Below are positions 1 through 64,000 of a stretch of 64,000 nt of DNA, in pieces. A program made the position numbers and the translations under genes. The DNA lies in NCBI GenBank assembly GCA_030429175.1, contig JAUIDD010000003.1, positions 88,527-152,526 of the forward strand. The letters run 5' to 3'. Below the pieces are notes generated by a model, which had not been told where the DNA came from, did no database searches, and worked only from the letters and a program-made list of their open reading frames with translations. Origin of the DNA: Gammaproteobacteria bacterium (lineage in GTDB: Bacteria > Pseudomonadota > Gammaproteobacteria > Coxiellales > Coxiellaceae). Position 1 is the first letter of the stretch. Each line of letters begins with the position of its first letter.

Positions 1-87
1 ACTTGATTTACGTTTACCTTTATCATCACAGTAATCAAAATTCTTAGTAAAGTTAGCGCGGAGTTGTTGTAAGGTTTCTTCTTTCAT
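1..87 (-). CDS. Partial hypothetical protein, N-terminal 29 codons
   Basis: An ATG at 87-85 on the minus strand opens a frame that runs without a stop to the window edge. It encodes a charged N-terminus (MKEETLQQLRANF, then several Lys, Arg and Asp residues). The upstream sequence has only a weak AGGG-type ribosome site. Too little is visible to assign a family. The rest of the gene lies outside the window, and the next gene (192-770) is on the same strand just upstream. Confidence 0.5.
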   Translation of the reverse strand, partial: MKEETLQQLRANFTKNFDYCDDKGKRKSS

Positions 88-191
88 TATAGATACCCTG
101 TTATTATGTTTTTAACTATCAAACCATATACAAAGAACCTTAAAATAACATTAAGAAATAACATTTTTTGAAAGAATGGTCATTTCGTACA

Positions 192-770
192 CTAGCCAAC
201 TGCGACTTGGCTACCTCTTTGAGAATCAGAGACATCACCAGTAAGTAATGACTGATAGTGATCGTAAATAGGTGTAAAAAATTCACGCTGAGCAATTAAC
301 TTTTGCTCAAGAGAGCCTTCATACATATCTTTTTGCTCATCCGAACCATATTTAGCAACAAGTTTGTTACATTCATAAAGTTTGTTAGCAATATCGTTAT
401 TTAATTTATCACAAGCAACTGACATATACTGAATGGCCTGGATCATGCCTTTAGATGCTTTTTGAGCACAGTGTATTAGTTGGCCATTTTCGATTTCGTA
501 TTTATTTAAATAGTCTTTTAAGAACTTAGCAAATTCAGCCATACCTGAATAGGCATAGTAGCTTGTTGGTAGCTTCACACTGTTTTCGATGTCATGCACG
601 ATTTGCCAGGCTATTTGATAGAGCTTAAGATCACTATCAAAAATAGAAGGGTCTTTCAGATTTAGTTCAGCCAATTTCTTACGACGATCAACCTGGTTCA
701 GGTGACGACGCAGCATAAAGCGGTAGTCGCTGATAGCTTTGGCAATTGTTTCTATAAAAATCTGTGACAT
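192..770 (-). CDS. Hypothetical alpha-helical protein, 192 aa
   Basis: The predicted protein is mostly helical and charged, with no signal peptide, membrane segment or motif I recognise. It starts MSQIFIETIAKAISDY and has a central stretch of Tyr, Lys and Glu typical of a soluble helical bundle. A GGAGG sequence lies about 14 bases before the ATG, which is long for a ribosome site. It is flanked upstream by the 103-bp inverted repeat at 924-1026. Composition and length would suit a small lineage-specific protein. No function can be assigned. Confidence 0.6.
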   Translation of the reverse strand: MSQIFIETIAKAISDYRFMLRRHLNQVDRRKKLAELNLKDPSIFDSDLKLYQIAWQIVHDIENSVKLPTSYYAYSGMAEFAKFLKDYLNKYEIENGQLIHCAQKASKGMIQAIQYMSVACDKLNNDIANKLYECNKLVAKYGSDEQKDMYEGSLEQKLIAQREFFTPIYDHYQSLLTGDVSDSQRGSQVAVG

Positions 771-923
771 AATATGTTACTTGTCCTCCGTGCTCCGCCT
801 TCTTAGTTTGGGTTAATAGCATAATTAATATGCAATTTATTCTCGGTATGTGGGTCAGTATACGTCAAAAACCTTAAGGAAATCTTAAAAAAGCGCCGTT
901 TTGTACAGTTAATAACCTGCCCT

Positions 924-1026
924 AATTGGTGTCAGATTTGCTGTTTCTTTTTTTATTGTTTTTAATCAGAGAGTTAACACTAAAAAAAAACAATTAAAAA
1001 AAGAAACAGCAAATCTGACACCAATT
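924..1026. repeat. 103-bp hairpin element with perfect 32-bp arms
   Basis: The left arm 924-955 and right arm 995-1026 are perfect reverse complements over 32 bp, starting AATTGGTGTCAGATTTGC. Pairing resumes for about 8 more bases after a one-base slip. The 39-bp centre is AT-rich. Nothing in it is coding. It sits between the minus-strand gene at 192-770 and the plus-strand L,D-transpeptidase. It could be a MITE-like or REP-like element. The arms end in runs of T and A, so it may also stop transcription in either direction. Confidence 0.8.
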
Positions 1027-1083
1027 GGAGGTTTTGATCTATAATTTTCTTTATATGAAATGAGGACCATCAAGGAAACCATG

Positions 1084-1764
1084 ATGAAAAAATCAATAAG
1101 TTACTTATGCACTATAACTGCTTGTTTAAGCATCAGCCTTTCTAGTTTCGCTGACTTTTATGGTGCTGAACTTTGCCAAGCCGAAGGCTTTAAATGCGTA
1201 AAAGTCAAAAAAGGTAAAACCTGGGACAGTCTATTTCCAAATCTACGTGAGCGTGAAATTGTTAGGCGCCTAAACCGCACCAACATGCCACTATATCTAC
1301 GTAATTGGGTAATTGTGCCTGAAAATCTCAAAAGAATCACGCACATGGATATTGCCCCTTTTAAATTGAATATCGATACTAACGGTAAACGCATAATCAT
1401 TGTCGACCTTGGGCTACATGCCTTTGGCGCTTATGATGAAAATGGTGAACTAATACATTGGGGGCCCATTTCAGGTGGTAAAGGCCTTTGTGATGACGGC
1501 TCTGATTGCGGTACAGTCTTGGGTGAGTTCACTATCACACGCAAAGACAATGAAGAGTGTATTTCCGGCACCTTTCCCAAAGATACCAAAGGCGGTGCAC
1601 CAATGCCTTATTGCATGTTTTTCCATCGCGGTTTTGCCATGCATGGCTCGACCTTACCCGGTCACCATGCCAGCCACGGCTGCGTGCGCATGTTCTACGG
1701 TGATGCAAAGTGGCTCAATCGACACTTCGCAAAAGTCGGCACCAAAGTCATCGTCACTCAATAA
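1084..1764 (+). CDS. Secreted L,D-transpeptidase (YkuD/ErfK family)
   Basis: Enzymes of this family form or exchange 3-3 peptidoglycan cross-links in the periplasm using a catalytic cysteine. The C-terminal domain shows the catalytic pattern: an MHGS histidine motif followed by SHGCVRM, which holds the nucleophilic Cys and the conserved Arg. The N-terminus is a signal peptide (MKKSISYL, then a hydrophobic stretch ending in SFA). It is followed by a LysM-like segment with GKTWDSLFP and a NWVIVP ending. I place the start at the ATG at 1084, or the adjacent ATG at 1081, because AAGGA at 1072-1076 fits these and not the upstream ATG at 1060. About 226 aa. Legionella EnhA-type proteins share this domain. 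The gene converges with, and overlaps by 7 bp, the big ankyrin gene. Confidence 0.88.
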   Translation: MKKSISYLCTITACLSISLSSFADFYGAELCQAEGFKCVKVKKGKTWDSLFPNLREREIVRRLNRTNMPLYLRNWVIVPENLKRITHMDIAPFKLNIDTNGKRIIIVDLGLHAFGAYDENGELIHWGPISGGKGLCDDGSDCGTVLGEFTITRKDNEECISGTFPKDTKGGAPMPYCMFFHRGFAMHGSTLPGHHASHGCVRMFYGDAKWLNRHFAKVGTKVIVTQ

Positions 1765-4700
1765 AGGTGAAAACTATCAACTTTTAGGTGCCTGGCACCT
1801 GGAGTAGTGATGGCAGCAAAATTTTTAGCGGCTTTATCGATTAAGATTTGCTTTTTGTTTTTAGTGACGATACTAATTAATGAATCACTTTCTGCGATAG
1901 TATCAATTAGCGTTTCAACCACCGACGCCTGCACCCTAATCAACATTGAAAATACCAATAAAGATGGCGTATGTGCAATTACTTTAGAAAGCGCAAGCAC
2001 GATAACATCATCAACACCGATAAATGAACTATCTTTAAGGCTTAAAGTTACCAAAGGATTGCGCTTGCAAATAGCTTGTAACTTACGTGTATCATCTTCA
2101 GTAAAGCTATACTGAAGCACATTAAGATGCATAATGTGTTCAGCACGCATCAATGCATCAAGATAGCCAGAAGTGCGACCCAAGTTTTTCAATTCGACAC
2201 AGTTAAGAGAAGACGCTTGAGAGCGCAACACGTATCGCATCCAATGTGCTGTAGACGACAATTCATATGTATCATGCTTATATTCGAAATAAACTTCACT
2301 CGCATGCACTGCATCAGAAACAAATGCACACAAATATATTTTTTTGAGAATTTGTTCAGCGCAACCTGAAGGGAATTCAGTCCTATAATCTGGAGCTCCA
2401 TAAACATCCTTAAACTGACTCCTCACAGTGTTCCAAAACACATCCTCAGATATCACCTTGCCAGGCTGCTCAACCAGTATGCTTAATTTCGGCATTAGGG
2501 CCATCATAAACTGTTTTTGATAGTACAAACTCAGTCGTGATAAGGCTAAATTTTCATCTACTGCCAAAGTATTTAACCAAAACTCATGTCGGCTTTTGTG
2601 TGTATCAATATGCGCTAACAGCTGTACCTGTGAAAGTGATATATTATTTAAGCGAATATCTAATACAACTTTTGTTTCTTTAAACACTGCGTCTAATTCA
2701 CTCAGTAACTTTAACGCAAAGTGATCAGACATCCCATTTAGAGTGATACCTTTTAATGATCTAAGCTGTAGTACCATAGAAAGATCCATTCCCTCAAGAT
2801 CACCAACTAACTCAATATGCCTTATATCATTTGCCTTATAATAAAGTAGAGATGCTACTTGCTCATTCCAGCTATCAATCTTTAAGTACTTCACTGAATA
2901 ATTTTCTCTTATTAACTGTAAATGATGCTCGAGCGTCACATCTGTCAATTCATCAAGCAGAGACGTTGTATATAATTCGCAGCTATTTTGAATAATCCCC
3001 TGTTCACAAGCGCGTATACATGCAGGCTTTTTAGTCCAGAAGCTCATATCCGTACCCTGTGTGTAATCCCACATGAAGTTAACAACGTCATCATTGCCAA
3101 TAAGCTTTTGCAATGTTGATTTATCTATTTTTATAATTTGATCATCAGAAATATCATATAAAAAATTAGGCGCTTTTTCCAAAAGAAATGCTTCCAAATC
3201 ATAATAACTTATTAGAAATTCAATGATAGATATCACATCATCCCATTCAGGTACAACTTCCTTAATCAGGTCTAATACGCTGTGCACATCAGAGCGCCAA
3301 AAACTTGCTTTAGCTATTAATACATTTGCCTTAAATGTTGCAAGTATGAGTAAAACGGCTTGTTTATTTTTTTGTAAAATAGCACATGCCAAGGGTGTGC
3401 AGTAAGTGCCCCCTCTCCCCATCTTAACTAGGATATTTACAAAAAATTTACCGCGACCTAGCGCCACCTTAAACATAGCCAAGTCATCTTTTCTTTGTAG
3501 CATGGCATCTAATAATGGCTCTTTAACTACTTTAATAAAATAATTTCTTAACACACCATGATCTGACCTATTCGGATCAAGACCTTGTGACATTAAAAAT
3601 TCAAGCATCTCTATTGACCCAAATTTCACTACCTCTAACATCAAACTATCCTGGCTGAAGCTTAATGTAATATCATTAAAATCATAGCCCCATTCTGCTA
3701 ATTTCTTGGCATACTCAACTAAATCATTTCTAATGCAGTATTTCATTGGGCAAGTGTTTTCTTCATCTTGGGCAACTAAAGAAACTTCATACTGATGCAA
3801 CAAACGCATCAGGGATAGCGATCTTTTTTGCACAGCAGCCAGCATAAAATAATCATTCCTAGGCCCTGTTGAAGCATGTATTTTATGCGCATCATTTTCC
3901 AGCAAGGCAGTAATAGTACTCGTACCTTCGCCGTCAAAGCGTTCAATCTCCTGCAATAACAATTGACCACCATCTTCATCAATTTTACATTGTGTTGACA
4001 ATTCATCACTTATAAAATTCTGTGCAATATGCGCTTTATCAAATGAAAACACTGTCTGATAAAAAAGCTGTTTTATTAATAATGCATTACTTGCTAAAAC
4101 TGTCGCGCCATCCAGCAGTGTAACCTGTTTTGCTGGTGCTTTAGTTAAGTCAAAAGTTAAATCTTTAATATACACTTTTTTGACATCTACTAAATCATCA
4201 TTAGTGTATACAGACAATTTTTTAACACCCATATCAACTAAATAAAAAACCGTTGACTCATGTTCAATATCTCCAAAAACAGTTTCTGTTCGTGCAATTT
4301 CTTTAATAGCAGCAGCTCGCAGTATGTCTTGTGATACACCTATCTCTTCACTCAATTCTCGCAAGGCTGCCGCCTCTAATGAAGCATCACATGTCTCGGC
4401 ATTTCCTCCAGGAAAACAATAAAAATCACAAACGTTATCTCCAAACTGTGGCCTACCCAATACTACGTAACGATTATCTCGGCGATCTATCCCTGTCAGT
4501 ATCGCAACGACCCTAAACTTTTCATAGTCAATATCATCATTATCCTTACTTGAGTCACTATTTTCTTCACTCACACCTTCATTCAAATTTGCATGCTCTA
4601 CAGATAATGGCTTTAATGCTGCAACGATTTGCTCGGCTTCTGGCGTCCCAGATAAACTTAAAGCACTATCTAATGGGCGCGTACCAAATTGATCAGCGAG

Positions 4701-6443
4701 GTTAGGATCTGCACCATGATCGAGCAAATATTTCACTACTTCAACATGTCTATTTTCAACTGCAAAATGTAATGCTGTTTTACCACTATTAGGGGATCGC
4801 GAAACAAACTGTCCCAAAACCATTATTCTAATTTTAAGTTGATTATTAATATCAGCACCAGCCTTTAGAAGATAGGCAACAACGTCTGTTAGGCCATGCT
4901 GTGCTGCTGACATCAATAAAGTTTTGTTATATTTTGATTGATAAAAAGGCGCAGAGATTTCAGTCATTAAAAATTCAAGCAGGGGCTTATTTGGTTGACT
5001 CATCTCACTACCTAATGCAGTTGAAAAAAGTACATATGCACTGTTAAATAAATCTAATCCGTGGTCGACTAATACGGCAAGCTTTTCTCGTGTCAAATTG
5101 TTTTGTGATGCTAAAATACTATTCTCGAATAGCATATCTTCTCTAACTCGAATAGGGTATTGAATCAGTGGCTCCTCCGGATGAACACAATTAACTTGCA
5201 GTAGATATTTTAATAAAGCTGCATCATATGCGACATTATTCGCAATTTCTTTAATACCTTTATAATGCATATAATTTCGAAATGCTTTATAGCCTATCTG
5301 CTCGATAACCAGATCCATACATGCGAAAAAGGAACACCGATCCTCAGCAGTGTTAAGATAAGGTATATCCCTTTTAGATGTGTATAAAAACAATAACCTT
5401 CTAAATAAATTATGAAAATTATTCTGAGATTGTATATGCAAAAACCCAGGCTGCTTTAATAAAAATAAAAGTTCTTTAATTGAAAAATTAAATATCTTTT
5501 CTTCCAACATAGGATGCAGATCGGTAGAATGATCAAAATTATCGTCTTTACCTAACTGATTCAGCCGTATATCTATGAACGGGCAACAATTAATATCTCC
5601 TAAATAAAGCTCACCAATAATTTTCGCTTCAACTGTTTCATCACAGGGCATCAAACTTGAAAACATCACCCCAAGCAAATTCAGTAATTCTGGATGAGAT
5701 ATTTTTGCATAATGATAAAGCTTGCAAACCAACGGATTGCGCGCTCCACCCAATTGACGCAATAACCAAATAAATTGAAAAGTCACGCCCGGCAGCGCGT
5801 GTCGTCCAAAAAATATTTCATCGTTATGGTGAGTTGTCCATGTCTCTGTCTCACCCACGCCATTTGTAATGACATATTCTTTTTTGAGATCACCACGATA
5901 CTTAACTTTAAAAACAGCATCACCAAAGGTAACTTCTTGAATGGTGCCACTATATTCATTTAGATGATTACTCACATACAATCGATCTAATTCACCACTA
6001 TTTGATGTATGAGTAAGCATCTGAGCAATATCAATCGTTAACACATGAGAAACGTCAGATAAAAAATCCGGCGTGCCATTGCCCTTACCAACACCAAGCG
6101 TAAAAAAAATAGCTTCATTATTTCCTGCATAAACGCCCGAGTGTTGAGCCACATCAAGCTCACCATTTGCAGCAAGTAAAAATTGTGGCGACATTTTTTG
6201 TGCGCTTTTTATCTTATCTAAATAATTAGTAGCATGCTGCAAAGTGTAATTTTTTAACAAAACATCAGCAATGACTTTTTCAGCTTCTGTTAAAATACCT
6301 AAATGGCTTAATACGTTTCGGTAATTTTGATAAGAAAGTACTTCTATGTCTAAATGAGCGTCACCCGTTTCACTAATGATGTGAAAACGATTTTTATAGC
6401 GTTTTTTGAGAAAATTATTAAATAATCTTTGTTGATTGATCAT
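1758..6443 (-). CDS. Giant ankyrin-repeat / Nudix-domain protein, candidate effector
   Basis: About 1561 aa with mixed architecture. Residues about 500-595 hold ankyrin repeats (TLLMSAAQHGLTDVVAYLL, then GKTALHFAVENRHVEVVKYLL). Residues about 640-760 form a Nudix hydrolase fold. Its box reads GGNAETCDASLEAAALREL followed by SEEIGV: the RE..EE..G core is present, but the box is one residue longer than the consensus and has Asp where the upstream Glu is expected. Residues about 860-1060 look like degenerate ankyrin repeats, and about 1220-1550 have LRR-like spacing. I place the start at the ATG at 6443, because GGGGAG lies 6 bases upstream of it; an ATG nine codons earlier has no such site. No signal peptide. 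It is divergent from the bZIP-like gene (115 bp between starts). Ankyrin giants of this kind are usually secreted effectors in Legionellales, but delivery is inference. Confidence 0.8.
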   Translation of the reverse strand: MINQQRLFNNFLKKRYKNRFHIISETGDAHLDIEVLSYQNYRNVLSHLGILTEAEKVIADVLLKNYTLQHATNYLDKIKSAQKMSPQFLLAANGELDVAQHSGVYAGNNEAIFFTLGVGKGNGTPDFLSDVSHVLTIDIAQMLTHTSNSGELDRLYVSNHLNEYSGTIQEVTFGDAVFKVKYRGDLKKEYVITNGVGETETWTTHHNDEIFFGRHALPGVTFQFIWLLRQLGGARNPLVCKLYHYAKISHPELLNLLGVMFSSLMPCDETVEAKIIGELYLGDINCCPFIDIRLNQLGKDDNFDHSTDLHPMLEEKIFNFSIKELLFLLKQPGFLHIQSQNNFHNLFRRLLFLYTSKRDIPYLNTAEDRCSFFACMDLVIEQIGYKAFRNYMHYKGIKEIANNVAYDAALLKYLLQVNCVHPEEPLIQYPIRVREDMLFENSILASQNNLTREKLAVLVDHGLDLFNSAYVLFSTALGSEMSQPNKPLLEFLMTEISAPFYQSKYNKTLLMSAAQHGLTDVVAYLLKAGADINNQLKIRIMVLGQFVSRSPNSGKTALHFAVENRHVEVVKYLLDHGADPNLADQFGTRPLDSALSLSGTPEAEQIVAALKPLSVEHANLNEGVSEENSDSSKDNDDIDYEKFRVVAILTGIDRRDNRYVVLGRPQFGDNVCDFYCFPGGNAETCDASLEAAALRELSEEIGVSQDILRAAAIKEIARTETVFGDIEHESTVFYLVDMGVKKLSVYTNDDLVDVKKVYIKDLTFDLTKAPAKQVTLLDGATVLASNALLIKQLFYQTVFSFDKAHIAQNFISDELSTQCKIDEDGGQLLLQEIERFDGEGTSTITALLENDAHKIHASTGPRNDYFMLAAVQKRSLSLMRLLHQYEVSLVAQDEENTCPMKYCIRNDLVEYAKKLAEWGYDFNDITLSFSQDSLMLEVVKFGSIEMLEFLMSQGLDPNRSDHGVLRNYFIKVVKEPLLDAMLQRKDDLAMFKVALGRGKFFVNILVKMGRGGTYCTPLACAILQKNKQAVLLILATFKANVLIAKASFWRSDVHSVLDLIKEVVPEWDDVISIIEFLISYYDLEAFLLEKAPNFLYDISDDQIIKIDKSTLQKLIGNDDVVNFMWDYTQGTDMSFWTKKPACIRACEQGIIQNSCELYTTSLLDELTDVTLEHHLQLIRENYSVKYLKIDSWNEQVASLLYYKANDIRHIELVGDLEGMDLSMVLQLRSLKGITLNGMSDHFALKLLSELDAVFKETKVVLDIRLNNISLSQVQLLAHIDTHKSRHEFWLNTLAVDENLALSRLSLYYQKQFMMALMPKLSILVEQPGKVISEDVFWNTVRSQFKDVYGAPDYRTEFPSGCAEQILKKIYLCAFVSDAVHASEVYFEYKHDTYELSSTAHWMRYVLRSQASSLNCVELKNLGRTSGYLDALMRAEHIMHLNVLQYSFTEDDTRKLQAICKRNPLVTLSLKDSSFIGVDDVIVLALSKVIAHTPSLLVFSMLIRVQASVVETLIDTIAESDSLISIVTKNKKQILIDKAAKNFAAITTPGARHLKVDSFHLY
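1786..1800. repeat. 15-bp palindrome AGGTGCCTGGCACCT
   Basis: A perfect 7-bp inverted repeat around one T. It lies just after the stop of the L,D-transpeptidase and inside the last codons of the convergent ankyrin/Nudix gene, where it encodes part of the C-terminal tail. The GGTGCC-N-GGCACC core resembles short REP-like palindromes of other proteobacteria, but no second copy is visible here. Confidence 0.6.
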
Positions 6444-6558
6444 TGTGTACTCCCCAATAATTTTATGCAAGTATAACTGATCACCCCTATATATAGATTA
6501 GCTGATTGATAAAAATAATGATAGAATCGGGCTTAACAAAAAAGAAGGAGATCATACC

Positions 6559-7170
6559 ATGCGTAAGAGCCAAAGAAAGAAACCCGCAAAAAATTACACC
6601 GAAGAAACATTATCAAATGATACACATGCGCTTACCACTAAAATAAAAAGCCGCAAACATAAAGCAAAAGCTTCCCAAGAAAATCAATTAAAGCCCTCGC
6701 CTACCCTGCACGGCCTCACAACTACTGAACTACAAACTCCTGACTTTAAAACACTCAAGGAACGCATGCTTGAGCTTGGCTTAAACAAGCAGCAAATTAT
6801 TGAGGTTAAAGCAATACGCAGAAGAAACAAAAATCGCCTAAGCGCCAGAACTTGCGCCAATAAAAAAAGAGAAAAAGAGACTACACTTATCAAACAAGTA
6901 GCAAATCTGAGAAAAAAAAATCATAAGCTTCGATCTCAACTATCAGCAACACAACAAGAACTTACTGAATTAAAAGCACAGCTAGAAACCAAAGCACAAG
7001 AGGATAGCCTTGCTATTAAAGTTGAAGAAGAGCAAGCCATCTTAAGAAGCATGGGCCTTACAAATAATAGCCCCTTTACCCTATTTGAATTCAACCCAAA
7101 AGAATTTGATGAAATGGCACAGCTACTAACCAAAGAAGCTCAAATTCCACAAAAAGGTAACCCCAAATAG
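6559..7170 (+). CDS. bZIP-like DNA-binding protein, candidate nucleomodulin
   Basis: 203 aa. Residues 85-142 match a eukaryotic bZIP domain. The basic region is RRRNKNRLSARTCANKKR, with Asn92 in the place of the invariant bZIP Asn, Ala96 and Cys99. Leucines follow at 110, 117, 124 and 138 (Thr at 131). Leu110 is exactly 18 residues after Asn92, the same spacing as in GCN4 and NRF2. The 'a' positions are Val114, Asn121, Leu128, Leu135 and Leu142; Asn121 is the classic buried Asn. One deviation: the Arg eight residues after the invariant Asn is Ala100. The N-terminus has basic clusters (KSQRKKPAK, KIKSRKHKAK) that could be nuclear localisation signals. AAGGAG lies 8 bases before the ATG. ubiA follows after 39 bp on the same strand. 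A bacterial coiled-coil protein with chance basic residues is the alternative, but the register argues against it. Confidence 0.8.
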   Translation: MRKSQRKKPAKNYTEETLSNDTHALTTKIKSRKHKAKASQENQLKPSPTLHGLTTTELQTPDFKTLKERMLELGLNKQQIIEVKAIRRRNKNRLSARTCANKKREKETTLIKQVANLRKKNHKLRSQLSATQQELTELKAQLETKAQEDSLAIKVEEEQAILRSMGLTNNSPFTLFEFNPKEFDEMAQLLTKEAQIPQKGNPK

Positions 7171-7209
7171 GCTTTCGTAGTTATGTAAAACTATGCAATA
7201 ATACGCGTC

Positions 7210-8073
7210 ATGTTGAGTAGAGTCCAACAACTTAAATCTTATGCGTACTTGATGCGCTTAGACAAACCTATCGGTATTTTTTTACTGCTATGGCCAACCA
7301 TGTGGGCTTTGCTGATCGCATCACATGGCCACCCACCGCTATATATTCTAATAGTCTTTACCCTTGGTGTGATATTAATGCGCTCAGCTGGCTGTGTAAT
7401 TAACGATATTGCCGATCGTAATTTTGATGGCCACGTCACGCGTACCCAAACGCGCCCACTTGTCACAGGTGAGGCTTCACTTAAACAAGCGCTCACTTTG
7501 TTTTTCGGACTATGTGCTATTGCCTTCGGCCTTGTACTAACACTAAATCGACTCACTGTATTACTAGCAATACCTGGCGTTTTATTAGCATCAAGCTATC
7601 CCTTTACGAAACGCATCACTGATGCACCACAGTTGATACTCGGCATCGCATTTTCATGGAGCATTCCAATGGCTTTTGCTGCTATAAATAATACCGTGCC
7701 AGTCATTGCCTGGTTATTGATGCTTGCTAATATTTTATGGACGACCGCTTATGATACTGAATATGCAATGGTCGATCGTGAAGACGATCTGAAAATTGGC
7801 ATTCGCTCAACTGCCATTTTATTTGGTAAAGCTGATAAAGTTATTATTGGCTGCTTACAAGTAGCAACATTATTCTTTTTACTTATGGTCGGCCAATATT
7901 GTCAGCTCGATGACTGGTATTACTTAGGCTTAGGTATTAGCAGCATGCTCATTCTCTATCAGCAGCATCTCATTCGTGATCGCAAACCACCTGCTTGCTT
8001 TAAAGCATTTCTTAATAATCATTGGGTTGGCTTGATCATAACAACTGGCATATTACTAGCATATTTAACTTAA
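7210..8073 (+). CDS. ubiA: 4-hydroxybenzoate polyprenyltransferase UbiA
   Basis: An integral membrane enzyme that attaches the polyprenyl tail to 4-hydroxybenzoate, the second committed step of ubiquinone synthesis. The 287-aa protein has the two Asp-rich substrate motifs of the family: NDIADRNFDGHVTRTQTRPL near residue 65 and DTEYAMVDREDDLKIG near residue 180. About eight hydrophobic segments are visible. Length matches bacterial UbiA. It lies 39 bp after the bZIP-like gene on the same strand, but the two are functionally unrelated. Other ubiquinone genes (ubiE, ubiJ, ubiB, ubiK) lie elsewhere in this window. Confidence 0.95.
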   Translation: MLSRVQQLKSYAYLMRLDKPIGIFLLLWPTMWALLIASHGHPPLYILIVFTLGVILMRSAGCVINDIADRNFDGHVTRTQTRPLVTGEASLKQALTLFFGLCAIAFGLVLTLNRLTVLLAIPGVLLASSYPFTKRITDAPQLILGIAFSWSIPMAFAAINNTVPVIAWLLMLANILWTTAYDTEYAMVDREDDLKIGIRSTAILFGKADKVIIGCLQVATLFFLLMVGQYCQLDDWYYLGLGISSMLILYQQHLIRDRKPPACFKAFLNNHWVGLIITTGILLAYLT

Positions 8074-8211
8074 GCTTAGTTTAATCTTATGCTCTCAATG
8101 GACTCACATAAACAAATCATCAAAAGCACTTATTTTCTAGAGCATTTTTTTATTGTCCATAAAACCAGCGAAAACGTTACCTATCAACATCAAAAAAAAG
8201 ACAAATAAGCG

Positions 8212-8241
8212 TTGCACAAACATGAATCAACTGGGTATGAT
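8212..8241 (+). promoter_or_regulatory. Sigma-70-type promoter for a putative small RNA
   Basis: TTGCAC at 8212-8217 and TATGAT at 8236-8241 are separated by 18 bp, close to the consensus. No good ORF follows directly, but a structured segment ending in an intrinsic terminator does. Start of transcription would be near 8248. Confidence 0.5.
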
Positions 8242-8247
8242 AGCCTT

Positions 8248-8402
8248 ACTCAATGACTAAGAGTAAAACATAAAACACATTTACTCTAGACAGAATTTGA
8301 AGGAGTACAAAATCAGCCAGGGCCGGCACACATTGAAACGTAATTATTATGCATCACTATCATCCTCCTTATACGTTTTAAATTCCCGGCTCTGACTTTT
8401 TT
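8248..8402 (+). ncRNA. Putative small structured RNA with intrinsic terminator
   Basis: The stretch following the promoter has nested stems. TTACTC pairs with GAGTAA near the start. AGGGCCGG at 8319-8326 pairs with CCGGCTCT at 8386-8393. Inside it, AAACGTA (8336-8342) pairs with TACGTTT (8372-8378). Six Ts follow at 8397-8402. An AAGGAG at 8300-8305 is matched by CCTCCTT in the loop, so a ribosome-site-like sequence could be sequestered. I do not recognise a known RNA family. It could instead be the leader of a short ORF downstream. Confidence 0.45.
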
Positions 8403-8485
8403 AACTGACAATGAAGATGATGGTGTTGGTATCCATAGCACCCACCCCACCAGCACTATCATCACCTAATAAACGGAGTAGTACT

Positions 8486-8608
8486 ATGCTAATTAACGGA
8501 ATACAAAGCAACATCATAAAAACCAAAGTACATCACCCTATGACCATCAATATATTTAGTTGGATTAAAGATCGATGGTTAAAAAAATTAATTCCTAAAT
8601 ATCTATGA
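8486..8608 (+). CDS. Possible 40-aa basic peptide
   Basis: An ATG at 8486 with GGAG seven bases upstream (8475-8478) opens a 40-codon frame starting MLINGIQSNIIKTKVHH. It ends in an amphipathic basic stretch with two Trp residues (WIKDRWLKKLIPKYL). It follows the putative small RNA by about 80 bp. It has no recognisable relatives. A chance frame in non-coding DNA is quite possible. Confidence 0.25.
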   Translation: MLINGIQSNIIKTKVHHPMTINIFSWIKDRWLKKLIPKYL

Positions 8609-8663
8609 AAACAATACACGCCATTATCACTGGCAAGATACAAGGCATATTTTTTTAGAGAAA

Positions 8664-8708
8664 GCACCCGCCGTCAAGCAGACTCCCTTGGCATTGGCGG
8701 TTGGGTGC
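8664..8708. other. Strong 14-bp hairpin in non-coding DNA
   Basis: GCACCC at 8664-8669 pairs with GGGTGC at 8703-8708. After a one-base bulge, GCCGTCAA (8670-8677) pairs with TTGGCGGT (8694-8701), with two G-U pairs. The GC-rich hairpin stands out in an AT-rich gap between ubiA and the ATPase gene and lies in no ORF. No clear T-run follows on either strand, so it looks more like part of a structured RNA than a terminator. Confidence 0.5.
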
Positions 8709-8818
8709 GTAATGTCACAAGACGATCCTTTGGAGAAAATTGCTCTGAGATCCGTGTATTCCTAAAATATTAATGACATTTAACCGGCATAGTATGCTGA
8801 CCAAATAATAATTAAATA

Positions 8819-10291
8819 TCATGCAAATAAATCAGTTAACGTCACCACTGCACACACTATATCGTCAGAATAAACCGTATCCTTCACGCCATTTGCTGAA
8901 ACAAGTGCAACAAAAATCTGCTTCTTTGTGCGTGTTTTTTGGCAAAATACCTGTTTCTTATTTAATAGATTTTTAGCATATTCTTTATTGACCACAAATG
9001 CACTACGGGTATATTTAATCTCACATAAAGTAATACCGTCATCCTGTCTATCAAATAACAAATCAATTTGCGCACCTTTCTCATTTGCTTTCTTGGTTGG
9101 TGTATAGCGCCAACCATAGGGAAGCGCTGTTGGTAATAATTGTAATGCTTTTCGAATAGCAGATATATGCTGATAGCAGATAACTTCAAATGCATAACCA
9201 CTCCAACTACACCACTCGTGATTTCCATAAATTGCCTGCCAATAGCCTTTATCTAAAGCCATTGTCATAAGAGATTTTTTAATCGGCTCGATCCATCTAA
9301 AATAAAATAAAGTATATTGGTCTATCACACGATAATATGTATTTTTACTTGATGATTGATAAGAATGAAATGGCAAGATAAATCCAGCCAAATGTAGATC
9401 ATCAAGCTTGTTAGTTAAGCCACCGCCTGCCGAAAGATTGGCAGACTTTTTAACTAAATCAGCTTTCGAAATTCCTTCGTGGTGCATCGCCAGAATACGT
9501 AGAATTTCGATATAAGACTCAACATCGTCAAATAAAGCTGAAAATAAATTATCAAATTCATTCAACAATAAACTATTTTGAGTGAAGGCTAAACGCTCAA
9601 TGGTTTGGCTTGCCGTTTCACCTTTTTTCACAGCATTCAAATAATAAGGTATACCGCCAGTTACCATAAAAATATCAGCAACTTGCTGATCCTTTAATTG
9701 AACACGTTTTGCCGCTAAATATTTTTTTGTTTGTGCCAACGAAAAAGGTTTCAAACAGATTTTACGTGTAATGCGATTATGCAGTCCGCCTTTATTATTG
9801 ATAATCTTTCTAATAATCCATGATGCAGATGAACCGCACACAATTAATTTTACTCTTGGATCAAATGCCCAGTGCTGATTCCAGTAATATTCAAGTGTCT
9901 GCAATAAACGTGAATTTTTCGTTGCCATCCAAGGCAGCTCATCTAGAAATAGAACAACATCCTGCCGCTGAGGCAACCGCACTATTGCCTGGTGTAGTTG
10001 CTTAAATGCTGCATTCCAATTTTTAACTGATTCAAGTGCAGCACCCGCATAAAATATCTCACTAACCATTTGCATAAAATGGTTCAATTGTTCCGCCATA
10101 GGCGTAGCCTTTGCACCTGTAGCAACAAAGAAAATAACATCTTTTATTGACCCAAAATAACTGCGCACTAGATAAGTTTTGCCAACACGTCGGCGGCCAT
10201 AAATAGCTACAAACTCAGCCTCTTGTGAGCGCATAATTGATTGAAAAATATCACATTCTTCTGATCTTGCGATAATTTTTACATGACTCAT
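8819..10291 (-). CDS. AAA-type ATPase with C-terminal nuclease-like domain
   Basis: About 490 aa. A Walker A motif (IYGRRRVGKTYLVRSY) near the N-terminus and a Walker B motif (VVLFLDELPW) mark the ATPase. The C-terminal part has D followed by EIK (QIDLLFDRQDDGITLCEIKYT), the pattern of PD-(D/E)XK-like nuclease folds in DUF234/DUF4143 ATPases. These proteins are widespread, often scattered by transfer, and poorly characterised. The start is the ATG at 10291. The reading frame stays open further upstream only because it crosses the 55-bp tandem repeats, whose translation is not protein-like. Two relatives occur in this window (50067-51398 and the edge gene at 63602). Confidence 0.8.
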   Translation of the reverse strand: MSHVKIIARSEECDIFQSIMRSQEAEFVAIYGRRRVGKTYLVRSYFGSIKDVIFFVATGAKATPMAEQLNHFMQMVSEIFYAGAALESVKNWNAAFKQLHQAIVRLPQRQDVVLFLDELPWMATKNSRLLQTLEYYWNQHWAFDPRVKLIVCGSSASWIIRKIINNKGGLHNRITRKICLKPFSLAQTKKYLAAKRVQLKDQQVADIFMVTGGIPYYLNAVKKGETASQTIERLAFTQNSLLLNEFDNLFSALFDDVESYIEILRILAMHHEGISKADLVKKSANLSAGGGLTNKLDDLHLAGFILPFHSYQSSSKNTYYRVIDQYTLFYFRWIEPIKKSLMTMALDKGYWQAIYGNHEWCSWSGYAFEVICYQHISAIRKALQLLPTALPYGWRYTPTKKANEKGAQIDLLFDRQDDGITLCEIKYTRSAFVVNKEYAKNLLNKKQVFCQKTRTKKQIFVALVSANGVKDTVYSDDIVCAVVTLTDLFA

Positions 10292-10301
10292 AATAACCCC
10301 C

Positions 10302-10456
10302 CCAGGTCGCCAGATAACACAAAGTTTCTGTTTATGTGGCGAGATGAAAGTATACTCCAGGTCGCCAAATAACACAAGATTTCTGTTTATGTGGCGAGAT
10401 GTAGTCGCGCTCCAGGTCGCCAAATAACACAAAATTTTTATTTATTTGGCTAGGTG
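10302..10456. repeat. Three tandem 55-bp hairpin repeats
   Basis: Copies start at 10302, 10357 and 10412, an exact 55-bp period, each beginning CCAGGTCGCC. Each copy holds an inverted repeat: CGCCA, then ATAAC, pairing with GTTTAT, then TGGCG. The third copy is the most diverged and contains the stop codon of gmhB (10442). The array fills the gap between gmhB and the downstream ATPase gene, on the path of transcription into the latter. Confidence 0.85.
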
Positions 10457-10924
10457 AGATAGAATTTCATCGGCATTAATACCCGCATCACGGGTAACGA
10501 GTAAAGAGGGGCAGCCAACAGCCGTTGCAGCATCAATATCACGTTGACTGTCACCCACCATCAAGTGTTGCGACCAATCGGTGATAGCAAAGTCACGTGC
10601 AATTTGATGTAACATACCAGGCTTAGGCTTACGACAGGCACAATGATCGTCTGGATGATGTGGGCAATAATATATTTTTTCTATCTTGCCACCCACATCT
10701 GCAAGTAATGACAGCATTTTTTGATGCATTTGTGCTAGTGTTTCCTCAGTGTAATAACCACGCCCCACACCTGCTTGATTGGTCATCACCACAACTTGAT
10801 GACCTGCTTTATTTAGATCAGCGATAGCATCAAGACTCCCCGGAATGGGAATCCATTCTTCAGGCGACTTTACATACGTAGTCGACTCAAAATTAATAAC
10901 ACCATCGCGATCTAAAATAATCAT
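10442..10924 (-). CDS. gmhB: D-glycero-beta-D-manno-heptose 1,7-bisphosphate 7-phosphatase
   Basis: A HAD-superfamily phosphatase that removes the C7 phosphate from heptose bisphosphate in the ADP-heptose pathway for lipopolysaccharide core. The 160-aa protein shows the nucleophile motif LDRDGVIN (Asp5, Asp7), the VVMTNQAGVGRG motif with its Thr, a zinc-binding CPHHPDDHCACRKP cluster typical of GmhB, and the acidic motif MVGDSQRDIDAA. Length is slightly below the E. coli enzyme. It starts 3 bp after the end of the secreted protein gene upstream, so the two are probably cotranscribed. Its last codons overlap the third 55-bp repeat. Confidence 0.93.
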   Translation of the reverse strand: MIILDRDGVINFESTTYVKSPEEWIPIPGSLDAIADLNKAGHQVVVMTNQAGVGRGYYTEETLAQMHQKMLSLLADVGGKIEKIYYCPHHPDDHCACRKPKPGMLHQIARDFAITDWSQHLMVGDSQRDIDAATAVGCPSLLVTRDAGINADEILSHLAK

Positions 10925-10927
10925 CTG

Positions 10928-11506
10928 TTACCCTGAAAATGGTAGTGATGAATGTTGCAAGAATATTTTTAATTGCCCAGGTTTATTTTCTACATAACCC
11001 AACGTATATTCGACAGTAACCGGCTTACCTTTAGCAGGAGTAAAAGTATAGTGGCCCATTGCAATTGCTGTGTCACCATGAAAATAAATAGCATCATTTT
11101 TAAAGGTAACTTTTGTCCATGGCATTAAAGCAAAGCCTTTGTCTTCTGCATGCTTACGGTTACCACCTGCAACAAAATAAGAAAGCGCAGACTTAACTGT
11201 AGGCCTAAAAGGCTTTTCAACTGCTTTTGTTGGCTTGAACAATACCATACCCTTTTCAAAGTTATAGGCATACAAGTCATTTATTGCGTTTTTAGCAACT
11301 TGCTTATAATTCTTCTTTGCTATATAAGATCTACCAATAGCAACAATCGCACTACCCCATTTTTTCTGAGCCATATTGATATCTTTAAGTGTCACCACAT
11401 TCATGGGCTTACAGTTTCGCAGCTGCTGAGGTTTCCCAGCAACAGCTGTCACACCTAATGAAACAGCCAAAGTTGATAAGAGACAACCACGTATTATTTT
11501 TAACAT
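10928..11506 (-). CDS. Secreted SnoaL-like (CaMKII-association-type) protein
   Basis: 192 aa with an N-terminal signal peptide (hydrophobic stretch ending in AVAG). The mature part has the pattern of small cone-shaped SnoaL-like folds: W..AIVAIG...A near the start, LFKPT, ALSYFVAGG, EDKGFALMPWTKV, TAIAMGHYTF, VEYTLGY and a terminal LQHSSLPF. Proteins of this family are common in Legionella and some cyanobacteria and are often mis-annotated as phosphoribosyl-AMP cyclohydrolase. The true function is unknown. It lies directly upstream of gmhB on the same strand and 12 bp downstream of the permease gene, so all of 10442-12652 may be one transcript. Confidence 0.7.
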   Translation of the reverse strand: MLKIIRGCLLSTLAVSLGVTAVAGKPQQLRNCKPMNVVTLKDINMAQKKWGSAIVAIGRSYIAKKNYKQVAKNAINDLYAYNFEKGMVLFKPTKAVEKPFRPTVKSALSYFVAGGNRKHAEDKGFALMPWTKVTFKNDAIYFHGDTAIAMGHYTFTPAKGKPVTVEYTLGYVENKPGQLKIFLQHSSLPFSG

Positions 11507-11518
11507 AAAAACTCCTTG

Positions 11519-12652
11519 TTAGGTTAATTGCGTAAACGCAAAAATAAGCAATGCCACTGACGCAAGCACCTCAAACCAGATCAACCATTTCTTATTGATA
11601 TTAATTTTAAATGCCATCAATGCTGGCAACAGCATTAACAAAATAATACAGAAGATACCAGCTAATGCAAGCCCATGCACAAAAGCAGCCGGATAAAACA
11701 ACACCATAATCATTGGTGGTGCATAAGTCATTACCATATTAATCCAACGTGATGTGCCTTTACGCTTGAGTTTAAAGCCATCAAAAATAAAATCAGTTAG
11801 CGCCAATGAAACACCTAAAAAAGAAGTGGTAACACACACATATGTAAATAGATGCACAAAGTTAAATACCCAATGACTGTGTGCAATCGCGCTAAGCTGA
11901 GAAAGCATCGATGATAATTGACTGGACTGACTTGAGGCTGGCAGCACACCAAAAACAACGTAAATCCACAACATATAACAAATCAGTGGAATTAAACTGC
12001 CGATATACACTGCCTGTATCATCTTATGATCATCTTCACCAAAGTAATCTCGCAGACTGGGGATAATCACCGCATAACCAAATGATGTAATCACAACTAA
12101 AATAGCCGACGGCAAATGAGATAAATGGGCCATACTAAAGTTTTTTAAATGTACGTGATTTAAAAGCAGTAACACTAAAATAACAAACGAGCCCAACTTT
12201 ACGATCATTAAGCCACGGTTGGCCATATCAACCACTTTCACGCCTTTAAAAATAATTGCACCAAAAATAAAAACAAACAATATGACAGCAAACCAATGAT
12301 AGACATGCAAGTGCATCATGCCAAACAAATTAAACAGTAAGTCAGCACCACCAGCAATATAAGCGGCTAGCAAACAATAAAGCAGCAACAAATAACTGAC
12401 CCAAGTAATCACTTGTGCGGGTTTGCCTAAGGTACTACATGCCATCGAAACCATATTGGTGCCATGTGGCAAGGTAAGATTCACTTTTAATATATAGACA
12501 GCCGCTGTTGTCATTAAAAACCAAGCGCCGATAAATAAACAGAAGGTATACCAAAGACCCAATTGAGCTGTCACTAACGGCAGTGCTAACATACCTGCAC
12601 CAATCGACGTGCCTACAATTAATAAAATACCACCAATGAGTTTACCTTGCAT
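11519..12652 (-). CDS. Aromatic amino acid permease (TyrP/Mtr, HAAAP family)
   Basis: 377 aa with about eleven membrane segments. The first segment carries the family signature GGILLIVGTSIGAGMLALPL, in which the GTxIGAGML core forms part of the substrate site in tyrosine- and tryptophan-specific proton symporters. Length agrees with Legionella TyrP-like transporters. Substrate choice between Tyr and Trp cannot be read from the sequence. Four bases separate it from fmt upstream, and the SnoaL-like gene follows 12 bp downstream. Confidence 0.85.
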   Translation of the reverse strand: MQGKLIGGILLIVGTSIGAGMLALPLVTAQLGLWYTFCLFIGAWFLMTTAAVYILKVNLTLPHGTNMVSMACSTLGKPAQVITWVSYLLLLYCLLAAYIAGGADLLFNLFGMMHLHVYHWFAVILFVFIFGAIIFKGVKVVDMANRGLMIVKLGSFVILVLLLLNHVHLKNFSMAHLSHLPSAILVVITSFGYAVIIPSLRDYFGEDDHKMIQAVYIGSLIPLICYMLWIYVVFGVLPASSQSSQLSSMLSQLSAIAHSHWVFNFVHLFTYVCVTTSFLGVSLALTDFIFDGFKLKRKGTSRWINMVMTYAPPMIMVLFYPAAFVHGLALAGIFCIILLMLLPALMAFKININKKWLIWFEVLASVALLIFAFTQLT

Positions 12653-12655
12653 TGC

Positions 12656-13594
12656 CTAACCTAAACGTGTTGTGTTAATTTCAATGCGGCCATGCTCTCG
12701 ATTTAAAAATTCCGCAGCTGTTAATGGCTTCCCGCCCGGCAGTTGTAACCGCGTGATCCGCAACATACCTTTGGTAGTCGCTACATCAATACCAGCCTTA
12801 GTAGCTTGAATAATTACCCCAGGAAATGCATCTATTTTTTCATTGATCACTTCAGCTTCCCAAATACGTAATACCTGCCTAAAATACAGCGTATGTGCAA
12901 CTGGCCAAGGATTGTAGCCACAAATTAAGTTGTGAATACGTGTTGCTGGCTGTTCCCAATCGATCTTAGCTTCTTTCTTTGTGACCTTTGCTGCATGTAA
13001 CACGCCTTCTGTAGATTGTGGTGTTGGATCAAGCTTTCCTTGCACCATCAAGTCAAATGTCTTAACCAATAAAGCCCCACCGACAATTGCTAATCGATCA
13101 TGTAGCTGACCGCTCGTTTCGTTAGGTTTCACTGCTGTTTTTTCAAGCATTAATATTGGACCTGTATCCATCCCTACATCAAGTTGCATCGTTGCCACAG
13201 CTGTTTCTTTATCACCCGCCAAAATCGTGCGCTGCAGTGGTGCCGCTCCACGCCAACGTGGCAATATTGATGGATGTACATTAACGCAGCCATGTTTAGG
13301 AATATTTAACACTGCTTTTGGCAACAATAATCCATAAGCAACCACCGCCATCACGTCAGGCTTAAGTGCCGCAAGCTGCTGCTGCACGCTCACATCGCGC
13401 AATGATTTTGGCTGATAAACCGGAATTTTATGTTGTTCTGCTAACAGCTTCACTGGACTTGATACAAGCTTTTGGCCACGACCAGAGGGCCGATCCGGCT
13501 GGGTATAAACCGCGATGATTTGATGATCACTATCCAATAACGCTTGTAACGATGGCAACGCAAATTCAGGCGTGCCGGCAAATATAATTTTCAT
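12656..13594 (-). CDS. fmt: Methionyl-tRNA formyltransferase
   Basis: Transfers a formyl group from 10-formyl-tetrahydrofolate to initiator Met-tRNA. The N-terminal domain begins MKIIFAGTPEFALPSLQALL, and the catalytic region NVHPSILPRWRGAAPLQR holds the expected Asn and His, followed by LDVGMDTGPIL. The C-terminal beta-barrel domain is present. Length of 312 aa is normal. Usually paired with def, but no def gene is next to it here; instead dprA is divergent after a 225-bp gap. Confidence 0.97.
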   Translation of the reverse strand: MKIIFAGTPEFALPSLQALLDSDHQIIAVYTQPDRPSGRGQKLVSSPVKLLAEQHKIPVYQPKSLRDVSVQQQLAALKPDVMAVVAYGLLLPKAVLNIPKHGCVNVHPSILPRWRGAAPLQRTILAGDKETAVATMQLDVGMDTGPILMLEKTAVKPNETSGQLHDRLAIVGGALLVKTFDLMVQGKLDPTPQSTEGVLHAAKVTKKEAKIDWEQPATRIHNLICGYNPWPVAHTLYFRQVLRIWEAEVINEKIDAFPGVIIQATKAGIDVATTKGMLRITRLQLPGGKPLTAAEFLNREHGRIEINTTRLG

Positions 13595-13650
13595 GCTGAG
13601 AGGATACTATACAGACGCGCATGATGCACTAGAATTTTAGGGACACCCAA

Positions 13651-13805
13651 TTAAAACAAAGCCTGCTTTAAACTTGAATATTGTGTATCTCTTATACTCT
13701 TATCGTCGTTTAATAAATGTAACTTTAATAACGCAAGCCAAATGTCATCTTTAGGCTCTTCAAGAAAGCTGCGTAAACACGGTATTTCACACACTACAAA
13801 AATAC
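13651..13805 (-). pseudogene. Possible gene remnant between fmt and dprA
   Basis: Between the divergent fmt and dprA genes, the minus strand has an open frame of about 50 codons without a convincing start. It encodes a protein-like tail (CEIPCLRSFLEEPKDDIWL, then LKLHLLNDDKS) ending at 13651. The composition looks coding, but there is no ribosome site. It may be the 3' end of a lost gene. I cannot name a family. Confidence 0.3.
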
Positions 13806-13819
13806 ACTAAGCTATATCT

Positions 13820-14893
13820 ATGGAAGATTTGCGACATTGGCTTGGATTGCAACATGCACTGGGTAGTACACCAAGAACCCTACATCGTTTGTTAAAACAC
13901 TATGGTGAACCAAAACTTATTCTAGAGAACCTGGGGCAGTTAAAATTAACGGATATACAAAAACAACGTTTAAACACAATTAACTGGACAGCAATCGACA
14001 AAGAGCTTAAGTGGGCAAAGCTACCAAACAATCACATCATCACATTAAAAAATTCACATTACCCAAACTATCTTAAAGAAATTCATGATCCACCTGCCGT
14101 ACTTTATATTAAAGGTGATATCACACATTTAAGGTGCCAACAACTTGCGATTGTTGGCAGTCGCAATCCGAGTGTGCATGGACGTGAAATTGCTGAGCGT
14201 TTCGCCTACGAACTCAGCCTTGAAAATTTAGTCATTACTAGTGGTATGGCAATTGGCATCGATGGCTGTGCTCATAGCGGAGCGCTGCGTGCAAAAAAAC
14301 CAACCATTGCTGTGTTAGGTTGTGGTGTTGAAGTGGTATACCCCAAACGTCATCGACAATTAGCCAAAAACATCATGAGTCATGGTGTGATTATTTCTGA
14401 ATATCCAATTCATACACAACCACATGCCCGTTACTTTCCGCAACGCAATCGTATAATTAGTGGACTGTCACTCGGCACACTGGTTATCGAAGCAACCCTC
14501 AAAAGTGGTTCATTGATTACTGCAAACTTTGCTAATGATCAAGGACGCGAGGTGATGGCGGTACCTGGCTCTATATATAATCCTCAGTCCAAAGGCTGCC
14601 TTGAATTGATTAACAATGGTGCTTCACTGGTTACTTCGAGTGCTAATATCCTGGAAATATTACAATTTAACAGTCAGTACCAAACGCACAGTGAAATAGA
14701 TTCATCCATAAAAGCGCTTGATAAAACCGACCGCAAGCTGCTAGAGTGTCTGGGATTTGAGGTCCAGACGGTACAATATTTAATCAATACGTCCGGTTTT
14801 TCAACACAAATTGTAAGTTCACGGTTGTTATATCTTGAATTACATGGTTATATTAAAGCAGTACCTAATGGTTATTGCAGAGTAAAGTTATGA
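13820..14893 (+). CDS. dprA: DNA-processing protein DprA
   Basis: Binds incoming single-stranded DNA during natural transformation and loads RecA. The 357-aa protein has an N-terminal helical region, the Rossmann-like core with QLAIVGSRNPSVHGREIAER, the SGMAIGIDGCAHSGAL motif, AVLGCGVEVVYP, and FPQRNRIISGLS. A C-terminal winged-helix (DML1-like) region follows. It is the first gene of a tight dprA-smg-topA cluster: the stop overlaps the smg start by 4 bp (ATGA). That arrangement is common in gammaproteobacteria. Confidence 0.95.
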   Translation: MEDLRHWLGLQHALGSTPRTLHRLLKHYGEPKLILENLGQLKLTDIQKQRLNTINWTAIDKELKWAKLPNNHIITLKNSHYPNYLKEIHDPPAVLYIKGDITHLRCQQLAIVGSRNPSVHGREIAERFAYELSLENLVITSGMAIGIDGCAHSGALRAKKPTIAVLGCGVEVVYPKRHRQLAKNIMSHGVIISEYPIHTQPHARYFPQRNRIISGLSLGTLVIEATLKSGSLITANFANDQGREVMAVPGSIYNPQSKGCLELINNGASLVTSSANILEILQFNSQYQTHSEIDSSIKALDKTDRKLLECLGFEVQTVQYLINTSGFSTQIVSSRLLYLELHGYIKAVPNGYCRVKL

Positions 14894-15372
14894 AAGAAAA
14901 CAGTGTGTTACATGTTTTGATGTATTTATTCCAAAATCATATGCGGGATAACTACAGCATTGAAAACATCAACACGGACCTTGTCGATCAATTAGAGTCG
15001 GCGGGCTTTGTCCTTCCCGTCATCAACCAAGCGATTGGCTGGTTAGCAAACCTATCTGATGACCAAAGCAAGATGACATTAGTGAACCTACCTAAACCAG
15101 ATTCTTTTCGTGTCTATAGCACTAACGAACGTGAGCTGCTTGGTGACACCTGTATTGCTTATTTAAGTGAGCTTGAACAACAAGGTATCTTAACACCCTT
15201 TACTCGTGAAACCGTAATTCACCAGATTATCGAACTCCAATCAGAAGGCATCGATTTAAGCCTTGTGAAATGGGTCACATTAATGGTGCTCTTTAATCAA
15301 CCTGATCAAGAAGAAGCATTAACGTGCATGGAATTGCTCGTGCTTGAACACCCACCGGAGGGGATACATTAG
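14890..15372 (+). CDS. smg: Smg family protein (DUF494)
   Basis: 160 aa, small acidic helical protein of the Smg/DUF494 family found next to dprA in many gammaproteobacteria. Its role is unclear. I choose the ATG at 14890, giving MKENSVLHVLMYLFQNHM, since it couples to the dprA stop through an ATGA overlap and matches the usual N-terminus; an in-frame start 15 bases earlier is less likely. The protein ends in LLVLEHPPEGIH. topA follows after two bases. Confidence 0.9.
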   Translation: MKENSVLHVLMYLFQNHMRDNYSIENINTDLVDQLESAGFVLPVINQAIGWLANLSDDQSKMTLVNLPKPDSFRVYSTNERELLGDTCIAYLSELEQQGILTPFTRETVIHQIIELQSEGIDLSLVKWVTLMVLFNQPDQEEALTCMELLVLEHPPEGIH

Positions 15373-15374
15373 TC

Positions 15375-17681
15375 ATGTCGGATAAATTTCTTGTTGTTGT
15401 GGAATCTCCTGCAAAGGCCGCAACAATCCAAAAATATTTAGGTAAAGGCTTTAAGGTGATGGCATCTTATGGTCACGTGCGTGATCTTGTACCTAAAGAA
15501 GGTGCAGTTGACCCCAACAATGATTTCCATATGGATTATCAACCAATCGAACGTAACGCCAAACATATCGACTCGATGGCCAAGGTCATGAAAAACGTCG
15601 ATGGCATCTTACTCGCACCGGATCCAGATCGCGAAGGTGAGGCAATTGCATGGCATGTCTATGAATTACTTAAAAATAAAAAAGTACTTAAAGATAAAAA
15701 AGTCGGTCGCGTTGTTTTTCATCAAATCACCAAAAATGCTATAAAAAAAGCAATTTCAGAACCACGTGAAATTTTAATGGACCTTGTCAACGCACAACAA
15801 GCACGTCGCGCATTAGACTTCCTAGTCGGTTTCACACTGTCACCATTATTATGGAAAAAAATTCGTGCGGGCCTCTCTGCCGGTCGCGTACAAAGCCCAG
15901 CATTACGCATGATTGTGGAGCGCGAAGAAGAAATTGAAAAATTTGTCTCACAAGAATATTGGTCTGTGCACACCAATGCAATTGCTGATAAGAAAACTTT
16001 TGCAACAAAACTAATTCAATTTAACAATGAAAAAGTAGAACAGTTTACCTTTACCAACGAAACAGATACTAACAAAGCAATCGACGTGATTAGCAAGGCA
16101 GCTAATGGTAAATTAACCGTTACTAAAGTGACTAAAAAAGAGCGCAAACGTAATCCTGCTGCACCTTTTATTACTTCTACATTGCAACAGGAAGCAGCAC
16201 GCAAACTTGGCTTTACCGCTCAACGTACCATGCAAATTGCCCAGCAACTCTATGAAGGTATTGATATTGGTGAAGAAGATACAACCGGTTTAATCACCTA
16301 TATGCGTACTGATTCAGTCACGCTTGCTAAAGAAGCCGTTGATGAAATACGTGAACTGATTGCAACGCGTTATGGCAAAGAAAATGTACCAGAACAGCCT
16401 CGTACATTTAAAACTAAATCCAAAAATGCTCAAGAAGCGCATGAAGCGATTAGACCAACTTCAGCAATGCATATTCCAGACGACATCAAAAAACATTTGT
16501 CTACTGAACAATTTAAATTGTACAACCTAATTTGGAAACGCACTGTTGCCTGCCAAATGGTTGAAGCGATAATGAATACTGTCGCGATTGACTTAACCGC
16601 TGATAAACATATTTTTCGGGCCAACGGCTCAACCATTGCCAAGCCTGGCTTTATCGCCATCTACCAAGAAGGCTTCGATGATAAGAAAGGTAACGACGAT
16701 GATGATGAAAAAATCTTACCACCATTAGAAGAAGGTGAAGTGGTCAATATCGAAGATATCTTAGGCGAACAACATTTTACTGAGCCACCACCACGTTTTA
16801 CTGAAGCAAGTTTGGTAAAATCGCTCGAAGAACATGATATCGGCCGTCCCTCAACTTACGCATCGATTCTATCAACACTACGCAATCGTGAATATGTTGA
16901 AATGGATCAAAAACGTTTTAAACCCACAGATGTGGGGCGTATCGTTAACCGCTTCTTAACAAATTACTTTACTAAGTATGTCGATTACGATTTTACAGCA
17001 GGCCTCGAGCAACAGCTCGATGATATTGCTAGCGGTGAAAAAGAATGGGTGCCATTGTTACGTGAGTTCTGGGAACCCTTTAAACATCTTGTTGATGACA
17101 CACAAGAAAACGTCCAACGTTCCGATGTAACCCAAGAAAAAATTGACGAAAAATGTCCGAAGTGCAACAAAGACTTATCGATTCGCCTCGGCAAACGTGG
17201 ACGTTTTATCGGCTGTACTGCTTATCCTGAGTGTGATTATACTCGCAGCCTCGATGGCGACGATGAAAAAGATCAAGAACTGGTTGCTGATCGCAAATGT
17301 CCACAATGTGAATCAAACTTAGTGGTGCGTCACGGTCGCTATGGAAAATTTATTGGTTGCGGTAATTATCCTGATTGCAAATACATCGAACCACTTGAAA
17401 AACCGAAGGACACCGAAGTCAAATGCCCTAAATGCAAAGAAGGCAACATACTCGAGCGTAAATCACGCCGTGGAAAAATCTTCTTTTCTTGCGAACGCTA
17501 TCCCAAGTGCGATTACGCTATTTGGAATATGCCACTAAATACACCCTGCCCTAAATGTAAATGGCCGATCTTAACGGTTAAAACAACTAAGCGCAGCGGC
17601 ACCCAGAAAGTCTGCCCACAGCAAAACTGTAGCTTTGCTGAAGACTATCCTGAAGGCGCGCCAAAAGAAAATGATAAATAA
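15375..17681 (+). CDS. topA: DNA topoisomerase I
   Basis: Type IA enzyme that relaxes negative supercoils. At 768 aa, it shows the Toprim domain (FLVVVESPAKAATIQKYLG; LAPDPDREGEAIAWH), the catalytic tyrosine in GLITYMRTDSVT (Tyr309), and the HEAIRPT motif. The C-terminus has a chain of zinc-ribbon repeats, each with CPKC or CPQC followed by a second Cys pair (from about residue 590 to the end). All catalytic motifs are intact. It follows smg by two bases; an upstream GGAGGGG serves as the ribosome site although its spacing is long. Confidence 0.97.
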   Translation: MSDKFLVVVESPAKAATIQKYLGKGFKVMASYGHVRDLVPKEGAVDPNNDFHMDYQPIERNAKHIDSMAKVMKNVDGILLAPDPDREGEAIAWHVYELLKNKKVLKDKKVGRVVFHQITKNAIKKAISEPREILMDLVNAQQARRALDFLVGFTLSPLLWKKIRAGLSAGRVQSPALRMIVEREEEIEKFVSQEYWSVHTNAIADKKTFATKLIQFNNEKVEQFTFTNETDTNKAIDVISKAANGKLTVTKVTKKERKRNPAAPFITSTLQQEAARKLGFTAQRTMQIAQQLYEGIDIGEEDTTGLITYMRTDSVTLAKEAVDEIRELIATRYGKENVPEQPRTFKTKSKNAQEAHEAIRPTSAMHIPDDIKKHLSTEQFKLYNLIWKRTVACQMVEAIMNTVAIDLTADKHIFRANGSTIAKPGFIAIYQEGFDDKKGNDDDDEKILPPLEEGEVVNIEDILGEQHFTEPPPRFTEASLVKSLEEHDIGRPSTYASILSTLRNREYVEMDQKRFKPTDVGRIVNRFLTNYFTKYVDYDFTAGLEQQLDDIASGEKEWVPLLREFWEPFKHLVDDTQENVQRSDVTQEKIDEKCPKCNKDLSIRLGKRGRFIGCTAYPECDYTRSLDGDDEKDQELVADRKCPQCESNLVVRHGRYGKFIGCGNYPDCKYIEPLEKPKDTEVKCPKCKEGNILERKSRRGKIFFSCERYPKCDYAIWNMPLNTPCPKCKWPILTVKTTKRSGTQKVCPQQNCSFAEDYPEGAPKENDK

Positions 17682-17767
17682 TCCTGCACGAATCAAACAT
17701 CAATCTCCTGATACGTCACTTATCCCTTTTCTATCTTCATATAATTTATGTAAAAAAGTACTATAAC

Positions 17768-18679
17768 TTACCACTTATCTAGGCTCAGCAAATCACTAAC
17801 ATTGGAAATACCACCGTCTGGTAACGCAGCTAATTGACTCTCTATACAAGAATCGTAAGGAACAGCAGGCTTGGCCTGAAATAATGAGCAAGCAACGCCG
17901 TCTGATAATACAGGTGCTTTACTCAGAGCTGAAGGATTAGGATCACCGGCACAATAATCAATACTGGAACTCATATCATTTTCAAGAGGATGACTACCCT
18001 GACCCAAAAAATAACTACCATCGAAATCTTTGCCATCTGGTAATGCAGGTAGTTTACTCATATCAAAAAGATCAGCACAAAGATCACCACAAAGATCACC
18101 ACTAGGACTTCCGAGCAACGAGAAATTACTAGCAGGATTATCAATACTGGAACTCATATCATTTTCACGGCGCTTGCGATAAGCTTCAATTTTTTTATTT
18201 AAATTTTGTATTTTTGTTATAAAATACTTACAGTTACCATGAATTTCGCTAAGACAGTTAACAGTTTTCTCATTAAATTTTTGTAACATATTTAATTCTA
18301 CTTCAGAATGTGACTCACTCATTTGTTTCAAAACTCTTTTCGCAACTTGTGTGCCCTTCTCGAATAATTGCTTAAATTCACTTAGTGCCTCGTTCCATTG
18401 TTTAAGTTCCTTCTCATACAATTGCAATTGCCGATCTGAAACAGAAAGTGTATGAGATAAGGGAAGCATGGTATCACATAGAGCTGCTGTATTTTCAATT
18501 CTACAACCACTCTGAGGCTGCCCAATTTCTCCACCTAACTCGCCCAAAGCGAACAAAGATGAACCCGCATGATTAGATGGAGTGGGTTGACGCTGAGCTC
18601 GAGGAACCGTGTTATAAGGTTTAGATGATTGTTTTACGTTATTAGCTGTTGTATTCAGCAGATGTTTCTGTGCCGGCAT
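17768..18679 (-). CDS. Hypothetical protein with internal repeats
   Basis: About 303 aa. I place the start at the second ATG (18679), because GGGGATAG lies 5 bases before it. The middle (residues about 90-190) is a charged helical or coiled-coil region. The C-terminal third has internal repetition: the 9-mer ENDMSSSID occurs twice, and an LPDG-like motif recurs about three times (LPALPDGKDF, APVLSDGVAC, LAALPDGGIS). The N-terminus is polar, with no signal peptide. Low-complexity, repeat-bearing orphan proteins of this sort are often secreted effectors in Legionellales; that is inference only. Confidence 0.6.
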   Translation of the reverse strand: MPAQKHLLNTTANNVKQSSKPYNTVPRAQRQPTPSNHAGSSLFALGELGGEIGQPQSGCRIENTAALCDTMLPLSHTLSVSDRQLQLYEKELKQWNEALSEFKQLFEKGTQVAKRVLKQMSESHSEVELNMLQKFNEKTVNCLSEIHGNCKYFITKIQNLNKKIEAYRKRRENDMSSSIDNPASNFSLLGSPSGDLCGDLCADLFDMSKLPALPDGKDFDGSYFLGQGSHPLENDMSSSIDYCAGDPNPSALSKAPVLSDGVACSLFQAKPAVPYDSCIESQLAALPDGGISNVSDLLSLDKW

Positions 18680-18844
18680 TAATACTATCCCCATATTTAT
18701 ACATAATTAATGATTGATTATACTTAATCTAACTTAAATTAATCTTAATTTTGTACGCCTTTTTAATCTTTGTTGCCTATATCAATGAGTTAGGTCCATC
18801 ATTATGAAGTGGTACTGAAATAATTGCATTTTGTAATAGGAGAA

Positions 18845-18863
18845 TCGAATTATAAATAGACCC
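18845..18863 (-). repeat. Possible solo IS terminal repeat
   Basis: Read on the minus strand this is GGGTCTATTTATAATTCG. It is nearly the same as GGGTCTATTTACAATTTG beside the IS6-type transposase remnant (46785-46802) and GGGTCTTTTTACAATTAA at the edge of the GGDEF remnant (42169-42186). It may be a leftover insertion-sequence end. It lies in the gap between two hypothetical genes. Confidence 0.35.
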
Positions 18864-18882
18864 AAATTTCAACCAGATCCAT

Positions 18883-20391
18883 TCAAACTTGCGTCACTTG
18901 GTTTGGCAATAGCGCTGTTCTTTCTTCGATAACTTTTTCCTTCATTTCCAATACCGTTTTGCCAGTAGTTCTACGCAAGTTGCGTCTGCGTTGTTGTAAC
19001 ACCTCACTTGGAATATGTAGATGCTGTAACTGATAGATATGGGTTGAAAATAAATTAAGTTCCATTTTTAATTTTTGGTCAAAATTACGCACCGTTTCAG
19101 TCATTGGCTTACAGGTTTTGAGTACATTCACAAGTGCTTCATCGATTTGCGCGAGTGCATTAAAATCATAAGTTTTCCAAAGCACATGATTCAACTTACC
19201 AACAAGTGTCGTCGTAATAACGACTGCGGTAGCAGCAATTGCCCAATCAGTCTGTTCTAATGGCCGATAAAGCCTAACGATACTTAACACTGCATTGGTA
19301 CTCATCAAACCCTGTGCAAGGCACCAGGCGCTTAATGATAAAATATAACGCCAACGCTTGCGCTGACTTTCTCGTGATAACCATCTTAAGCGTTCCTCTA
19401 AGCGATCTGCTTCAAGCATTGCATGAGAAGCTGTCGCAGAAATTAATGTCGCCTGTTTGCATTTTTTTAAAATGTCATAGGCTATATAAAAAAAATGCGT
19501 AAATTCACTTTGTAAACTTCTATCGCCATCTCTTAATTTTTTGAGCAGTACTTCAAAACGCTGGCGTGGGGATGTAAAGCAGTTTAAATATGCTTTATCT
19601 GACAATGTGTCTTTAATCGTTTCAATGACATTATAAGCTTCAGCAGGCCTTAATGCCGCTAATAATGCTGCATGTATGCGCATTAACGTTTTTTGCGCTT
19701 CTTCAACACAAAAAGCCATATTTAAAATTGCAGTTGGCCCGCGATCAAGCAAATAATTTAAAATACGCGTTAAATAAAGTGAATATAGCATCACAATAAC
19801 AAGTGAACTAACACCCAAACCAATTTCAGTTGATCCCAGCTCTGCATTTTCATGAAAAGTTGTCATTACAAATGATATGACACCTAACATCATTGACAAT
19901 GACAAGCGTAAAAATGACAACCAAAATCCCAAATTAAAAGCAAGTGGCACCTGCCTTGTATCAAGCGCTAAACGTATATTAGCTAGCGTTACTCTTAATG
20001 CTTGTGTATCTTGAATAACTACTGACATATCGCTGCTCGTCAACTGCTGTAACACATGTGCTTTAACTAATAATTTATTTGCATGCCTACACATCACCCT
20101 AACAGAGTTATTAGTTGCAAATTTATGATTTGCAACTGCATTTTCAGGTGCACCATGGCGTGACGTATTATAAATACAGCCTAACCATACAATAGTTAAC
20201 CCTGAGGCAAGCAACATATCAGCCCAAGTAAACGTATCGAGTGTTTTATCTTCGTCATGATAGTGGGTAAACTCTTCATCCGACATTGCAAACAAATGAT
20301 AAAAAGTCGCGCCGATAGATACTGCAGTAAAAGCAATTTGTGACAAGGGCCAGTACTGAGAAATTCTAATCATCCATTTTTTTCGACTCAT
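18883..20391 (-). CDS. Hypothetical multi-pass membrane protein
   Basis: About 502 aa with some six hydrophobic segments in three pairs: about residues 10-35 and 55-75, then 175-200 and 210-235, then 350-375 and 385-405. The paired hairpins are separated by long polar helical regions. I use the ATG at 20391, preceded by GGAG at a workable distance, not the ATG 13 codons upstream that lacks a ribosome site. No domain is recognised. Its two-TM pair pattern is seen in some membrane-associated effectors, but nothing here proves that. Confidence 0.6.
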   Translation of the reverse strand: MSRKKWMIRISQYWPLSQIAFTAVSIGATFYHLFAMSDEEFTHYHDEDKTLDTFTWADMLLASGLTIVWLGCIYNTSRHGAPENAVANHKFATNNSVRVMCRHANKLLVKAHVLQQLTSSDMSVVIQDTQALRVTLANIRLALDTRQVPLAFNLGFWLSFLRLSLSMMLGVISFVMTTFHENAELGSTEIGLGVSSLVIVMLYSLYLTRILNYLLDRGPTAILNMAFCVEEAQKTLMRIHAALLAALRPAEAYNVIETIKDTLSDKAYLNCFTSPRQRFEVLLKKLRDGDRSLQSEFTHFFYIAYDILKKCKQATLISATASHAMLEADRLEERLRWLSRESQRKRWRYILSLSAWCLAQGLMSTNAVLSIVRLYRPLEQTDWAIAATAVVITTTLVGKLNHVLWKTYDFNALAQIDEALVNVLKTCKPMTETVRNFDQKLKMELNLFSTHIYQLQHLHIPSEVLQQRRRNLRRTTGKTVLEMKEKVIEERTALLPNQVTQV

Positions 20392-20515
20392 CACCCTAAG
20401 CTCCGAATATATTTTTAGACCTTCACCCATTCTACAGAAAAAAGAACTTAACTGCAGTTACGATTTTGAATACAAGCTGCTACAATAGCGCCTCTGCAAA
20501 AAGTGGAGGCGTGAT

Positions 20516-21073
20516 ATGGATCACAAAGCACAAATCAGAACAGCCGTTAAAACACTACGTAATGGCGGTCTTATTGCTTACCCAACAGAAGCTGTCTATG
20601 GTTTTGGTTGCGATCCTTTTAATTCTACTGCCGTTTATCGCTTACTAGGACTGAAGCGACGCCAACCAGTGAAAGGTTTTATCTTAGTGGCAAGTGAATG
20701 GTCACAAATAGAACACCTCACCAAACCATTGCCACCCCAAGTATTGGCACATGTTCAATCCACTTGGCCTGGCCCCATCACCTGGTTATTCCCAGTTAGC
20801 GATTTAGTACCCACCTGGATTAAAGGTCATTTCAGCAAGATAGCACTGCGCATCAGCGCCCACCCTATCGTCAGAGAATTATGCGATCACTTCTGCGGAC
20901 CCATCGTCTCATCTAGCGCCAACCTCGAAGGCGACCCACCCAAACGCGATTATCGCAGCACTACTATCGCCTTTAAAAACAGCATTGATTTTATCGTCCA
21001 AGGTAATGTTAGCGGCGCACAACGCCCCACCATGATTCGCGATGCGATGACAGATGAGTTAATCAGAGAGTAA
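20516..21073 (+). CDS. tsaC: L-threonylcarbamoyladenylate synthase TsaC
   Basis: Makes threonylcarbamoyl-AMP from Thr, bicarbonate and ATP for the universal t6A modification of tRNA position 37. The 185-aa protein is the short TsaC (YrdC) form. It has the LIAYPTEAVYGFGCDP loop, LKRRQPVKGFILVA, and SSANLEGDPP near the C-terminus. GGAGG lies about 6 bases before the ATG. The Rieske oxygenase gene starts one base after its stop, so the two are likely cotranscribed although no functional link is known. Confidence 0.94.
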   Translation: MDHKAQIRTAVKTLRNGGLIAYPTEAVYGFGCDPFNSTAVYRLLGLKRRQPVKGFILVASEWSQIEHLTKPLPPQVLAHVQSTWPGPITWLFPVSDLVPTWIKGHFSKIALRISAHPIVRELCDHFCGPIVSSSANLEGDPPKRDYRSTTIAFKNSIDFIVQGNVSGAQRPTMIRDAMTDELIRE

Positions 21074-21074
21074 T

Positions 21075-22130
21075 ATGCAAAAAACACAAACCCCACTATT
21101 CTTAAGAAACCTGTGGTATGTTGCAACATTAAGTCGTGATGTGAAGCGCAATAAAACTATTCCCAAGCAAATTCTAGGCGAAACTGTATTACTCGGACGT
21201 GATGATCAAGGTCAGGTATTTGCAATGCAAAACATTTGCCCACACCGCGGTGTACCACTTACTGATGGTACATTTGATGGTTGTGAGATTAAATGTTGTT
21301 ATCACGGTTGGCGCTTTAACACTAAAGGCAGATGCACTGATATCCCATCGTTGACACCTAATCAACGTATTGATATCTCACGTATTCACGTACCGACTTA
21401 TCCAATTAAAGAGCGCAATGGTTTGATTTGGATTTTTATGTCGGATCAAACGCTGCTTTGCAATCCTGAAACGGTTGCACTACCCATTGATGGCTTTCTC
21501 GACCAACAACAACCACAGCTGCAAGTAAAACGTTTATTCCCGTGTAATATCGACCATGCCAGCATTGGTTTAATGGACCCAGCACATGGGCCATTTGTGC
21601 ATCGCTCTTGGTGGTGGCGTACGGCTAAAACCATTCACGAAAAACATAAACACTTCGCACCATTTCGTCATGGCTTTCAAATGATACAGCATGCACCATC
21701 TAAAAATTCTAAAGCCTATAAAATTTTAGGCGGTGGCGATAAAACAACCGAGATTACTTTTCAATTGCCAGGCATCCGTATCGAGAAAATTCAAATTGGC
21801 GACAAGACTATTTTTAACGTGACAACACTGACACCAATAGACAAGCACAATACTGAAATTCGTAATCTATTCTATACTTCTTTTAGCTGGTTTAAACTCA
21901 TCACACCTGTACTACGCATCTTTGCTTATAATTTTCTTGACCAAGATCTACGTATCATCCAGAAACAAAAAATTGGCCTTCAATACAACCCCAAACTGAT
22001 GCTAATCAACGATGCTGATGTGCAAGCGAAATGGTATTTTCGTGTTAAATACGAATATCATCTCGCACAGCAAGAAAAACGTGACTTTACGAACCCTGTT
22101 GAAGAAACAACGTTGAGTTGGTGTAGCTAA
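21075..22130 (+). CDS. Rieske-type aromatic ring-hydroxylating oxygenase
   Basis: 351 aa. The N-terminal Rieske domain has its [2Fe-2S] ligands in CPHRG (Cys55, His57) and CCYHGW (Cys74, His77). The C-terminal catalytic domain contains DPAHGPFVHRSWWW, a candidate for the mononuclear iron site of the PaO/vanillate demethylase-like branch. These enzymes use electrons from a separate reductase, which is not encoded next to it. The substrate cannot be told from sequence. Similar stand-alone genes occur in Legionellales. Confidence 0.85.
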   Translation: MQKTQTPLFLRNLWYVATLSRDVKRNKTIPKQILGETVLLGRDDQGQVFAMQNICPHRGVPLTDGTFDGCEIKCCYHGWRFNTKGRCTDIPSLTPNQRIDISRIHVPTYPIKERNGLIWIFMSDQTLLCNPETVALPIDGFLDQQQPQLQVKRLFPCNIDHASIGLMDPAHGPFVHRSWWWRTAKTIHEKHKHFAPFRHGFQMIQHAPSKNSKAYKILGGGDKTTEITFQLPGIRIEKIQIGDKTIFNVTTLTPIDKHNTEIRNLFYTSFSWFKLITPVLRIFAYNFLDQDLRIIQKQKIGLQYNPKLMLINDADVQAKWYFRVKYEYHLAQQEKRDFTNPVEETTLSWCS

Positions 22131-22167
22131 CCTCTTAAATTAACTTTAAGAGGCTGCCAAGTTATAC

Positions 22168-25100
22168 TTAAAATGTAACTGCAGGTTTATCCTTACCAAC
22201 ATCATTGGTAGGCACAGTCGAGGCTGTTACACCAAACGTACCATATGCATTGTTACCAGGCGATGATGACACAGGTTTTTGTTGGCTGCTGCGCCATAAT
22301 TCTTGTGATTTCTTGAGATTCTCTGGACTAGAAAACGGGGCACCAGCAGATACAAGCTCGCGACCTTGTAGTGGTGGCGCATTAGATTTAGGTAATGCAA
22401 TTATATCTTCATAGCCTGAATACCATACACCACTCGCCTGTAAATCTGTGAAATCATTTTTAATAAATTGCACAAATCCCACATGCGCTTGATCATCAAC
22501 ACTGTAGCGCATTTTAAAACTACGATGTGCATTTCTAAACGGCAGCGTAAATCCTTTATAAAAACCATAAAATAGCCCATAAACTGCTCCTGGAAGGCCT
22601 GAGTTTTTAAAGCCAGAAACGACACCTATAATTGGATAAGCAATAACTAAACCCATTTCTGATACACAACCTGCCAAAAACCCTGATGAGCCAGAAAAAG
22701 CAACATCAGTATACTCGCGGGCCTGCTTAAAATCTGAGACAACTCGACTCAGCGCTTCACCTGCCGTTCTATAGCCAGCAACATAATTAAGCACTTTAAC
22801 TGCAACATGCTGTTGCCGCCAAGGTTTAGCACCAAATACCGGTGCACAATTAACCATATTAAACGTCGCCTTAACCGTTGCCTGACCTGCCACTCTTTGT
22901 GAGATAGGCCCATACAGTGAACCAATTTCAGAACGTCCACGCAGTATGTCGCGACATAACACATACATACCACCAAAATCTAATCGGCCCGCAACAACAC
23001 TATAAGCTGGAACAAAGCGAGAACCTAACTCTGAATTGCCCGCAATTTTGTTATAGGTTGACTTGAAAACACCACCAACTTTATGCTGGCCACCAACACG
23101 CGTGTATACTGGCATATAAACACTACCTAAATTGTGAGTACCAGCTACTGTGTTATGACCTTTCTGATAAACAGTGCCGACAGCGGCATTACGACTAATA
23201 CGCTGATACGCTGGCAAATAAACACTACCAACAGTATGTTTGCCACCAACTGCTTGGTAGGTCTTCTTATACAATGCGCCAACTTTTGCAGCATTACCGC
23301 CGACACTATTATAGGCAGGTTTAAATACATGACCCAACTTGGTACCACCAACTGCTTTATTACAAGGCTTATACACAACACCAATGTCCGCATTACCGGT
23401 CATTGCACTATAGGCTGGTGCAAATACGCTGCCTACTTTTCTATCTCCAGCAGTGGATTGATAGCTACCTTTGAAAACGCTACCAACAGGTTTATCACCA
23501 CCCATACCTTTATAAATACCTTTGAAAGTGCTGACATTTTCAGCTGTACCACCAACCGTTTCAGATGAACGACCAAATACACTACCCACAGCTACATTAC
23601 CATTCATAGCATTATAAACGGGACTAAATACGCTACCAATCTTTGTAGTACCGCCCAATTCTTTATACATAATTTCATACAAGCTACTCTGACTTCTATC
23701 ATAAGTCGTCATGCTATTGTATACAGGTTTAAAAATGCTACCTGCATTTGTTGTGCCACCAACTGTTTCATACGTACCTGCATACAAACTACCAATATTG
23801 CTTTCACCACTTATACCTTGATATACCGGCGTAAAAACACTTCCCACATCTGTCGCACCACCAACTGCATTAAACATGCCTTTGAATATATCACCAATCT
23901 TAACATTGCCATTCATGCCACTGTATACATAAGGCAAACAATCACCTACCGCTGTATCTCCACCCACAGCACTGTCCACGGCACTAAATCCTTCGCCCCA
24001 GTGTCCATCACCACCAACCATTTTAAACACATATTTAAAGGGTGTGCCAAAATCAGCATCTCCCGCCACTACATGATAAACTGGGCTAAAGGCAGAACCA
24101 AGATGAGTATCACCACCAACTAATTCAACAGTAGATCCAAACACACTACCCACAGCAGTATCACCGCCGACACCTAAAGATACGGCACTATAAGTGCTTT
24201 GTAGTCCCGATAAACCGCCACCAAACAAACCAACAACAACACCACAAAAAGCTCCGGCGACAACACCACAGCTTTTTCTAAAAAGATTAAAGCCTTCATG
24301 ACCAGCGCCGACCACAAAACCCAAAGCTTTACGTATGATATTAAGACCTTCTGCACTTACACCTGCAATAACACCAACACCCTTGCGTACCGCATTAAAA
24401 AGTTCTGTACTAACACCGGCAAAAATACCAAAACCTTTGCGTAGGCCATGCAATATCTCTGCTGTACCACCTGCAGCAAAACCTAAACCTTTTCTACCTA
24501 GATTAAATACTTCTGCAACTAAACCAACTACACCACTAAAGCCCTTCCATAGAATATGTGCACCCTCAGCACCAACGCCCACAAGCAAACCAAAACCTTT
24601 TCGACCGATATTTAAAACTTCAACACCGACAGCAATAGCACCACTCACACCTTTCCAAACAAGATTAAATACTTCTCGCCCAATACCAACGACAACACCA
24701 ACAGCTTTTCTACCTACATTTAAGACTTCAAGCCCTGCTGCAACTACACCACTAACCCCTTTAAACACAAGAAACATGCCTTGAAGCAAAACACCAAAAA
24801 AGACAGCAAAACCTTTAATACATATATTTCCAATCTCAGCAGCGATAGCAGTAATACCACTAACGAGTTTCCATAAAACATTTGCACCTTCGGCAGCTAC
24901 ACCGGCAAACAAACCAAAAACTTTTCGCCCCAAATTCAATAGCACTGCAACTGAAGCAACAATAACACTAAACCCTTTCCATAAGATATTTGAAAGCTCA
25001 TCATAAGCCCCAACAACAACACCAGCACCTTTACTCAGAATATTAAGTAGTTCTAGCGTAATTGCAGCTACGCCGCTCATACCTTTCCAAACAATATGAA

Positions 25101-25848
25101 ACCCTTCTGCAACCACACCAACAAAAATACCCAAACCACCTCTGATAAAGTTTAATGCCTCAGCGCCAACACCTACAAGCGCACTAACCCCTTTCCATAA
25201 AATATTCAGCCCTTCAAAACCAAGTCCTGCAACAACACCAATACTTTTACGACCAAAATTTGTTGCCTCAACACCAACAGCAATAACACTACTCACACCT
25301 TTCCAAAGCAAATGAAAGCCTTCACCAACAATACCTACACCAATGCCTGCACCCTTACGTAAAAAGTTAAATGCTTCGGCAAAAACACCTGCAACAATAC
25401 CCACACCTTTACGAGCGAAATTTAAAACTTCAACACTCGCTGCAAAACTAACTGCAAAACCTTTGCGTACCAGATTCAAACCTTCTGCACCCACACCAAT
25501 CAATACGGCGAAACCTTTGCGTAACGTATTTAAAAACTCAGCGCCCCCACCGATTGCAATCGCAGATCCTCTACGCGCAATATTTAAAATTTCAGCACTC
25601 GCACCAGACACAACACCCAAACTTTTTTGCATGAACTTTAATGCACCTGCACCAAGGCCCAAACCAAAACCCAAACCATTTCTACCTGCATTCAACAATC
25701 CAGCGATAATGTACGTAACAGCGCCAGCGCCACCTCTGACAGTAGTCGATAGACCTGCCGCCACAACCGCAAATGTGTTACTCAGTATATTGGGAATAAG
25801 GCTTAGATTTCTTACAGATTCGTTTTTTGGGGAAGGTTTATCTACCAT
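22168..25848 (-). CDS. Giant two-block repeat protein (27 x 18 aa plus about 26 x 17 aa)
   Basis: About 1226 aa. Residues about 50-540 are 27 consecutive 18-residue repeats of the form (R/W)KG-hydrophobic-G-(A/V)-E-hydrophobic-N, such as RKGFGLLVGVGAEGAHIL. In the middle the first residue alternates between Arg and Trp, giving a 36-residue superperiod. Residues about 545-985 are about 26 repeats of 17 residues, consensus VGGDT.VGSVF.P.Y, such as VGGDTHLGSAFSPVYHV. A hydrophobic region (about 1040-1115) and a polar tail follow. The start is uncertain: the ATG at 25848 (MVDKPSPKNES) fits better than one seven codons upstream. An 18-residue period equals five turns of an alpha helix, so block one may form amphipathic membrane-binding helices. 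No known family is recognised. Confidence 0.75.
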   Translation of the reverse strand: MVDKPSPKNESVRNLSLIPNILSNTFAVVAAGLSTTVRGGAGAVTYIIAGLLNAGRNGLGFGLGLGAGALKFMQKSLGVVSGASAEILNIARRGSAIAIGGGAEFLNTLRKGFAVLIGVGAEGLNLVRKGFAVSFAASVEVLNFARKGVGIVAGVFAEAFNFLRKGAGIGVGIVGEGFHLLWKGVSSVIAVGVEATNFGRKSIGVVAGLGFEGLNILWKGVSALVGVGAEALNFIRGGLGIFVGVVAEGFHIVWKGMSGVAAITLELLNILSKGAGVVVGAYDELSNILWKGFSVIVASVAVLLNLGRKVFGLFAGVAAEGANVLWKLVSGITAIAAEIGNICIKGFAVFFGVLLQGMFLVFKGVSGVVAAGLEVLNVGRKAVGVVVGIGREVFNLVWKGVSGAIAVGVEVLNIGRKGFGLLVGVGAEGAHILWKGFSGVVGLVAEVFNLGRKGLGFAAGGTAEILHGLRKGFGIFAGVSTELFNAVRKGVGVIAGVSAEGLNIIRKALGFVVGAGHEGFNLFRKSCGVVAGAFCGVVVGLFGGGLSGLQSTYSAVSLGVGGDTAVGSVFGSTVELVGGDTHLGSAFSPVYHVVAGDADFGTPFKYVFKMVGGDGHWGEGFSAVDSAVGGDTAVGDCLPYVYSGMNGNVKIGDIFKGMFNAVGGATDVGSVFTPVYQGISGESNIGSLYAGTYETVGGTTNAGSIFKPVYNSMTTYDRSQSSLYEIMYKELGGTTKIGSVFSPVYNAMNGNVAVGSVFGRSSETVGGTAENVSTFKGIYKGMGGDKPVGSVFKGSYQSTAGDRKVGSVFAPAYSAMTGNADIGVVYKPCNKAVGGTKLGHVFKPAYNSVGGNAAKVGALYKKTYQAVGGKHTVGSVYLPAYQRISRNAAVGTVYQKGHNTVAGTHNLGSVYMPVYTRVGGQHKVGGVFKSTYNKIAGNSELGSRFVPAYSVVAGRLDFGGMYVLCRDILRGRSEIGSLYGPISQRVAGQATVKATFNMVNCAPVFGAKPWRQQHVAVKVLNYVAGYRTAGEALSRVVSDFKQAREYTDVAFSGSSGFLAGCVSEMGLVIAYPIIGVVSGFKNSGLPGAVYGLFYGFYKGFTLPFRNAHRSFKMRYSVDDQAHVGFVQFIKNDFTDLQASGVWYSGYEDIIALPKSNAPPLQGRELVSAGAPFSSPENLKKSQELWRSSQQKPVSSSPGNNAYGTFGVTASTVPTNDVGKDKPAVTF

Positions 25849-26082
25849 ATGATTTTCTTCACTCACCATTTCAAATATTTTTCATAGTTGGGGCATATTA
25901 AACCGTAATCAGGGCAAAAAAGATACTAAATTTACGAAACTCACTTTTTCAACAAGATCAATAATCATATAAATGTTATTCTATTCCGTACTGAATATAG
26001 TGTCTGTCGCCCTCCAAATTAAGTTAGAAGTATGCTTGATGCGGCACCTACTTTCGTAGGAATGTTGCTCACCCCCCCAGGG

Positions 26083-27348
26083 TTAGTGAAAGTCGATTTG
26101 GACGCGTAGGCCGCAGGGTTTGAGATTGTGCAAAACTATTTTAGCCCCATGTGCTTGCAAGATATCTCGCGTTACCGCTAATCCCAAACCCACACCGCCA
26201 GTATTGCGTGAACGTGAACTTTCTGCACGATAAAATGGCGCAAATACGCGTTCGATTTCTGACTCGTGAATGCCGGGCCCCTTGTCTTCAACTAACACCA
26301 AGAAACCCTTGTGTCGACGACTTAAAATTTTTATCACAACAGATTCCCCATAACGCACCCCATTATTAATAAGATTAGTAAATGCACGTTTTAATGCGAG
26401 TGGACGACCTCTTACTGTCGCACGATGCAACTTAGTTTCTGTCATTACTGGCATACCCATGTCATGCATCTCATCAGTAATTGTGTGCAACAGTGATACC
26501 AAATCAACATTGGTGACTTTTTCTTTGGTGTTATCTTCACGCGCAAACGCCAATGTTTCATTCACCATATTTTCCATTTCATCAAGATCACGGTTTAAGT
26601 TTTCTTGAATCGGTACATCATCGATCAGCTGACTACGCAATTTCATGCGAGTAATCGGTGTGCGCAAATCATGTGAAATGGCTGCTAGCATTTGGGTGCG
26701 ATCGCGAATCAAATCTTGAATACGCTTTTGCATTTTATTCATCGCCTCAGCCGTTTCACGCACCACTACCGGGCCACGTATCACATCTAACGGTTTTGAA
26801 TGCAAATCGATACCTAATTGTTCTGCTGCTAATTTAAATTGACGTAATGGTTGCGTAAAACGATTAATCGACCATGCCGATACTAAAATACTACCCAACA
26901 CCACCATTTCAACTAATAGCAACACTAGTTGATCAGATAAAATATGAAAATAAATTGTCGCATTTAAATTAAGCCACTGCTCTTTTTCCATTTGAATCGA
27001 AATCGAAAATGAATTGATATTGTTGCGCAGCGCTTTACTAATATCCCAAAAAGAAACCTGGGTAAAACGTAAGTTCCATTTAGGTTCACGTGATAAAGAT
27101 ACATGTAAATCAGGATCGGCCATCGCGGCAATCGCCTTTGCACGGTTAGCAACAGGTGTCGCTTCGACCAAGAAAATAGAATTAATGATTTTTTGGATAA
27201 CGGCATCACGCTTAACCGTTTCACGTGCAACGCGATTATTATGCAGATAAGTAATCATCAAACCCAGATGAAAAATCACCACGACTACCAAAATAGTTAA
27301 CGCACGTTTACCACTCACTTCATGGGATAATTTCTGCCAAACGCTCAT
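26083..27348 (-). CDS. EnvZ-like sensor histidine kinase
   Basis: 421 aa. An N-terminal membrane segment (residues about 17-37), a periplasmic sensor region of about 115 residues, a second membrane segment and a HAMP domain precede the kinase core. The H-box is AAISHDLRTPITRMKL; the N-box NLINNGVRYG and glycine boxes VEDKGPGI and TGGVGLGLAVTRD follow. It is a membrane kinase that phosphorylates the response regulator encoded immediately upstream (2-bp gap). In Legionella and Coxiella such pairs are annotated EnvZ/OmpR; the signal is unknown here. Confidence 0.88.
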   Translation of the reverse strand: MSVWQKLSHEVSGKRALTILVVVVIFHLGLMITYLHNNRVARETVKRDAVIQKIINSIFLVEATPVANRAKAIAAMADPDLHVSLSREPKWNLRFTQVSFWDISKALRNNINSFSISIQMEKEQWLNLNATIYFHILSDQLVLLLVEMVVLGSILVSAWSINRFTQPLRQFKLAAEQLGIDLHSKPLDVIRGPVVVRETAEAMNKMQKRIQDLIRDRTQMLAAISHDLRTPITRMKLRSQLIDDVPIQENLNRDLDEMENMVNETLAFAREDNTKEKVTNVDLVSLLHTITDEMHDMGMPVMTETKLHRATVRGRPLALKRAFTNLINNGVRYGESVVIKILSRRHKGFLVLVEDKGPGIHESEIERVFAPFYRAESSRSRNTGGVGLGLAVTRDILQAHGAKIVLHNLKPCGLRVQIDFH

Positions 27349-27350
27349 TA

Positions 27351-28121
27351 TTACGCCATCTCAACTTCCGTCGATAAAACATAACCACCACCACGTACTG
27401 TTTTAATAATTTGCGGCGACTTGTGATCAGCTTCGATCTTATGACGTAGTCGACTGATTTGAATATCAATACTGCGATCAAACGGACCACCTGAACGGTT
27501 GCGTGTGAGATCCAGTAGTTGATCACGACTCAATACCTGATGCGGCCTATCTAATAATGCTAACAATAATGTGTACTCACCCGTACTTAAACTAATGTCG
27601 ACATCTTCAGGTGATGACAATCGGCGCTCTATTTTATTCAACGCCCAACCTGAAAATTTATACGTGCTCGCAACAGCAACAGTGTTAGCCTCTTGTTGTT
27701 GTGATGCTGCTTGAGATTGATGCTGCACACTGCGGCGCAAGATCGCTTTGATACGTGCTAATAATTCACGCGGATTAAATGGTTTACTTAAATAATCATC
27801 CGCCCCCATTTCCAAGCCGATGATCCGATCAACATCTTCACTAATCGCCGTCAACATAATAATCGGTATATGAGAGGTCTGGCGTATTTCTTTACACAAA
27901 GTCACGCCATCTTTGCCTGGCATCATAATATCAAGAATGATTAAATCGATAGTATCATTATTAAAAAATTGCCACATCTGATCACCACCATCGGCAAGGC
28001 TCACTTCAAACCCATGTTTTAGCAAAAATTGCCCTAAGAGGTCGCGTATCCCCGCATCATCATCAACTACTAATATATGTGGTCTATCATTACTCATAGT
28101 TGGAACATTATATGTTGCCAC
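27351..28121 (-). CDS. OmpR-family response regulator
   Basis: 256 aa. The receiver domain has the acidic pocket LVVDDD and the phospho-acceptor Asp64 in LIILDIMMPG, and Lys in YLSKPFNPREL. The C-terminal winged helix (residues about 160-250) ends in KTVRGGGYVLS. The frame opens with GTG at 28121; an ATG at 28097 (MSNDRPHI) is an equally good start, and neither has a clear ribosome site. It forms an operon with the kinase gene downstream. Confidence 0.9.
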   Translation of the reverse strand: MATYNVPTMSNDRPHILVVDDDAGIRDLLGQFLLKHGFEVSLADGGDQMWQFFNNDTIDLIILDIMMPGKDGVTLCKEIRQTSHIPIIMLTAISEDVDRIIGLEMGADDYLSKPFNPRELLARIKAILRRSVQHQSQAASQQQEANTVAVASTYKFSGWALNKIERRLSSPEDVDISLSTGEYTLLLALLDRPHQVLSRDQLLDLTRNRSGGPFDRSIDIQISRLRHKIEADHKSPQIIKTVRGGGYVLSTEVEMA

Positions 28122-28139
28122 TGATAATTAAACAACTGA

Positions 28140-28799
28140 CTAAGCTATCACACTTTGGTAGGCACTAACGCTACTATTTAACTTATCGAAAGTATTTTTG
28201 CGTGCATAAGCACCAAAAAGTAATGTATTACTATCTGCTAATTGCGTATATAAGACTGGTTGATGTATTTTTTTGGAAGAACACAAACTATTCAAAAGCT
28301 TAGTAATGCGATCTAGCATAACACGCCACCAGTCCGTACCTTGTTGTACCAACTTTTTATTTTGAACAAATAGCGCCGCAACAGCTGTAAAATCTTTGCG
28401 TACAGCACTATCACGCATATCATTCACAACATCTCGTTTTAAGTACAAATTAGATAACTCGTCTTTAATACGCACATCCTTTAGCTTAAGACTGATAGGG
28501 TGCCAATCATCTTCCGTATACTCAGTTGTATTTTTTGGAAAAAGATCAACGTCCTTAGTCAGACCACGAATAAACATTTCAGCGATATCTCGATACTTAT
28601 TGATAAGCTTAATGGCTGCCTCTTGACCAGGTTTAGTTGAAAAAACCCGCTCCAAACAACTGGCAATATCAGCCTTAATTTGAGCCAAGGCCTGATCTAA
28701 CGCCTCAGTGATTTCTTGCCCAAGTTCACGCGCACGATCGGCGCTTTCCAGAGCAATCCTTTGCTTTCCAAGTTTGTCGTCAAATGATTCAAACAACAT
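28140..28799 (-). CDS. Hypothetical helical protein, 219 aa
   Basis: A soluble, mostly helical protein beginning MLFESFDDKLGKQRIALES, with no membrane segment or signal peptide. AAGGA lies upstream at a rather long distance from the ATG. It lies 18 bp before the response regulator gene on the same strand and could share its transcript, but I recognise no domain. An inverted repeat at 28883-28902 lies in its upstream gap. Confidence 0.55.
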   Translation of the reverse strand: MLFESFDDKLGKQRIALESADRARELGQEITEALDQALAQIKADIASCLERVFSTKPGQEAAIKLINKYRDIAEMFIRGLTKDVDLFPKNTTEYTEDDWHPISLKLKDVRIKDELSNLYLKRDVVNDMRDSAVRKDFTAVAALFVQNKKLVQQGTDWWRVMLDRITKLLNSLCSSKKIHQPVLYTQLADSNTLLFGAYARKNTFDKLNSSVSAYQSVIA

Positions 28800-28870
28800 A
28801 TAATTAATCTCATTCCTTTATGATAATCATAGTGTATCAAGGCTACGTAACATAAATATGTCCTAAAAAT

Positions 28871-28906
28871 GGCTTTTTGTAACACTTTGTATCGTCAAAG
28901 TGAGCC
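28871..28906. promoter_or_regulatory. Inverted repeat in divergent promoter region
   Basis: CACTTTG (28883-28889) and CAAAGTG (28896-28902) flank a 6-base centre. An outer GGCT (28871-28874) and AGCC (28903-28906) also match. It lies between two divergent genes, so it could be an operator or part of a transcript leader. No binding protein can be inferred. Confidence 0.3.
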
Positions 28907-28965
28907 ATAGCATCTCTCCTAATACTATGATTAAATAGAGATCTTAATTGACGAGAGGAATCTTT

Positions 28966-30333
28966 ATGCGCAAATTATCCTTTTTTATACTCGGGATTAT
29001 CTTATTATTTGTGACTATTTTTGCAGCAACACCTTATTTTGCGGGCAGCCTCGTGAATTCAGAAAAATTGAGCCGCATTTTTGGTGATGCCAAAAATGTC
29101 CGTATTATCCATTATAAAAGACACTGGTTTAATAGTGAGGCAAGTTTGCTACTCAACTCAAATGCCCTAGTAGGTTTACATATCCCAAACACATTAGCAT
29201 TGCATTTACATATGCGAATTGAGCATGGCCCTCTGGTGAGCTATACGCTTGACGGACATAAATACCGAAAACTAGCAAAAGCTGTCATCTTTTTAACAGC
29301 AAAACCGGCTATGATGAAAGGACAAATTATTATTCTTCTCGATTGGGATGGCAGCATTTCCAAGCATTTTGCGATCGACAGCTTTAATAGCAAAATTAAT
29401 CACAATAGCCTCTTAATCAGGGATGTTAATGGCACAATCAAAGAAGAAGTCGTCAATGGCACCCTAACCAAAAACTCTAAAATTGCTATCGCCCAGCTTT
29501 CATCGAGTTATGATTCCCAGGCAGGCGTGACAAATCAGTATGCCATTTCCAACTTCCAATCTCATGGCGAGAATTCGAAGCAAGCTGGCCTTTGGATTGG
29601 TAATAACACTAACGCTTACAGCAATTTTATTCTGATGCGCAATAATAGCCCATTGCTTGCATTCAAAAACCTACAAACAAATACTGACACAACGTTAGCC
29701 AATGGCCTGGTCAACTTCACAGCCCACACCCAAGCCGCTAGCGCCAGCTTCGCCAAAGAACCATTGGGCACATTCAGCATGGATCTTGCCGCTAAGCACA
29801 TTGATGTGAATGCACTACAATATTTTATGAAGCAAGTTAAAACCATCAATCACCTCCACTTAAGCGCCACACAATTGCTCCTATTACTACCATCCACAAT
29901 CAATCTACTGGAAAAAGGCCTGGTACTTGATCTGACAAAGTTTCGGCTCAACATCCCTAATCTTGCACCAGTTTCACTACAGGCACAGCTTAGCTTCGTT
30001 AAAGCTGGGGATGGCATACACTTATTTAACCTAACCCAACATATCCAAGCGCATGGCGTGCTGACATTGCCTGAAGAATTCTTAATCCAACAGCTGACCG
30101 AATTCTACCAAAACATGATGATCTCTCATCACCAAAACCCTGGACTTTCAGCAGAAGACCGTGCCAAACAAACACTTAACACCTGGATTAATAACAAAAT
30201 GCTGAAGAAAGGCCACAATAATACTGTACTACTCTCATTTAAGGCTGAGAATGGCACACTGCTTATCAATGGCCATCATCCGAATTTCTTGATACTTAAG
30301 GTGGATAGCCCTATAGCTAAAAAGCCGTTATAA
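28966..30333 (+). CDS. DUF945 (YdgA-like) envelope protein
   Basis: About 455 aa. I use the ATG at 28966 (MRKLSFFILGIILLF), with GAGAGGA six to eight bases upstream, instead of a TTG 18 bases earlier. A single N-terminal hydrophobic segment anchors or exports it; the rest is a long beta-rich domain typical of DUF945 proteins such as YdgA, with the YFAGS motif after the membrane segment and RHWF near residue 47. These proteins are AsmA-like envelope factors of unclear role. A paralogue follows immediately (30364-32064). Confidence 0.8.
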   Translation: MRKLSFFILGIILLFVTIFAATPYFAGSLVNSEKLSRIFGDAKNVRIIHYKRHWFNSEASLLLNSNALVGLHIPNTLALHLHMRIEHGPLVSYTLDGHKYRKLAKAVIFLTAKPAMMKGQIIILLDWDGSISKHFAIDSFNSKINHNSLLIRDVNGTIKEEVVNGTLTKNSKIAIAQLSSSYDSQAGVTNQYAISNFQSHGENSKQAGLWIGNNTNAYSNFILMRNNSPLLAFKNLQTNTDTTLANGLVNFTAHTQAASASFAKEPLGTFSMDLAAKHIDVNALQYFMKQVKTINHLHLSATQLLLLLPSTINLLEKGLVLDLTKFRLNIPNLAPVSLQAQLSFVKAGDGIHLFNLTQHIQAHGVLTLPEEFLIQQLTEFYQNMMISHHQNPGLSAEDRAKQTLNTWINNKMLKKGHNNTVLLSFKAENGTLLINGHHPNFLILKVDSPIAKKPL

Positions 30334-30363
30334 TTAAAAAAGCATTACCTAAAGGAGCTAAAA

Positions 30364-32064
30364 ATGCGCAAAGTTATTTATTCTATCCTAGGCCTCGTCG
30401 TTATTGTCGTTATCGCCTTTCTAGTATCACCCTATTTTATTGGCTCATCGGCCGAAGAAACGTTGCATAAACAAATCGCCATTTTTAACAAACAAATACC
30501 CTATATCACCATCTCAACCAGTGATTACCAGAAACATTGGTTTGACTCGGACGCTAAAGTTAAAATTTCATTCCACCCTCCTAGAGGCTCTGGCCTACCT
30601 CAAGATCTGAGCAAGAGCCTAACATTTGATGCCGTAATCAAACACGGGCCCATATTCAAAATTACCGATAGCGACGGCAAGAGCTCGTTCCATTTCGGCA
30701 GAGGTGCACTTCAGATACAAGGTACATCACCAACATTCCAGGGTAATATCGGCGCAATTTTAAGTGCAACAAACGATATTGACCTAAATGCTGATATCCA
30801 AAAACTAGTTTTTCACGATAATGATGGTAACAGCTACATATTATCTGGCCTTACCTTTGCTACTGAGCCTGGTACTAATAACAATAAAATGCATACACTT
30901 GCTATTATAAGTGTGGCCGTTACAGACAAGCAGCAAGCTGGTTCTGCCACATTTAAAAACATTAACCTCAATGCAGATGGCCATGATGATCATGACGTTT
31001 GGCTTGGTAATGGTAATTTTTCTATCGCATCTATTAACGTACTTGAAGGTACTGATAAACCACTTGCTGATATTAATAACTTCTCAGTACGCTTTAAAAA
31101 TGACTTAAGCGATGACAAAACAAAACTCAACAGCTCAATTGGACTCAATGTTGAATCCGCCACAGCAATGGGTAAAACACTCAAACCGATCACCTTTAAA
31201 TACAGCATTAATAATATTGATGCTAAAGCGTACCAATCTTTAATGAGCACCATTAGAGACTTACAAAGCAACGCCAATATACAAAAGCTTTCTGCTAATC
31301 AACTGATGACACTTGTTAAACCAGTTTTCTCACTTGTTCAAGCAGGCTTTAACTTTGAAGTTAATAAAATCTTTGTGGGCCTACCTAAAGAAATTGCATC
31401 GAGTCCCATTTCTGCAAATGCTTCTGTAACTCTAAAACCATTAGGCGATGCGTTTAATAGAATTATGCAACCCTTACTCGAAACAGTTGCAACATCGTCA
31501 TCGTCAGATCCAAAAAGTTTACCTGCAGATAAACAACGCGAAATACAAATGAAAATGATGTCATCACTACCGATGCTGATGAGTACATTAACTAAAGCCA
31601 TCACAGCAGACGGCCAAATCAACATACCCACGAGCTTAATCAATATGGCACTTATGCAAAAATATACAAGCGAACTTGCAAGTATGGCAGCACGTGGCAT
31701 GCAGGTTACTGAAACACCACAACAAATGGCTAAAAAAGCATATGACTATCTCATAGCTCAAAAAATGCTTGTGCCAAATGATAAAGGTGATGCTGACATG
31801 CTCAAATTTAGTTACAAAGATGGTGTGCTATTAATCAACGGTCAGCATCCTGCAACGAATCTGCCAAGGCCACTTGCATCAACAGCAGCACCAGCACCTT
31901 CGACACCTGCGATGGATATGCAGCAATCAAAGCCAGCTAATTTAATGGAGCCAGCGCCTACAGCACCAGCTGATCATCATGATGATGTGACAGCCAAACC
32001 TACCCAACCACCAGCAGCTCCAGCTGACACAACAACACCAGCTGATACTAAGGCAACAAATTGA
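30364..32064 (+). CDS. DUF945 (YdgA-like) envelope protein, paralogue
   Basis: 566 aa, sharing the architecture of its upstream neighbour: MRKVIYSILG plus a hydrophobic segment, SPYFIGSSAEETL, QKHWFDSDAKV, and a C-terminal module with KDGVLLINGQHP that matches ENGTLLINGHHP in the neighbour. The last 60 residues are a Pro/Ala/Thr-rich tail. AAAGGAG lies 6 bases before the ATG. Its stop overlaps the start of the SPOR gene by 4 bp, so all three genes are probably one operon. Confidence 0.8.
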   Translation: MRKVIYSILGLVVIVVIAFLVSPYFIGSSAEETLHKQIAIFNKQIPYITISTSDYQKHWFDSDAKVKISFHPPRGSGLPQDLSKSLTFDAVIKHGPIFKITDSDGKSSFHFGRGALQIQGTSPTFQGNIGAILSATNDIDLNADIQKLVFHDNDGNSYILSGLTFATEPGTNNNKMHTLAIISVAVTDKQQAGSATFKNINLNADGHDDHDVWLGNGNFSIASINVLEGTDKPLADINNFSVRFKNDLSDDKTKLNSSIGLNVESATAMGKTLKPITFKYSINNIDAKAYQSLMSTIRDLQSNANIQKLSANQLMTLVKPVFSLVQAGFNFEVNKIFVGLPKEIASSPISANASVTLKPLGDAFNRIMQPLLETVATSSSSDPKSLPADKQREIQMKMMSSLPMLMSTLTKAITADGQINIPTSLINMALMQKYTSELASMAARGMQVTETPQQMAKKAYDYLIAQKMLVPNDKGDADMLKFSYKDGVLLINGQHPATNLPRPLASTAAPAPSTPAMDMQQSKPANLMEPAPTAPADHHDDVTAKPTQPPAAPADTTTPADTKATN

Positions 32065-32582
32065 CAATCGACTATGCCAAATCTAAGCAAGCGCCAGGCT
32101 CCTCACGGCGTTTGCTTTTTTTATCGCTGATAATTATTGCGCTTGCCGCAGGCTTCTTATTGTTTATGTTACATTTACGCACTGCACATCATTCAGTAGT
32201 TACAGAAACATCAAAGCTCGCTACCAAACCTCAGCTGGTACAATCAAAAAATCAAGGTCAATTTGATTTTTATTCGATGTTACCGAATATGAAAGTTGAC
32301 GTAAAAACTGCAGGCCCGCATAGTGTATCAGTGCCCAAAGGCCAGCCTTACTTCTTGCTTCAAGTCGCCACCACATCAGATCAAAAAGCCGCTGAAATAC
32401 TGATTACTAAATTAGGCGTGATGGGACTCAATGCTTTTATCAAACCCTATCAAAAACCTAACGGTGTGCAACTTTACCGCATTATCGTTGGCCCCTACTT
32501 AACTGAGAAAGAGGCCAATACAAATCGTGCTTACTTAACCACTAATAACATCAATAGCTTAAAACTCAAATTATCTTCTTGA
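32061..32582 (+). CDS. SPOR-domain protein, FtsN-like
   Basis: 173 aa starting at TTG (32061), which overlaps the preceding stop as TTGA. A cytoplasmic tail, one membrane segment (about residues 19-38), a linker and a C-terminal SPOR domain (about 95-170: QPYFLLQVATTSDQKAAEIL to YRIIVGPYLTEKEA) are visible. SPOR domains bind denuded septal glycan, and the topology is that of FtsN. In relatives an FtsN-like gene commonly sits before hslVU, as here. It is shorter than E. coli FtsN. Confidence 0.75.
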   Translation: MTIDYAKSKQAPGSSRRLLFLSLIIIALAAGFLLFMLHLRTAHHSVVTETSKLATKPQLVQSKNQGQFDFYSMLPNMKVDVKTAGPHSVSVPKGQPYFLLQVATTSDQKAAEILITKLGVMGLNAFIKPYQKPNGVQLYRIIVGPYLTEKEANTNRAYLTTNNINSLKLKLSS

Positions 32583-32603
32583 TCGCAATCGAGAATCACG
32601 TTC

Positions 32604-32631
32604 CTTGAAATTATTCTTTTTGCCCCAATCT
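32604..32631 (+). promoter_or_regulatory. Sigma-32 heat-shock promoter for hslVU
   Basis: CTTGAAA at 32604-32610 and CCCCAATCT at 32623-32631, separated by 12 bases, match the sigma-32 consensus (CTTGAAA and CCCCATNT). It lies about 40 bp before the hslV ATG, as expected for a heat-shock protease operon. Confidence 0.8.
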
Positions 32632-32671
32632 GCTACCCTATTGAGCAATCTAAATTAAAGAGGGTCGCACT

Positions 32672-33220
32672 ATGGAACAATTTCGAGGCACAACGATACT
32701 TTCTGTACGTCGCAATGGTAAAGTCGTTATTGGGGGTGATGGCCAAGTATCTATGGGCAATACCATAATGAAGGGCAATGCACGTAAAGTGCGTCGACTA
32801 TACAATGAGTGCGTACTTGCTGGTTTTGCCGGTGCAACTGCTGATGCATTTACATTGTTTGAACGTTTCGAAGGCAAACTTGAAAAACACCAAGGCAATC
32901 TGATTCGTGCCGCCGTTGAAATGGCGAAAGACTGGCGTACCGATAAAATGTTACGTCGTCTTGAAGCGCTACTGCTTGTTGCCGACTCAAAAGCCTCTTT
33001 AATTCTAAGTGGTAATGGAGACGTCATTGAACCTGAAAAAGACAGCCTCATGGCAATTGGCTCTGGTGGCTCGTTTGCGCAATCAGCTGCAACTGCATTA
33101 CTCGATAACACAAAATTATCCGCACGCAACATCGTCGAAAAAAGTTTAAATATTGCAGCCGACATTTGCGTATACACTAACCATAACCTAACTATTGAAG
33201 AACTTGATAGCGAAACCTAA
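32672..33220 (+). CDS. hslV: ATP-dependent protease subunit HslV
   Basis: Proteolytic subunit of the HslUV (ClpQY) protease, an N-terminal nucleophile threonine peptidase. The 182-aa protein begins [18 protein letters not shown]; processing before TTI would expose the catalytic Thr. The family signature [20 protein letters not shown] and [12 protein letters not shown] are present. Length is normal. hslU follows after 11 bp, behind the same heat-shock promoter. Confidence 0.97.
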
Positions 33221-33231
33221 TTGAGAATACT

Positions 33232-34596
33232 ATGGCCGAACAAAATATTATAATGACTCCTAAAGAAATCGTTTCTGAACTTGATAAATACATCATCGGA
33301 CAAGGTGAGGCAAAGCGTGCTGTTGCAATTGCACTGCGTAACCGTTGGCGCCGGATGCAACTCGATGAAGCTCTGCGTTGTGAAATCACACCCAAAAATA
33401 TATTAATGATTGGGCCAACAGGTGTCGGTAAAACTGAAATTGCGCGTCGACTTTCGGCGTTAGCCAAAGCACCTTTTATTAAAGTAGAAGCAACTAAGTT
33501 TACTGAGGTTGGCTATGTCGGTCGCGATGTCGAATCTATTATTCGTGATTTGATGGACATTTCAATTAAAATGACACGCGAAAAAGCGATGGAAGCAGTG
33601 AAGACAGCAGCTGAAGAATTAGCAGAAGAGCGCATACTCGATGCACTCATTCCAAACCCACGCGGCGAGCTTAAAAATGTTCCAAAGGACGACGATACTG
33701 CCCCACAAAAGAAAAAAGAAGACTCGGCAACGCGTCAACTCTTTCGCAAAAAATTACGAGAAGGAAAATTAGACGACAAAGAAATTGATGTTGAAACATT
33801 AGCAGGCAATCCTGCAGTTGAAATCATGGGCCCTCCCGGCATGGAGGAAATGGTCGGCCAGTTACAATCGATGATGGAAGGCATGAATAATCGTCGCGCC
33901 AAATCACGTCGCTTAACGGTAAAAGCCGCCATGAAGGCACTGACTGAAGATGAAGCTTCCAAATTGCTTAATGAAGAAGAAATTAAGTCCAAAGCACTGT
34001 CTGCAGTTGAACAAAATGGTATCGTATTCTTAGATGAGATCGATAAAGTCGTACGCCGCTCAGAGCACGGTGGTGATGTATCACGCGAAGGTGTACAGCG
34101 CGACTTACTACCACTTGTCGAAGGCAGCACTGTCTTTACCAAACACGGCATGGTGAAAACTGATCATATATTATTTATCGCATCAGGTGCTTTCCACTTA
34201 GCAAAACCATCAGATTTAATTCCTGAGTTACAAGGTCGCTTCCCCATTCGAGTTGAACTCAACGCACTCAATACCAAAGACCTCATGCGTATTCTAACCG
34301 AACCAAATGCGTCGTTAACCGAACAATATATTGCATTACTCGGCACCGAAGGCTTTACATTAGAGTTTGTTGATTCTGGCATTAAAAAAATTGCCGAGAT
34401 CGCCCAACAAGTCAACGAAAAAACTGAAAATATCGGCGCACGTCGTTTGCATACCATACTTGAAAGACTGCTTGAACAAATTTCGTTTGATGCTTCTGAT
34501 AAAGCAGGCAAATCAATCAAAATTAATGGTGCCTATGTCGAGAAACAACTCGGTAAACTGGCTAAAGATGAAGACTTAAGTAGAAGCATTCTTTAA
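33232..34596 (+). CDS. hslU: ATP-dependent protease ATPase subunit HslU
   Basis: AAA+ unfoldase partner of HslV. The 454-aa protein has Walker A ([16 protein letters not shown]), Walker B ([11 protein letters not shown]), the pore motif GYVGRDVES, the I-domain insertion between them, and sensor motifs near [12 protein letters not shown]. It ends in DEDLSRSIL, a C-terminus used to dock into HslV. Length is normal. Confidence 0.97.
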
Positions 34597-34642
34597 ATTT
34601 ATTTTTGAAGTCATAATCTCTAGGGTCTGGTGACAATTGCCC

Positions 34643-36232
34643 CTAATAAGAACGGAAAAAAAGTATAGGGGCCTGCGCTTCATATGCCGTCAATTCATGT
34701 TTATAATTTGCTTTTAACTCTTTTAGTGACTTCGCATCTCGTTGTGCAAACAAGGATGATCTGTCACAGGTCTCAGGAAAGCTATTCAGTTCTATACCAA
34801 GGTATTCTTGCTGATGTGTTTCAGCAAAATCAATATAGTCATAAGCCATTTTTTGTAATTGATATGAGTATTTAAGCCGCCCAAAAGCATTTTCCTTCAT
34901 ATACTGCCTTAAAAAAGAAGATCCAAGACCGGGGTTTTTTTGGAAAAAAATATCTTTATCTAGGCAGGAATGCGCCACTTTTTCAAGAAATATTTTAGCA
35001 TTATGCAATGCATAACCATAAAATATGTGCCCAACACCGGGGTGCTTTTGAGGCATATCTTGAGTTAGTTTTAATTGTTGGCTAACCAAATTATAGGCAT
35101 GCTTTACAGCTTGCTCAAGTGCTTCCTGATCAAATACAGATGCAGGTATAGAAAATTGAATATAATCGAGATCTAATTGAACTAATAAGAAATAACAGTA
35201 CACCGCTTGCAGATCACCAAACATTAATGTCTGCTCTAATAAAGTTATGATCGATTTATGACATACTTTTTTAAAATCTGCTAATACCTCCACATGGCTC
35301 TTAATATTATGCCGCGTAACAGACACATTCGGTTCATTTACAACATTAGGAATTTTAGTTTGAAAGGCAATAGCTTCCTTCTGATCTAATGTAACACCTC
35401 GCCAATTTCCATGTAGTGCTCTCACACAATATTCAGCTTCAAGAGGAAACCCCATTAATAAATTGTTTTCTGCTAATTGTAATTCATAGGTAAGGCGATA
35501 TAAACGTAATAGACGCGTACTAACAAGCGCATGACCACATAAGATATCAAGTGGGTGACGCTGTTGATACATAAGCAATGGCGCTTCTAGTATGTTTAAT
35601 TTTTTACGAGCTGGTAAATATATTTTCTCCCCCACCTCAGAGTACAAAAAAGCAGGAGAGAGATAGGCACTCCAAGTATCAGCAAAAACATCACTATAGA
35701 GCAAAGCTAACAATGCTTTCGATGCGTCATCCTCACATCCATGTAACGCTTGCACGAGTGTTGCAATTTCAAAAAACTTATCGTTTTCTAGTGCCCACTC
35801 AATCGCTTCCTTAACACATCTTTTATAGTTTTTTAATTGTGATTGATAGATACGCTCAGCCCACCATGCAATAAGTTTTTCTTGATCAAGCTGAGTTGAA
35901 TTTATTTTGCGATCAAGGTCAGAATAAGTCATATTTAATATAGGTGCTATCGAGCTTAGCATAGTGTATTCTGCATCAGGATCAGTTTTGATATCAGTTC
36001 TATTCATATGGAAAAAAATATTTTCAATATCCCAACTGTCTGACAGAACACTCTGATAACGATACCATGCCACCATGAGTTTATAGCCGTTAGTTAATGT
36101 CAGATACTGCGGATAAGTTGGCAGACTGTCTTTAAGTATTGGCTCTTTTGGCTCAATAAGACACTGCTCGCTTTCGCTTTGCGACGTATTTTTTGACTTA
36201 ATAAAAAATCGCTTCCATGTTGTTTTTTTCAT
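34643..36232 (-). CDS. Hypothetical helical protein, 529 aa
   Basis: A soluble, mostly alpha-helical protein with a basic N-terminus (MKKTTWKRFFIKSKNTS) and no signal peptide or membrane segment. A stretch near residues 125-180 (helices around WWAERIYQSQ and ALENDKFFEIATLVQALHG) weakly recalls the helical core of RasGEF domains, but the characteristic C-terminal helices and hairpin are not convincing. Orphan helical proteins of this size near housekeeping genes are common in Legionellales effector repertoires; function is unknown. It converges with hslU. Confidence 0.6.
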   Translation of the reverse strand: MKKTTWKRFFIKSKNTSQSESEQCLIEPKEPILKDSLPTYPQYLTLTNGYKLMVAWYRYQSVLSDSWDIENIFFHMNRTDIKTDPDAEYTMLSSIAPILNMTYSDLDRKINSTQLDQEKLIAWWAERIYQSQLKNYKRCVKEAIEWALENDKFFEIATLVQALHGCEDDASKALLALLYSDVFADTWSAYLSPAFLYSEVGEKIYLPARKKLNILEAPLLMYQQRHPLDILCGHALVSTRLLRLYRLTYELQLAENNLLMGFPLEAEYCVRALHGNWRGVTLDQKEAIAFQTKIPNVVNEPNVSVTRHNIKSHVEVLADFKKVCHKSIITLLEQTLMFGDLQAVYCYFLLVQLDLDYIQFSIPASVFDQEALEQAVKHAYNLVSQQLKLTQDMPQKHPGVGHIFYGYALHNAKIFLEKVAHSCLDKDIFFQKNPGLGSSFLRQYMKENAFGRLKYSYQLQKMAYDYIDFAETHQQEYLGIELNSFPETCDRSSLFAQRDAKSLKELKANYKHELTAYEAQAPILFFRSY

Positions 36233-36309
36233 ATGTTTCTCCGATTGACAGATATTCTAACATGGCAATTTTGCATACCCTAGACAAAAACACACTAACG
36301 CACATTAAC

Positions 36310-36340
36310 TTGACATAGCGCAATTCGCTATGTTTATGCT
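36310..36340 (+). promoter_or_regulatory. Promoter with operator-like palindrome for ubiEJB
   Basis: TTGACA at 36310-36315 is a consensus -35, with -10-like TTTATG/TATGCT at 36333-36340. Between them lies a perfect inverted repeat ACATAGCG (36313-36320), five bases, CGCTATGT (36326-36333). A dimeric repressor binding there would block the polymerase. The ubiE ATG is 35 bp downstream. Confidence 0.55.
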
Positions 36341-36374
36341 GCATTTTTTGATACTATCCCCGTAGAGGTTAATT

Positions 36375-37130
36375 ATGCAAAATGAACAGAAACCGACAAC
36401 CCATTTTGGTTACGAAGAAGTGCCTGTACAGGATAAAGCTAAGCGAGTTGCTGGTGTTTTTCGTGCAGTTGCAAGTAAATATGACATTATGAATGACTTC
36501 ATGTCGGGCGGTTTGCATCGTTTATGGAAAGATTTAGCGATTAAAAGGCTCAATTTGCATCCAGGTCAATCTGTACTTGATATCGCCGGAGGTACGGGTG
36601 ATTTAACCAAACGTATCAGTAAGTGCATCGGAAATTCAGGCCGAGTTATTTTATCTGATATCAATGATGCCATGCTCGAACAAGGTCGTGCACGCCTGTT
36701 TGATGCAGGCTGCGTTAATAATGTTGCGTTTGTACTTGCTGATGCAGAACAATTACCGTTCCCAAATAACTACTTCGATCGCCTAATCATCGGCTTTGGT
36801 TTGCGTAATGTCACTGATAAACAATGCGCATTACAATCGATGTACCGCTGCCTTAAGCCTGGTGGTAAATTATTAGTACTTGAATTTTCAAAACCCACCT
36901 CATCATTACTTAACAAAGCCTACGATGCATACTCTTTTAGCGTCTTACCCAAACTGGGTGAATGTGTTGCCAATGATGCTGAGAGTTACCGCTATCTTGC
37001 CGAATCAATTCGCATGCACCCTAACCAAACCACACTCAAACAAATGATGCAAAATGCCGAATTTGAAGATTGTGATTACCAAAATCTCTGCGGTGGCATC
37101 GTTGCTATTCACACAGGATATAAGTACTAA
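36375..37130 (+). CDS. ubiE: Ubiquinone/menaquinone C-methyltransferase UbiE
   Basis: SAM-dependent C-methyltransferase acting on the demethyl-benzoquinol ring. The 251-aa protein has the family N-terminus [36 protein letters not shown], the SAM-binding motif [11 protein letters not shown], and [11 protein letters not shown]. First gene of the ubiE-ubiJ-ubiB operon; its stop overlaps the ubiJ start by one base (TAATG). Confidence 0.97.
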
Positions 37131-37741
37131 TGTTAGAACCAGCCCTTCTTGTACTCGAAACACTTATTAATAAGTGCCTATCTAACGATTTACAAACACT
37201 GGCGCGTCTGCAAGAACTTGAAGGCAAAACTATAAAATTAGATATCACCGATTGGCGTTTAAATTTTTTTATTGTTGCAAAACATAATGGTGTGGCATGT
37301 CGTAAGAATAGTAATGGCGAACCAGATACCATCATCAGCGGCAGCTTACAAAATTTATGTAAAGTTGGTATCGCACAGGATAAACAGCAAGCGATTAAAC
37401 AACATAAAATTCAATTTAGTGGTGATGCACATACTGGGATTGCCATGCAACAAGTCTTATCTAACCTTGATATCGACTGGGAAGCACATATGGCCGAGAT
37501 TGTTGGTGATACATCCGCGCACTTGCTAGGTACAAGTCTTAAAAAAGCGTTTAACTTTGGCAAATCAATAGTAAGTAGTTTACAGCGCAATGTGGATGAG
37601 TATATCCACCATGAAGTAAAACTATGCCCTACGCCTACTGATTTAGCACACTTCTACAAAGAAATTAATATACTAAGAAATGATGTCGAGCGCCTCGAAG
37701 CGAAAGTAAATCTACTTAAAAGCAAGCGAAATCAATCATGA
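37130..37741 (+). CDS. ubiJ: Ubiquinone biosynthesis accessory factor UbiJ
   Basis: 203 aa. UbiJ carries an SCP2-like lipid-binding fold and helps organise the soluble ubiquinone biosynthesis complex. The SCP2 region (about residues 15-115) and a C-terminal helical coiled coil ([20 protein letters not shown]) are visible. Its place between ubiE and ubiB, with coupled overlaps of 1 and 4 bp, is the standard order. Confidence 0.92.
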
Positions 37742-39354
37742 TCAAACCAATACAAATCATACGCTTATTGCAGATCAATCGTATTCTAATGCGCAAGCAA
37801 TTTGTCAGCTCAGTCATTGGTGAACGTTATAGTTTTTTTCGTTGGCTGCGCTTTTTTAACCCTTGGCATTACACCACCAAAAAGAAACCACGCGGTGTCA
37901 TTATCCGCGAAACACTGGAAGCACTTGGGCCTATTTATGTAAAATTTGGCCAAGTATTGTCGACACGTGCCGATTTAATTCCTGAAGATATCGTTAATGA
38001 GCTTAGACAATTACAAGATAACGTACCTCCATTTGATGGTGCTGTTGCTGAAAAAATTATTGAATCTAGCCTTAAAAAATCGATCGAAGAAGTCTTTGCA
38101 ACATTTGACATCACACCACTTGCTTCTGCTTCAGTAGCACAAGTACATGCTGCCACATTAAAAAGTGGTGAAGATGTCGTGGTTAAAGTTATTCGTCCCA
38201 ACATTAATAAAGTCATTAAACAAGATATTGCCGTCTTATATCTCGTGGCAAAACTGACTAAAAATTGCTGGCGCCATGGCAAACGCCTACGCCCAGTTGA
38301 AATCGTACGCGAGTTTGAACAAACGCTTTTTGGAGAGCTTGATCAACAGCAAGAAGCCGCTAATGCATCATTATTACGTCGTAACTTTGAACACTCGGAC
38401 ACGATGTATGTGCCCAAAGTATATTGGGACTATGTCAGCAAAGATGTGATGGTAATGGAGCGTATCTATGGCATTCCTTTAAATGATTTAGATCGACTTA
38501 AAAGTAGTCCCGTTAATCTGAAGCAGCTCTCCGAAAATGGCGTCGAAATATTTTTTACCCAAGTATTTCGTGATAGTTTCTTTCATGCTGATATGCACCC
38601 TGGAAATATGTTTATCGATGTTTCAAATCCAGAAAATCCACGCTATCTCGGTATCGATTTTGGTATTATGGGTACACTCGATGCCGAAGATCAACATTAT
38701 TTAGCAATGAATTTGCTTGCTTTCTTTAACCGCGATTATCGTCGTGTTGCCGAACTACATGTCGAATGTGGTTGGGTAGCGCCTAACACCCGTGTTGACC
38801 AATTTGAAACGGCTATTCGTAGTGTCTGTGAACCAATTTTCGAAAAACCACTGGCTGAGATTTCATTTGGCAACTTATTATTACGCTTATTCCAAACCGC
38901 CGAACGTTTTGAAATGGAAGTACAACCACAATTGGTATTACTGCAAAAAACCTTATTTAACATCGAAAGCTTAGGTCGCCAACTATATCCAAATCTTGAT
39001 TTATGGGAAACCGCCAAACCATTTATGGTCAACTGGATTAAGCAACAACGTGGCATTAAAAAACTTGCTCTATTAGCTAAAGAGAATTTTCATGATACAG
39101 CCGAAACGCTAATCAAAACACCACAACTGCTTTATGATGCACTCGAACATATTCACACGCAAAACTTAATCCAAAAACAAAAGTCTTCTCATCCACAAAA
39201 ACAATCACACGGCTTTATTATTAAAGCTATTGGTATCAGTCTTCTCATTGTTTCTATCACTAACTTGATTATCATGCCTCAAGCACATGCCATAACCTGG
39301 GCAGAGCTTGGGTTAGGCTGCTTACTTACTTTAAACTGGATAAAACGCCACTAA
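37738..39354 (+). CDS. ubiB: Ubiquinone biosynthesis kinase-like protein UbiB
   Basis: 538 aa. An ADCK/UbiB atypical kinase-like ATPase needed for ubiquinone synthesis. The KxGQ-containing N-terminal motif ([14 protein letters not shown]), an Ala-rich loop ([11 protein letters not shown]), VVVKVIRP with the ATP Lys, [12 protein letters not shown] as catalytic loop and GIDFGIMG as metal motif are present. Two hydrophobic segments at the C-terminus (about 495-530) would anchor it in the membrane. Coupled to ubiJ by an ATGA overlap. Confidence 0.96.
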
Positions 39355-39393
39355 CAATACGCACTATTTACTACTTTATCTGCTAAATTGCAG

Positions 39394-39828
39394 TTAATGC
39401 AGATTCATACTCGTCTCATAGCTCGAATTCATATAGCTAATTGATTCCTTAACTAATTTTTCTAGTATTGATAAATCGATTGTATCAAGCGATTTTACAT
39501 ATAAACACGCACGACCCAATCTATATGCGCCTAACATTTCTAGTAGGCGCTTATAACCAGGCACTGCAGGCACACCATATAACGTCAAACCTTTACGGCT
39601 TGGTGCAATCGCTGTTAAAAAACAGCGCCCTGGCGCTCCATTGTCTAATTCATAATGATATTCACCAAAACCAATAATCCGCTCACCCCAAATCGTTGGC
39701 TTCGATCCAGTAATACGCTGCATCAACTGCATCAACGCATTACAATCATTTTTTTGTGTCTTATACAGAATACTATCAATAACCGATTCAACTCTAACAT
39801 CTTCATGTGCATTTATTTCTAATAACAT
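39394..39828 (-). CDS. DUF1801 (YdhG-like) protein
   Basis: 144 aa. The pattern is that of DUF1801: PTIWGERIIGFGEYHYELDN, then a segment with FLTAIAPSRKGLTLYG, LLEMLGAYRLGRACLYVKSL and DTIDLSILEKLVKESI at the end. The function of this small cytoplasmic family is not established. Convergent with ubiB. Confidence 0.8.
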   Translation of the reverse strand: MLLEINAHEDVRVESVIDSILYKTQKNDCNALMQLMQRITGSKPTIWGERIIGFGEYHYELDNGAPGRCFLTAIAPSRKGLTLYGVPAVPGYKRLLEMLGAYRLGRACLYVKSLDTIDLSILEKLVKESISYMNSSYETSMNLH

Positions 39829-39962
39829 CTGAAAACCTCCGTGTTATTTTTATTTAGATGCTAAAAATTATAACAAGCCTTCTAAAAGGTAAATTGATAT
39901 ACCTCATAACAAAAGCTCACAGATAAAACTTAATCATGCTTTAAGTTATGGACAAAGAATTC

Positions 39963-40039
39963 TGGTGCGCTCGACAGGATTCGAACCTGTGACCACCGGC
40001 TTCGGAAGCCGGGACTCTATCCAACTGAGCTACGAGCGC
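39963..40039 (-). tRNA. tRNA-Arg, anticodon CCG
   Basis: A 77-nt cloverleaf on the minus strand. The acceptor GCGCTCG pairs with CGAGCGC, the D-arm includes AGCTCAGTTGGATAGAG, the anticodon stem CCGGC/GCCGG encloses TTCCGAA with anticodon CCG (codon CGG), and the T-arm has GGTTCGAATCC. The terminal CCA is encoded. Confidence 0.97.
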
Positions 40040-40049
40040 TTATTGTTAC

Positions 40050-40263
40050 TGCTTTTAAGAGAGGAATCTTTATGCTTGGGCAATCTCGCATAAAATCATG
40101 CTTCGGCAATGCTCATGGACGTACAGTACACTCCGCTTCCCTCTGCATTATTTTATGCGACCTCACCGCAAGCATAAACATTCTACCAACCCTTATTTTC
40201 GCATTCTTATGAGAAGTGCTTTTAAGAGAAGAATATCTATGCTCGGGTAATCTCGCATAAAAT
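40050..40263. repeat. 110-bp palindromic element with a second half-copy
   Basis: TTTATGCTTG (40069-40078) pairs with CAAGCATAAA (40169-40178), and inside it CGCATAAAAT (40087-40096) pairs with ATTTTATGCG (40150-40159), so 40069-40178 folds into a long hairpin. The 47 bases at 40050-40096 recur at 40217-40263 with five differences, giving a second left end. The element lies between tRNA-Arg and comM, in a gap with no gene, and looks like a MITE or other dispersed non-coding repeat. Confidence 0.75.
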
Positions 40264-40338
40264 ATTGGGTAACTCCTCTTAATCACAATGCAGAGCATAC
40301 TACCAGGCCATCATATACAGATCAAGAATCGCCCATAC

Positions 40339-41847
40339 TTAATGAAAACTGCCATCATTAAACCGATAGCTTAATGCCTCAGTTAAATGAATTGTGTCAA
40401 TATCAATTGCTTGAGATAAATCAGCAATGGTACGTGCTACTTTTAATATCCGATGTACGGACCTCACGCTTAGACTAAATTGGTCAACCGCTTTTTCAAG
40501 TAAGGCTTGGTCATCAGCTTGTAAGCTGCAATAACACATCACTTCTTTTGCATCGAGACATACATTTGATTTTTGATGGCGTACCCATTGTTGTTGATAC
40601 GCTTGCGCTACACGCGTACGAATTTCATCACTCGTTTGTGCATCATCAGCATTGTGTTGCAATAACACTTTTGTCGGTACACGCTCAATCGATAACTGTA
40701 AATCAATACGATCTAATAACGGTCCAGAAATTTTTGCGTGATAACGCTGCACTTGTTCCTCTGTGCAACGGCAGGTTTTTTCAGAATCACCATAATAACC
40801 ACAAGGACATGGGTTCATCGCCGCTATTAATTGGAATGCGGCTGGAAAACAAGCCTGTCCACTCGCACGTGAAATATGCACTTCACCCGACTCTAATGGC
40901 TCACGTAATACTTCTAATACATGACGTTGAAACTGTGGAAACTCATCTAAAAATAATACCCCACGATGTGCGAGTGATACCTCTCCAGGCCGGGGTACTT
41001 TACCGCCCCCAACCATCGCTACTTGTGATGTCGTATGATGTGGTGAGCGAAACGGATGTTTTTTCCAATGCTGACTGTGAAACCCTTGCTGACTAATTGA
41101 ATAAATCGATGCAGACTCTAATGCATGTTGTCCTGGCATCTCAGGTAAAATCCCCGGCAACCGACTGGCTAACATCGTTTTACCCGAACCCGGCGGACCA
41201 CACATCAATAAGTGATGACCACCTGCAGCTGCAATTTCTAACGCACGTTTGGCATAAGATTGGCCTTTTATATCACTAATACAGGCATAGACATGCTGAT
41301 CTTGTTTTGGCTGCATGGTAAAACGCATAAGTTTTTTTTGGCCATTGATATGAGCAACGACTGCTTCTAGGTCCTGTGCCGCATACACAGTTAACGCATC
41401 AATAAGCGCCGCTTCTTTGGCATTAACGTTCGGCAAAATAAGCGCGCGCTCTGATGATGATGTTGCCATCGCCAAAGGCAATACACCTTTCACTGATTTA
41501 AGCGCACCTGATAGTGCTAACTCACCGACACATTCATAATCTTCTAGTTGACTGTGTCGCAACTGCCCTGATGCTGCCAAGATACCCAGCGCAATCGGCA
41601 AATCTAAACCACTACTATCTTTAGGCAGATCAGCAGGTCCGAGATTAACAGTAATACGCCGTTGTGGATATTCGAAATCAGCATTTATAATCGCACAGCG
41701 TACTCGATGCCGGCTTTCTTTGACTGCCGCTTCTGGCAATCCAACCATACCAAGCCCAGGCATACCGGGTGTGATATGCACCTCAATCATAACCTGATGT
41801 GCTTGAATGCCATATACCGTACGACTGTAAACAACCGCAAGTGACAT
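40339..41847 (-). CDS. comM: ComM/YifB Mg-chelatase-like AAA+ ATPase
   Basis: 502 aa. ComM is a hexameric helicase that promotes branch migration during natural transformation. The N-terminal ChlI-like domain (MSLAVVYSRTVYGIQAH), Walker A (LLMCGPPGSGKTMLASRLP), Walker B (GVLFLDEFPQF), and the AMNPCPCGYYGD motif with Cys residues are present. With dprA in the same window this suggests a working, or formerly working, DNA-uptake pathway. ubiK lies just upstream (1-bp gap). Confidence 0.95.
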   Translation of the reverse strand: MSLAVVYSRTVYGIQAHQVMIEVHITPGMPGLGMVGLPEAAVKESRHRVRCAIINADFEYPQRRITVNLGPADLPKDSSGLDLPIALGILAASGQLRHSQLEDYECVGELALSGALKSVKGVLPLAMATSSSERALILPNVNAKEAALIDALTVYAAQDLEAVVAHINGQKKLMRFTMQPKQDQHVYACISDIKGQSYAKRALEIAAAGGHHLLMCGPPGSGKTMLASRLPGILPEMPGQHALESASIYSISQQGFHSQHWKKHPFRSPHHTTSQVAMVGGGKVPRPGEVSLAHRGVLFLDEFPQFQRHVLEVLREPLESGEVHISRASGQACFPAAFQLIAAMNPCPCGYYGDSEKTCRCTEEQVQRYHAKISGPLLDRIDLQLSIERVPTKVLLQHNADDAQTSDEIRTRVAQAYQQQWVRHQKSNVCLDAKEVMCYCSLQADDQALLEKAVDQFSLSVRSVHRILKVARTIADLSQAIDIDTIHLTEALSYRFNDGSFH

Positions 41848-41848
41848 G

Positions 41849-42088
41849 CTACTTATCTTTAGAAAGTCGCTCGATTTCTGCTTCTAATTTCTCTAATTTT
41901 GCACGCGTTTTCTGTAATACCTTCTGCTGTGCATCAAACTCTTCACGTGTCACCACATCAAGCTTATCTAATACAGTTAACACGATATCATGCACATTTT
42001 TTTGCATGTCTGCAGGTAAATGCTTTACCCCCTCAGGTAAAGCATCGATTACTCTCTTAACTACATCGTTAATTGATTTTGGATTCAT
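41849..42088 (-). CDS. ubiK: Ubiquinone biosynthesis accessory factor UbiK (BMFP/YqiC family)
   Basis: 79 aa. The BMFP family: an N-terminal amphipathic helix (VVKRVIDALPEGVKHLPADM) and a C-terminal coiled coil (DVVTREEFDAQQKVLQKTR to the end). UbiK binds UbiJ and is needed for efficient aerobic ubiquinone synthesis. It commonly precedes comM, as here. Confidence 0.9.
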   Translation of the reverse strand: MNPKSINDVVKRVIDALPEGVKHLPADMQKNVHDIVLTVLDKLDVVTREEFDAQQKVLQKTRAKLEKLEAEIERLSKDK

Positions 42089-42168
42089 AAATTACTCCTC
42101 ATTAATGATAAGAGCAGCTTAAATTAAAAGCATCTCTCTTGGCAATACCGTGTTTTGTATCTAGACTA

Positions 42169-42186
42169 GGGTCTTTTTACAATTAA
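42169..42186 (+). repeat. Possible solo IS terminal repeat at GGDEF remnant
   Basis: GGGTCTTTTTACAATTAA resembles the sequence beside the IS6-type remnant at 46785-46802 with one or two differences over its first 15 bases. It marks the exact 5' edge of the GGDEF remnant, as if an insertion sequence had removed the rest of that gene. Confidence 0.35.
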
Positions 42187-42337
42187 AGATTTAAAACTGC
42201 AAATCGGTGCTAGCATAGGCATCGCCATCGCGCCCCAACACTCTTTAGATCCAGAAAAGCTGCTTAAATATGCAGATCTTGCCATGTATCAAGCTAAAAA
42301 TAACGGACGCGATCAATACAAAGTCTATCCAGTTTGA
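42170..42337 (+). pseudogene. 3' remnant of a GGDEF diguanylate cyclase gene
   Basis: About 55 codons without a start, encoding the C-terminal end of a GGDEF domain: LKLQIGASIGIAIAPQHS, then LDPEKLLKYADLAMYQAK and NNGRDQYKVYPV before a TGA at 42335. These match the family's SIGIA, ADxAMYxAK and GR..Y motifs. The catalytic GGDEF loop itself is missing. The remnant ends inside the 3' end of the convergent proline-rich gene (42325-43092). Confidence 0.8.
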
Positions 42338-43092
42338 AACCCAACTGTAACTTTAGGTGCATCGGCGCCTGATTCACTAGGCTTAGGCTGACTGCTTCTT
42401 GCTCCCGAAGCAGGTGGGGATTTTCTAAATACCACTGGCCCTAAAGAGATTCTTAGAGAAGTTGGCGAACGCCGCTTAATACACGGAAAAGGTATTGGCG
42501 AAGGCACTAGCGCAGGCACTGGCACAGGTACTGGCAGCCGCACTGGCGCAGGTACTGGCAAAGGCACTGGCGAATATGCAGATAATTTTTTTTCACACCT
42601 ATCCCAGTCAATATTTTCTTCACTCATACTTACAAACTGTATTGAAGTTAAAAAATTACGGCAATAGTCAAGCACATAATTCTCTTTTGACGATAAATTA
42701 GCGTCTTCAAATACGCTTACTCCTGAGGCTTCATATGTTTTTGCTGGCTCTACCCTATCACAAAACCGCACAACTTTAGGTAAATAATCGCATAACTTTT
42801 CCACATAGTGCGCTATAGTTGCTGGCTTTGCAGCGTTATCTGTAGTAAAAATTAGAGTGCCGCTTATCTCAGCAAAATTCACGTCAGCTTTACATTCTTC
42901 ATAATCAAACGCGTACCTCAAAACTAGCCATAATGCCATACCAAAACGCTGTTGACTTTTTGCACGGTAGTCACTGGCAAATCCAATACTATTTTCTAGG
43001 TAATGACTGACATATTTGTTCGAGCGTTTGCTTTGCGCCTGTTGTGGCTGCTTAAAATGATCTAATTTATCTGAAATTTCTTTTATCGGCAT
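42325..43092 (-). CDS. Hypothetical protein with proline-rich repeat tail
   Basis: 255 aa. Residues 1-170 are helical and unlike any family I recognise. Residues about 173-200 consist of a PVP-type repeat (PVPLPVPAPVRLPVPVPVPA), encoded by a short tandem repeat at 42500-42570, and a basic, Ser/Pro-rich tail follows. Proline-rich stretches can bind SH3 or WW domains. Its C-terminal codons overlap the GGDEF remnant on the other strand. Confidence 0.6.
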   Translation of the reverse strand: MPIKEISDKLDHFKQPQQAQSKRSNKYVSHYLENSIGFASDYRAKSQQRFGMALWLVLRYAFDYEECKADVNFAEISGTLIFTTDNAAKPATIAHYVEKLCDYLPKVVRFCDRVEPAKTYEASGVSVFEDANLSSKENYVLDYCRNFLTSIQFVSMSEENIDWDRCEKKLSAYSPVPLPVPAPVRLPVPVPVPALVPSPIPFPCIKRRSPTSLRISLGPVVFRKSPPASGARSSQPKPSESGADAPKVTVGFQTG

Positions 43093-43225
43093 AACTTCTC
43101 TCCCTTTTTAACGCACAAAGATATTACAAATCAAGCTGGATGTAAAATGATTATTTTTTGGGTTACACAAGCGTGAAAGATGCGGTACCATAGACGCTAT
43201 TTTTTACAAGCCAGGATAATATAAA

Positions 43226-44176
43226 ATGCTTTATAACAACATCCTCGAAACCATCGGTCATACTCCAGTCGTACGTCTTAACCGTATTGGTGCAGATTTA
43301 GACTGCGAGTTGTATGTTAAGTGTGAATTTATGAATCCAGGTGGCTCAGTAAAAGATCGTATCGGTTACAATATGGTTGTTGAAGCCGAACGTTTAGGAC
43401 ACATCAAGCCAGGCGACACACTCATCGAGCCAACATCAGGTAATGCGGGCATCGGTATTGCGTTAGCAGCTGCCGTGTGTGGTTATCATATGATAATTAC
43501 CATGCCTGAAAAAATGAGCCACGAAAAACAAGTTGTGCTTGAAGCGCTCGGTGCTAAAATTTATCGCACCCCAACCGAGGCAGCTTGGGATGCACCAGAC
43601 AGTCACATTTCTTTAGCAAATGATCTCCAAAAAAAAATTCCCAACTCATTTATCCTCAATCAATATATCAACCCTGCTAACCCCGGCGTACATTACGACC
43701 ATACTGCTGGCGAAATATTGCATGACTTCGATGACGATCTCGATATGGTGGTCATGGGTGTCGGTACTGGCGGTACGATTACTGGTGTCTCACATCGCTT
43801 AAAAGAGGTATTGCCCGATATAAAAATCATCGGCGTCGATCCTGTTGGTTCTATTTTAGGTGGCGGCACTGAAGTGAAGCCATATGATGTCGAAGGTATC
43901 GGCTATGACTTTTTCCCAGATGTTTTAGATAACGGTATCATCGATGAATACGTTAAAACCGAAGACAAAGCCTCTTTCCAAATGGCACGACGCTTAATCC
44001 GTGAAGAAGGGTTACTCTGTGGCGGCTCTTCTGGCTCTGCAGTCTGGGCAGCATTGCAAGTTGCGACCCGCCTTAAAGCAGGCCAACGATGTTTAATCAT
44101 TCTACCTGACTCCATTCGTAATTATTTGACTAAATTTGCTGATGACCGCTGGATGGCAGCGCATCACTACCAATAA
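43226..44176 (+). CDS. PLP-dependent cystathionine beta-synthase / cysteine synthase
   Basis: 316 aa, fold type II PLP enzyme. The PLP lysine lies in [12 protein letters not shown], the substrate loop is [12 protein letters not shown], and the C-terminal [14 protein letters not shown] is the phosphate loop. The sequence is near the boundary between OASS/CysK and bacterial cystathionine beta-synthase; the neighbouring cystathionine gamma-lyase-like gene favours a reverse transsulfuration role. There is no C-terminal CBS domain pair. Confidence 0.85.
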
Positions 44177-44192
44177 AAAATAGAGAATAGCA

Positions 44193-45356
44193 ATGACTAA
44201 AAAACATATTGAAACACGTGTGATTCATGGCGGCCAAAAACCAGATCCAACGACAGGTGCGGTGATGCCACCGATTTATGCCACTTCAACTTACGTACAA
44301 AAAAGCCCGGGACAACATACTGGTTTTGAGTATTCACGCACTCAAAACCCAACTCGCTTTGCCTATGAACGCTGCATTGCAGATTTAGAATCAGGCAAAT
44401 ATGGTTTCGCATTTGCTTCAGGCATGGCAACGATTAGCACCATTTTAGAATTACTTGACTCAGGCGATCATGTAGTTGTGCTCGATGATGTGTATGGCGG
44501 CACTTACCGCCTGTTTGAAAATGTACGCAAACGTTCGAGTGGGCTGGATTTCTCTTTTGTCGATTTTTCAGATCTTGATAAAGTTGAAGCCACTATCAAA
44601 GATAATACGCGCATGCTATTTGTCGAATCACCCAGCAATCCGTTACTCAAAATCGTTGACCTCAAAGGTGTTGCAGCACTTGGCAAAAAACATAAGTTAT
44701 TGACCGTTGCTGATAATACGTTTGCTACACCGATATTACAAAGACCATTAGAGTTAGGCTTTGATATTGTAATGCATTCTGCCACCAAGTATATCGGTGG
44801 CCATTCAGATATTATTTCAGGCGTGTGCGCTGTTAGTGATGATGACCTTGCAATTCGTTTAGGCTATTTACAAAATTCAATTGGTGCTGCTGGCGATGCG
44901 TTTAGCTCTTTTATTGGCTTGCGTGGCTTAAAGACACTCGCCATTCGTGTAGAACGACATTGCAGGAACGCGATGCACTTTGCGAAACATCTTGAAAAGC
45001 ATCCACATGTTAATCGAGTGTATTATCCGGGTTTAGAATCTCACCCTAATCACAAAATTGCCAAACAACAGATGCAAGATGGCTTTGGCGGCATTGTGAG
45101 TGTCGATTTTAATTTAACCCGTGAACAAACCGTGAAACTGTTAGAAAACACAAAAGTATTTACACTCGCTGAAAGTCTCGGTGGTGTCGAAAGTCTTACC
45201 GATCATCCAGCGATTATGACTCACGCTTCGATTCCCAAAGAAATTCGTGAGAAACTTGGCATCACCGATGGCTTGATTCGTTTTTCTGTTGGTATTGAAA
45301 ATCTTGATGATTTACTTGAGGACTTTGAGTCTGCATTAAAAATAGCACTGAACTAA
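44193..45356 (+). CDS. Cystathionine gamma-lyase/synthase family enzyme
   Basis: 387 aa, a fold type I PLP enzyme of the Cys/Met metabolism family. GFEYSRTQNPTRFAYERCIA near the start, SGMATISTIL, VADNTFATP and the PLP lysine in HSATKYIGGHSD are visible, plus a C-terminal SLGGVESLTDHPAIMTH. Gene context (directly behind the CBS-like gene) suggests cystathionine to cysteine conversion, but lyase and synthase cannot be separated by eye. 16 bp after the upstream gene and 1-bp overlap with the next. Confidence 0.88.
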   Translation: MTKKHIETRVIHGGQKPDPTTGAVMPPIYATSTYVQKSPGQHTGFEYSRTQNPTRFAYERCIADLESGKYGFAFASGMATISTILELLDSGDHVVVLDDVYGGTYRLFENVRKRSSGLDFSFVDFSDLDKVEATIKDNTRMLFVESPSNPLLKIVDLKGVAALGKKHKLLTVADNTFATPILQRPLELGFDIVMHSATKYIGGHSDIISGVCAVSDDDLAIRLGYLQNSIGAAGDAFSSFIGLRGLKTLAIRVERHCRNAMHFAKHLEKHPHVNRVYYPGLESHPNHKIAKQQMQDGFGGIVSVDFNLTREQTVKLLENTKVFTLAESLGGVESLTDHPAIMTHASIPKEIREKLGITDGLIRFSVGIENLDDLLEDFESALKIALN

Positions 45357-45907
45357 TGGTTAAGCTTACAAAAATCTACACACGTACCGGTGATACTGGC
45401 GAAACACATCTCGCAGGTCAGCATCGCACCCGAAAATCAAGCCTGCGTATGCATGCCATTGGCGATGTTGATGAGTTAAATTGTTGGTTTGGACTATTAG
45501 CTGCAGAATTCACAAAGCTGCCACAATTATTCAACATACAACAGCAGCTTTTTAATTTAGGCGCACAGCTCGCAATTTTGCCACAAGATAGACGTGATGA
45601 TTCACCTTGTGTGACACAAAAAGATATCGACACACTCGAAACCGATATTGATCAGATGAACGAAAAGCTTTTACCGCTAAATTCTTTTATTTTGCCTGGC
45701 GGCAATCAACTAACCGCACATATGCATATTGCCCGTGCCGTTTGTCGGCGTACCGAACGCAGTCTATTTGCATGTGCAGAAAATGAAAACATTGACGCTG
45801 TTTTACTTGCCTATATCAATCGATTAAGTGACTGGTTATTTGTTTTAGCACGTTATATTTCTAAAAAAGATAACATTGGAGAAGTCTTATGGAATCCAAA
45901 AAACTAA
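45356..45907 (+). CDS. PduO-type cob(I)alamin adenosyltransferase
   Basis: 183 aa. ATP:corrinoid adenosyltransferase that makes adenosylcobalamin. The PduO signature KIYTRTGDTGETHLAG at the N-terminus, the VDELNCWFGLL helix and a C-terminal RRTERSLFA and NRLSDWLFVLARY are visible. Its start overlaps the preceding stop (TAATG). No cobalamin-dependent enzyme is encoded in this window. Confidence 0.92.
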   Translation: MVKLTKIYTRTGDTGETHLAGQHRTRKSSLRMHAIGDVDELNCWFGLLAAEFTKLPQLFNIQQQLFNLGAQLAILPQDRRDDSPCVTQKDIDTLETDIDQMNEKLLPLNSFILPGGNQLTAHMHIARAVCRRTERSLFACAENENIDAVLLAYINRLSDWLFVLARYISKKDNIGEVLWNPKN

Positions 45908-46365
45908 TCACTATTTATGATGTGCTCAAATCACCCGTTGGCAGCTTGGCTATAGTAGCAACTGACGCAGGACTACAGCGTATTTTATGGGATACTGACA
46001 GATTGAATGATATTAAAAAAAAGCCACACCATCCCATTATTCAAAAAACTAAAACACAACTTACAGAGTATTTTAACGCTAAACGAAAAAAATTTGATAT
46101 CCCATTAGATATGCAAGGCACACCTTTCCAGCAACAAGCCTGGCAACAACTCGCTAAAATTCCTTATGGCGAAACTATTAGCTATGGTGAACAAGCACAT
46201 CGCCTTGGCGACAAAAATAAAGCGCGCGCCGTAGGTATTGCCAATAGTAAAAATCCTATTCCCATTATTATTCCCTGTCATCGTGTGATTGGCAGCAACG
46301 GCAAATTAACTGGCTTTACCGGCGGGCTGGATAAAAAAGAACTGCTCTTGCAGTTGGAACAGTAG
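45889..46365 (+). CDS. ogt: Methylated-DNA-protein-cysteine methyltransferase
   Basis: 158 aa. Repairs O6-methylguanine by a suicide transfer to its active cysteine, here Cys130 in PIIIPCHRVIG. The helix-turn-helix AWQQLAKIPYGETISYGEQA precedes it and GKLTGFTGGLDKKELLL follows. GGAG lies seven bases before the ATG. It overlaps the cobalamin gene by 19 bp. A decayed second copy of its 3' end lies at 48929-49026, beyond the subtilase gene. Confidence 0.93.
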   Translation: MESKKLITIYDVLKSPVGSLAIVATDAGLQRILWDTDRLNDIKKKPHHPIIQKTKTQLTEYFNAKRKKFDIPLDMQGTPFQQQAWQQLAKIPYGETISYGEQAHRLGDKNKARAVGIANSKNPIPIIIPCHRVIGSNGKLTGFTGGLDKKELLLQLEQ

Positions 46366-46467
46366 TGTTGCAAATTTTCAGAAACATCGAAACAAACGAT
46401 TCTCGGGACGCAACTACACTGCAAGCCCAAAAAATTGCTCGAAGATAGTTTTCTCGTCTGCAGTATG

Positions 46468-46802
46468 CTATCTCTTACGCAACATTCGATGCAGCTTAAT
46501 ACCAGCAAGTGTTGCCGATGCTGATGCAAACGACTTAAAGCCCATCATCGGTTTGGTAATTCGTTTTATACTACGATGATCTGGCTCGACAATATTGTTC
46601 AGATAGTTAATTTGTCGGATGATAATTTGCATAAGCGGTAACCCCAGAAACCAAAAAATAATAAGTTGTAAATTAATAGCATTTAGTCCAGCGTTATTAG
46701 CACCACGCTTATCAATCGTTACTTTCTCTAGTAAACCGTTTGAGCCGATAGCTTTTTCAAAAAACGCTGTGGCAGTAGTAGGATCAAATTGTAAATAGAC
46801 CC
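46468..46802 (-). pseudogene. IS6-family transposase remnant (3' half)
   Basis: The minus strand encodes the C-terminal part of an IS6-type DDE transposase: FDPTTATAFFEKAIGSNG, VTIDKRGANNAGLNA, RQINYLNNIVEPDHRSIKR, MMGFKSFASASATLAGI and a final MLRKR before the stop at 46468. The motifs DKxGAN and YLNNxxExDHR are family hallmarks. The N-terminal half, including the first catalytic Asp region, is absent. The remnant begins at a GGGTCTATTTACAATTTG sequence that could be its terminal repeat, 11 bp from the subtilase stop. Confidence 0.85.
46785..46802 (-). repeat. Candidate IS6-type terminal repeat
   Basis: GGGTCTATTTACAATTTG on the minus strand lies at the 5' edge of the transposase remnant. 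Similar sequences occur at 18845-18863 and 42169-42186, which suggests they are ends of the same element, now mostly deleted. Confidence 0.4.
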
Positions 46803-46812
46803 TAAGGCTTAT

Positions 46813-48744
46813 CTAAAAAGTAAACTCTAGGCCAACTTTATTGATATGTCCTGTATCTTGTGGTGCATTATCCTGCACCTCAAAACGCCACATTCCACGG
46901 GGGTTTCGTCCAACAAGCCTCTGCCTCATAACTGGATGCGTATCAGAATCATATTTTTCCACTAAATCATCTTCTGAACCCCCTGCTCGTTCATGCAAAA
47001 GCACTGGCGAGCCTGCTTGATTTCGATTGGAAGGGGCAAATAACGTCACTTTTAAATCACCTCGATAACTATGTGTCACATCAATGTAAGCTTGAACTCT
47101 CTGCAAAGGCTGGTTATCTGCAATAGGCACTTCAACAATAGCCGCTGTGCTATTATCTGAAATTGGCACATGTCGTGTAATAGTGTGTGATGCGATATAG
47201 TGAACATCTTCATGCCTAGGTCGGCCTTGCAACGCTGCCAGAACAGCCCCATGAGTATTAAGACGCCCATAACCAAAGCGATCATTACGCCCATTATTGT
47301 AAGGATAATCACCTACCCGCTCAGCAGAAGCTGTTAGAATATTACGCAGCTTACTTTCAGACAAATCAGGGTTTGCAGACAACACCAAACCTGCGGCCCC
47401 AGCCACGATGGGCGTTGCTGATGATGTGCCATTGAAATTAGCCACATAGTTAGTTTGATCATAACCAGCACTGCCTGAATTATCTGTTGTCATGTTATGC
47501 ACACCTGGCGCTGCAATATCAACTTCAGGGCCATAATTCGAACCCCACCAATACTCACCATCACGACTTCTTTTTGTTTTAGCTTCATCATATTCATTGC
47601 TTGCCGAAACCGTTAATACATTAGGTAGATTTCCTGGGAAGCTTACGGGCCCGTCATCATTTCCTGCTGCTATAATCACTATGCTGCCCTTCCCATCACG
47701 GCCTTGTGTACGGGCGCGACTAATAGCATTTTCAATAGCAGTAGAGGATGCACCCCCGCCCCAGCTATTACTCAAAATATCAGCCTTACCTTCTCGCCAA
47801 GCCCAGTCTATACTACGTGCAATCCAAGAATCTCGTGTCACCCATTTTTTTTCAGGGTCACGAAGATTCGAGTAAGCAATACGTACTGCTAGCAAAGAAC
47901 AACCACCGCCAATACCTTTAATGCCAAGTGCATTGTGTCCAGCAACAGCCAAGCCAGCACACGCCGTACCATGGGCATCAGGGTCTTGTGGCTCTTGATC
48001 AGCATCATTATCAGAACCATCATATGTGCCAACAACAGCATGTCTTAAATCTTCATGCTTTGTATCAACACCTTCATCAAGAATAGCAATACGAATATTC
48101 TGACTACCTTGCTGTAATGCCCACGCATCTGTTGTCTTAGTAATAACGGGCGCATATTGTTTTGGAAAATGCGGGTCCATTGCACTATTAGGCTTAATAG
48201 CTTTTGCATCAAAAGCAACATGAGTACCATAAGTGATAAAATCAGGTTGAGCATACGCAACTTGACCTTCTCGTGACAAACTGTTGGCCACACCTAAATA
48301 ATCAGCGTTATGCTCCTCAATCTGTACAACCCACTCATCCTCACTTATTTCATCAATTTTAATGAGGTTATATTCCTTACACAGTGTAACCCGGTCAGAT
48401 AGTCCTAATCCTGGTTTAAACCCTACAATAAGCTGCTCTGTAGGAATGATATGAACATTGCGGTATTGATAAACTGGATAAAAACAACGCACAGCACCAT
48501 GCTTATTTAAAGCTTCTTGTGCTATACGCTGACGCGCACTGCGCGGCTCATCAGTTTCTTTCACTGAGTATATTGTGAGCTTATGTTTTGGTACTTCAAA
48601 AGTGGCGGTTTCTGGATTCAAATGACAAGACTCTGCCGTAGCTAAGCGCCCAAAACGCTGCACTTCTTCATCAAACGTAACTGCTACATAATCTAAGTCT
48701 TGCTCAAGTGCAATTGGTTCACCATTATAATAATAAGTAGGCAT
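46813..48744 (-). CDS. Kexin-like subtilase with P domain
   Basis: 643 aa. A subtilisin-type (S8) serine protease with catalytic Asp223 (IAILDEGVDTKHED), His258 (DAHGTACAG) and Ser441 (GTSSATP). A domain of about 180 residues precedes it. The C-terminal 120 residues form a P (proprotein convertase) domain ending in RGMWRFEVQDNAPQDTGHINK. The arrangement resembles kexin/furin-type enzymes. The N-terminus (MPTYYYNGEPIALEQ) is not a signal peptide, so it may be exported by another route or act inside. Flanked by an IS6-type remnant on one side and a decayed ogt 3' copy on the other, which suggests acquisition or rearrangement. Confidence 0.85.
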   Translation of the reverse strand: MPTYYYNGEPIALEQDLDYVAVTFDEEVQRFGRLATAESCHLNPETATFEVPKHKLTIYSVKETDEPRSARQRIAQEALNKHGAVRCFYPVYQYRNVHIIPTEQLIVGFKPGLGLSDRVTLCKEYNLIKIDEISEDEWVVQIEEHNADYLGVANSLSREGQVAYAQPDFITYGTHVAFDAKAIKPNSAMDPHFPKQYAPVITKTTDAWALQQGSQNIRIAILDEGVDTKHEDLRHAVVGTYDGSDNDADQEPQDPDAHGTACAGLAVAGHNALGIKGIGGGCSLLAVRIAYSNLRDPEKKWVTRDSWIARSIDWAWREGKADILSNSWGGGASSTAIENAISRARTQGRDGKGSIVIIAAGNDDGPVSFPGNLPNVLTVSASNEYDEAKTKRSRDGEYWWGSNYGPEVDIAAPGVHNMTTDNSGSAGYDQTNYVANFNGTSSATPIVAGAAGLVLSANPDLSESKLRNILTASAERVGDYPYNNGRNDRFGYGRLNTHGAVLAALQGRPRHEDVHYIASHTITRHVPISDNSTAAIVEVPIADNQPLQRVQAYIDVTHSYRGDLKVTLFAPSNRNQAGSPVLLHERAGGSEDDLVEKYDSDTHPVMRQRLVGRNPRGMWRFEVQDNAPQDTGHINKVGLEFTF

Positions 48745-48928
48745 CTTTTTCTCCTGGTGTTTTTTTAAATAAAAAAATTATTTGAAAACCAAATTGATTT
48801 TGTACACTGAATATAAAGTACGAAACAAGCTAAGTCAACCAAATGCACAGATGAGCCTCATTAAATGAAAAGCTTCCAGCGCTGAATTCTTTTATTTTTC
48901 TTATAACAAAACCCATTAGCTATCTCCT

Positions 48929-49026
48929 ATTATCATTCCCTGTCATCGTGTGATTGACAGAAACGGCAAGTTAACTGGCTTGGCGGGTTGGATAAAAAGC
49001 ATTTCTTTTGCGGCTGGAACGATAAG
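48929..49026 (+). pseudogene. Decayed duplicate of the ogt 3' end
   Basis: The sequence matches 46259-46365 (end of ogt) closely: the CCCTGTCATCGTGTGATTG core is identical. It encodes IIIPCHRVID and then NGKLTG, followed by a 4-base deletion that breaks the frame where ogt has FTGGLDKKEL. No start or upstream portion is present. It lies in the 359-bp gap between the subtilase gene and the next gene. Confidence 0.85.
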
Positions 49027-49103
49027 TTTAGTATTTTTCACGGGTTTACCACTTTAGCAACTCATATATAATGGTGCGTAGTTTTATTATATAGGGAATC
49101 AAG

Positions 49104-49904
49104 ATGAGAGTGTATCAATACGAAGAGGCATTAAAAAATGCTATAGCAACATGGCTAGAACCTAAAACTTATTGTAGCACTTCTATATTTTGCAGGAAAA
49201 AAAATACTTATATAACCCAGTTAATAGAACCCACTTCAACAATTGAAAAGCATATGTTTTTGTATCAATTTGCAAATAAGATTTTACCTGAGTTAGAAAA
49301 AATGGCGCTTACTTGGCAAATGTTTCATGCTAAAACTGCATGCATAATCTCAGATAAAGAATACTTCATAGCGAAAATCACGATGATATTGTACACAATT
49401 TCCATAATAGCAGGTTGTCTCATGATAAGTGAAAAACCTTTTCAATCACAGGCAGCCAATAACACAATAGGCGCCATACTAATTGGAATTCCATCAGCTA
49501 CCATAAATGCATTCTTCACGTATATTCAATTGAGAATTCGGAGCCCTTCGGAAAATCCAAGGCCTAATGATACATTAGCTGAGACGCGTCTTAGTAACCC
49601 AGATGCAAAAAAAGTTCGTCAACTTATGGCCATAAGGAATTCAGAAAATTATACAGGATTCACACAGTATAAACATTTAAATGGACTCATTGAAAATTTT
49701 AGAAGTATCGTTAATAATTTCGAATATGTTTACCTTGAAGATGATTCCACACAACCTCAACATATAGAAGTACAAAATATAAAACAAAGATTAAGCACAC
49801 AACTTGATTTAGACTACCAAAGATTAGTTGAACATGTACTTCCTAAGCTTGATATCATATTTCAGCCCAATCAAGATGAACACTTCTTCCTGCTAGAGGT
49901 ATAA
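49104..49904 (+). CDS. Hypothetical protein with two membrane segments
   Basis: 266 aa starting MRVYQYEEALKNAIATWLE, preceded by AGGGA at seven bases. Two hydrophobic segments near residues 95-115 and 125-145 form a hairpin; the N- and C-terminal domains are soluble and helical. No domain is recognised. A hairpin-anchored helical protein in an island with transposon debris is a fair effector candidate, but that is inference. Confidence 0.6.
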   Translation: MRVYQYEEALKNAIATWLEPKTYCSTSIFCRKKNTYITQLIEPTSTIEKHMFLYQFANKILPELEKMALTWQMFHAKTACIISDKEYFIAKITMILYTISIIAGCLMISEKPFQSQAANNTIGAILIGIPSATINAFFTYIQLRIRSPSENPRPNDTLAETRLSNPDAKKVRQLMAIRNSENYTGFTQYKHLNGLIENFRSIVNNFEYVYLEDDSTQPQHIEVQNIKQRLSTQLDLDYQRLVEHVLPKLDIIFQPNQDEHFFLLEV

Positions 49905-50066
49905 AAACCTATGTTATTACAGCTAGCCCGGAAAGCATGAACTAATAATCCGACTCAACCATACACTTAGTCGTAAAATTGTTCAGTTTGACACTTTTTT
50001 GTTAAAAAATGTTATTTTTGACATTTTTTGCTTGTATTTTGAGTCAGTTAATTACATAATTTGCAA

Positions 50067-51398
50067 ATGAAAAGAGCTATTTTTGCACGATTACTCGACT
50101 GGAAAGAACATTCTGCTCGTAAGCCATTGATTTTAAGAGGAGTCAGGCAATGTGGAAAAACATATATACTAAAGCAATTTGCCGAACAAGAGTTTCCTAC
50201 TTACCACTACTTTAACTTTGAAAAGCAGCACGCTCTTGCCGGCTTCTTTGAAAGAAATCTAGACCCAAAAAGCATTATCAATGAACTTGCCATCTATACC
50301 AACACACCTATTGATGTCGATAAGGATCTTGTTATTTTTGATGAAATTCAGGCATGCGCCAAGGCACTCACCAGTCTTAAATATTTTTGTGAAGACATGC
50401 CACAACTTGCGCTCTGCAGTGCAGGCTCACTATTGGGCTTAACATTAGGGGAAGGATCTTATCCAGTTGGTAAGGTTGATATGCTACACCTTTATCCAAT
50501 GTCTTTTTCAGAGTTTCTACAAGGTATTGGTGAAACACAGCTAGCCGATTATATTTTTACACTAACAACCACATCTTCTATAGCTAACCCTATCCATGAA
50601 AAACTTTGGGAAAAGTTAAAATTATATTTTATAATCGGTGGCCTGCCTGATGTTGTTTCTACTTTTTCATCCTTGCAAGATAATATGCTTGTAGCATTAC
50701 AAACAGTGAGATTAAAGCAAGAAGAATTGATTAATGCTTATTATGCAGATATTGCAAAACATTCTGGAAAAATAAGCGCTATGCACATCGACCGTGTATG
50801 GCGCGCTGTACCAACACAACTATTTCAAACTCAAGACGGAGGCGCACCTAAATTTAAATTCAAAGATATTATCCCGGGATCAAATCGCTACAGTCGTCTC
50901 GTACATGTTTTTGATTGGCTACAATCAGCAGAGTTAATAATTAAAGTACCTATCGTTAAAACCATCAAAAAACCACTTTCTGCTTTTACACAAGAAAATA
51001 ATTTCAAATGCTTTATGTTTGATATCGGCATACTTGGTGCTATATCAGGATTAAACCCAAAAAATATTTTGGAGTATGACTATGGCACATATAAAGGTTA
51101 TTTTGCTGAAAATTTCGTCTTGCAAGAAATTCTTGCGACGTCTGGAAAAAAATTATTTAACTGGCAAGAAAATCGTTATGAAGTGGAATTTTTAATAGAC
51201 TATGATGGAAACGTTATCCCTATCGAAGTTAAATCAGGATTTAAAACCAAAACAAAAAGCCTGCATAAATATAATGAACGCTACAACCCTAATAAAAGAT
51301 TGATACTCTCGGCACGTAACCTTATAAACAATCAAACAGATAATTTACTACAACTGCCATTATATACAACGGGCATAATTGAACGTTTTCTAATATAA
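50067..51398 (+). CDS. AAA ATPase with DUF4143 C-terminal domain
   Basis: 443 aa. Walker A is RGVRQCGKTYILKQF and Walker B is LVIFDEIQAC. The C-terminal DUF4143 part has YEVEFLIDYDGNVIPIEVKSG, the E..D..EVK pattern of a restriction-nuclease-like fold. The ATG at 50067 (MKRAIFARLLDW) is a better start than the TTG two codons earlier. No Shine-Dalgarno is obvious. The family is widespread, mobile and poorly understood; some members act with toxin-like partners. Confidence 0.85.
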   Translation: MKRAIFARLLDWKEHSARKPLILRGVRQCGKTYILKQFAEQEFPTYHYFNFEKQHALAGFFERNLDPKSIINELAIYTNTPIDVDKDLVIFDEIQACAKALTSLKYFCEDMPQLALCSAGSLLGLTLGEGSYPVGKVDMLHLYPMSFSEFLQGIGETQLADYIFTLTTTSSIANPIHEKLWEKLKLYFIIGGLPDVVSTFSSLQDNMLVALQTVRLKQEELINAYYADIAKHSGKISAMHIDRVWRAVPTQLFQTQDGGAPKFKFKDIIPGSNRYSRLVHVFDWLQSAELIIKVPIVKTIKKPLSAFTQENNFKCFMFDIGILGAISGLNPKNILEYDYGTYKGYFAENFVLQEILATSGKKLFNWQENRYEVEFLIDYDGNVIPIEVKSGFKTKTKSLHKYNERYNPNKRLILSARNLINNQTDNLLQLPLYTTGIIERFLI

Positions 51399-51401
51399 AG
51401 C

Positions 51402-51983
51402 TTACTTTTTCTTTTGAGCTTTTTTGTCTGGTTTTTCAGGAAGTAATATCACCGGACCTGGCATCAAATATAGTGGTGAAAATCCAGGATCATCATGATT
51501 AAACAATTCATTTAACTGCTGTTGTTGTAAGTGAATCATATGATTCAAGTGACGCCAGTTTTCACGTTGCCATTGTTGCTCACTCTGTGACTGTTTTAGC
51601 ATTTTCTTATAAAGTGTTTGCGCGTCTTTATCCGTAAGTTTTTTACCGTTACGGTAAGCAATGATGTTTACGGTGGGTTTACCATCTTTAGTGTGTTCTG
51701 AATTCACATATACCGACTGAATATTCGGACGGTAGTATGCTGTTTGAATCTTGTGATATTGCTCAATGTTAAGCCAGCCAACATTGCCATCATTACGACT
51801 ACCTACCTTAACCCAATTACCTTTTGATATAATCGGCACTAAACTCGATGTAATCGGCACCTGCGCTATCACCTTTGTCTTTTTTGGCTCTTCGTATAAT
51901 GGTACGGTAGGTATCTTTGATTTTGCTGCAATAGCTACTGAAAAAATAAATGTAGATAGTAAAATAATAAGTAAACGATGCAT
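51402..51983 (-). CDS. Secreted SH3-like protein
   Basis: 193 aa with a signal peptide (MHRLLIILLSTFIFSVAIAA) and a bacterial SH3-like domain (about residues 25-80: PLYEEPKKTKVIAQVPITS to WVKVGSRNDGNVGWLN). A Gln-rich helix (SQSEQQWQRENWRHLNHM) and a Lys-rich tail follow. Such proteins often bind peptidoglycan in the periplasm. It ends only a few bases from the convergent ATPase gene. Confidence 0.75.
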   Translation of the reverse strand: MHRLLIILLSTFIFSVAIAAKSKIPTVPLYEEPKKTKVIAQVPITSSLVPIISKGNWVKVGSRNDGNVGWLNIEQYHKIQTAYYRPNIQSVYVNSEHTKDGKPTVNIIAYRNGKKLTDKDAQTLYKKMLKQSQSEQQWQRENWRHLNHMIHLQQQQLNELFNHDDPGFSPLYLMPGPVILLPEKPDKKAQKKK

Positions 51984-52017
51984 TTTTGTCTCCTCATATT
52001 CTCTAAAATTAAAAATG

Positions 52018-52289
52018 TTAAATCAAATAACCTGAAAAAGCTAGCCAGTTGCACGGCGCTTTTTTTGCTGCATATTCCGCTGCTAATTTTGGACTTACAT
52101 ATTTCCTATTTCGCTCGATGTCATATAATTGCTGTTTTGAAATACCCAATAAATCAGCAAAGGCAATTTGTGTCATTTCTTCCGCTTGGCGAATTGCCAG
52201 TGTAAAATCACTAAGTGTTAACTTGCCATCTGCAAAGGTATACCCTGCAAGTGCTCATTGTCTAAAGCTTCTAGCATACAGGTACTCAT
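52018..52289 (-). pseudogene. Broken XRE-family helix-turn-helix gene
   Basis: An ATG at 52289 gives MSTCMLEALDNEHLQG and then reaches a TAA. A second frame carries on with ADGKLTLSDFTLAIRQ, MTQIAFADLLGISKQQLYDI and YVSPKLAAEYA, a clear XRE helix-turn-helix. A third frame would be needed at the 3' end. The protein is thus split by a frameshift after about 15 codons. It lies downstream of the small gene at 52340-52483. Confidence 0.75.
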
Positions 52290-52298
52290 AATTTTATT

Positions 52299-52329
52299 TA
52301 AAAACGCAGCACCAGGGAGCAGTGCTGCG
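52299..52329 (-). terminator. Intrinsic terminator of the small gene
   Basis: CGCAGCAC (52305-52312) pairs with GTGCTGCG (52322-52329) around a 9-base loop. On the minus strand a run of Ts follows at 52304-52299. It stands just downstream of the 47-residue gene. Confidence 0.85.
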
Positions 52330-52339
52330 TATGTCGTTT

Positions 52340-52483
52340 TTAAATACCAAGATCTATATGAAATATACGTGCCCACAAATTACGTAAGCGTGAACGCCAG
52401 ACACGCCATTTGCTAGGTTTATAACCATAGAGACTAAATGCGATATTACTAGACGGCTGGCGCTCGAAACGTGTGTAGTACAT
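52340..52483 (-). CDS. Small basic Trp/Arg-rich protein, 47 aa
   Basis: ATG at 52483 is preceded by AAAGGAGGT seven bases upstream, a near-perfect ribosome site. The peptide starts MYYTRFERQPSSNIAFSLYG and ends in a basic helix with KWRVWRSRLRNLWARIF. An intrinsic terminator follows the stop. Strong translation and termination signals make this a real gene despite its size. It is divergent from metK. Function is unknown; the basic amphipathic tail could bind membranes or nucleic acid. Confidence 0.75.
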   Translation of the reverse strand: MYYTRFERQPSSNIAFSLYGYKPSKWRVWRSRLRNLWARIFHIDLGI

Positions 52484-52644
52484 GGGTGTGACCTCCTTTA
52501 AAATGTACTCTTTATGTCCTCAATATGTTTACTATACGCACTCATAACCAAAGGTGCAACTTATTTTTCTGACATCTTTGCCCTTTTTAACAAAATCCTT
52601 TAGTATGCTGAATTCTCAACAAAAACAGCTTAAGAGAGTCATTC

Positions 52645-53817
52645 ATGGATAATAGAAACTTTATATTTACCTCAGAGTCCGTATCCGAAGGACACCCCGA
52701 CAAAGTCGCCGATCAAATCTCAGATGCGATCCTCGACGCCATTTTAGAACAAGATAAACATGCACGTGTTGCTTGTGAAACATTGGTCAAAAATGGACTT
52801 GTGCTGATTGCAGGTGAGATTACGACTGATGTTTGGGTCGATGCCGAAGAAATTGCACGTAAAACCATCCATGAAATTGGCTATGATAAACCCGAGCTTG
52901 GTTTTGATTATCAATCTTGCGTCATCTTAAATTCAATTGGAAAACAATCTCCCGATATCGCCGTGGGTGTCGATCGCGAAACCGAAGCTGAACAAGGCGC
53001 CGGAGATCAGGGCTTAATGTTTGGTTATGCAACTAATGAAACTGAATCACTGATGCCCGCACCGATTACATTCGCCCACTTGCTCGTTAGGCGTCAAGCT
53101 GAACTGCGTAAACATCGTGTGTTACCTTGGTTACGCCCCGATGCGAAATCACAAATTACATTCCATTACGAAAATCATAAACCTGTTGGTGTTGATTGTG
53201 TGGTCTTATCTACACAACATGATCCAGAAATCTTACAAAAAGATTTGACAGAAGCGGTGATGGAAGAAATCATCAAACCAGTGATTCCAGCTGAATGGCT
53301 CACTAAAAATACCAAATATTTTATCAACCCAACTGGGCGTTTTGTGATTGGCGGTCCTGTGGGTGATTGCGGTTTAACTGGACGTAAGATTATCGTCGAT
53401 ACTTATGGTGGCATGGCGCGCCATGGTGGTGGCTGCTTCTCTGGCAAAGATCCATCTAAAGTAGATCGTTCCGCTGCCTATGCCGCACGTTACGTCGCAA
53501 AAAATATTGTAGAAGCAGGCCTTGCTGAACGTTGTGAAGTACAGCTTTCTTATGCCATCGGTGTTGCTAAACCTACATCTATCTACGTTGAAACATTTGG
53601 CACCGGTAAACTATCCGATAAAAAAATATCACAGCTGGTCGAAGCACATTTTGATTTAACGCCTAATGGCATTATTCATAGTCTCGACTTACTACAACCT
53701 ATTTACAAACCTACTGCAGCTTACGGTCACTTTGGCCGTCTCGACCAGGACTTCCCATGGGAACGTACTGACAAAGCAGCATTATTAAAAGAATATATAC
53801 AGGAGATCGCCGCATGA
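52645..53817 (+). CDS. metK: S-adenosylmethionine synthase
   Basis: Makes SAM from methionine and ATP. The 390-aa protein has the [20 protein letters not shown] motif, [12 protein letters not shown], the P-loop-like [18 protein letters not shown] and normal length. It overlaps ahcY by 4 bp (ATGA). No SAM riboswitch is visible in the 160-bp leader. Confidence 0.97.
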
Positions 53818-55136
53818 CCACCGCAACACTAAAGGAAGTAACTACTATGCAACAAGATTATAAAATTGCTGATATCAGCCAAGCAAAATATGGACGCCAA
53901 GAAATTGCAATTGCTGAAACCGAAATGCCAGGCTTAATGGCGATTCGTGAAGAGTTTGCAGCACAGCAACCACTCAAAGGTGCACGCATCGTTGGCTGCT
54001 TACATATGACCATTCAAACAGCTGTACTCATTGAAACGTTAACCGCGTTAGGTGCCGAAGTACGCTGGTCTTCTTGCAATATTTACTCAACGCAGGACCA
54101 TGCTGCTGCAGCAATGGCAGAAGCAGGTATTCCAGTTTTTGCTTGGAAAGGCGAAACAGAAGCAGAATACGAATGGTGCATCAAGCAAACCATCGAAGGG
54201 CCAAATGGTTGGAAGCCAAATTTAATTCTAGATGACGGTGGTGATTTAACTAAAATTATGCACGATGATTATCCTGAGCTCTTAGCAGGCGTCAAAGGCA
54301 TCTCTGAAGAAACCACCACAGGTGTGCATCGCCTGTATGAAATGGCAGCTGAAGGTTCACTTAAAGTGCCTGCGATTAACGTTAACGATTCAGTTACTAA
54401 ATCTAAGTTCGATAACTTATATGGCTGCCGCGAATCATTAGTCGATGCCATCAAACGTGCTACTGATGTGATGATTGCCGGTAAAGTGGCAGTTGTTGCC
54501 GGTTATGGTGACGTAGGTAAAGGCTCTGCACAATCTCTACGCGGCCTTGGCGCTCAAGTATGGATCACTGAAATCGATCCTATCTGCGCACTCCAAGCGG
54601 CAATGGAAGGCTATCCGGTGGTAACGATGGATGAAGCGGCTGCTCGTGCTGATATTTTTGTTACTGCAACGGGTAACAAACATGTGATTAATGCAAAACA
54701 TTTAGAACAAATGCATAATCAAGCGATCGTATGTAACATCGGTCACTTTGATTTAGAAATTGATGTTGCGTCACTTGAAAAATACAAATGGGAAAACATT
54801 AAACCACAAGTAGATCATATTATTTTTCCAGATGGCAAACGCATTATTCTGCTCGCACGTGGCCGCCTGGTAAACCTTGGCTGCGCCACAGGTCACCCAA
54901 GCTTTGTGATGTCCAATTCATTCTGTAACCAAACTATTGCGCAAATGGAACTATGGCAAAATGCAGATAAATACGATATCGGCGTACACGTTTTACCCAA
55001 GCATCTTGACGAAAAGGTTGCTCGCCTTCACCTTAACAAAATCGGTGCTAATTTAACTGAGCTTACAGATGAGCAAGCAAAGTATATTAACATCAATAAA
55101 AATGGGCCATACAAGCCTGAACACTATCGCTACTAA
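53814..55136 (+). CDS. ahcY: S-adenosylhomocysteine hydrolase
   Basis: Splits S-adenosylhomocysteine, the product of methyltransferases, into homocysteine and adenosine, using bound NAD. The 440-aa protein contains [17 protein letters not shown], the NAD-binding [20 protein letters not shown], and the C-terminal YKPEHYRY. Two starts have ribosome sites: the ATG at 53814, coupled to the metK stop, and one at 53847 ([12 protein letters not shown]) preceded by AAGGAAG. With metK it recycles methyl donors; homocysteine can enter the CBS-like route encoded at 43 kb. Confidence 0.96.
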
Positions 55137-55145
55137 AATTCTTCA

Positions 55146-55171
55146 GCCCCGCATTTGCGGGGCATTCTTTT
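55146..55171 (+). terminator. Intrinsic terminator after ahcY
   Basis: GCCCCGC (55146-55152) pairs with GCGGGGC (55157-55163) around ATTT, and a T-rich tail (ATTCTTTT) follows. It ends the metK-ahcY operon. Confidence 0.9.
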
Positions 55172-55241
55172 AAAAATAGCATTGCCTTGAAAGCATAGAC
55201 ACGCTAAGATCCCTTTAAATATTTAAACAAAGGAGCTATTT

Positions 55242-56450
55242 ATGCAACTATTTATTAAAACATTAACTGGATGCACTTACACAATAAATATAGAATTATC
55301 AGAAACCGTACTTGATTTAAAACAAAAAATAGCTTCCAAACATGGCGTTGCCATAGAGACGCAGCGATTAATTCTGTGCGGTAACCAACTAAACAATATG
55401 GAATTAATAAAAAATCTTAAACATAAATTAATAAATGTTGCTAATTTACACTTAGTTATAAAATCTACACATAGCGCTTCTTTTGCTGAGCAGCATCAAG
55501 AAAATCTTGCAATCCTTCAGACTATTGCAGAGAGAGAGAAGGCATCTCAGGACCTTCTTAATAGTGAAGCAGGTTTATTGCGAAGCTTTATTAATATGAC
55601 AGTTTCATGTATTTCAGAAGATTTAACCTTATCCTATCAGTGGGAAGAATTTATTGATAGGTTTAGACTATTTATTGAAAATGACTTTAGGGAAAATGTA
55701 ACGCAATCAGAAGATGCAACAACAGAAATGTTTCAATATATCAGAAACGCTATAGATAACCCTGGTAAGATTATACAAAATGAGCACTTAGAGAGACGCA
55801 AAAAGGAACAATTACAAGAACTTATAAAGGACACATTACTACGGAATAAATTGTTAGAATTAAAAACCATCTATGCATGCTGCCAACTAAATTTCGACGT
55901 TAACTGGTGTGATTTATCCACTAATATGAAAGGCGCTTTTTCCTCAAACACACGTGAAGCAAGACACCAACCTCCTCACAATGGAATTACAGCAGGTGAC
56001 TACTGGGCTAAACTTAAACCTGAAGAGCGCAAAGCTATTTATACAGAGGGTACAGCTGAAAGTGTCTCTAGTAATACAGGATTAGCACATGCCATAGCAG
56101 CCCATGCAACATCGGCAAAAGCAGAAGCAGAAGCAGAAGCAGAAGCAGAAGCAGAAGAAGGCAGCTTATTTGATGATCTCAGCATAACCAAGCTTCATGA
56201 TCCAGCGTTTAGATCATTTTTAAACGATAATAAACAGTTCATAAGGATCAAATTAAATATAGAGAAGATTTACGGTGAAAAATTTGACATAGAAAGCACC
56301 TGGTTAAATATAGATTCTGATACTAAAGATCAACTATGGAGTAAATATCTGCAATCAATTCAACCGAGCGTTACTGGTAGCACCTTGTTTAATAACACAC
56401 GTGGTTCAGCCGATCCAGAAGGAGATCAAAGAGAAGGGTGTCAACCTTAG
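55242..56450 (+). CDS. Ubiquitin-fold protein, candidate effector
   Basis: 402 aa. Residues 1-76 align with eukaryotic ubiquitin without gaps over the first 50 positions, with 25 identities by eye, including MQ.F.KTLTG and KIASKHG aligning with KIQDKEG. The hydrophobic patch is kept (Leu8, Ile44, and His and Val in LHLV). Lys27, Lys29 and Lys33 are kept, but Lys11 is Cys and Lys48 is Asn. The domain continues into the rest of the protein without a GG end, so it cannot be conjugated. Residues 77-402 are helical and unrecognised, with an (AE)n stretch near residue 295 from a short tandem repeat. AAAGGAG lies seven bases before the ATG. Probably of eukaryotic origin. Confidence 0.88.
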   Translation: MQLFIKTLTGCTYTINIELSETVLDLKQKIASKHGVAIETQRLILCGNQLNNMELIKNLKHKLINVANLHLVIKSTHSASFAEQHQENLAILQTIAEREKASQDLLNSEAGLLRSFINMTVSCISEDLTLSYQWEEFIDRFRLFIENDFRENVTQSEDATTEMFQYIRNAIDNPGKIIQNEHLERRKKEQLQELIKDTLLRNKLLELKTIYACCQLNFDVNWCDLSTNMKGAFSSNTREARHQPPHNGITAGDYWAKLKPEERKAIYTEGTAESVSSNTGLAHAIAAHATSAKAEAEAEAEAEAEEGSLFDDLSITKLHDPAFRSFLNDNKQFIRIKLNIEKIYGEKFDIESTWLNIDSDTKDQLWSKYLQSIQPSVTGSTLFNNTRGSADPEGDQREGCQP

Positions 56451-56466
56451 TCAAAAACAACCACAA

Positions 56467-56493
56467 AAAAAGCCCGTAATTAGCGGGCTTTTT
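56467..56493. terminator. Bidirectional intrinsic terminator
   Basis: AGCCCG (56471-56476) pairs with CGGGCT (56484-56489). A-run before and T-run after let it work in both directions, between the convergent ubiquitin-fold gene and the membrane protein gene. Confidence 0.88.
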
Positions 56494-56509
56494 ATTAACT
56501 CAAAAATAA

Positions 56510-56956
56510 TTATTGAGGCATTGCAGTCGCACTCGCTGCACCTGAAATTTGATGCATTGTATCCATCATATTATCGAGTGTACCAAAAAAGCCGTAGAAC
56601 ATCATTAACACACCCCAGGCGAAAATGATAAAGCCCCAGAATGCAAGCATACCACCAGAACTTTTTACATCACATTTAGCCGAACAACCAGGCATCCACA
56701 AACGAATCACACCCATTAAAAAAATCAACCAACCGGCAAGTGTTGTCATCACTGACCAGTTTGTCCAGACCTGTTGCACAACTACAAAAAAGCTACCCCA
56801 AAACAATTGACTAACACCAACAACCCAAGATAACACTGTATTTTGATTTAAAGACTCGCCTGCTGATTTTACCTTCTCTCTGTTAATTAAGAGTCCAAGG
56901 CCATAAACCGCAAAAACGATACCTAAGAAACGCGTGATTAGGACAGAATAATCCAT
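56510..56956 (-). CDS. Small integral membrane protein, 148 aa
   Basis: Four hydrophobic segments (about residues 5-22, 40-60, 66-85, 105-125), short loops and a polar tail. The ATG at 56956 (MDYSVLITRF) is favoured, because GGAGG lies eight bases upstream and overlaps the ATG that opens five codons earlier. A CSAKCD pair of cysteines sits between segments 3 and 4. No family is recognised with confidence. Confidence 0.7.
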   Translation of the reverse strand: MDYSVLITRFLGIVFAVYGLGLLINREKVKSAGESLNQNTVLSWVVGVSQLFWGSFFVVVQQVWTNWSVMTTLAGWLIFLMGVIRLWMPGCSAKCDVKSSGGMLAFWGFIIFAWGVLMMFYGFFGTLDNMMDTMHQISGAASATAMPQ

Positions 56957-57209
56957 ATCATCAACCTCCATGAAGTTTAACTATCAGATGTTCTAAATAG
57001 TTATAAATTAAGCGACTCAAATAGTGTAAGTTATATCTAGATAAAAAACAAATAGTTAGAGCTCATACTACATCCTTTCAACTTAAAGTAAGCATTAACA
57101 TAAGATAACATAATAGACATGTTTTGCTCAAAGTTAATTCAACTTATTGATTAACTGAGCATTTTTAACTGCTATGAATTTTGATGAAATTCAGCTATAG
57201 TGACCGGTC

Positions 57210-58322
57210 ATGTTGCTAAAAAAAGAAACAAGTATAACTTTTACAAATGGCCTCGCACTATTCGCGATGTTCTTTGGCGCCGGTAACATGGTCTTTCCAC
57301 TCGATATCGGCAGACATGCTGGACAACACCTATTTCTTGCCTGGCTCGCATTTATGCTCGCCGGTGTTGGCATCCCCTTTATGGGGTTATTTTCGCTTTC
57401 TCTTTTTAAAGGTGATTACTGGGAATTCTTTCGTATTCTTGGCAAACATCTCTCGTTTTTAATCGTTACATTTATCATCTTTATTATTGGCCCGTTGTTT
57501 GCTGCACCGCGTACTGAAGACATTACTTTTAGCACCTTACAAGGCTTGCTACCCCAAAGCTTAACCAATTATTATTTCAGTATCTTCTATTTTGTATTAA
57601 TTTTTATTTTGTCTTACAAACACTCGTTAGTTATCGATATTATTGGTCGCGTGATTAGCCCAATGAAATTAACGGCATTTGCAATTTTGATTATTGCAAG
57701 TATTGTTATGGCTAACACACTTATGCCAACACACAAAACACTCTACCAAGTTGTAAGTCATTCACTATCTGTTGGTTATGGCACGATGGATTTGCTCGGT
57801 GCTGTTTTCTTTTGTCATGTTGCCTACAGAAACATTGTAAATAAGTGCGCCAAAATTGGTATCAAAGATGAAAAAATCATTATGAGAATCACCTTTAAAG
57901 CCTGCTTAATTGGCGGACTGCTAATTGGTACAATCTATACGGGTTTTATGATTTCAGCTGCATTGCATGCCGTTTCACTCCAACATGTCAACACTCCGGC
58001 ATTAATCAGTGCCATCTCACATGTCGTACTCGGAGAGTATGGCACGGTCTTTGTTGCCATCTGTGTGACACTCGCATGTATTGCCACAGCAACAGCCCTC
58101 GCTGTTGTGTCTGCAAACTTCTTCTATCACACCTTATTTAGAGATAAAGTGCCAAGAATAATTTGCTTAACTATTGTATTAGTGATTATGTATTGCATGT
58201 CAATTCTTGGGTTCGATAGGATCATGGAGATAGCTATACCAATTCTTAATATACTTTATCCCTGCTTAATCGTATTCTGTCTATTTAATATCTATAGAAA
58301 AATGCGAACATATGTACATTAA
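57210..58322 (+). CDS. brnQ: BrnQ-type branched-chain amino acid transporter
   Basis: 370 aa with about eleven membrane segments. The family signature FGAGNMVFPLDIGRHAG lies near residue 20, followed by GIPFMGLFSLSLF and GPLFAAPRTEDITF, which are characteristic of LIV-II sodium or proton symporters for Leu, Ile and Val. No strong ribosome site precedes the ATG. Slightly short compared with E. coli BrnQ. A copy of its last codons recurs at 63541-63610. Confidence 0.85.
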   Translation: MLLKKETSITFTNGLALFAMFFGAGNMVFPLDIGRHAGQHLFLAWLAFMLAGVGIPFMGLFSLSLFKGDYWEFFRILGKHLSFLIVTFIIFIIGPLFAAPRTEDITFSTLQGLLPQSLTNYYFSIFYFVLIFILSYKHSLVIDIIGRVISPMKLTAFAILIIASIVMANTLMPTHKTLYQVVSHSLSVGYGTMDLLGAVFFCHVAYRNIVNKCAKIGIKDEKIIMRITFKACLIGGLLIGTIYTGFMISAALHAVSLQHVNTPALISAISHVVLGEYGTVFVAICVTLACIATATALAVVSANFFYHTLFRDKVPRIICLTIVLVIMYCMSILGFDRIMEIAIPILNILYPCLIVFCLFNIYRKMRTYVH

Positions 58323-58412
58323 TTTCTACATTAAATTTCTACGTATTGAAATTTTGTTAATTTATGCTATATTGCTCACGATTTGAGTATCTAAAATTAA
58401 ATACTAGAAATA

Positions 58413-58880
58413 ATGATGAGCAATAAAAAAGAGTTATGGCAAGCAATTGCAAATGCAGATTTAACCAAGGTTAAACGGTTGATTGAGGAAGAGCAGGTTA
58501 TACAAGACATCAATGAATATTATAATGGTAAAACACTTCTACATGAGCTCATTTTAAATGATCGCGCGGATAATGACTTATCGAGTTACCCAGAAGAACA
58601 AAAAAAACCTGACTTTGCTGGATTAGCGGAATATTTAATAGAGAAAGGTGCAGATCCAAAATTGACTATTCAACCATCTAACAATTCTACTGAAATTTAT
58701 CATGGAAAGAGCAGACTTGAATTATTACAACAATGGCAAAGAATGCCTTGGATTCAAAGGATAGGGTTTATAGATAGAGCATCTTATCAATACACTGCAG
58801 AACACAGTTATAATTTTTTTCAGAAACGTTTTCCTGATGAGGTGCCTGAAATATCTAATACTAGTTGTACAATTCTTTAA
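58413..58880 (+). CDS. Ankyrin-like protein ending in a CaaX box (CTIL)
   Basis: 155 aa. The first 100 residues read like one or two ankyrin repeats (ELWQAIANADLTKVKRLIEE, GKTLLHELILND, AEYLIEKGADPKL). The protein ends in SNTSCTIL: Cys, two small or aliphatic residues and Leu, the form that host geranylgeranyl transferase recognises. Several Legionella effectors use such a box for membrane anchoring in the host. A second, truncated copy of the C-terminal 40 codons with the same CTIL lies at 63392-63520. No function can be assigned. Confidence 0.75.
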   Translation: MMSNKKELWQAIANADLTKVKRLIEEEQVIQDINEYYNGKTLLHELILNDRADNDLSSYPEEQKKPDFAGLAEYLIEKGADPKLTIQPSNNSTEIYHGKSRLELLQQWQRMPWIQRIGFIDRASYQYTAEHSYNFFQKRFPDEVPEISNTSCTIL

Positions 58881-58995
58881 ACCATGTATCTAAAAGACTT
58901 TTATTTAAAATTAATAATTATGCATGAGCGCAACAACATAAGCGTAAGAAAAAAATTATGAAGAAGCTGAATGCATTGCAAAAGGTAAAGTAAAT

Positions 58996-59256
58996 AACCT
59001 CAATTCTGGATAAATGTTCAAAGCAACAACAGTAGCTAATGGTTTAATAGGTAAAAACTTTAGAATCTTCTTTATATATAGCACTGTTAAGAATGGTTGG
59101 TGCATTTTAAGCGAGAATTGCCATTTGTTTCGAGGCAAAAGACATTAAAAATAAGGCGCGTAGCCAAAGCTACGTAACGCCATTTTTAATGGTTTTTAAC
59201 GAAGAAACAGAGGGTTAGTCGACGCTTAAATTGAACAGTTATCCAGAATTGAGGTT
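58996..59256. mobile_element. IS-derived segment with 18-bp inverted repeats
   Basis: AACCTCAATTCTGGATAA (58996-59013) is a perfect reverse complement of 59239-59256. Between the ends there is no good ORF, only a 49-bp palindrome at 59143-59191 around GCGTAGC and GCTACG. An IS5-type transposase remnant adjoins on the right. It may be a MITE-like derivative of that element. Confidence 0.6.
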
Positions 59257-59266
59257 AAATAAGCAC

Positions 59267-59603
59267 TATGAATTTCGGGTTAAAGTCAGCGTTATAGCTA
59301 TGCAAAAAAGTCAATTTATTATTGGAACGCAGGCCTTACATGGATCACCTTACGATGGCCATATTTTAAGTTGAAGCGCTTCACCAAACCGAGAGTCTTA
59401 CTGGTATTCGTCCTGCAAATGCATTTGTTGATAATGGTTAGAAGGGTCATTCAGAAACGACAACATCTGTGCATGTTGCAAGGAAATATCTTAAAGGCCA
59501 GCATAGTGATAAGCTCAATGCGTTATTAAGTGCAGTGGGCTACAATCTGCGCCGTATATGGGCAAAGATACTTTTATTTTTTACTTTAAAATTTTATCGT
59601 TGA
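59267..59603 (+). pseudogene. IS5-family transposase remnant
   Basis: The plus strand encodes YEFRVKVSVIAMQKSQFI, ALHGSPYDGHIL, then after a stop and frame change IRPANAFVDNG, and ARKYLKGQHSDKLNALLSAV with GYNLRRIWAKI. This is the C-terminal half of an IS5-type transposase. At least two stop codons and a frameshift break it. The N-terminal half is missing. Confidence 0.85.
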
Positions 59604-59695
59604 TACTTGGATACACACGATTGATGGAAGTAGCTCAGAACAATTGCTTTGCTATTCAGGGTTAACTATAAATTTCACCTCACTCATTATATGCT

Positions 59696-60229
59696 TTAAT
59701 CCTGCATACTTAGTGTGTTTTTAGTATTGGCTCCTGTCACAGCTTCAGCTGTAACCATTGCAGCATTACTAAAAATCCCTATAGTAGTCGTGGCTTCAGC
59801 GCCAGTAACAGCTACGCTAACTTTTTGTGTGTTTTTTATCAGCGCTCGATTATAAAAGTCAGCTTCAGCTTTAAAATCATCACCTTGAGTGACACCTTCA
59901 AAATAACTGTGCTCTGGATATTTAAATACAAAAATAGGATCTAAGGCTAGCTTAGCACTACTCGCTCTATCTGTAAGATATACACCAATATCTCTATGTA
60001 AAGAGAGTATCAAAATGGGACGCTTTAACACAAAGCTTACTACACCACACTCCAAATCAGCATCAATCTCTGTCTCAGCTGCTAACTGACTAATATGACG
60101 TGCAATAGTTAAAGGTGTATTACTAAATAACTGCAAAAGATCAGATGGTGGATTTTGTTGCAATTCAGTTAATTCAGCCTTTACACGCATGCGCAATTCA
60201 TTAGCACCTATACCCAAATAATGTGCCAC
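59696..60229 (-). pseudogene. OTU-like domain cut off by an in-frame stop
   Basis: The 177 codons from the GTG at 60229, and about 10 more upstream of it, read as the end of the ankyrin protein, in the same frame, across a single TAA at 60254-60256. The joint sequence is HGHQFYKAVAHYLGIGANEL, then VLKRPILILSLHRDIGVYL and FKYPEHSYFEGV. That is the pattern of OTU cysteine proteases: catalytic loop DG(N/H)C(F/L)(F/Y)RA, PI.(V/I) strand and the C-terminal HY..V histidine. Here the loop Asp and Cys have become His and Gln, so activity is unlikely even if read through. Ala/Thr-rich tail. Confidence 0.65.
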
Positions 60230-60253
60230 TGCTTTATAAAATTGATGACCATG

Positions 60254-62959
60254 TTAGGGCGTTGCCTGATCTTGATAAACCAAACCAATACTTTGTAAAT
60301 GTGAGCGAACCAAAGCATGTGTCAATGTCTCTGCTCGTTGGGTTTGCTCTTCAGCACGTTCTGTTTGCATATCAGCACGATGCGTTTCTGCTTTGCTTCT
60401 TAAGGCCATTGTACGATAATCAACACCAAGTCCAAAACCAGGTATATTTGTCGCATTAAAATGAAGACTACGAGATTCATGAAGTAAGGCTGGAGGCATA
60501 TTTTTATTTTTTTGTTTCGACACTGCTTGCAAACGCTGAGTTAAGTCCAAATCATCTTCAGCCATATGAGATACAATTGTACTTATGCAGGTCTCACTGA
60601 TAAGCTGCTTTAAAAATGCTCTTTTTCTTTCAAGAAATTTTCTGCACTGGTCACGTGTGATCAGGCGATGCCTAATACGGTCCCATGCCTTTAAATTACT
60701 GCTCATCTCAGCATCGCCAATATCACCAAACATGTCGATTGCATCTCTTTGAAGATGAGACCATTGCCGTTGACCCGTACCAAGATGCACAGTAACTTTA
60801 TCCATTGGAGACTGTACTTCCCCATCAAGAGATACAGCTGCTTCTATTTCCTCTCCTGCTTCTACCCTAGCACTAAAATCTATCTCATTTGGTTCGAGAT
60901 GGTTAAATGCTAATGGTAATCTTGGCTCAAGAAGTTGTTCAACACATTCCGTATCTTCTAATTCAGAAACCTTTTGTTTATAACGCCGCTGAGCTTCGTG
61001 ATAGTTAACCATAATCAACGTAATAAATTTCTGAAAATCCAAGTAGCTATATTCAGTACCTTTCTGCTTACCACTTTTCTTATTTTGGACACTTTGTTTG
61101 CTCTCTTTACTCTGCTTTTTCTCTCCACTCTGCTCTTTATTTACTAAATCAAGCAACATTGTCCATAGCGAGTCTCCATCTTGATTTTCATCATCTGGAT
61201 TAACAACACCTGCATTAATTAATTTCACAAATGATTCATATTCTCTATATTTTATGGCAAGGTGAGCAATAGGCAAGCCTTTAGGGTCTTGTATTTTATA
61301 TGCAGGTTGGCCATCCCCATCTTCAATCCTTGGATCTACTCCTCTACCAATTAGGTAAAATGCATCAGCATGTGCACCCTTTCTAATGAGGTGATGTAGC
61401 AATGTAGCACCATCATGAGTATTACGTAGTTGATAAACTGGAATATTCGCAGTCTCATGTATATCAAAAAAGTTGGCATTGCAGTAGCGAATTAAATGCA
61501 ATGCATAATCATAATCACCTTTTTCTAAACTCAGGCCTAAGAGCGTATGACCTTCGCGGTTTAATGCTGTAATACATTCAGGGCAGGCATCATAGAATTG
61601 GTCAATAAGTGCCTTTTGATTTCTACGATATGCTTCGATAGCATAAGTGTCCCCTGTATTATTTAACATCTCAAAAGGTACCTCACCTCGATGATTGGCA
61701 ATCCTTGGGTTTGCACCATAATAGAGTAAAGCACAAGTAGCCTCAAAATTACTATCATGCCAGACCAGATGTAAAGCTGTATCACCCTCAGCATTCGCTT
61801 GCTTTAAAAAGTGATCTAATATTGACAGTACAGATTGATCATGTGATTGCAGTTGTGTAGCAGCAATAATACTCATCCAGTCAAAATTATTTGTTACAGC
61901 AGCATAATGTGCTAATCCATTACCTTGTGAGTCACACGCATTATAAGCTTTCACACCTGCTGTATTACATAGCATTAAATTAATATCATAACCAATGAGT
62001 GTAATGGCGCATTGGTATTGATCAGCGCTCATGGCAGCATGAAAAACAGTGTTACCCTGATTGTCTTGGTGGTCTAAAAAATTGGGTTCCTCAAAATTCG
62101 TGTGTCGTGCCAATTCACTCAAATACGTTATTAGTTTGCAACTACCTGTTTTTGCCACGAGATGAAAAATAGTTTCCTCATCTGCTCCAAATCGTGTATT
62201 ACTCCAAAGACAATAAGCTTCAAGCGCATACTGAAGTTTTTTATGAATATCATGAAGTTTCACTTGGGCATGCGCTTCTTGTGTGAGCTCTAACATAACT
62301 CCAGAGTCCATCAACGTAGTGAGTTGATAGCCCTTGTCAGATACTAATTTTTCTAATACTTCTTGCAAACAATCTGTTCTTGCAGCAGCAAACAACGGCT
62401 GATAAAAATCAGAAATACGATCAGACGCTGTCGTTACCTGCGTTATCCAGTCTCTGATTGCTCTAGCACGCACTTCTCCGGCTTTACCATCAGGAATCAG
62501 GTAGGTGTCTTCTCTTTCTCGATCTGCCGCTTGCAAAATGTGTACATTTTTTAGGTAGGATTGCGTGTAAAATTCTTCTTGTTCTGCACGATACTGCGAT
62601 AGTTCTTCCAAGGTTATCGGGGATTGACTAGAAATACCCATAACTTTTTCGATACACACTTCAAGGGCCTGCTGTATTACTTCATCACATCGTTTCTGTG
62701 CAATACCAACAGCAATATGACGATTGTCACGTCTCTGTGCACGCTCTTTATAGCTGAATACTGTTTTCTCATCAAGAAGTAAAGGTGCTTCGTCATCCCG
62801 GTAATAAAAACTGGTCATAGTTTCTATCTGATACACTAATGATTGATGTAGTTGTCTGCGTATAGAAATAAAAGCATTCCTAAGATTGACCACAAATTCT
62901 GCGATGTAATCACCCGATAGTGTACTAACGTCTGGGTTTGCTTTTTTGAAAGCGAGCAT
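60254..62959 (-). CDS. Ankyrin-repeat protein (main frame of a broken effector-like gene)
   Basis: 901 codons from ATG 62959. Ankyrin repeats span about residues 260-570 (ETIFHLVAKTGSCKLITYL, GNTVFHAAMSADQYQCAITL, GDTALHLVWHDSNFEATCAL, GHTLLGLSLEKGDYDYALHL, and others). A Lys/Ser-rich linker (EKKQSKESKQSVQNKKSG) follows, and near the end a tandem ERAEEQTQRAE helix. The ATG at 62959 is probably not the real start: the coding signal continues upstream as EIYGEGDCGLLHNAM, where GDC may be the nucleophile of an N-terminal cysteine-protease-like domain. The true 5' end appears to be at 63170 in another frame (see 63039-63170), and the OTU-like tail lies beyond the TAA. Confidence 0.8.
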   Translation of the reverse strand: MLAFKKANPDVSTLSGDYIAEFVVNLRNAFISIRRQLHQSLVYQIETMTSFYYRDDEAPLLLDEKTVFSYKERAQRRDNRHIAVGIAQKRCDEVIQQALEVCIEKVMGISSQSPITLEELSQYRAEQEEFYTQSYLKNVHILQAADREREDTYLIPDGKAGEVRARAIRDWITQVTTASDRISDFYQPLFAAARTDCLQEVLEKLVSDKGYQLTTLMDSGVMLELTQEAHAQVKLHDIHKKLQYALEAYCLWSNTRFGADEETIFHLVAKTGSCKLITYLSELARHTNFEEPNFLDHQDNQGNTVFHAAMSADQYQCAITLIGYDINLMLCNTAGVKAYNACDSQGNGLAHYAAVTNNFDWMSIIAATQLQSHDQSVLSILDHFLKQANAEGDTALHLVWHDSNFEATCALLYYGANPRIANHRGEVPFEMLNNTGDTYAIEAYRRNQKALIDQFYDACPECITALNREGHTLLGLSLEKGDYDYALHLIRYCNANFFDIHETANIPVYQLRNTHDGATLLHHLIRKGAHADAFYLIGRGVDPRIEDGDGQPAYKIQDPKGLPIAHLAIKYREYESFVKLINAGVVNPDDENQDGDSLWTMLLDLVNKEQSGEKKQSKESKQSVQNKKSGKQKGTEYSYLDFQKFITLIMVNYHEAQRRYKQKVSELEDTECVEQLLEPRLPLAFNHLEPNEIDFSARVEAGEEIEAAVSLDGEVQSPMDKVTVHLGTGQRQWSHLQRDAIDMFGDIGDAEMSSNLKAWDRIRHRLITRDQCRKFLERKRAFLKQLISETCISTIVSHMAEDDLDLTQRLQAVSKQKNKNMPPALLHESRSLHFNATNIPGFGLGVDYRTMALRSKAETHRADMQTERAEEQTQRAETLTHALVRSHLQSIGLVYQDQATP

Positions 62960-63038
62960 CGCATTGTGTAATAAACCACAATCTCCTTCGCCATATATTT
63001 CAGTTAAATACTGATCCGCTTGACGTGCATTAGATTCA

Positions 63039-63170
63039 TCACTTGTTTTTTTTTACTAGCTGACAATAGTGGGGAATAGTATCTAGTGGTCTTTGCCATA
63101 ACAGTGAGAAAAACACCTCATCTTCACGCGCTATAGCATCTCTAATCGCTTGATCAATTACTTCTTTCAT
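63039..63170 (-). pseudogene. 5' end of the ankyrin gene, frameshifted at an A9 run
   Basis: The ATG at 63170 has GGAG seven bases upstream and encodes MKEVIDQAIRDAIAREDEVF and on to QLVKKNK, then stops at TGA 63041-63039. The last codons sit on a run of nine As (63046-63054 read on the plus strand as Ts). With eight As the frame continues directly into the 901-codon ankyrin frame. So this is a frameshift by one base in a homopolymer: a decayed gene, a phase-variable one, a slippage site or a sequencing error. Confidence 0.75.
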
Positions 63171-63391
63171 CGCATATCTCCGTTACTAAATCCATTTAAT
63201 TATGTCTGAAAAAATCATAATGTACGAAAAAGCAATCAAAATCAACTGCTGTTACATCTATCCATGTACACAAATAGAATATGAAATAACTCACTTAGAA
63301 TCTATGCTTAAACAGCAGTAAAAATACTATAGTACTTTTTATTCAAGTATTAGACGTGCTCAACATTCTTTCAGGCCTGCCGATGCTTAGC

Positions 63392-63520
63392 AATGCAAGG
63401 ATAGGGCTTTTAGATAGAGCATCTTATCTATACACTGCAGAACACAGTTATAAGTTTTTTCAGAAACGTTTTCCTGATGAGGTGCCTGAAGTATCTAATA
63501 CTAGTTGTACAATTCTTTGA
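63392..63520 (+). pseudogene. Truncated copy of the CTIL protein's 3' end
   Basis: The 40 or so codons repeat the end of the gene at 58413-58880: IGLLDRASYLYTAEHSYK, FFQKRFPDEVPEVSNTSCTIL. Only a few differences separate the copies, and the CaaX box CTIL is kept. There is no start, ankyrin part or ribosome site. It lies in a gap downstream of the divergent ankyrin gene. Confidence 0.85.
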
Positions 63521-63540
63521 AAATATATGACAAAAAATTA

Positions 63541-63610
63541 CTTTTTCTGCCTGTTTAATATCTACAGAAAATTACGTCATGCACATATCACCAAAAAGAA
63601 TCTAGTATAG
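63541..63610 (+). pseudogene. Copy of the brnQ 3' end
   Basis: FFCLFNIYRKLRHAHITKK followed by a stop at 63608-63610 matches the C-terminus of the BrnQ-like gene (FCLFNIYRKMRTYVH). It follows the truncated CTIL copy by about 20 bp, in the reverse order of the intact genes at 57-59 kb, so a duplication with rearrangement is likely. Confidence 0.75.
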
Positions 63611-64000
63611 ATTATATAAGAATTGATAAACGGGTATCGCTTGAATATCTTCATACTCACCTATATGCTGCTTTGTCACAATCATACTTTGTTTAAAGTA
63701 TTTAAGCATTTCGAAATCAGCAGGACGTAATTGATTGGTCCATTTCACTTCGATCGCTTGTACTTTTTGTTTTTGCAACCAAATGACATCTATCTCACCT
63801 TTACCACTTAAATAATATACTTTGCCAAGTTGATGACAATGACTAGCGACACAAGCCTCAACCACGCTGGATTGATAATCTATCTGACTTAAATAGTTAA
63901 CCCTGAATAACCCCTTATATTTCAAAAAACACGTTAAAAAATGGTATAAAAAATTCATAATGCCGAAAAAAACTATGGTAAAATTGCCACTTTCTAGAAG
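63602..64000 (-). CDS. Partial ATPase gene, DUF4143-type C-terminal domain
   Basis: The frame is open to the window edge and ends at 63602. The visible part (about 132 codons) has a segment like FLYHFLTCFLKYKG, then VVEACVASHCHQLGKVYYLS, GKGEIDVIWLQKQKVQAIEVKW: the E..D..EVK pattern of the nuclease-like domain in DUF4143/AAA_14 ATPases. The ATPase part would lie outside. Whether the ATG at 63958 is used, or the gene starts further upstream, cannot be told. A third member of this family in the window. Confidence 0.65.
   Translation of the reverse strand, partial: LLESGNFTIVFFGIMNFLYHFLTCFLKYKGLFRVNYLSQIDYQSSVVEACVASHCHQLGKVYYLSGKGEIDVIWLQKQKVQAIEVKWTNQLRPADFEMLKYFKQSMIVTKQHIGEYEDIQAIPVYQFLYNLY

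What the first reader, a model, noticed from the sequence alone, without database searches (positions are those of the whole stretch)
6559..7170. A bacterial protein with a eukaryotic-type bZIP domain
The basic region and zipper of this 203-aa protein match eukaryotic CNC/Maf-like bZIP proteins in register: invariant-type Asn92, Ala96, Cys99, the first zipper Leu exactly 18 residues later, leucines at 110, 117, 124 and 138, and an Asn at the third 'a' position (121), as in GCN4. bZIP factors are essentially eukaryotic, and bacterial examples are not established to my knowledge. Lysine-rich N-terminal clusters could act as nuclear import signals. A nucleus-directed regulator of host transcription is a plausible role in an intracellular bacterium. 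The Arg after the Cys is Ala, so DNA specificity or affinity may differ. The nearby giant ankyrin/Nudix gene is divergent and shares its control region.
Basis: partly seen in the sequence, partly recalled or inferred. Interest (0 to 1): 0.95.

Follow-up and report, generated by a model that had tools for sequence, protein, structure and literature searches.

The report
A bacterium's own eukaryotic-type bZIP protein
A bacterium that carries genes for a Dot/Icm protein-injection system encodes a small protein with a eukaryotic-type bZIP (DNA-binding leucine-zipper) domain, which was likely captured from a eukaryotic host and is predicted to be injected into host cells and to pair there with the host's own bZIP gene regulators.

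Summary
The 203-aa ORF at 6559..7170 scores above Pfam's curated cut-offs for three bZIP models (bZIP_Maf 1.5e-9), and the match survives removal of the zipper (5.9e-6). On a small-Maf profile it scores 33.8 bits; the best of 7396 other ORF segments scores 17.2 and the best of 2000 shuffles 9.1. A single-sequence AlphaFold model has one helix from residue 77 to 164, after short helices placed like the Maf/CNC ancillary region. The gene is an orphan: only itself at E<=1 in 5.8 billion proteins, and bZIP_Maf in 1 of 187 related genomes, this one. It lies between ykuD and ubiA, where 16 of 29 relatives have ubiC. The genome has Dot/Icm genes. The usual bZIP arginine is Ala100 (Arg in 120 of 120 Maf/CNC proteins). 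Best reading: an injected subunit that heterodimerises with host bZIPs and blunts or redirects them; delivery, nuclear entry and pairing are untested. Bacterial bZIPs are already in print (Endozoicomonas, Ca. Berkiella aquae), and I met another pair in a different genus. It is a new variant of a known kind.

The parts
6559..7170 (+). bZIP gene, 203 aa (P0001)
6545..6550 (+). Shine-Dalgarno-like AAGGAG, 8 bases before the ATG
   Evidence: sequence
6562..6594 (+). Lys/Arg cluster 1 (residues 2-12), possible nuclear import signal (inference)
   Evidence: sequence; not tested
6640..6672 (+). Lys/Arg cluster 2 (residues 28-38), possible nuclear import signal (inference)
   Evidence: sequence; not tested
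6715..6810 (+). Residues 53-84, resembling the Maf/CNC extended homology (ancillary DNA-binding) region
   Evidence: aligned to MafG; 3 of 1000 segment shuffles reach the real score; helices 55-58 and 63-72 in the model; alone no Pfam match
6811..6882 (+). Basic region, residues 85-108 (Asn92, Ser95, Ala96, Cys99, Ala100)
6856..6858 (+). Codon of Ala100, where bZIPs usually have Arg
   Evidence: Arg in 120 of 120 Maf/CNC proteins aligned
6886..6993 (+). Leucine zipper, residues 110-145; d = L110 L117 L124 T131 L138; a = V114 N121 L128 L135 L142
   Evidence: continuous helix 77-164 in the model
7096..7137 (+). C-terminal predicted helix, residues 180-193, holding FDEMAQLL (activation-domain-like motif, weak)
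1758..6470 (-). Divergent 1570-aa ankyrin + NUDIX gene sharing the intergenic region
1060..1764 (+). YkuD L,D-transpeptidase gene, left border of the ubiC slot
7210..8073 (+). ubiA, right border of the ubiC slot; starts 39 bases after the bZIP stop codon

Best explanation
The gene encodes a divergent bZIP protein, likely captured from a eukaryote, that is predicted to be injected by the bacterium's Dot/Icm machine, to enter the host nucleus and to heterodimerise with host bZIP factors, which it would blunt or redirect. Shown: the bZIP basic region and zipper in register, the orphan status in the collections searched, the place between ykuD and ubiA, and the Dot/Icm genes. Inferred: the donor, delivery, nuclear entry, pairing and effect. 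The steps would be as follows. The basic clusters and basic region drive nuclear import. The zipper (Val114 and Asn121 at 'a', Leu at four of five 'd' positions, the register recalled for GCN4) forms a parallel dimer, but Lys120 faces Arg125' in a homodimer, so an acidic host partner would be favoured. The basic region keeps the Asn and the Lys/Arg at positions recalled as phosphate contacts but has Ala in place of the base-contacting Arg, so the pair would bind its target weakly or at altered half-sites, as a dominant-negative or retargeting subunit.
Confidence: 0.45

Rival explanations
1. It is an injected stand-alone transcription activator: it homodimerises, binds an altered DNA site through the EHR-like and basic regions, and activates host genes through its C-terminal acidic-aromatic helix.
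For: Asn121 at 'a' with Val114, as recalled for homodimeric GCN4; EHR-like segment; FDEMAQLL at 183-190, a pattern met 0.05 times per 203 aa in the background, though the pattern was written after seeing the sequence.
Against: Ala where 120 of 120 aligned relatives have Arg; Lys120-Arg125' repulsion in a homodimer (recalled rule).
Confidence: 0.2
2. It is a DNA-binding or nucleoid protein of bZIP descent that works inside the bacterium, perhaps on its own host-interaction genes.
For: ubiA follows after 39 bases and the terminator scan found none between (0 found in 6300-7300, 1.1 expected by chance, so weak), so it may be expressed as an ordinary operon gene; strongly basic protein (21% Lys+Arg).
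Against: bZIP_Maf in 0 of 186 other related genomes; basic region and zipper of eukaryotic type are kept.
Confidence: 0.13
3. It is a captured eukaryotic gene without a settled role, drifting: a neutral passenger at this locus.
For: Orphan, usual Arg lost, absent from the rest of the order.
Against: Open frame of 203 codons with native-like codon use, a Shine-Dalgarno-like site, and Leu at four of five d positions.
Confidence: 0.13
4. It is a charged bacterial coiled-coil protein that resembles bZIP by convergence.
For: The zipper alone reaches no bZIP cut-off (best bZIP_2 at E 0.13) and matches many coiled coils better; the 25-residue basic region alone stays below cut-off (15 bits of 22); a single-sequence search of residues 52-146 found no other protein at E<=10 among 20 candidates; the EHR-like segment alone has no match.
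Against: EHR-like plus basic region without the zipper is above the bZIP_Maf cut-off, as are residues 64-108 (26.0 bits); 0 of 186 other related genomes and 0 of 14 control genomes give a bZIP_Maf match; shuffle tests.
Confidence: 0.07

Closest known systems
Small Maf proteins (MafG; PDB 3a5t, 7x5e)
   Same: Best solved relative by sequence (E 1.3e-5, residues 53-144): EHR-like region, basic region with Asn...Cys, zipper; 36% identity over the aligned rows.
   Different: MafG has Tyr-Ala-Ala-Ser-Cys-Arg where this protein has Ser-Ala-Arg-Thr-Cys-Ala. The zipper Asn lies one heptad earlier. Shuffling the N- and C-terminal parts does not lower the match.
CNC-bZIPs (NRF2 7x5e_B; SKN-1 1skn)
   Same: IRRR-KN core with Ala and Cys shared, and Ala-Arg-Thr-Cys as in SKN-1; E 1.1e-4 and 0.0074.
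   Different: The Arg after the Cys is Ala; only 203 aa in all.
Bacterial CNC-bZIPs Nach1/Nach2 of Endozoicomonas (PMC6213907)
   Same: bZIPs with CNC likeness encoded by a gammaproteobacterium; Nach1 lowers Nrf1-driven reporter activity in human cells (passages).
   Different: Those run as 65-kDa proteins and are described as strongly conserved with CNC factors; this one is small and divergent. Their sequences were not held here, so not aligned.
bZIP protein KRG21159.1 of Ca. Berkiella aquae (PMC12285602)
   Same: bZIP in an intracellular gammaproteobacterium (passages) whose genome has dot/icm genes (PMC9803151 abstract).
   Different: Sequence not available here; orthology could not be tested.
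Dominant-negative bZIPs (HTLV-1 HBZ, CHOP; recalled)
   Same: Work as partners that divert other bZIPs because their own basic region is aberrant (recalled).
   Different: No sequence relationship tested.

Membership tests
bZIP superfamily | Whole-protein score above the curated Pfam cut-offs | tested here: met
   PF03131 38.7 (22), PF00170 27.9 (27.6), PF07716 25.9 (22.3)
bZIP superfamily | Basic-region Asn followed by the first zipper Leu 18 residues later | tested here: met
   Asn92 and Leu110
bZIP superfamily | Arg eight residues after the Asn (recalled signature) | tested here: not met
   Ala100; Arg in 120 of 120 Maf/CNC proteins. Hence filed as a divergent bZIP homologue, not as a canonical bZIP
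bZIP superfamily | Continuous basic-region/zipper helix | tested here: met
   Helix 77-164 in a single-sequence model; a prediction, not a solved structure
bZIP superfamily | Dimerises and binds DNA | not testable with these tools
   Only single chains can be modelled
Maf/CNC subfamilies | Extended homology / CNC ancillary region before the basic region | tested here: inconclusive
   3 of 1000 shuffles of residues 53-84 reach the score and helices 55-58, 63-72, but the segment alone has no match
Maf subfamily | Maf-type Tyr in the basic region | tested here: not met
   Ser95 where 116 of 120 have Tyr
Dot/Icm effectors | Genome encodes Dot/Icm | tested here: met
   5 of 9 cluster proteins above NCBIfam cut-offs: IcmQ, DotG/IcmE, DotM/IcmP, two DotI/IcmL (IcmQ); IcmG/DotF and a TrbC-family protein below cut-off; 2 of 9 without a match
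Dot/Icm effectors | Translocation into host cells | not testable with these tools
   needs experiment
Dot/Icm effectors | C-terminal secretion signal | not tested
   read by eye only; no predictor at hand

The most novel reading that the evidence does not exclude
An intracellular bacterium injects its own bZIP subunit, built from a captured Maf/CNC-like gene with the key DNA-contact arginine removed, to plug into host bZIP dimers and rewrite the host's stress transcription: a Dot/Icm effector that is itself a transcription-factor half.
Probability: 0.38. Interest if true: 0.88.

Novelty: new variant of a known kind. Interest (0 to 1): 0.68.

Why it matters
bZIPs are counted among the eukaryotic DNA-binding families (PMC2937223, passages). 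A bacterial one in a genome with a host-injection system would, if delivered, be a direct, domain-level mimic of a host transcription factor, and its zipper code gives a testable list of host partners. It also suggests that bacteria have captured bZIPs more than once: this gene, the pair in the G647/G823 genus, and the published Endozoicomonas and Berkiella cases.

Tried and rejected
Relatives. 3 of 93 genomes matched P0001 at E<=0.01: itself, and G021 and G034, which read by eye as an ankyrin-like protein and the coiled coil of a seryl-tRNA synthetase; rejected. PF00170 matches in G320 and G194 (below cut-off) and G764 (27.9 bits, just over the cut-off of 27.6) start at model positions 16-27, so they miss part or all of the basic region; by eye they are a membrane kinase-like protein, a signal-peptide protein and an all-coiled-coil protein; rejected. 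Scans of genome contigs and viral contigs, and of plasmids and phages, found no relative. A search of residues 52-146 gave only the query at E<=10 among 20 candidates. NCBIfam gave nothing for P0001.

Circularity to note. The profile was built from the 120 best-listed of 1459 proteins, whose query alignment included the P0001 segment itself beside MafG, NRF2 and SKN-1; P0001 was left out of the profile.

Organism name. The ubiA scan of genome contigs (80 of 579 kept, 52-62% identity) gave no close named relative, and none of the 29 order loci matched a named locus at DNA level. So I say only 'a Dot/Icm-bearing bacterium', gammaproteobacterial by its relatives; Coxiellales/Legionellales kinship is my inference.

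Literature. 9 of 10 searches used, read as listings except the four papers opened by passages. bZIP with Coxiellaceae, and bZIP with Legionella and 'eukaryotic domains', gave 0 papers; bZIP with 'Legionella effector' gave 5.

Full report
What is there. Window 6559..7170(+) is an open frame of 203 codons with AAGGAG 8 bases upstream. It is the only one of the six frames over this stretch with a positive codon score, and its synonymous codon use falls inside the range of 32 window genes (4 of 32 score lower). GC is 38.2% against 39.4% for the window. It lies in a contig with bacterial genes on both sides, so a eukaryotic contaminant contig is unlikely.

Is it a bZIP? Pfam gives bZIP_Maf at 1.5e-9 (38.7 bits, cut-off 22), bZIP_1 at 27.9 bits (27.6) and bZIP_2 at 25.9 bits (22.3). 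Because charged coiled coils can imitate zippers, I cut the protein up. Residues 53-108, without the zipper, still score 27.2 bits on bZIP_Maf (5.9e-6); the basic region alone (84-108) stays below cut-off (15 bits); the zipper piece alone reaches no bZIP cut-off (bZIP_2 E 0.13) and matches many coiled coils; the reversed protein and three shuffles match no bZIP model, 0 of 4. I then built a profile from the 120 Maf/CNC proteins listed (120 of 1459 found). P0001 scored 33.8 bits; the best of 7396 other ORF segments from the window and fetched loci scored 17.2, and the best of 2000 full shuffles 9.1. Shuffling only residues 85-108 or only 109-146 reached the real score in 0 of 1000 each; shuffling only 53-84, the stretch that aligns with the Maf extended homology region, reached it in 3 of 1000; shuffling the N-terminal or C-terminal part made no loss, 940 and 824 of 1000. 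Against that, residues 53-84 alone have no Pfam match, so the ancillary region is probable and not proven. In the pairwise search of the very large protein set no eukaryotic protein came up; the link to Maf/CNC rests on profiles and on the smaller PDB set.

Anatomy of the domain. Basic region: Arg87, Arg88, Arg89, Lys91, Asn92, Ser95, Ala96, Cys99, Ala100, Lys102, Lys103, Lys106. Zipper d positions: L110 L117 L124 T131 L138; a positions: V114 N121 L128 L135 L142. V114/N121 repeat the register that I recall for GCN4. Position 100 is Arg in 120 of 120 aligned Maf/CNC proteins and Ala here; position 95 is Tyr in 116 of 120 and Ser here. In a homodimer Lys120 (g) would face Arg125' (e), a repulsive pair by the recalled g-e' rule, while Glu134-Lys139' would attract. 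This is why I favour a heterodimer with a host partner.

How rare is it? P0001 has no relative but itself at E<=1 in 5.8 billion proteins (129 candidates scored), and none in genome contigs, viral contigs, plasmids or phages at the tools' sensitivity. bZIP_Maf occurs in 1 of 187 related genomes (this one) and 0 of 14 controls, and in 2 of 398 genomes drawn across the phylum, this one included. bZIP_1 occurs in 1 of 36 of the order. In the class sample it reached E<=1e-4 in 3 of 369 genomes, only this one over the cut-off; in the phylum sample in 2 of 398, both over the cut-off, the other read by eye as an all-coiled-coil protein. The one same-genus genome, 68% complete, has no match to this gene or to ubiA, so it is uninformative for this locus.

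Where it sits. 30 of 36 genomes of the order have a ubiA match. In the 29 loci other than our own, with about 1.5 kb of flank each, UbiC lies upstream on the same strand in 20 (gap up to 741 bases), YkuD in 18, and YkuD-UbiC-UbiA in that order in 16; the bZIP is in 0 of 29 (UbiC identity checked by Pfam for 2 of 2 tried). In two loci YkuD precedes UbiA without UbiC, so UbiC can leave this place without a bZIP. In this genome the slot between YkuD and UbiA holds the Ank/NUDIX gene (-) and the bZIP gene (+), and UbiC lies on another contig (C52; context). I read this as two foreign genes in the former ubiC slot; whether one event or several cannot be told. The Ank/NUDIX protein has a partial relative in 1 of the 35 other genomes of the order.

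The bacterium. IcmQ and a cluster in which 5 of 9 proteins tested exceed their NCBIfam cut-offs (IcmQ; DotG/IcmE 907 bits, cut-off 750; DotM/IcmP 458, 230; two DotI/IcmL), with IcmG/DotF and a TrbC-family protein below cut-off and two without a match, show a Dot/Icm system. Of 20 other window proteins tested, one has a ubiquitin-like N-terminus and two have ankyrin repeats. No call names the organism.

What is known. PMC6213907 (passages only) reports CNC-type Nach1 and Nach2 and a C/EBP-like protein in Endozoicomonas; in HepG2 cells neither Nach1 nor Nach2 activated an ARE reporter, and Nach1, not Nach2, lowered Nrf1-driven activity. PMC12285602 (passages) cites a bZIP, KRG21159.1, in the intranuclear Ca. 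Berkiella aquae. The Berkiella genome paper PMC9803151 (passages) has no 'leucine zipper' in its main text. The Nach authors read the marine bacterial genes as ancestral; for this gene capture from a eukaryote is the simpler reading, given the patchy distribution. I also met bZIP proteins with the usual Asn-x7-Arg in G647 (422 aa) and G823 (336 aa), 2 of 57 genomes of another genus of the phylum; each passes two of the three Pfam cut-offs, narrowly, with NRF2, Jun and GCN4 as nearest solved sequences.

Mechanism. I commit to an injected, nucleus-entering partner subunit that pairs with host bZIPs and blunts or redirects them (0.45), over a stand-alone activator (0.2), a bacterial regulator (0.13), a passenger (0.13) and convergence (0.07). 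The bZIP homology is the firm part; everything after translation is inference.

Noticed in passing
L120:9563-10831 (G647) and L129:5141-6151 (G823): Independent bacterial bZIP proteins with the usual Asn-x7-Arg in 2 of 57 genomes of another Pseudomonadota genus, each narrowly over two Pfam bZIP cut-offs. In G647 a transposase with integrase core lies near; in G823 a VirD4/TraG-type coupling protein.
   Followed up: partly
window 55242-56450 (+): 402-aa protein with an N-terminal ubiquitin-like domain (PF00240, 3e-12), another eukaryote-like candidate effector.
   Followed up: no
window 22168-25869 (-): 1233-aa glycine-rich protein of many short repeats (by eye, not measured) without a Pfam match at E<=0.001.
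   Followed up: no
window 17768-18694 (-): 308-aa protein with a sub-threshold match to the RhoGAP 29/45 N-terminal region (5.8e-5, 23.7 bits, cut-off 27.7).
   Followed up: no
window 1758-6470 (-): 1570-aa protein with ankyrin repeats (best stretch 494-593) and a NUDIX domain (655-771); a partial relative in 1 of the 35 other genomes of the order.
   Followed up: partly
G000 C52:50901-51389 (L128:6869-7417): ubiC lies away from ubiA, on another contig, followed by a queC-like gene (by eye).
   Followed up: partly
window 46813-48744 (-): Subtilase with a proprotein-convertase P domain.
   Followed up: no
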